From Candidatus Bathyarchaeota archaeon (GTDB lineage: Archaea; Thermoproteota; Bathyarchaeia; Bathyarchaeales; Bathycorpusculaceae), in contig JAGTRA010000045.1 of assembly GCA_018396935.1 (NCBI GenBank), forward strand, positions 1-7,860: DNA of 7,860 nt, read 5' to 3'. A model generated the notes under the pieces. The model was not told the origin of the DNA and did not search any database. It worked only from the letters and a program-made list of their open reading frames with translations. The translations under genes were made by a program, and so were the position numbers. This document shows, piece by piece, positions 1-7,860 of the stretch. Within the stretch, counting starts at the first letter, position 1. The number at the start of each line of letters is the position of its first letter.

Positions 1-515
1 AGAACGGTCATGTCAGCTATTCCTAGCCTAAGGTTTCCGGTAACGGTTCTCATGAGGTATTTAGCCTCCCTCGGGTTTGCATCAGCCAGCAGCCCAGCTA
101 ATAAAGCTATTTTTGCGTCAATAGCTCCTTCACCTGTAGTCCTAGCAATTTTATCAAGGGTTTCGTAAACTCTCTGAACCGTTAATGGCTTCTGGAAGAA
201 GGTTACTTGTTTCTTTTGAGCTATAAATTTCTGGGCAGTTTCGCCAATGTCTCCGCTTTTCTTTAAGTCATCCTCTATCTCGGCTTCGCTTCTTCCAGAG
301 GCTCTCGCCAAAGCCTTTATTGCAAGCCTTTCAGCTACACCTATCTCAAGCTTAACAAAGTCCGGGTAAAGCTTCCCCTGAGTTAAGTACACAACCTTAT
401 CAATAATCTCTTTAGGCGTTTTTTTAAGTAGCCCTACAAGTAAATCCGTCATTTCTAATCTCTTGGTGGTGGCTTCAATCTCCTCATATACATTCGCTAT
501 TTCAGCGTAGAGCAA
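1..515 (-). CDS. lig: ATP-dependent DNA ligase (archaeal LigI type), N-terminal part, cut by window edge
   Basis: Seals nicks in duplex DNA with ATP, joining Okazaki fragments and completing repair. The frame reads 171 codons from a TTG at 515-513 to the window edge. The translation follows the N-terminal DNA-binding domain of archaeal/eukaryotic ligase I: residues near 34-54 read TPKEIIDKVVYLTQGKLYPD, and the stretch just before the edge reads RTVTGNLRLGIADMTVL, the conserved end of this domain before the adenylation domain. The catalytic KxDG lysine lies outside the window. TTG is chosen because the in-frame stop at 545-543 leaves no ATG or GTG start, alignment with family N-termini begins here, and a GGGGAG Shine-Dalgarno sequence sits 4-5 bases upstream. 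A TATA-like palindrome lies about 30 bases further up. The family assignment is firm; the start is likely but not proven. Confidence 0.93.
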   Translation of the reverse strand, partial: MLYAEIANVYEEIEATTKRLEMTDLLVGLLKKTPKEIIDKVVYLTQGKLYPDFVKLEIGVAERLAIKALARASGRSEAEIEDDLKKSGDIGETAQKFIAQKKQVTFFQKPLTVQRVYETLDKIARTTGEGAIDAKIALLAGLLADANPREAKYLMRTVTGNLRLGIADMTV

Positions 516-543
516 TCCACTCCCCCATAAAGAGGAGATAAAT

Positions 544-559
544 CAACTATATATAGTTG
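544..559 (-). promoter_or_regulatory. Promoter of DNA ligase: TATA box inside a 16-bp perfect palindrome
   Basis: CAACTATATATAGTTG is a perfect 16-bp inverted repeat between the nitroreductase stop and the ligase start. Its core, CTATATATAG, is a good archaeal TATA box. Counting about 25 bases downstream on the minus strand puts transcription start near 525, just before the ligase Shine-Dalgarno sequence. Because TATA boxes are often partly self-complementary, the symmetry may be incidental, but the CAAC/GTTG arms extend it beyond the usual box and a repressor could bind there. The TATA role is inferred from position. Confidence 0.6.
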
Positions 560-570
560 GATGGGACGCC

Positions 571-1092
571 TTAAAACCTATCATAATGAATCATGCTCTC
601 CAAGGGTCTCCTTCCAACGTATCTTGGTTTTTCAGCTGGGTAGCCGACTGGTATAATTGCTACTGGTCTAATGCCAAAGGGTATCCCGAGAATCCTTTTA
701 ACTTCATCCTCTCGAAATGCGCCAACCCAACATGTGCCAAGCCCCATGGAGTAGGCGGCTAAGTGAATATTTTGTATTGCTGCAGCTGTATCCTGGATGC
801 AATAGAGGGTTCTACCCCTAACGCCATAACCTTGAGCTGAGCGATTTTCGTCAGCACATACTACAATGACGACAGGGGCTTCCTCAATGAAGAATTGCCC
901 AAGAGCTGCCTCCGCTAGCGCATGCTTAATCTCTGGATCCCTTACAATAATGAATTCCCATGGTTGTATGTTGCCTGCTGAAGGAGCCCATCGTGCAGCC
1001 TCAATCAACTGTTTAACGACATCATCCGGTATATTGATGTCTCTAAAAGCCCTTATACTCCTCCTCCCCTTAATTGCCTCAAAAACATCCAT
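571..1092 (-). CDS. Nitroreductase-family FMN oxidoreductase
   Basis: A 173-residue protein of the nitroreductase superfamily: homodimeric FMN enzymes that pass electrons from NAD(P)H to nitro compounds, quinones, flavins or other acceptors. Visible family features are the N-terminal FMN-phosphate motif RRSIRAF (residues 10-16), SAGNIQPWEF (38-47), DTAAAIQNI (101-109), GLGTCWVGAF (117-126) and PVAIIPVGYP near 143-152. Length is normal for the short, single-domain type. An upstream in-frame ATG at 1122 and another at 1098 would add residues, but ATG 1092 is preferred because family N-termini start with MDVFEAI-like sequence and GGGGTGAT at 1104-1097 is a Shine-Dalgarno match with 4-base spacing to it. 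The gene is separated from the downstream ligase by 55 bases holding a separate promoter, so co-transcription is not required. The physiological substrate cannot be told; roles in cofactor or flavin metabolism are also possible. Confidence 0.92.
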   Translation of the reverse strand: MDVFEAIKGRRSIRAFRDINIPDDVVKQLIEAARWAPSAGNIQPWEFIIVRDPEIKHALAEAALGQFFIEEAPVVIVVCADENRSAQGYGVRGRTLYCIQDTAAAIQNIHLAAYSMGLGTCWVGAFREDEVKRILGIPFGIRPVAIIPVGYPAEKPRYVGRRPLESMIHYDRF

Positions 1093-1096
1093 TAAC

Positions 1097-1104
1097 ATCA
1101 CCCC
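1097..1104 (-). promoter_or_regulatory. Ribosome binding site deciding the nitroreductase start
   Basis: GGGGTGAT on the minus strand matches the archaeal anti-Shine-Dalgarno complement (GGAGGTGATC) at seven of eight positions. It lies 4 bases before ATG 1092 but abuts or overlaps the ATG at 1098, and it lies inside the coding sequence if ATG 1122 is used. It therefore favours 1092. Confidence 0.65.
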
Positions 1105-1170
1105 GGTAATCATAGGATACATTCAACTGATAAAATTTCGCTTAAAAACTCAGGTGCTTTCACGGAATGG

Positions 1171-1178
1171 CTTAAATC
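1171..1178 (+). promoter_or_regulatory. Possible TATA box for the C/D box RNA
   Basis: CTTAAATC is an A/T-rich box resembling archaeal TATA elements. It is centred about 25 bases before 1200, where the proposed guide RNA would begin. The match is weak by itself and gains support only from its position. Confidence 0.35.
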
Positions 1179-1198
1179 AACGTTTTACAAGTTTATTC

Positions 1199-1270
1199 TT
1201 TTGGATGATGAGTCAGGGAGTCAATAGAGCTTAAGCTATGATATGACTCTCGACGGGCGGACTGACAAAA
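1199..1270 (+). ncRNA. Candidate C/D box guide sRNA for 2'-O-methylation of 16S rRNA C1402
   Basis: Box C is ATGATGA at 1205-1211, a perfect RUGAUGA, and box D is CTGA at 1262-1265. Flanking TTTTG (1199-1203) can pair with CAAAA (1266-1270) as a terminal stem. The bases before box D, GACGGGCGG at 1252-1260, are exactly complementary to CCGCCCGUC, 16S rRNA positions 1399-1407 (E. coli numbering), one of the most conserved rRNA stretches. By the box D plus five rule, the fifth base upstream of box D (G1257) pairs with C1402, a nucleotide known to be 2'-O-methylated in bacteria (RsmI) and, from memory, in eukaryotes under snoRNA guidance. The base next to box D (A1261) does not pair, as is usual. 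Internal boxes are degenerate: ATGACTC at 1243-1249 could be C', leaving a canonical 12-base guide spacer, or ATGATAT at 1238-1244; no clear D' or second guide target is seen. Such RNAs act with L7Ae, Nop5 and fibrillarin. Transcription is inferred. Confidence 0.75.
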
Positions 1271-1380
1271 ATTTCAACATTCATTAGTAAGGCGTTATAT
1301 CCATTCAGGTAGAAGAGGTGCTGACCGTATTTAGGGGGAAGAATAATAGTAGCGTTAATAAGTCACTTTGGAGGGTATTG
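1271..1380. other. Intergenic remainder with no recognised feature
   Basis: Between the proposed guide RNA and the eL22-like promoter I see no convincing ORF, tRNA, second C/D box pair, inverted repeat or terminator. A CTGA at 1321-1324 resembles a D box but has no partner C box at a suitable distance other than the one already assigned. Confidence 0.5.
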
Positions 1381-1382
1381 GG

Positions 1383-1394
1383 TTATTATAAATT
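1383..1394 (+). promoter_or_regulatory. TATA-type promoter for the eL22-like gene
   Basis: TTATTATAAATT is an A/T-rich TATA-like box. It predicts a transcript start near 1414 and a leader of about 28 bases, enough to include the GAGGTGAT ribosome binding site at 1428-1435. This is inferred from composition and spacing only. Confidence 0.5.
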
Positions 1395-1427
1395 CCAAGC
1401 GTAGGCTGGCATGATCAAAGCGGTTGA

Positions 1428-1435
1428 GAGGTGAT
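1428..1435 (+). promoter_or_regulatory. Ribosome binding site deciding the eL22-like start
   Basis: GAGGTGAT is an exact match to the archaeal Shine-Dalgarno core. It ends 6 bases before ATG 1442. It directly abuts ATG 1436 and lies within the frame if TTG 1424 is used, so 1442 is the favoured start. Confidence 0.75.
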
Positions 1436-1441
1436 ATGGAA

Positions 1442-1714
1442 ATGATTAAGGTTGATCTTTCTGATCTTAAAGTTGAGGGTAAAGAAGTCGTTGATGAGCT
1501 ATTAGAATTTATAAAAGCGAGGTTAGGCGTTAATCCAGAGGTTTCATCTGATACTATGAAGCTGGAAGGAGAAAAATGCACTAAGGAATATATGCGAGTT
1601 CTATTGAGGAAATTTCTTCATAAAAATGGGTTAAAGCCGTACTATCGGGTCATAAGCGGAGGAGATGACGTATTAATAATTAAGGAGCGGAAAATCCCAA
1701 AGCAAAGTGAGTAA
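1442..1714 (+). CDS. eL22 (L22e)-like ribosomal protein
   Basis: A 90-residue lysine-rich protein. It resembles ribosomal protein eL22, a large-subunit protein best known from eukaryotes. The N-terminal part (IKVDLSDLKVEGKEVVDELLEF at residues 2-23, then IKARLGVN) follows the eukaryotic pattern of a VDLS-like strand, an acidic turn and a helix FEEFLxERIKVN. The stretch from residue 47 (TKEYMRVLLRKFLHKNGLKP, then YYRV) aligns without gaps to the eukaryotic [20 protein letters not shown] followed by WLRVV. It is somewhat shorter than the eukaryotic protein, lacking the basic N-terminal tail and acidic C-terminal tail. The start is set by a strong ribosome binding site. The gene has its own TATA-like promoter and 55 bases separate it from the next gene, so it appears monocistronic or loosely linked. 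The comparison is to remembered sequences; a related nucleic-acid-binding protein with the same fold is the main alternative. Confidence 0.72.
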   Translation: MIKVDLSDLKVEGKEVVDELLEFIKARLGVNPEVSSDTMKLEGEKCTKEYMRVLLRKFLHKNGLKPYYRVISGGDDVLIIKERKIPKQSE

Positions 1715-1740
1715 TTAATCCTCCCAATGTTAAGTTATGC

Positions 1741-1748
1741 CATAAAAG
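1741..1748 (+). promoter_or_regulatory. TATA box of the FAH-family gene, giving a leaderless transcript
   Basis: CATAAAAG is a TATA-like element centred about 25 bases before the ATG at 1770. Transcription would therefore begin at or next to the start codon. No good Shine-Dalgarno sequence precedes this ATG, which agrees with leaderless initiation. Confidence 0.55.
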
Positions 1749-1749
1749 T

Positions 1750-1764
1750 AGTCTGTGAGAGACT
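1750..1764. repeat. Small inverted repeat between TATA box and start codon of the FAH-family gene
   Basis: AGTCT (1750-1754) and AGACT (1760-1764) form a 5-bp inverted repeat with a 5-base spacer. It lies between the TATA box and the predicted transcription start, a usual place for an archaeal repressor operator. It is short enough to occur by chance. Confidence 0.3.
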
Positions 1765-1769
1765 GAGTT

Positions 1770-2678
1770 ATGAAGCTTGTACGTTATAAATGTGACAATG
1801 AGGTTTCATATGGCATTCTTATTGAAGATGATGTAGTTTGTCTACCGGAGCTTGCTAAAAACTTACGTAAGAGATTTCCATCAACCATTGAAGGCTTTAT
1901 TGCAAGGGGAGTAGAATTCGCTAGCAGAGTGGAGAAGATTATCGAAACAATTCCACGGAATGTGCTTAAAGCTTGCATGCGCCCATTATCTGCAGTTACA
2001 ATTCTCGCCCCTATTACGCGTCCCCCGAAAATAATTTGTTTAGGCCTCAACTACTTGGATCATATTGAAGAAAGTATAACTGAACATGGGGCTAAAATAC
2101 CTGACGAGCCGATAATTTTCCTAAAGCCTGCGACTACGATCATAGGGCCTGGTGAGAGTATAATAAAGCCAAGTTTTGTGAAGAATCTTGATTATGAGGC
2201 TGAACTCGCCATTGTTATGGGTAGGAAAGCGAAGAATGTTTCTATAAGTGAAGCTGAAAACTATATCTTCGGATACACTATACTCAATGATGTTTCAGCA
2301 AGGGACATTCAGTTTAAAGATATTCAGTGGACTCGTGGTAAAAGCTTCGATACCTTTGCTCCTATAGGGCCATATATAGTCACAAGAAACCAGCTTAGGG
2401 ACGTTTCTAACCTTCACATTAGAACATGGGTTAATGGTGAGTTGCGTCAAAACTCTACAACGGCAAAAATGGTTTTTAATGTACGGGAAATAGTTCATCA
2501 CCTTAGTCGCGTTATGACCTTAGAACCTTGCGATATTATAGCTACAGGGACTCCTGCTGGTGTTGGATGCGCGTTAAAGCCAGCGCCAAAATACCTTAAA
2601 GATGGAGATATTGTAAGAATTGAGATTGAAAATATTGGGGTTCTGGAAAATAGAGTTGTAGAAGTTGATTTTAGGTGA
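1770..2678 (+). CDS. Fumarylacetoacetate hydrolase (FAH)-family enzyme
   Basis: A 302-residue member of the FAH superfamily, metal-dependent enzymes that hydrolyse, decarboxylate or isomerise acylpyruvates and related 2-keto acids. The N-terminal 75 residues form the usual small domain (MKLVRYKCDNEVSYGIL). The catalytic domain starts at PPKIICLGLNYLDHIEE (residues 85-101), whose His98 lies at the position of the catalytic lid histidine. Metal ligands are E143 and E145 in DYEAELAIV, and D174 in ILNDVSARD. RGKSFDTFAPIGPYIVT (189-205) and TGTPAGVG (259-266) are further family signatures. Length is typical for the fumarylpyruvate hydrolase/oxaloacetate decarboxylase (FAHD1-like) and homoprotocatechuate-isomerase-like branch. 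No aromatic degradation genes are nearby, so an acylpyruvase or oxaloacetate decarboxylase role is as likely as a catabolic one. Transcription looks leaderless. The 3' end overlaps convergent rad50 by 8 bp. Confidence 0.93.
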   Translation: MKLVRYKCDNEVSYGILIEDDVVCLPELAKNLRKRFPSTIEGFIARGVEFASRVEKIIETIPRNVLKACMRPLSAVTILAPITRPPKIICLGLNYLDHIEESITEHGAKIPDEPIIFLKPATTIIGPGESIIKPSFVKNLDYEAELAIVMGRKAKNVSISEAENYIFGYTILNDVSARDIQFKDIQWTRGKSFDTFAPIGPYIVTRNQLRDVSNLHIRTWVNGELRQNSTTAKMVFNVREIVHHLSRVMTLEPCDIIATGTPAGVGCALKPAPKYLKDGDIVRIEIENIGVLENRVVEVDFR

Positions 2679-4767
2679 TTTTCTCCTCAATAATAACTCT
2701 ACTCTGATTATCTTCCTTTTCAACTTTAATGACATGCTCAGCTTTTTCAGCAAATACTTCACTATGGGTGACAGCAATTATCTGTTCGACGGCTTTGAAG
2801 CGTGATATAACATCTGCTAGACGGTTAATGGATCCATCTTCCTGACCTAGACTTTCCGTAGGCTCATCAAGCAACAGGAAGCTTAAGCTATGTCCGGTCT
2901 TTGATTGCATTATAAGTTGTCCAAGCCCTAATCGATATGCAAATGCTATTAGCGTACGCTCTCCCCCAGAAAGGTTGGAAACTTCCCTTCGCGCTCCACT
3001 TTCATTAACTACATAAGGTGTGTATTCCTCGTCTATTGCTACGTTTATTGGACCTTTTTCATCCCCGACAAGGCTATCTAAAACTTGTTGGACGAAATTT
3101 CCAAGAACCTTTACGAATTCGCTTCGCATTTTTGGCTGTATGCTTCTATAAGCCTCCCTTATGCTACTAATTATCTCCATTGTCCTCTCCAGCTTCTTCA
3201 TTCTCTCTAGCTTTTTTTGAGCATTATCTATCCTCACCTTAAGATCGTCTATTCTGCGCATAATGTCCTCTTTGCGGCTTTTCTTTGCGCGGAGCTCAGA
3301 GTCAAGGGAGTAATACTCCCTAAAAATGCTGTCTCTTCGAATTTTGGTTTTTTCAAGCTCTGAAATATCAAAACCTTTTATTTCCGCTCTTACTTTCATA
3401 AGTTGACTTCTGACTTGATTGTCGCGTTTTTGATTTTTATCGAACTCCTTTAGTAAGCTATCTAGCCCTTTGCTTTCCTCCTCTAATAACTTTTGCAACT
3501 CCTCCAGTTTAGAGCTTAAAATTTGAATATTAGAGATGGCGGTTGCGGCTTTTTCCTTTATTTGTTGAAGCTCAGCAATTTCCATTTGAAGTTGGCTTAT
3601 CGTTCTCTTTTTCTCCTCATTTTCATCGGATAACTTCTTCATAAGGTTATTTTTGTATGTACCATCTAGTGGCTGAAGACATACGGGGCATTTGCTTTCA
3701 GATGATAGGGAAGCTACCCTCCTTTGGTTGGTATTTATGCTTTGAAGGAGGGCCTCCTGCTCTGCTTTTAAACTGGCAATTTGCTCATCAAATGATAGTA
3801 GATAATTTCGAAGCTTCTCAATGGGTAAATCTTCAACAATGCCTGTTTCCTTTAATCTCCTCCTGTTTTCCTCTAGTTGAATCTGTATGTTCTTTATGCG
3901 CTGTTTCAAATTTTCAATAGCGATCTTTTTACCATCAATTTTCTCCGCTAACGTTGCTGATGAATCTTCAACGCTGACTAGGCTTGCTTGGATTTGCGCC
4001 TCCTTCCTCTTTAACTCCTCAATAGATTCCCTTAAACTCTCAAGTTTTTTGAGCTCGCGGTCAACTTCCTCCAGCGTTTTCCTCGTTTCCTCTAGCTTTT
4101 TTGATAGTTTTTGTATGTCTATCTCCAGTAGCGAAAGTTCTTCAACTAGGCGGTGGTACTCGGTGCTTAGGCTCTGTAATCCTACGATGTCCGAGTCTTT
4201 TTCATAAGCCCGTTTTTCTCCTTCATACTCCTTTTGATATGCTGCAAGGTTGCTCCATGCTATCTCGTAATCCGATAACCCGAAAAGCTCGTCTAGACGC
4301 CTCTGCCGCTCTCTAGGCGTCATGTTCAATAACTCTTTCAGATGCTCTTGCCTTACCCATATTATTTCGCGGAATATTTCTTTGTCTAGACCTGTTATAG
4401 CCTTTATTTGCTCCTCTACTGCATCACTTTTAGTGCTAGCTATAAGACTGCCATCCTGATATAGCCTTAAATCATCAAAATTCTGGCTTATCCCTTTACC
4501 AACCCTTCTGAGACCTCTAACTAACTTATAGCGTTTGCCATTATGGCTAAAATAAAGGGTTACCTTGCCACTTGTAGCCCCCTCCCTCAGCAAATATTCA
4601 TAACTTTTGCCGAGCGGTTCACCAAATAACGCAAAATCTATCGCGTAAAGTATGCTTGATTTCCCACATCCCAAACCTCCAACTAGACAATTAAATCCCT
4701 TCCCAAAAGTAACCCTAGTTTTAACGTGGGAGCGGATATTCTCAAGCTCTACAGCCTCTATGTTCAT
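2671..4767 (-). CDS. rad50: DNA double-strand break repair ATPase Rad50
   Basis: Rad50 is the ATPase and tether of the Mre11-Rad50 complex, which binds and processes double-strand breaks. At 698 residues it is shorter than most archaeal Rad50 proteins (about 850-890), from shorter coiled coils. The order is complete: N-terminal half-ATPase with Walker A GGLGCGKSS (30-38, K36), a Q-loop near WVRQEHLKELL (137-147), a first coiled coil (about 180-345), zinc hook CPVC (360-363), a second coiled coil (about 375-540), then signature LSGGERT (599-605), Walker B LLLDEP (631-636; D634, E635) and H-loop THSE (H668). Two motifs are unusual: Walker A has Leu where Rad50 usually has Asn (GPNGxGKSS), and the D-loop reads ESLGQED where an LD pair is usual (G641). 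The start codon overlaps the mre11 stop as ATGA, indicating translational coupling. The 3' end overlaps the convergent FAH-family gene. Identity is certain; effects of the altered motifs are unknown. Confidence 0.97.
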   Translation of the reverse strand: MNIEAVELENIRSHVKTRVTFGKGFNCLVGGLGCGKSSILYAIDFALFGEPLGKSYEYLLREGATSGKVTLYFSHNGKRYKLVRGLRRVGKGISQNFDDLRLYQDGSLIASTKSDAVEEQIKAITGLDKEIFREIIWVRQEHLKELLNMTPRERQRRLDELFGLSDYEIAWSNLAAYQKEYEGEKRAYEKDSDIVGLQSLSTEYHRLVEELSLLEIDIQKLSKKLEETRKTLEEVDRELKKLESLRESIEELKRKEAQIQASLVSVEDSSATLAEKIDGKKIAIENLKQRIKNIQIQLEENRRRLKETGIVEDLPIEKLRNYLLSFDEQIASLKAEQEALLQSINTNQRRVASLSSESKCPVCLQPLDGTYKNNLMKKLSDENEEKKRTISQLQMEIAELQQIKEKAATAISNIQILSSKLEELQKLLEEESKGLDSLLKEFDKNQKRDNQVRSQLMKVRAEIKGFDISELEKTKIRRDSIFREYYSLDSELRAKKSRKEDIMRRIDDLKVRIDNAQKKLERMKKLERTMEIISSIREAYRSIQPKMRSEFVKVLGNFVQQVLDSLVGDEKGPINVAIDEEYTPYVVNESGARREVSNLSGGERTLIAFAYRLGLGQLIMQSKTGHSLSFLLLDEPTESLGQEDGSINRLADVISRFKAVEQIIAVTHSEVFAEKAEHVIKVEKEDNQSRVIIEEKIT

Positions 4768-5969
4768 GACGTAAGCTCCTCCAGAAGCTTTTTCACATAC
4801 TCATCCTCCTTCTTAACTAGGGGCTCAATTAGATTGACAGCTATGCGAGCTATTTTTTCTGCTTCTTCGCGCTTATAGCGTTGAGAAAAAATCTCTAGAA
4901 AGTATTCGAAGCTCTTCGTCTTTAAATCTTTGAACTTACCCTCGAATATTGATCGAATAACAGTCTCCGGGACCTCTTTTTCACGTAACATAACAATTGG
5001 ATGTACTATCAACGCCCTTTTGGCAGCATCTCTTATTTTGGCCAAATCAATTTCTGCGCGTTTCGCTTCAATTGGCAACACACCCCTTAGAATAGGGACT
5101 ATTATTACATCATCATGGTCGAACTCCTTTACGAGCTCCACTGTTAACTCAGTGATTTTGGATGGTGTTAAACCTGTGAAATCCCTTTCAACTACGATGA
5201 ATTTCCGCGGTGTCTCTAATTTTATGAAGTGGGGTGTAGCTTCTCCATTTCTATTTACTTCAACATAGTAGAAGCCTTTATCGTTGTTGGCTTCATCATA
5301 ACTTATGGTCTCTGTGCTTCCAGGATAGACTAGTAAGCCCCCCTTAAATGAGCCTATGTAACTTTTGTGGAGGTGTCCTGCAGCATAATAATTGAATCCT
5401 TCTGGAATAAGTTCCGCAGGGGCCTCAGCCTCCATGCCTGGAATACTAAGCTCTGGGAGATCAAGGGCCATGTGGAATACGAATATGTTAAATATGTCCT
5501 TCTCTGGTTTGGGCTTGTTTTGTCCCAAAAACTTCGGGAGCATATCTTCTGTTTTTCTACGGGTTCTAAAGTTTGGCACTCCATAAACATAGCAGCAATT
5601 ATTTTTTCGCCAGTAAGATTCCTCATGCCTTGGCAAGTAATATATTAATCCCACCGCGTCTAATGGGTTTAAGATTGTGCCTGTAAGGGAATTTGGCGCT
5701 GTATCATGGGAGCCATCTACAGCTAATACTGGTATTCCAGCCTCTTTTAGTCTGTTAAGATTTTTTACGGCGTGTTCTAGGGTTACATTTGATGGATGTG
5801 CTGTGTGGAATATGTCTCCTGCAATGATCATGAAGTCGGGTTTAAGTTCCAGCGTTTTATCCACAAGCTCCTGAAAGACTCTATCAAAGTCCCTTCTTCT
5901 AGCTTCCAGCCCATACTGGGAGTATCCAAGGTGTAAATCTGCAGCATGTACGAAACTAAATGGCTCCAT
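4764..5969 (-). CDS. mre11: DNA double-strand break repair nuclease Mre11
   Basis: Mre11 is the manganese-dependent nuclease partner of Rad50, with exo- and endonuclease activity at broken ends. The calcineurin-like phosphoesterase domain shows DLHLG (D11, H13), AGDIFH (D52), GSHD (86-89), the histidine of VFHMALD (H166) and GHLHKS (H199, H201). The third motif is normally GNHD, whose Asn binds a metal; here it is Ser87. A capping domain follows (about 250-330). The C-terminal helices (about 352-401, SFEYFLEIFSQRYKREEAEK onward) resemble the Rad50-binding helix-loop-helix. The length of 401 residues is normal. The start is supported by a strong GGAGGAG Shine-Dalgarno site at 5980-5974, 4 bases away. 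It is first in a two-gene operon with rad50 (4-bp overlap). The herA and nurA genes often joined to this operon in thermophilic archaea are absent from the window. Confidence 0.97.
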   Translation of the reverse strand: MEPFSFVHAADLHLGYSQYGLEARRRDFDRVFQELVDKTLELKPDFMIIAGDIFHTAHPSNVTLEHAVKNLNRLKEAGIPVLAVDGSHDTAPNSLTGTILNPLDAVGLIYYLPRHEESYWRKNNCCYVYGVPNFRTRRKTEDMLPKFLGQNKPKPEKDIFNIFVFHMALDLPELSIPGMEAEAPAELIPEGFNYYAAGHLHKSYIGSFKGGLLVYPGSTETISYDEANNDKGFYYVEVNRNGEATPHFIKLETPRKFIVVERDFTGLTPSKITELTVELVKEFDHDDVIIVPILRGVLPIEAKRAEIDLAKIRDAAKRALIVHPIVMLREKEVPETVIRSIFEGKFKDLKTKSFEYFLEIFSQRYKREEAEKIARIAVNLIEPLVKKEDEYVKKLLEELTS

Positions 5970-6019
5970 TGCTCTCCTCCAATAATAGATATGTGTAATA
6001 GCTAGGTTTACCCTTCACA

Positions 6020-6029
6020 TTTTATATCT
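6020..6029 (-). promoter_or_regulatory. TATA-type promoter of the mre11-rad50 operon
   Basis: On the minus strand this reads AGATATAAAA, a good archaeal TATA element. It predicts a transcript start near 5998 and a leader of about 29 bases that contains the GGAGGAG ribosome binding site. It lies in the 128-base divergent region shared with the AN1/M50 gene. Confidence 0.55.
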
Positions 6030-6030
6030 T

Positions 6031-6040
6031 TAATCGATTA
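6031..6040. repeat. 10-bp palindrome between divergent promoters
   Basis: TAATCGATTA is a perfect palindrome placed just upstream of the mre11 TATA box and between the two divergent genes. A dimeric regulator could bind here, but a 10-bp A/T-rich palindrome may be chance. Confidence 0.3.
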
Positions 6041-6078
6041 CATCCTAATAAGAAATATTAAAGCCCTGAATCTAATAG

Positions 6079-6094
6079 CTTTACAAGTGTAAAG
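6079..6094. promoter_or_regulatory. Inverted repeat next to the AN1/M50 protease start codon
   Basis: CTTTACA-AG-TGTAAAG has 7-bp perfect arms and a 2-base spacer, ending 3 bases before ATG 6098. A near copy, CTTTAACGTGTAAAG, lies upstream of the uS10 gene at 7283-7269. The gene has no clear Shine-Dalgarno site, so this repeat would occupy the transcription start or short leader, a plausible operator. Function is inferred. Confidence 0.45.
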
Positions 6095-6097
6095 AAG

Positions 6098-6892
6098 ATG
6101 GAATGCAAAAAATGTAAACGGGAAGACCCTTTACCATTTCGCTGTCCATACTGTGGAGGCTTTTTCTGTATTGAGCATAGGCTTCCTGAAAATCATGAAT
6201 GTCCGGGAATTGAAAGAGCTCGCCCCCCGCGAAGACCACAGCTATTAACAAGTCCCGCTCAGCAGCATGCTGTCAGAAAATCATACATCTACCCATTAAA
6301 ACTCCAAATAAAGCCACGTTTTAGCAGTAAAGAGATAAAGCACCTATCCATAGCCTCTCTCTTAATCTTAGGAATAGGCTTATCCATGGGTTTATATTAT
6401 CCAGGAGCTTTGGTTTTTCAAGGCTTGTCTTCGATTTTAGCATTCGCTGTTCTAGTTTTATTCTCTTTCATCGCTCATGAATTTGCTCATAAATTTATGG
6501 CTCAAAGAGAGGGGTTGTGGGCTGAGTTTAGGCTGGTTTTTACGGGGGTGCTCCTAACTGCATTATCAATTATTTCCCCAATATTCAAGATAATTGCTCC
6601 AGGAGCAGTTTTCATAGCTGGCTTCACTAACAAACAGAGCATGGGTAAAGTTTCCCTTTCCGGCCCATCCGTAAATATTATTCTCTCCCTCAGCATGCTT
6701 GCGTTATGGAGTATATTCAAGAATCCAATTTTGTCATACGGCGCCGCAGTAAATGCTTGGATCGCCATGATAAACCTCTTACCTTTTGGGGTACTGGATG
6801 GTTACAAAATTCTCGTATGGAGTAAACCAATTTGGGTTTTCTTGTTCGCTATAAGCCTAATCCTTACGGTGACAATGTACATAATAATATGA
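6098..6892 (+). CDS. AN1-type zinc finger fused to site-2-protease-like (M50) membrane metalloprotease
   Basis: A 264-residue membrane protein. The N-terminus is a complete AN1 zinc finger: C3-x2-C6-x9-C16-x2-C19-x4-C24-x2-H27-x5-H33-x-C35, binding two zinc ions. A basic, proline-containing linker (about 36-80) leads to several hydrophobic segments (about 84-102, 106-126, 140-175, 185-205, 210-230 and 243-264). The metalloprotease motif HEFAH (H127, E128, H131) lies at the end of the second segment, and NLLPFGVLDG (226-235) supplies the third metal ligand D234, as in peptidase family M50. It should cleave membrane proteins within or near the bilayer, while the zinc finger may recognise substrates or ubiquitin-like or proteasomal partners in the cytoplasm. 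Substrates are unknown. It is divergent from mre11 and convergent with the uS10 gene, 21 bases away, so it is its own transcription unit. The weak ribosome binding site suggests a short or absent leader. Confidence 0.92.
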   Translation: MECKKCKREDPLPFRCPYCGGFFCIEHRLPENHECPGIERARPPRRPQLLTSPAQQHAVRKSYIYPLKLQIKPRFSSKEIKHLSIASLLILGIGLSMGLYYPGALVFQGLSSILAFAVLVLFSFIAHEFAHKFMAQREGLWAEFRLVFTGVLLTALSIISPIFKIIAPGAVFIAGFTNKQSMGKVSLSGPSVNIILSLSMLALWSIFKNPILSYGAAVNAWIAMINLLPFGVLDGYKILVWSKPIWVFLFAISLILTVTMYIII

Positions 6893-6913
6893 TTGATGAG
6901 AGGCGAAGATATC

Positions 6914-7222
6914 CTATATTAGCTCTATAGTCACGTGGACTTCTTCTGGTACACGAATTCGCATTATTCTCCTCATGACTCTCTCTTCAGCATCGATCTC
7001 TATTAAGCGTTTGTGGATGCGCATTTCCCATCGATCCCAAGTTGATGTTCCCTCACCACAGGGGCTTTTTAGAACTGGAACCCTAAGTCTTTTAGTGGGT
7101 AATGGAACAGGTCCAACCATTTTAACCCCTGTCTTCTCAGCAATAGCCTTAAGTTCTGAACAAACTTCCTCAAGTTTCTTGTAATCTGTACTTGTTAAGC
7201 GTATTCTCGCTTTTCTCACCAT
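6914..7222 (-). CDS. rpsJ: 30S ribosomal protein uS10 (S10)
   Basis: A 102-residue archaeal uS10, a component of the head of the small ribosomal subunit. Recognisable conserved parts are [10 protein letters not shown] near the N-terminus, the long-loop region [20 protein letters not shown] (37-56), [14 protein letters not shown] (63-76) and the C-terminal strand [11 protein letters not shown]. The length is normal. ATG 7222 is followed at once by GTG, which would give a start one residue later; the two cannot be separated by sequence. No Shine-Dalgarno site is seen, and a TATA box 25 bases upstream suggests a leaderless transcript. In many archaea this gene follows the EF-1alpha gene; here the upstream neighbour is a divergent HAD phosphatase, so uS10 is separately transcribed. 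It converges on the AN1/M50 gene. Confidence 0.97.
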
Positions 7223-7243
7223 GGGTTAATGCTCACGCCTCAG

Positions 7244-7250
7244 ATTATAC
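7244..7250 (-). promoter_or_regulatory. TATA box of the uS10 gene, predicting a leaderless mRNA
   Basis: GTATAAT on the minus strand is centred 25 bases before ATG 7222, so transcription should begin at the start codon. This agrees with the lack of a Shine-Dalgarno sequence. Confidence 0.55.
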
Positions 7251-7268
7251 CCTCTTTGAACGGGTTAC

Positions 7269-7283
7269 CTTTACACGTTAAAG
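7269..7283 (-). promoter_or_regulatory. Near-palindrome upstream of uS10, similar to the one before the AN1/M50 gene
   Basis: Read on the minus strand, CTTTAACGTGTAAAG shares GTGTAAAG and the CTTTA arm with the element at 6079-6094. It lies just upstream of the uS10 TATA box, a position where archaeal activators bind, and adjacent to the TATA-like region of the divergent HAD gene, so it could serve either gene. Function is inferred. Confidence 0.4.
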
Positions 7284-7296
7284 CATAAATAAAAAC
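7284..7296 (+). promoter_or_regulatory. TATA-type promoter of the HAD phosphatase gene
   Basis: CATAAATAAAAAC is an A/T-rich TATA-like stretch. It predicts a transcript start near 7315 and a leader of about 30 bases containing the weak GATGAGGGA ribosome binding site before ATG 7346. Confidence 0.45.
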
Positions 7297-7345
7297 TTAT
7301 CGAAGAGAACAGGCGCTGTACTACAAAATTGGATGAGGGAATATA

Positions 7346-7860
7346 ATGAGACTAAGAGCTTATGGTGTACTCATCGACTTGGACGGTACATTGGTGGATT
7401 CTAGAGAGGCTTATCGTGAAGCTGCGAAAAGGGCTTTTAAAACCATTAATTTAGAATTTAGCGAGGAAGCTGCTTTTGGAATTCCAAAAAGCTTAGAGCA
7501 GGGGTTACCCCTTGATAGGTATATGCCGAGAGATAAGATCAAGCCTTTTCTGGATGTATATTTAAGTACGTACTATGAACTAACTGGCAGCCTTACAAAA
7601 CCCTTCCCAAATGTGTATAAAACTTTAGAGCAGCTTTCAATGAAGGCAAAACTCGCTCTGCTAACCATGCGCTTTGTCTCGGCTGAGAGTGTGAGGGCTG
7701 AGCTTGAGAAATTTGGTATAGCAAAATATTTCTGCTGCATTCTAACTGCCTTAAATACAAGTCTCCCTAAGCCTTTCCCTGATGGGCTTTTAAAATGCGC
7801 TGAGCTCTTAGGCGTAAATATACGTGATTGTATTGTGGTTGGGGACTCTATAGCTGATGT
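7346..7860 (+). CDS. HAD-superfamily phosphatase (phosphoglycolate phosphatase-like), cut by window edge
   Basis: The first 171 residues of a haloacid dehalogenase-type hydrolase, open at the window edge. All four HAD motifs are present: motif I DLDGTLVDS (11-19) with nucleophile D11 and acid/base D13, motif II LLTMR with T107, motif III lysine K142 in LPKPFPDG, and motif IV GDSIAD with D167 and D171. The segment between motifs I and II is a helical cap of the size found in subfamily IA enzymes such as phosphoglycolate phosphatase and beta-phosphoglucomutase. It probably dephosphorylates a small phosphorylated metabolite in the cytoplasm; the substrate cannot be read from sequence. The start is ATG 7346, preceded by GATGAGGGA, a weak ribosome binding site at suitable spacing. 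It is divergent from the uS10 gene, 123 bases apart. Only a short C-terminal part should be missing. Confidence 0.9.
   Translation, partial: MRLRAYGVLIDLDGTLVDSREAYREAAKRAFKTINLEFSEEAAFGIPKSLEQGLPLDRYMPRDKIKPFLDVYLSTYYELTGSLTKPFPNVYKTLEQLSMKAKLALLTMRFVSAESVRAELEKFGIAKYFCCILTALNTSLPKPFPDGLLKCAELLGVNIRDCIVVGDSIAD

Follow-up and report, generated by a model that had tools for sequence, protein, structure and literature searches.

A candidate box C/D sRNA family of Bathyarchaeia predicted to guide 2'-O-methylation of 16S rRNA at C1402

Introduction

An intergenic stretch at positions 1199-1270 of contig JAGTRA010000045.1, from the Candidatus Bathyarchaeota assembly GCA_018396935.1, raises the question of whether it encodes a box C/D sRNA and, if so, which ribosomal nucleotide that RNA would address. 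The window analyzed here is the whole 7,860-nucleotide stretch of DNA in which the element lies. A first-pass annotation, made from the letters alone, had proposed a C/D sRNA aimed at the decoding-site nucleotide C1402 of 16S rRNA, probably with a single guide. This nucleotide is ribose-methylated by proteins in bacteria and through C/D snoRNAs in eukaryotes, and the modification is also found in Pyrococcus. The comparative sequence evidence presented below supports the proposal, and we place at roughly 85% the probability that 1199-1270 encodes a member of a C/D sRNA family shared by many Bathyarchaeia and predicted to direct 2'-O-methylation of 16S C1402. Positions in helix 44 (h44) of 16S rRNA and helix 69 (H69) of 23S rRNA follow the E. 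coli numbering.

Layout of the element and its surroundings

The element is flanked by genes for a nitroreductase (571-1122, minus strand) and an eL22-like protein (1424-1714, plus strand). It carries the terminal stem, the box C (RUGAUGA) and the box D (CUGA) of an archaeal box C/D sRNA, all of which are kept in relatives (Table 1). Every letter of box C, box D and the TTTTG/CAAAA stem proposed in the first-pass annotation was verified, and the kink-turn fits follow the base-pair rules of kink-turns. ARAGORN found no tRNA in the window, and an Rfam search of the window returned no family above threshold, with sub-threshold matches only. When the element stretch was searched alone, eight of ten weak Rfam matches were to C/D snoRNA families, one on the opposite strand, and archaeal sR33, sR2 and sR23 were among the best sub-threshold matches. 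The folding energy of the window is ordinary (z -1.0), which counts against our interpretation; upon folding four relatives we observed a z below -2 in one of the four, and the energies do not single out the internal helix described below.

Table 1. Predicted features of the element and its upstream region, in window coordinates
Feature	Position	Strand	Remarks
BRE/TATA-like promoter element, predicted	1163-1175	+	CTTAA at 1171-1175
5' arm of terminal stem, TTTTG	1199-1203	+	would pair with 1266-1270; letters checked
Box C, ATGATGA	1205-1211	+	would form kink-turn with box D; bulge 1204-1206
Internal helix, 5' strand, GGGAGTCA	1216-1223	+	occupies the would-be D' guide
Box D', TAGA	1225-1228	+	K-loop pattern present in 94/97 distinct copies
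K-loop	1229-1236	+	GC/GC stem, TTAA loop
Box C', ATGATA	1238-1243	+	C'/D' kink-turn fit by sequence
Internal helix, 3' strand, TGACTCTC	1244-1251	+	would pair with 1216-1223
D guide, CGACGGGCGG	1251-1260	+	complementary to 16S C1399-G1408; G1257 is D+5, opposite C1402
Box D, CTGA	1262-1265	+	CTGA in 95/97 distinct copies, most of them collected with a CTGA-demanding pattern
3' arm of terminal stem, CAAAA	1266-1270	+	would pair with the TTTTG arm

To the 5' side of the element, alignment on box C of the 66 copies having 62 upstream bases revealed 53 occurrences of CTTA(A/T) starting 30-34 nt upstream of box C, accompanied by an A-rich block. This arrangement suggests that transcription would start near the terminal stem. 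Genes for both fibrillarin and Nop5 are present in the same genome: the Nop5 gene (contig C107, 5864-6541) is adjoined by a fibrillarin piece (C107, 6642-7076), and a second fibrillarin piece lies at the start of contig C32. The protein enzyme RsmI scored above the cut-off in none of 30 genomes, and weak sub-cut-off matches were observed in three of the 30, the genome of the window among them.

The downstream neighbor, a short protein, resembles eL22, a ribosomal protein of eukaryotes. The eL22-like protein scores 24.3 bits against Pfam PF01776 in the window (cut-off 23.6), five of its homologues score 21.1 to 37.6 bits, and its best PDB match is an eL22 chain (E 0.0006). Homologues are present at 41 of the 94 loci fetched around the sRNA.

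The D guide and its predicted 16S target

The first-pass annotation had matched nine bases, GACGGGCGG at 1252-1260, exactly to 16S 1399-1407. The match is indeed exact, but it is one base longer: the sequence in relatives' 16S is CCGCCCGUCG(C/U)UCC, to which C1251 pairs as well, giving 10 of 10 paired positions between 1251-1260 and C1399-G1408. In the window, GACGGGCGG exactly fills the interval from the internal helix to A1261, the A that precedes box D. When bases are numbered from box D in the upstream direction, A1261 takes position 1 and G1257 position 5, so that the proposed register holds and D+5 lies opposite C1402 in the 16S of relatives. The draft genome that contains the window (1.08 Mb, 74.8% complete) yielded no 16S, so we infer the target of the window's own RNA from relatives. 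Matches to 16S came from 17 of 34 relatives, and the 15 segment-holding loci all read CACACCGCCCGUCG(C/U)UCC; with 21 SSU loci fetched, the agreement between guide and target that the first-pass annotation had anticipated was thus found at 15 of 15 relatives' loci holding the segment, the genome's own 16S being the part that was not found.

Across the 97 distinct copies, 72 pair with 16S over exactly nine positions, and guide position 2 is A in 91, mismatching C1399. The D+5 position is G in 95 of 97, a count that leans upward since most copies were collected with guide-containing patterns. In the two remaining copies, L220 and L226 (genomes G398 and G048), the base at D+5 that faces C1402 is A, and the 16S of G048 is normal despite this substitution, which speaks against our interpretation. 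L220 also has CTAA for box D, and both copies look as if they are decaying. We considered whether the spacer of the D guide (ACTC) prolongs the match to 16S and ruled this out, as G(C/U)UCC follows GUC in 16S. For the D' segment, complements of 7 to 9 letters were looked for in the 16S sense strand, and none was found there.

Distribution among relatives

A DNA search with a 171-base query (1150-1320) showed that 28 of 59 relatives carry the element (29 of 60 genomes counting its own), with matches starting at window positions 1173-1202 and stopping at 1266-1278. All 20 loci fetched through this search carry the guide and the boxes. A covariance model built from 49 copies and run with stricter filters, the approach by which the first-pass annotation had proposed to look for boxes and guide in relatives, recovered the element in 102 of 256 genomes of the class, and among class genomes at least 90% complete it matched 65 of 120. 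Given that the model was silent in 154 of the 256 class genomes and, under laxer filters, matched none of 27 chosen no-hit genomes in a run that held no positive control, the family is either widespread yet patchy or diverging past the reach of the model. At the level of the phylum, the pattern TGATGA..GACGGGCGNNCTGA is present in 31 of 398 genomes and its mirror (reversed) pattern in 0 of 398; together with the DNA search, this bears out the earlier judgment that a chance origin is unlikely.

A pattern scan of named genomes returned 75 stretches, 58 of which carry the family signature. The titles of these 58 name Bathyarchaeota or Bathycorpusculum in 56 cases, 'uncultured archaeon' in one and 'Nitrososphaerota archaeon' in one. 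We omitted the other 17 (L022, L028, L031, L032, L035, L038, L040, L044, L050, L056, L057, L060, L067, L071, L076, L080 and L088), which are without the GGA/GAA start and K-loop of the family; most are bacterial and probably chance matches. Copies were excised with patterns that require G(A/G)ATGATGA together with the greater part of the guide, and because these collecting patterns contain them, the conservation counts for box C and guide letters lean upward. Ten copies that fail the patterns were added by hand to the set used for helix covariation. The alignment and counts exclude L131, L132, L158-L160 and one match in G373, which carry the D guide but lie outside the aligned family.

Judged by eye, other archaea have short C/D-like RNAs in which the same GACGGGCG guide before box D is combined with other second segments, as in L040 (Methanomassiliicoccales), L159 and L160. 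In addition, one bathyarchaeal chromosome (CP070730.1) carries two copies of the element, L068 and L083, with differing sequences.

The probable internal helix and the C'/D' module

One strand of the likely internal helix coincides with what would be a second guide, the other with the 5' portion of the D-guide spacer, and in the window the two can form eight pairs, one of them G-U. Of the two regions expected to be free guides, the second covaries with the spacer of the first and also matches 23S H69. At least five helix pairs are available in 83 of 97 distinct copies and fewer than five in 14. To compare true with exchanged partners we took the 32 of 97 copies that have no GACTC in the 3' strand, merged those sharing a 3' strand into 22 representatives, and observed a pairing score of 10.7 for own partners and 7.8 (sd 0.6) for swapped partners, with 0 of 5000 swaps reaching 10.7 under a control that leaves shared ancestry in. 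Retaining the GACTC copies (37 representatives) likewise gave 0 of 5000. The compensatory strand pairs include GAGTCA/TGACTC, GAGCTA/TAGCTC, GAGCC/GGCTC, GAGAGA/TCTCTC and GGGCG/CGCCC, several of these types coming from one genus. An earlier swap test, restricted to 59 copies, had displayed no difference (5.86 own versus 5.78 swapped pairs) because most of those copies read GAGTC/GACTC; covariation appeared with divergent copies. These findings suggest that the internal helix is likely kept through compensatory changes and likely replaces the usual second guide.

The internal boxes had been described as degenerate, and although D' does vary among copies (TAGA in 29, CAGA in 25, CTGA in 14, ATGA in 12, and others), this description is incomplete. 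The C'/D' module consists of NNGA, a short stem of the GC/GC type and then, past a spacer of one base, RUGA; the corresponding pattern, NNGA-G(C/T)...(G/A)C-N-RTGA, is found in 94 of 97 copies and fits, by sequence, a kink-turn at the end of the helix.

In the arrangement that we favor, the terminal kink-turn of an assembled RNP would be built from boxes C and D, and the D guide would direct fibrillarin to 2'-O-methylate the decoding-site C1402, with GACGGGCGG pairing to C1399-C1407 and C1251 to G1408 in a manner that would set C1402 at D+5. Within the same RNP, the segment following box C (1216-1223) would pair with 1244-1251 and hold the C'/D' kink-turn at the helix end, and this segment could touch 23S H69 as well. 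We regard the element as real and its predicted target as right, and we consider it likely that it acts as a single guide. Archaeal C/D RNPs reportedly depend on a symmetrical architecture with two domains (PMC6770171); a rigid helix inside the RNA might upset such symmetry, which counts against our interpretation.

Alternative explanations

The complementarity of the second segment to H69 raises the possibility of an ordinary dual guide, in which D would address 16S C1402 and D' (AGGGAGTCA) would address H69 with D'+5 on C1920, such that one RNA would mark both faces of intersubunit bridge B2a. This bridge is the h44-H69 contact, and C1920 is a TlyA site in bacteria. In relatives, GAGAGTCA is exactly complementary to H69 UGACUCUC (E. 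coli 1917-1924), a sequence that H69 displays in 16 of 16 genomes read; L161 (G429), which reads UGACCCUC and whose 23S is ~75% identical to a bathyarchaeal 23S around H69, was left out of this count and may be a foreign contig. Pairing with H69 extends over nine positions of the window (A1215-A1223, one G-U) and over at least seven positions in 72 of 97 copies when G-U and any register are allowed, D'+5 falls on C1920 in the window and in 33 of 59 copies, and the A preceding GAG is conserved though unpaired in most internal helices. However, the D' register drifts among the 59 copies (U1921 in 13, C1922 in 6, others in 7), and a shuffled spacer finds 8 matching bases somewhere in 16S and 23S 19% of the time. 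Furthermore, six copies of one genus (L136, L139, L144, L216, L228 and L229) retain just 5-6 H69 pairs while the helix is kept by compensatory change, and in G367, which carries L139, H69 still reads UGACUCUC. Because these six copies lose most of the H69 match but keep the helix, and because the register drifts, we rank the helix above an H69 guide and regard the dual guide as rather unlikely. It is improbable, in our estimation, that the D guide methylates C1402 in h44 while the D' segment recognizes H69 near C1920 and the helix, with the H69 target repeated in its 3' strand, serves as a decoy that has to be displaced by 23S; were such a decoy to exist, the two methylations would be coupled to subunit maturation. 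The h44-H69 contact itself is described in the text of Dennis et al. (PMC4644070). Separately, we noted intron-like insertions directly after UGACUCUC in the 23S of L123, L124 and L166 (G026, G007 and G259); they lie around helices 69 and 71 and border the possible D' target.

A genuine C/D RNA could also be mainly structural or regulatory, as an h44 folding chaperone or an L7Ae-binding RNA, with C1402 methylation secondary or lost. L220 and L226 would fit such a role, as they are mismatched at D+5 but otherwise retain the guide, and passages of Dennis et al. (PMC4644070) put forward the idea that some archaeal sRNAs act as chaperones; the ability of D+5 to pair in 95 of 97 copies and the presence of Cm at the equivalent nucleotide in P. 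abyssi argue against it, and we hold it to be very improbable. As for boxes that came together by chance between two genes and serve no function, this reading would accommodate the sub-threshold Rfam matches and the ordinary folding energy, but it is contradicted by conservation centered on the element over many genera, seen in both the DNA search and the covariance model, by the compensatory changes, and by the upstream motif at a near-fixed distance, leaving its likelihood close to nil.

Discussion

The first-pass annotation implied that an archaeal guide for C1402 would be new, which was an overstatement. In the passages that treat this site, sR12 of Pyrococcus and Sulfolobus is already predicted to guide C1402, and the equivalent nucleotide of the P. 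abyssi 30S is modeled as Cm1376, so that both the target and the kind of RNA were known. For eukaryotes, such passages give Cm1639 (yeast) and Cm1703 (human) as the equivalents. Besides PMC4644070 and PMC6770171, the sources drawn upon are PMC7994747, PMC3511168, PMC7005279 and PMC11542601. Among the matches listed from the open-licence literature, we found no bathyarchaeal C/D sRNA family and no such internal helix; a guide family spread among Bathyarchaeia would extend the RNA-guided solution for C1402 to a lineage for which no described C/D sRNA was found. The covarying helix would additionally allow one to ask, in a natural system, whether a single guide plus a C'/D' module carried on a helix is enough for an archaeal C/D RNP to function, an outcome that would be unexpected if a symmetrical RNP is required.

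One of the closest counterparts by description is sR12, likewise an archaeal box C/D sRNA with C1402 as its predicted target; it is described from crenarchaea and euryarchaea, and the section describing it makes no mention of Bathyarchaeia. SNORD43 (U43), snR70 and AtU43, which according to the passages concerned guide 18S Cm1703, Cm1639 and Cm1645, have their target nucleotide in common with the window element but are eukaryotic snoRNAs with no significant sequence match to it: Rfam snoU43 aligns at GGGCGGACUGA in the same register with 13.7 bits, the cut-off being 45, and Rfam SNORD43 scores 11.6 bits on the opposite strand. Bacterial RsmI and RsmH (m4Cm1402) act on the identical nucleotide but are protein enzymes. 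The archaeal dual-guide sRNAs of Dennis et al. 2015 (PMC4644070) resemble the window element in boxes, size and box-D-plus-five geometry as set out in the text of that study, where the helix 44 predictions concern the counterparts of E. coli A1408 and G1494 and '1402' is absent from the main text. The 489 sRNAs of that study are described as having two guide regions each, whereas in the window element the second segment can pair with the spacer of the first in a covarying helix.
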